In this document: one piece after another, positions 1 through 7,800 of the stretch | Layout: each line of letters opens with the position of its first letter | How positions within the stretch are numbered: position 1 is the first letter of the stretch | Assembly: GCA_025774615.1 (NCBI GenBank) | Contig: JALGVQ010000136.1 | Coordinates: 1 to 7,800 of the forward strand | DNA length: 7,800 nt | Reading direction: 5' to 3' | From: a bacterium | GTDB taxonomy: Bacteria; Blakebacterota; Blakebacteria; Blakebacterales; Blakebacteraceae | The notes under the pieces: generated by a model | What the model saw: only the letters and a program-made list of their open reading frames with translations | Told to the model about the DNA's origin: nothing | Databases searched by the model: none | Translations under genes and position numbers: made by a program

Positions 1-467
1 ACACCCCCGACGGCTGGCGCGGTGAACGGTTCTACTTCCTCCTCCAGGAGGAGGAGTGCCAGGGCTTCGAAGAGCCGAAGGAGTGGACGGTACGGGAGTG
101 GCTCGAGGATCAGGGCGTTGATGAGTACGACGCCTGGGGAGAAGCGTACAAGGAACTGACCCTGAACGAGTATTTCGAGGAAGGGAACACGCTCACTCCC
201 GAAAAGATGGAGATGTTCTACACAGCGAGTTACGACCTCGACAAGTTCCGGGAATTCGTCTTTGAGAGTTCACTCCTCGACCGGTTCGAGATCGATGAGG
301 ATTTCGCCGAAGAGATGCGCATCGATATCTGCCGAAATCTGAATCTTCCGCATCTTCCGAAAAGGAAACAACATGAGTGGAAACGGAGGGCGGGGTACCA
401 TTCTCGTCATTGGAGGCGGGATGAGCGGTATTACCGCGGCCATCGAAGCATCCGAGGCCGGATGTAA
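1..467 (+). CDS. YkgJ-family cysteine-cluster protein, C-terminal part (partial, possible frameshift at its end)
   Basis: The frame starting at base 3 is open from the window edge to a TAA at 465-467. The start and the expected N-terminal Cys cluster lie outside the window. The visible part, with the stretches EEECQGFEEP, EWTVREWLEDQGV, LTPEKMEMFY, YDLDKFREFVFESS and LLDRFEIDEDF, matches my memory of the C-terminal half of YkgJ/UPF0153 proteins (putative zinc- or iron-chelating domain, function unknown), which occur in many sulfate reducers. This is recalled similarity, not a search. The last 30 or so residues (after KQHEW) are rich in Arg, His and Tyr and lie out of frame inside qmoA, so they look like shadow translation. 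A one-base slip in the A run at 360-363 would end the protein at TGA 374-376, overlapping the qmoA start as ATGA. The true end is therefore probably near 376. Family assignment moderate, coding status good. Confidence 0.6.
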   Translation, partial: TPDGWRGERFYFLLQEEECQGFEEPKEWTVREWLEDQGVDEYDAWGEAYKELTLNEYFEEGNTLTPEKMEMFYTASYDLDKFREFVFESSLLDRFEIDEDFAEEMRIDICRNLNLPHLPKRKQHEWKRRAGYHSRHWRRDERYYRGHRSIRGRM

Positions 468-1638
468 CGTGATCGTCGTGGAGAAGAATGCCTTTGTCGG
501 CGGCCGCGTTGCCTCCATGAACAAATATTTTCCTAAAATGTGTCCGCCCACATGCGGGCTCGAGATCAATCTCCGCCGATTCAGGACCAATCCCCGCATC
601 CGGTTGTTGACATCATCTGAGGTCGAGAAGATATCGGGAAGCCCTGGACATTTCAAAGCGGTCATCAAACGCGCGCCCCGCTTCGTGAACGAGAAGTGTA
701 CGCTGTGTGGTGAATGTGTGGATGTCTGTCCGGTGGACCGACCTGATGAATTCAACCTCGGGGTGACCACGACAAAGGCCGTCTATCTCCCCTTCGAGAT
801 GGCCTTTCCGGCCCGCTTTACCATCGATGGAAGCGTCTGTCCCGGGAGTGAATGCGGGAAATGCGTGGAAGCGTGCCCTTACGATGCCATCGATCTGGAG
901 ATGCAGCCTGAGACCATCGAGGTCGATGTCCAGGCTGTGATCTGGGCCACCGGGTGGGATCCCCCCGATGCGACCCAGTTCGAAGGATATGGTTTCGGAG
1001 AGAACGCGAATGTGATCACCAATGTGATGATGGAGCGTTATGCGGCTCTCAACGGCCCCACCGGCGGCAGGATCCAGAGGCCTTCAGACAACGGGGCGAT
1101 CGAGTCGATCGCCTTCGTGCAGTGCGCGGGCTCCCGGGATGAGAATTACTACGAGTACTGCTCGGGTGTCTGCTGTATGGGTTCGCTGAAGCAGGTCAGG
1201 TACGTCCGTGAGCAGTACCCAGACGCTCAGGTCTTCATTTTCTACATCGATATCCGCTCACCCGGCCGCCTGGAAGATTTCTTCACCGCGACTGAGGAAG
1301 ACGAAGGGCTCACACTGATCAAGGGCAAGGTGGCGAAGATCACTGAGGACGCCGCTACCGGGAACCTCACGATCGAGGCCGAGGACGCTCTCTCGTCACA
1401 GAAGATCACCCGGACGGTCGATATGGTCGTGCTCGCTACCGGGATGATCCCGGCAGGTATCGGCAACACTGAGGTGGAAGGCGGGGTCGAGACCGACAGA
1501 CATGGATTCCTGGCAGCTGAACAGCCGCAGGCAGGCATGTTTGCCGCCGGTTGTGCCAAGCGCCCGACCGATGTAGCGACATCCGTTCGCGACGCCACGA
1601 GCGTTGCCATGAAAACTCTGAAATTCCACGTGGAGTAA
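373..1638 (+). CDS. qmoA: QmoA, quinone-interacting membrane-bound oxidoreductase subunit A (HdrA-like flavoprotein)
   Basis: Cytoplasmic FAD/iron-sulfur subunit of QmoABC, the complex that links the menaquinone pool to APS reductase. The 421 residues are close to the usual QmoA length. A Rossmann FAD site is seen at residues 10-38 (GGGMSG at 14-19, ending in E37). C57 and C61 lie in CPPTCGLE. Two 4Fe-4S ferredoxin motifs follow: C109/C112/C115/C119 and C156/C161/C164/C168. Further on are QCAGSRD (C251) and the Cys-rich YCSGVCC (C263, C267, C268), both typical of HdrA relatives. The C-terminal flavin part ends with the AAGCAKRPTDVATSVRDA stretch. ATG 373 is chosen because AAGGA at 362-366 lies 6 nt upstream and the Rossmann strand begins 10 residues later, as in known QmoA. 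It is the first of three closely packed qmo genes and is paralogous to QmoB, sharing NVITNV, CAGSRD and an EDF-containing segment. Identification is firm. Confidence 0.96.
   Translation: MSGNGGRGTILVIGGGMSGITAAIEASEAGCNVIVVEKNAFVGGRVASMNKYFPKMCPPTCGLEINLRRFRTNPRIRLLTSSEVEKISGSPGHFKAVIKRAPRFVNEKCTLCGECVDVCPVDRPDEFNLGVTTTKAVYLPFEMAFPARFTIDGSVCPGSECGKCVEACPYDAIDLEMQPETIEVDVQAVIWATGWDPPDATQFEGYGFGENANVITNVMMERYAALNGPTGGRIQRPSDNGAIESIAFVQCAGSRDENYYEYCSGVCCMGSLKQVRYVREQYPDAQVFIFYIDIRSPGRLEDFFTATEEDEGLTLIKGKVAKITEDAATGNLTIEAEDALSSQKITRTVDMVVLATGMIPAGIGNTEVEGGVETDRHGFLAAEQPQAGMFAAGCAKRPTDVATSVRDATSVAMKTLKFHVE
1632..1635 (+). promoter_or_regulatory. Ribosome binding site that fixes the qmoB TTG start
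   Basis: GGAG at 1632-1635 sits 8 nt before TTG 1644 and runs into the qmoA stop codon (GGAGTAA). No ATG or GTG lies at a suitable distance in the qmoB frame, so this site supports a TTG start and translational coupling to qmoA. Confidence 0.65.
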
Positions 1639-1643
1639 GTGCC

Positions 1644-3893
1644 TTGGACAGGAAAGTAGCCGCATACATCTGCCGTGGCTGCAGCATCGGTGAAGCTCTC
1701 GATATCGAGGCACTGATGGAAGCTGCCAGCGACGATTTCGAGGTCGACATCATTCGTGACCACGAATTTCTCTGTGGAGACGAAGGTTGCGCGCTCATCG
1801 CACAGGACATTCAGGATGGCGTGAACGCTCTGGTCATCGCTGCCTGTTCGCCCCGGTTCATGACCGACACCTTCACCTTCGACGGGTGTCACAGTGAGCG
1901 GGTGAACCTCAGGGAACAGGTGGTCTGGAGCCACGAACCGAACGATGAAGACACCCAGATGATGGCGGAGGATTACCTCCGGATGGGTATCATCAGGGCT
2001 CAGAAAGTCGACATCCCGGTTCCCTTCGAGGAAGAGGTCGACAAGACCCTCATGGTGGTAGGTGGTGGTACAACAGGTATCTCCGCTGCTCTTGACGCTG
2101 CCAATGCGGGATATGACGTCGTGCTCGTGGAAAAAGAGGCGCAGCTGGGGGGCTGGATGGGCAGGTTTACCCGGCAGATCCCGCACACCGCGCCGTACCG
2201 CGATCCTCAGCCGGTCGATATCGTCGATCGCATCAGTGAGATCGAGGCAGACGATCGGATCACCGTCTACACCGAAGCGGCGATCGAGGGGATCACCGGT
2301 CAGCCCGGTCAGTTCGATGTCAGGCTCAAGGCCAATGGTACCAGCAGTGAGTTCCGGGTGGGTGCCATCGTCCAGGCGACCGGGTGGAAGCCGTATGACG
2401 CAAACAACCTCGGCCACCTCGGTTACGGAACATGTCCCAATGTGATCACGAATGTACAGATGGAGGAGATGCTCGCCTCTGGGCAACTGACGCGGCCGAG
2501 TGACGGCCAGCCGGCCCGGCGGATCGCCTTCATCCAGTGCGCCGGATCCCGTGATCAGGACCACCTGCCGTATTGTTCGGCGGTCTGCTGTCGCGTATCG
2601 CTCAAACAGGCATTGCTGGTCCGTGAGATGGATCCGGAGGCAGACGCCTACATCCTCTACAAGGATATCCGGTCGCCCGGCCAGTACGAGGACTTCTATA
2701 TCCGCGCCCAGGAGGACAGCGGCATCTTCTTCACCAAGGCCGAGGTCACCGGTATCTCGAACGGTGACGGTGACAACCCGCGCATAGAGGCGGATGACAC
2801 CCTCCTCGGCGAAAAGATCGCACTCGAGGCCGATCTGGTGGTTCTGGCCACCGGGATGGTCCCGAACGCCGCCGACAGTGAAGCGATCAGGAATCTTGTG
2901 GACGCCGAGGCCGTGATCGAGAAGGGTGAAGAGGGAGCGCAGCTCGAAAAAGCGAAACAGACCGTCGAAGAACTGAAGCACCTCAAGGGCACCGAGCTCC
3001 TCAACCTCGATTACCGTCAGGGTCCCGATCTGCCGGCATTCAAATACGACTTTCCCGACTCACACTTCATCTGCTTCCCCTATGAATCACGCAGGACGGG
3101 GATCTATGCCGCCGGGTGCACCCGCGCGCCGAACGATTCCCTCCTTTCCCGTGAAGATGGCTCAGGTGCGGCACTGAAGGCGATACAGTGTATGGAACTG
3201 ACCAGCCGGGGCGAAGCAGTCCATCCGCGCTGGGGGGATATGTCGTACCCAGACTTCGCTCTCGATCGCTGTACGCAGTGCAAGCGGTGCACCGAGGAGT
3301 GTCCATTCGGAACCCTCAATGAGGATGAAAAGGGCACTCCGATGCCGAACCCGACCCGGTGCCGCCGGTGCGGGATCTGTCTGGGGGCCTGTCCCGAGCG
3401 GATCATCTCCTTCTCCGATTACTCGGTTCCGATCACCTCGGCAATGATCAAGGCCGTGGAGGTCCCCGAAGAATGGGATGAGAAACCACGTCTCCTCGGG
3501 CTTCTCTGCGAGAATGACGCCTATCCGGCCCTCGACGCTGCCGGATTGAAACGGATCCGACACAGCTCCTGGATACGGTTCATCCCCGTGCGGTGCCTGG
3601 GATCGGTGAACATCGTCTGGATCTCCGACGCGCTCTCAAAGGGTTTCGACGGGATCATCATGGTCGGCTGCAAATCGGGTGATGATTACCAGTGTCACTT
3701 CATCAAGGGCAGTGAATTGATGGAGACCCGGAGCGAGAACATCCAGGAAAAACTCAAGCAGCTTGCCCTCGAAGAGGAACGTGTAAAACTCGTTCAGCTC
3801 TCGATCGACGAATTCGAGAAGCTGCCTGAGATCATCAACGAGTTCGCCGATGAGATCGAAGAGATCGGCATGAACCCCTTCAAGGGTCTGTAG
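1644..3893 (+). CDS. qmoB: QmoB, quinone-interacting membrane-bound oxidoreductase subunit B (HdrA-MvhD-like)
   Basis: Second flavin/iron-sulfur subunit of QmoABC, cytoplasmic, 749 residues, the expected size. The open frame extends back to an ATG at 1551 inside qmoA, but conserved protein begins at DRKVAAYICRGC, so I place the start at TTG 1644 with its own Shine-Dalgarno site. Domains in order: an HdrA-type N-terminal segment with C10 and C13 and the VVWSHEPNDEDTQMMAEDYL region; a FAD Rossmann site at about 136-165 (GGGTTG at 140-145); the HdrA core with CAGSRD and YCSAVCC; two 4Fe-4S motifs, C543/C546/C549/C553 and C573/C576/C579/C583; and a C-terminal MvhD-like domain from about 615, with cysteines C622, C651, C676 and C684. 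The MvhD-type tail is what separates QmoB from QmoA. It starts 5 nt after the qmoA stop and ends 8 nt before qmoC. Identification is firm; the start codon is likely. Confidence 0.95.
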   Translation: MDRKVAAYICRGCSIGEALDIEALMEAASDDFEVDIIRDHEFLCGDEGCALIAQDIQDGVNALVIAACSPRFMTDTFTFDGCHSERVNLREQVVWSHEPNDEDTQMMAEDYLRMGIIRAQKVDIPVPFEEEVDKTLMVVGGGTTGISAALDAANAGYDVVLVEKEAQLGGWMGRFTRQIPHTAPYRDPQPVDIVDRISEIEADDRITVYTEAAIEGITGQPGQFDVRLKANGTSSEFRVGAIVQATGWKPYDANNLGHLGYGTCPNVITNVQMEEMLASGQLTRPSDGQPARRIAFIQCAGSRDQDHLPYCSAVCCRVSLKQALLVREMDPEADAYILYKDIRSPGQYEDFYIRAQEDSGIFFTKAEVTGISNGDGDNPRIEADDTLLGEKIALEADLVVLATGMVPNAADSEAIRNLVDAEAVIEKGEEGAQLEKAKQTVEELKHLKGTELLNLDYRQGPDLPAFKYDFPDSHFICFPYESRRTGIYAAGCTRAPNDSLLSREDGSGAALKAIQCMELTSRGEAVHPRWGDMSYPDFALDRCTQCKRCTEECPFGTLNEDEKGTPMPNPTRCRRCGICLGACPERIISFSDYSVPITSAMIKAVEVPEEWDEKPRLLGLLCENDAYPALDAAGLKRIRHSSWIRFIPVRCLGSVNIVWISDALSKGFDGIIMVGCKSGDDYQCHFIKGSELMETRSENIQEKLKQLALEEERVKLVQLSIDEFEKLPEIINEFADEIEEIGMNPFKGL

Positions 3894-3898
3894 GGAGG
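3893..3898 (+). promoter_or_regulatory. Ribosome binding site for qmoC, ambiguous between two ATGs
   Basis: GGGAGG at 3893-3898 overlaps the last base of the qmoB stop. It is only 3 nt from ATG 3902 but 9 nt from ATG 3908, which is in the same frame. Spacing favours the second ATG, making the protein two residues shorter (starting MAEAVLLKP). Confidence 0.6.
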
Positions 3899-3901
3899 TT
3901 A

Positions 3902-5287
3902 ATGAGTATGGCCGAAGCGGTTCTGCTGAAGCCGGACCGGAAGTTCGTCGAGGAGATCATCGACTCGGGCGGTGGGGACCTGAAACTGTGCGTTCAGTGC
4001 GCGACCTGTTCGGTGGTCTGTGATCTGTCGAGCGATTCGAGTCCCTTTCCCCGTAAAGAGATGATCTGGGCGCAGTGGGGACTGAAGGACCGCCTCATGG
4101 CGGATCCCGATGTCTGGCTCTGTCACCATTGCATGGACTGCTCGGAGCGGTGCACCCGCGGAGCGAAGCCGGGTGATGTGCTGGCGGCTGTGCGTGAGCA
4201 GGCGATAAAGCACTATGCCACGCCTCAGTTCCTGGCGGGGATGGTGAACAGGGTCAAGCAGATCCCGGTGATGTTCATGCTGATGCCGGGTATCCTGCTG
4301 CTGCTGGCGATCCTGCTGAGACATCCGATCGAGGGCCTGCTCGGCCTGGGCGGCAGCGTGCACGACGAGGCCTTTTACGCCAGTTTCTTCCCTCACTGGC
4401 TTCTGATCGCCTTCTATACCTCACTTACGATGCTGGCATTCGTCGGTCTTCTGGGCGGATTGTTCAAGTACTGGAAGGCGATGAAAGCCGCCGACCTCGC
4501 TGATGGGCGACAGATCGGAGAGACTGGAATAATCACCAGTTTCATCCGGACGGTTACCACGATTCTCCTGCACAGACAGTTCGGCAGGTGTACGCAGCGC
4601 GGGAACCGGCAATGGACACACCTGTTTGCGTTCTACGGTTTCATAGCCCTCTTCGCGGTCACGGTCTATGCCGTCTTCGACCTCTACCTCTTTCCGGTGG
4701 TGGGCCTCGATTCGATGTATCCGTTCAACCTGATGCATCCGATGAAGATCCTGGCCAACATCGGAGGGGTACTGCTCATAGCCGGTTGCGTGAAGGGGAT
4801 CCTCGATCAGAAGAAAGATGCCGGCGATTCGTCCGGAAGCACCTCATTCGACCAGATCTTCATCTGGCTCCTTCTGCTGGTCGGCGTCACGGGTTTCATC
4901 ACCGAGGTGTTCCGGTTCACAGTAGGTGTCGATGCGCACGGCGGGGCGATGCAGTTCACGGCATACGCTATCTACTTCGTGCACCTGATGTGCGTTTTCG
5001 GCCTGCTGGTCTATCTGCCTTATTCAAAATTCGCCCACATCTGGTACCGGACGCTGGCGATGGTCTACGCCGAGTACTCGGGCCGGACAAAGGAGATCGC
5101 CGGATCGGCTATGGTCGTTCCGGTCGCAACAGAGGTACAGACAGCAGAGACACAGAAGCAGGAATCATCTGAGGAAGCATCTGCAGATGAATCAGAAGAA
5201 ACATCTGCAGAAGAATCGAAAGAAGAATCTGAAGAAGAATCTGAAGAAGAACCTGAGTCAACAGACAAAACCGACTCAACACAATAA
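3902..5287 (+). CDS. qmoC: QmoC, quinone-interacting membrane-bound oxidoreductase subunit C (HdrC-HdrE-like) with acidic C-terminal tail
   Basis: Membrane subunit of QmoABC that takes electrons from menaquinol and passes them to QmoA/B. The N-terminal HdrC-like part carries two 4Fe-4S motifs, C30/C33/C36/C40 and C74/C77/C80/C84, followed by [10 protein letters not shown]. The membrane part, related to HdrE and NarI-type cytochrome b, shows six hydrophobic stretches near residues 121-139, 163-188, 240-265, 282-300, 316-337 and 351-373. H165, H240 and H361, within or at the edge of these stretches, are candidate haem ligands. As I recall, QmoC usually has about 380-400 residues. Here the conserved part ends near 405 and is followed by a low-complexity tail: residues 421-461 contain 20 Glu/Asp out of 41, encoded by a 12-bp repeat. 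Start may be ATG 3902 or ATG 3908. The gene is 8 nt after qmoB and 10 nt before sat, consistent with one operon. Identification is firm; the tail is unusual. Confidence 0.94.
5165..5260 (+). repeat. Coding minisatellite, eight 12-bp units at the 3' end of qmoC
   Basis: A 12-bp period can be followed through eight units from 5165 to 5260. Units at 5225-5236 and 5237-5248 are identical (GAATCTGAAGAA). Those at 5189 (GAATCAGAAGAA) and 5213 (GAATCGAAAGAA) differ by one and two bases; the others are more degenerate. Each unit encodes four residues with consensus E-S-E-E, giving the acidic tail of QmoC. The stretch is A-rich compared with the surrounding GC-rich codons. The unit is a multiple of three, so copy-number change keeps the frame. 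Confidence 0.85.
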
Positions 5288-5297
5288 AGGGACGACA

Positions 5298-6524
5298 ATG
5301 GATCAACTGGTAAGACCACACGGCCCGGATAAAGTACTGAAGCCGTTACTGCTCGATGGCCAGGAGCTGGCTGATGAGCAGCAGCGCGCAGCAACACTGA
5401 AGAAGATCCCCATGACGTCACGGGAGACCGGTGACACCATCATGATGGGGATCGGTGGATTCACCCCCCTGGAAGGCTTCATGGGCAGCGCCGACTGGAA
5501 GGGCGTCGTCACTGACATGATCATGACGGATGGTACCTTCTGGCCCATCCCGGTCACTCTTTCAGCAACGCAGGAAGACGCTGACGGGATCGCTGATGGT
5601 GAGGAGATCACGCTGGTCGATGAGGAGACCGGTACCGACATGGCCATCATGACGGTGACCGAGAAGTACACCATCGACAAGGCCCTCGAGTGCCAGGAAG
5701 TCTACTGCACGACCGATGTGGAGCATCCCGGTGTGGCGATGGTCATGGCCCAGAACGAGGTCAACCTGGCCGGTCCCATCAAGGTCCTCAGTGAGAGCTA
5801 CTTCCCGACCGAGTTCGGAGACATCTACATGCGGCCCGACGAGTCGCGGAAGATGTTCATCGAGAAGGGATGGCGCACCGTCGCCGCATTGCAGTTGCGG
5901 AACCCGATGCACCGCTCCCACGAATACCTGGCAAAGATCGCGCTCGAGGTTCTGGACGGTCTCTTCATCCATCAGCTGGTTGGCGGTCTCAAGCCCGGCG
6001 ATATTCCGGCCGATGTCAGGGTCCGCTGCATCGACGCGCTGGTGGAGAATTACTTCATCAAGGAATCGGTCGTTCAGGGCGGCTACCCGCTCGACATGCG
6101 GTATGCCGGTCCACGGGAAGCACTGCTCCACGCCGTCTTCCGTCAGAACTACGGCTGCAGCCACCTGATCGTCGGTCGTGACCACGCGGGTGTGGGTGAC
6201 TACTATGGCCCCTTCGATGCGCAGGAGATCTTCCTGAAGATCCCGGAGGACGCCCTTGAGACCCAGCCGCTGAACATCGACTGGACATTCCACTGTTACA
6301 AGTGCGGTGGGATGGCATCGATGAAGACCTGCCCCCACGGCAAGGATGATCGCCTCCTGCTGAGTGGAACGGTTCTCCGCAAGACCCTCTCCGAGGGTGG
6401 AGACCCGCCGGCAGAGTTCAGCCGCCCGGAAATCGTGGCGATCCTGAAGGAATACTACTCGAGCCTCGAGGAGAAGGTGGAAGTCAAGCTTCATGGGGCT
6501 GCCACTGGAGATGGGGCCAAGTAA
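5298..6524 (+). CDS. sat: Sulfate adenylyltransferase (ATP sulfurylase), dissimilatory type
   Basis: Cytoplasmic enzyme that activates sulfate with ATP to adenylyl sulfate (APS) and pyrophosphate, the first step of sulfate reduction. The 408 residues fit the single-chain bacterial Sat family without an APS kinase domain. Diagnostic sites: [15 protein letters not shown] at 48-62; the active-site [13 protein letters not shown] at 199-211, with the HxxH pair H205/H208; [16 protein letters not shown] at 271-286; [14 protein letters not shown] at 293-306; and a likely zinc site C333, C336, C345 and H347 in CYKC...TCPHGKDD. Compared with the Desulfovibrio enzyme as I remember it, a short Cys-containing insertion before the IDWTF segment is absent. 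The open frame runs back to 5187 through the stop-free repeat of qmoC; ATG 5298 is chosen because the family begins with a LVRPHG-like motif there and AAAGGGA (5286-5292) is 5 nt upstream. It lies 10 nt after qmoC. Identification is firm. Confidence 0.97.
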
Positions 6525-6537
6525 GAGCCAAGTAAGA
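6516..6537 (+). repeat. 11-bp perfect tandem duplication spanning the sat stop codon
   Basis: GCCAAGTAAGA occurs at 6516-6526 and again at 6527-6537 with no gap. The first copy holds the last codons and TAA of sat. The second copy falls in the spacer and is out of the sat frame. It looks like a replication-slippage duplication. The rest of the 36-nt spacer holds the osmC ribosome binding site. Confidence 0.85.
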
Positions 6538-6560
6538 GATACCACCTGGAAGGGAAGCAC

Positions 6561-6959
6561 GTGTTAATGGACCTGATCACCATCGAGAGGAAGAGCGGCC
6601 TGGAGTTCGAAATCCAGCTGCGGGGCCACCAGATCCTGACCGACATGTCCGACAGGGACGGCGGTACGGACGCGGGCCCTGCCCCTGCCGAGCTTCTGGC
6701 CAGCTCTCTCGGTGCATGCGTTGCGATGATGGTGCAGGCCTATTGTGACACTCATGGCTATACCGATGGAGACGTCGGTGTCAGTCTTACACTGGAACTC
6801 GCGGATGACCCGAAGCGGATCGCCGGCATCGTTATCGATGTCGATCTGCCCGAGGGTTTCCCGGATGATAGACGAGATGCGGTGATGCGCGTTGCCGAGC
6901 ATTGCGTGATCCATGGCACTCTGAGCAATCCGCCGCGGGTAGACATCGATTTCGCTTAG
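6561..6959 (+). CDS. OsmC-family protein
   Basis: Member of the OsmC/Ohr fold family, mostly small cytoplasmic thiol-dependent peroxidases, though some members have unknown roles. It has 132 residues counted from GTG 6561, a normal OsmC size. The family pattern is visible: an N-terminal beta part (FEIQLRGHQILTDMS), the APAELLASSLGACVAMM helix with C53, and RVAEHCVIHGTL with C115. C53 and C115 match the paired reactive cysteines of the family; C62 is extra. The motifs fit OsmC/YhfA-like members better than strict Ohr, but I cannot place the subfamily. AGGGA at 6551-6555 serves either GTG 6561 (5 nt spacer) or ATG 6567 (11 nt, two residues shorter). It lies 36 nt after sat and 63 nt before dsrC, so it may share their transcript. 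A role with sulfide, persulfide or peroxide is inference from context only. Confidence 0.88.
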   Translation: MLMDLITIERKSGLEFEIQLRGHQILTDMSDRDGGTDAGPAPAELLASSLGACVAMMVQAYCDTHGYTDGDVGVSLTLELADDPKRIAGIVIDVDLPEGFPDDRRDAVMRVAEHCVIHGTLSNPPRVDIDFA

Positions 6960-6964
6960 ACTTC

Positions 6965-7007
6965 GTCCCGGACCGGATCAGGTATCGGAGTGAAGTGAGA
7001 GCGGGAC
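6965..7007 (+). other. Short inverted repeat in the osmC-dsrC spacer
   Basis: GTCCCG at 6965-6970 and CGGGAC at 7002-7007 are perfect reverse complements separated by 31 nt, ending just before the dsrC ribosome binding site. A 6-bp stem over such a loop can occur by chance. I see no clear promoter boxes in this 63-nt spacer and no T-tract to make it a terminator. Confidence 0.25.
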
Positions 7008-7010
7008 AAT

Positions 7011-7015
7011 GGAGG
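7011..7015 (+). promoter_or_regulatory. Strong ribosome binding site of dsrC
   Basis: GGAGG lies 7 nt before ATG 7023, the best Shine-Dalgarno match and spacing in the window. This fits the known high abundance of DsrC in sulfate reducers. Confidence 0.7.
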
Positions 7016-7022
7016 AAACAAG

Positions 7023-7340
7023 ATGGAAATGGTAGAACTCGGCGGAAAGATGTTGGAGATCGACGAGGACGGATTCATCCAGGATCCCGATCTGTGGGAT
7101 GAGGCTGTCGCTGCGGATCTCGCAAAGACAGAAGGAGTCGATGAACTGGGTGAGCTCCACTGGAAACTGGTCAACTACCTCAGGGATTACTACCTCGAGT
7201 TCAATATGGCGCCGATGATCCGGAAGCTCTGCAAGGCGACCGATCTCAAGCTCAAGGAGGTCTACGATCTCTTCCCGAGCGGTCCGGCAAAGGGCGCCTG
7301 CAAGGTGGCAGGACTGCCCAAGCCCACGGGTTGTGTCTGA
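7023..7340 (+). CDS. dsrC: DsrC, sulfur-carrier co-substrate of dissimilatory sulfite reductase
   Basis: Small cytoplasmic protein of 105 residues in the DsrC/TusE family. It receives the sulfur of sulfite from DsrAB as a trisulfide between its two C-terminal cysteines, which the DsrMKJOP membrane complex then reduces. The C-terminal arm KGACKVAGLPKPTGCV contains both: C93 (CysB) and the penultimate C104 (CysA), with ten residues between them. This two-cysteine arm separates true DsrC from TusE-type relatives having only the last Cys. Other family features are the DEDGFIQDPDLWDEAVA start and the NYLRDYYLEFNMAPMIRKL helix region. ATG 7023 has an excellent ribosome binding site. The gene follows the OsmC-family gene by 63 nt and is followed by a strongly structured spacer. 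DsrAB is not in the window, as is common because dsrC is often unlinked from dsrAB. Identification is firm. Confidence 0.97.
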   Translation: MEMVELGGKMLEIDEDGFIQDPDLWDEAVAADLAKTEGVDELGELHWKLVNYLRDYYLEFNMAPMIRKLCKATDLKLKEVYDLFPSGPAKGACKVAGLPKPTGCV

Positions 7341-7352
7341 TCGAAGAGGCTC

Positions 7353-7376
7353 GATGAGCTGGATAGCCTGCTCATC
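7353..7376 (+). other. Stem-loop 1 after dsrC
   Basis: GATGAGC (7353-7359) pairs with GCTCATC (7370-7376). A T-T mismatch and two more G-C pairs follow, closing an ATAG tetraloop. It begins 13 nt after the dsrC stop. No T-tract follows, so it is not a classical intrinsic terminator. It could protect the dsrC 3' end or pause polymerase. Confidence 0.6.
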
Positions 7377-7378
7377 AA

Positions 7379-7489
7379 ATGGTTACCCGGCTCGCTGAAG
7401 GGCGGGCCGGGCAGGTCACTGACTGGATCAGGGATGATCCGGCCGATGATTCGGCCGATTGTGTCTGGAATCTGTACCGGAAGGTATGA
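7379..7489 (+). CDS. Possible 36-codon leader frame before the RsbRD-like gene (doubtful)
   Basis: ATG 7379 opens a frame that ends at TGA 7487-7489, three nt before GTG 7493 of the next gene and in the same frame. The peptide (beginning MVTRLAEGRAGQVTDWIRDD, ending CVWNLYRKV) does not resemble a family that I know. No good ribosome binding site precedes its ATG, and the stretch also encodes three of the four stem-loops, which argues for a structured RNA rather than a protein. Translation through it would melt those stems and could couple to the next gene. This is an open frame, not a supported gene. Confidence 0.15.
   Translation: MVTRLAEGRAGQVTDWIRDDPADDSADCVWNLYRKV
7386..7411 (+). other. 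Stem-loop 2 after dsrC, the strongest in the window
   Basis: Pairing base i with its mirror across 7386-7411 gives eleven consecutive pairs (nine Watson-Crick, two G-U) closing a GAAG tetraloop at 7397-7400. The outer arm is CCCGGC/GCCGGG. The downstream bases are CAGGTCACTG, so again no T-tract. Probably an mRNA-stability, processing or pausing element; a terminator of the hairpin-only kind cannot be excluded. Confidence 0.65.
7423..7456 (+). other. Stem-loops 3 and 4, adjoining
   Basis: GGATCA (7425-7430), loop GGGA, TGATCC (7435-7440) is a perfect 6-bp stem that can grow to 8 bp by pairing C7423-T7424 with G7441-G7442. Directly next is GGCCGA (7441-7446), loop TGAT, TCGGCC (7451-7456), also a perfect 6-bp stem. 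The two compete for G7441-G7442 if stem 3 is extended. A direct repeat CGGCCGAT at 7440-7447 and 7452-7459 lies across stem 4. No T-tract follows. Confidence 0.55.
7479..7485 (+). promoter_or_regulatory. Ribosome binding site for the RsbRD-like gene
   Basis: GGAAGGT at 7479-7485 is 7 nt before GTG 7493. An in-frame TGA at 7487-7489 rules out any earlier start, so GTG 7493 is essentially forced. Confidence 0.65.
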
Positions 7490-7492
7490 ACG

Positions 7493-7800
7493 GTGGCACT
7501 GGATAGACTGCTGAATAGACTGCTGAAAGAGAAGAAGGACCTGATCGTCCGGAAATGGGTGACGTATGTCCTTGAGACATACCCCGATGAGGGTGCCCGG
7601 CTGTTCAAGTCGGAGAAGGATCCTTTTGCCAATCCGGTGGGTGCCAGCGTGAGGCATGGTACGCAGATGGCATTCGATGCCCTGCTGGCAGGCGAGGAAG
7701 CGGAAGCGATCTCTCAACATCTCTCCGAGATCATCCAGATCAGGGCGGTTCAGCAATTTTCGGCCTCTGAGGGTCTTTCATTCGTGTTCAGACTCAAGGA
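7493..7800 (+). CDS. RsbRD N-terminal-domain protein (partial, runs off the right edge)
   Basis: 102 residues are visible from GTG 7493. The sequence matches the RsbRD_N pattern that I recall: an N-terminal LLNRLLKEKKDLIVRKW helix with W22, then ETYPDE, then the signature DPFANPVG at residues 43-50, and IIQIRAVQQFSASEGLSFVF near 80-99. RsbRD_N was described in RsbR-type stressosome proteins. In sulfate reducers, stand-alone proteins of this type are often encoded just before dsrMKJOP; that is recalled, not shown here. The biochemical role is unknown; signalling or a structural role with the Dsr membrane complex are both possible. It is separated from dsrC by 152 nt of strongly folded sequence, so its expression may differ from that of dsrC. 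Family assignment is good, function open. Confidence 0.82.
   Translation, partial: MALDRLLNRLLKEKKDLIVRKWVTYVLETYPDEGARLFKSEKDPFANPVGASVRHGTQMAFDALLAGEEAEAISQHLSEIIQIRAVQQFSASEGLSFVFRLK

Follow-up and report, generated by a model that had tools for sequence, protein, structure and literature searches.

The 152-nt spacer between dsrC and the RsbRD_N-domain gene that follows it is folded far more strongly than expected by chance, and our preferred reading, to which we give a probability of about 0.55, is that it acts as an intercistronic RNA element protecting the 3' end of the dsrC message. Judged by analogy, the spacer most likely belongs to a known kind of device, already familiar from other operons. 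DsrC is a sulfur carrier that works between sulfite reductase and the membrane complex acting on that sulfur. Its gene lies near the end of the window, the 7,800-nt stretch of DNA analyzed here, in which all genes are on the + strand and follow the order qmoA, qmoB, qmoC, sat, an OsmC-like gene, dsrC, and the start of the RsbRD_N-domain gene (the qmo names are our reading of domain matches and gene order). The draft source genome measures 3.3 Mb at 82% completeness, and its phylum is represented by four genomes. The spacer begins where the dsrC stop codon ends (7340) and extends to the GTG start codon of the RsbRD_N gene (7493):

7023-7340, + strand: dsrC, encoding the DsrC sulfur carrier (105 aa, ending in KPTGCV; Pfam PF04358, E = 4.8e-36)
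7341-7492, + strand: structured intercistronic spacer, 152 nt (minimum free energy, MFE, -71.1 kcal/mol; 0 of 2000 shuffles as low)
7493-7798, + strand: RsbRD_N-domain protein, truncated by the end of the window; its gene leads the distal segment (Pfam PF14361, E = 2.4e-18)

In a sister species (one congeneric genome), the dsrC-RsbRD gene order is kept and a DsrM-like membrane gene comes next after RsbRD; the spacer thus lies between dsrC and the DsrM segment. Codon adaptation, which is only a proxy for the relative levels of the two messages, places dsrC at the 98.7th percentile of 469 genes of the source genome and the RsbRD gene, which is partial, at the 23.7th; the drop is smaller in the sister species, when scored with the reference set of the first. 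DsrC has been described as highly expressed in Desulfovibrio vulgaris (PMC6470260), but in Archaeoglobus fulgidus dsrC transcripts were only average in abundance (PMC3949148), which shows that a high level of dsrC mRNA is not a general rule.

How unusual is the structure? The mean MFE of shuffled spacers is about -52 kcal/mol, and none folded as low as the + strand of the spacer, either among 200 in one run or among the 2000 in another (z = -5.0); the stretch 7353-7456 alone reaches z = -6.3. The comparison with shuffled controls proposed in an earlier note on this DNA is thus clearly passed, and the opinion voiced there that so many hairpins in 152 nt are unlikely by chance is borne out by stem counts: at least four stems, each with at least 6 pairs and a loop of 3-5 nt, are seen in 0.27% of shuffles. 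Among 102 tested 152-nt stretches of the window, the spacer has the lowest z, -5.5, the next non-overlapping stretch being at -3.2. In a 569-kb sample of the source genome, coding stretches average z = -0.06 and codirectional spacers (n = 76) about -1.03; the dsrC-RsbRD spacer ranks third among the latter. Hairpins are common in the spacers of this genome and this spacer is an extreme case; its structure is not due to chance. Two other sampled spacers (L144, 4143-4311; L141, 3172-3391) share matching long structured segments in opposite orientation, e.g., GCATAGCGGTGGCTATGGCGAGGAGGCGCAACG, which suggests, from their sequence, a repeat family unrelated to the dsrC spacer.

Which strand carries the structure? 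The reverse complement folds less deeply (MFE -60.9 vs. -71.1 kcal/mol), in part because G-U pairs in one of the stems, H2, become A-C mismatches on the - strand; since its z is also low (-5.9), shuffles alone cannot choose between the strands. At other dsrC loci, however, the dsrC strand of the downstream spacer has the deeper fold, by a mean of 4.9 kcal/mol (p = 6e-6), vs. 1.8 for other genes, a bias that points to the dsrC transcript. The predicted hairpins on this strand are as follows:

7353-7376, + strand: hairpin H1, 7+2 pairs, ATAG loop (pairing probability 1.00 in long context)
7386-7411, + strand: hairpin H2, 11 consecutive pairs (two G-U), GAAG loop (pairing probability 1.00 in long context)
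7425-7440, + strand: hairpin H3, 6 pairs, GGGA loop (probability 0.67 in the isolated spacer, 0.26 with flanks)
7441-7456, + strand: hairpin H4, 6 pairs, TGAT loop (probability 0.99)
7429-7467, + strand: extended H4, 16 pairs, excludes H3 (basal stem probability 0.69 in context)

The earlier note had counted four hairpins in the spacer. H1, H2, and H4 are predicted to be stable, whereas H3 is outcompeted in context by the extended H4, with which it is mutually exclusive and nearly equal in predicted energy; the folding models amount to three robust hairpins, of which the third has two alternative bases. When the spacer is folded by itself, a fifth small hairpin is seen over the ribosome site (7473-7486), but it is gone in long context. 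The stem that the note had credited with eleven consecutive pairs is H2, which, on these models, is the main candidate for an exonuclease barrier. Part of H1, CTGGATAGMCTGCT (7359-7372), has slightly altered copies at 7499-7512 and 7511-7524, at the start of the RsbRD gene, where they make up a tandem 12-nt repeat within coding sequence.

Conservation was judged against one congeneric genome (G001; L025 gives the same spacer), whose DsrC is 93% identical and whose spacer, 174 nt long, folds with z of about -5.7. A 10-bp stem of H2 is identical in the sister species, with a different loop; H1 has no counterpart there, its site being occupied by an unrelated hairpin. The conserved pairing that the earlier note had sought in homologous spacers is therefore kept at H2 but not at H1, over two congeneric sequences. 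Between the two species, identity at fourfold-degenerate sites is 53-65% in qmoA, sat, osmC, and rsbRD and 78% in dsrC (qmoB was left out of this comparison). At an overall fourfold identity of about 0.61, as we derive it from these values, the 20 identical stem bases of H2 would arise by drift with a probability of about 5e-5, a value that becomes less strict if GC-rich sequence diverges more slowly. Outside H2, the spacer sequence is poorly conserved even within the genus, on the evidence of these two species. In the H3/H4 region, where the sister species has one dominant hairpin, GGGATGA forms the 5' arm of a hairpin in both species and the 3' arms differ; because the latter do not align by sequence, the automatic consensus fold of this region carries no signal in a two-species column-shuffle test (z = -0.1). 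The shared arm hints at maintained pairing, in a hand alignment that is circular. A consensus over the whole 3' part of the spacer gives z = -3.6, with the signal coming from H2. The energy, the folding on the sense strand, the conserved H2 stem, and an enrichment across phyla (below) together back the suggestion of the earlier note that the spacer is a structured RNA.

What might such an RNA do? Of the three roles offered in the earlier note, a 3' stabilizer explaining high dsrC abundance, an attenuator, and a released small RNA, the first fits best, although the stabilization itself we infer. Stable stem-loops lie between two codirectional genes and lack the uridine tract of an intrinsic terminator. 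Judging by gene order, qmoABC-sat-osmC-dsrC and rsbRD-dsrM would be transcribed together, with the spacer in between; RNase E/G or another endonuclease may then cut within the spacer, beyond it, or in the distal part, which would be translated less, and 3'-5' exonucleases such as PNPase would trim back from the cut end. PNPase and RNase E/G are both encoded. The GC-rich hairpins, chiefly H2 but also H1 and H4, would stop the exonucleases; the dsrC message would outlast the distal message, presumably yielding more DsrC than RsbRD and DsrM.

Comparable arrangements are known. At malE-malF and in other E. coli differential-decay operons, a stem-loop without a uridine tract stands between highly and less expressed genes and resists 3'-5' exonucleases after an endonucleolytic cut (PMC5927463). 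The dsrC spacer resembles this type in that its stem-loops, also free of a U-tract, separate the putatively highly expressed dsrC from downstream genes expected to be expressed less; it differs in having several hairpins in series and in being known from sequence alone, and, unlike this spacer, 17 of the 26 E. coli examples lie inside the downstream coding region (PMC5927463). In the E. coli gal operon, the hairpin at the 3' end of galE (8-bp stem, 4-nt loop) blocks exonuclease, as proven by mutation (PMC11925234). H2, with an 11-bp stem and a 4-nt loop, is a compact hairpin of similar size inside an operon; its block is a prediction, whereas that of the galE hairpin was shown by mutation. In puf of Rhodobacter capsulatus, intercistronic hairpin loops are reported to affect segmental mRNA stability (Klug et al. 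1987, cited in PMC6238624). The likeness is one of arrangement, with hairpins between cistrons of an energy-metabolism operon; the genes and the lineage are different.

If more DsrC than RsbRD and DsrM is made, could the ratio be set by synthesis rather than by decay? The main rival, which we consider rather unlikely, holds that some passes of RNAP end between dsrC and rsbRD, through Rho or a weak hairpin, and that the 3' end so formed is marked or held by the hairpins; stoichiometry would be affected in the same way. Rho is encoded in the source genome, but its loading is disfavored by dense RNA structure. As for a hairpin acting by itself, a GC-rich stem with an immediate T run is not found in the spacer. 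The remark in the earlier note that a T-tract is missing is right in substance: only ATTGTGTC follows H4, and this passes a lenient terminator scan. Because several other strong hairpins in sampled spacers of this genome are followed by long T runs and no such run is present here, the spacer is probably not an intrinsic terminator. T-tract hairpins do occur in some other dsrC spacers, which keeps termination in play, as does galE, in which Rho-dependent termination and RNase E cleavage both feed the 3' end held by the 8-bp hairpin (PMC11925234).

Two further readings are improbable. In one, RNase cleavage near the dsrC stop codon would free a structured RNA of 100-150 nt that acts elsewhere. 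The length of the spacer and the density of its hairpins would suit such a 3'-derived sRNA; against it stand the poor conservation of the spacer outside H2 and the outcome of an Rfam 15 search, in which no family scored above its gathering threshold for the spacer (the best, RcsR1, reached 18.6 bits vs. 60), a result that also rules out a described RNA family. The context of the H3 loop, CAGGGATG, resembles what we take to be a CsrA site, and CsrA is a classic partner of multi-hairpin GGA RNAs. A CsrA gene, however, was found in none of the four genomes of the phylum (63-85% complete) by searches whose controls were positive, so a CsrA-binding sRNA, leader, or sponge is not plausible. In the other reading, equally improbable, the spacer would serve as a leader or attenuator for rsbRD, with a switch between H3 and the extended H4 near the ribosome site that answers to a signal or to the movement of ribosomes and so tunes the distal genes. 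The two folds are indeed mutually exclusive and close in energy, but the prediction of a switch comes from energy only, the ribosome-site hairpin is lost in context, and the sister species has a single dominant hairpin in that region; apart from this predicted pair of folds, we found no support for the attenuator suggested in the earlier note.

Least probable is that the spacer is GC-rich, has no function, and contains palindromes only incidentally: the absence of H1 from the sister species and the several spacers without excess structure after dsrC in other genomes would fit it, but the shuffles, the near-zero coding and modest codirectional-spacer means, and the conserved H2 stem do not. A REP- or MITE-type repeat was rejected, since the spacer and the H2 pattern each have a single genomic match. 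The dsrC frame stays open for 57 codons past its stop, through the spacer, to a stop at 7512-7514; we take this open frame as probably due to chance, rather than as readthrough of the dsrC stop, because the first part of the sister spacer does not align and DsrC proteins end at GCV.

Is structure after dsrC peculiar to this genus? Homologue searches gave 84 loci, 55 of which have dsrC with a usable downstream spacer. Spacers after dsrC average z = -2.36 (n = 55), vs. -0.98 after other genes of the same loci (n = 136; p = 7e-6), and -2.53 vs. -1.02 when only codirectional neighbors are counted. The excess stays at -1.4 z once GC and length are matched, holds at the loci in which an RsbRD gene follows dsrC (n = 28; p = 0.0004), and survives the removal of T-tract hairpins (p = 0.002). 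Ordinary termination accounts for part of the excess, since T-tract hairpins are themselves enriched after dsrC in other genomes. Many of the strong hairpins elsewhere could terminate operons in which dsrC is the last gene. Strong excess structure is absent from about half of the dsrC spacers, and the sequences are related by descent; the excess is therefore only a tendency. Long hairpins without a long T run were seen after dsrC in a Longimicrobiales MAG (14 bp; L026, about 3327-3359) and, directly after the gene, in two Moorella species (12 bp; L069, L092).

Two-domain proteins with tandem DsrC-like domains, in open frames of 228-263 codons, are encoded both within this genus and by the unrelated genome G042 (sites G000:C45, L019/L109 582-1373, - strand; L021 1459-2145; L018 1447-2169). 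Most of the domains keep a GAC-type cysteine, but the C-terminal GCV tail is missing from all of them, which sets these proteins apart from ordinary DsrC.

A literature search for dsrC with stem-loops found no relevant paper, and the cross-phylum tendency toward structured RNA after dsrC is the point of wider interest. It is possible, and we put this forward tentatively, that strong 3' structure after dsrC is a recurrent and independently evolved trait of sulfur-metabolizing bacteria of many phyla, in which unrelated hairpins would keep DsrC in excess over DsrMK and mRNA decay would be a general setter of Dsr stoichiometry. Flux is likely to depend on the ratio of DsrC to its partners. If hairpins do set this ratio through message decay, it would be predictable from a simple sequence feature, and the excess seen across phyla makes a ratio set by decay testable in RNA-seq data of cultured sulfate reducers.
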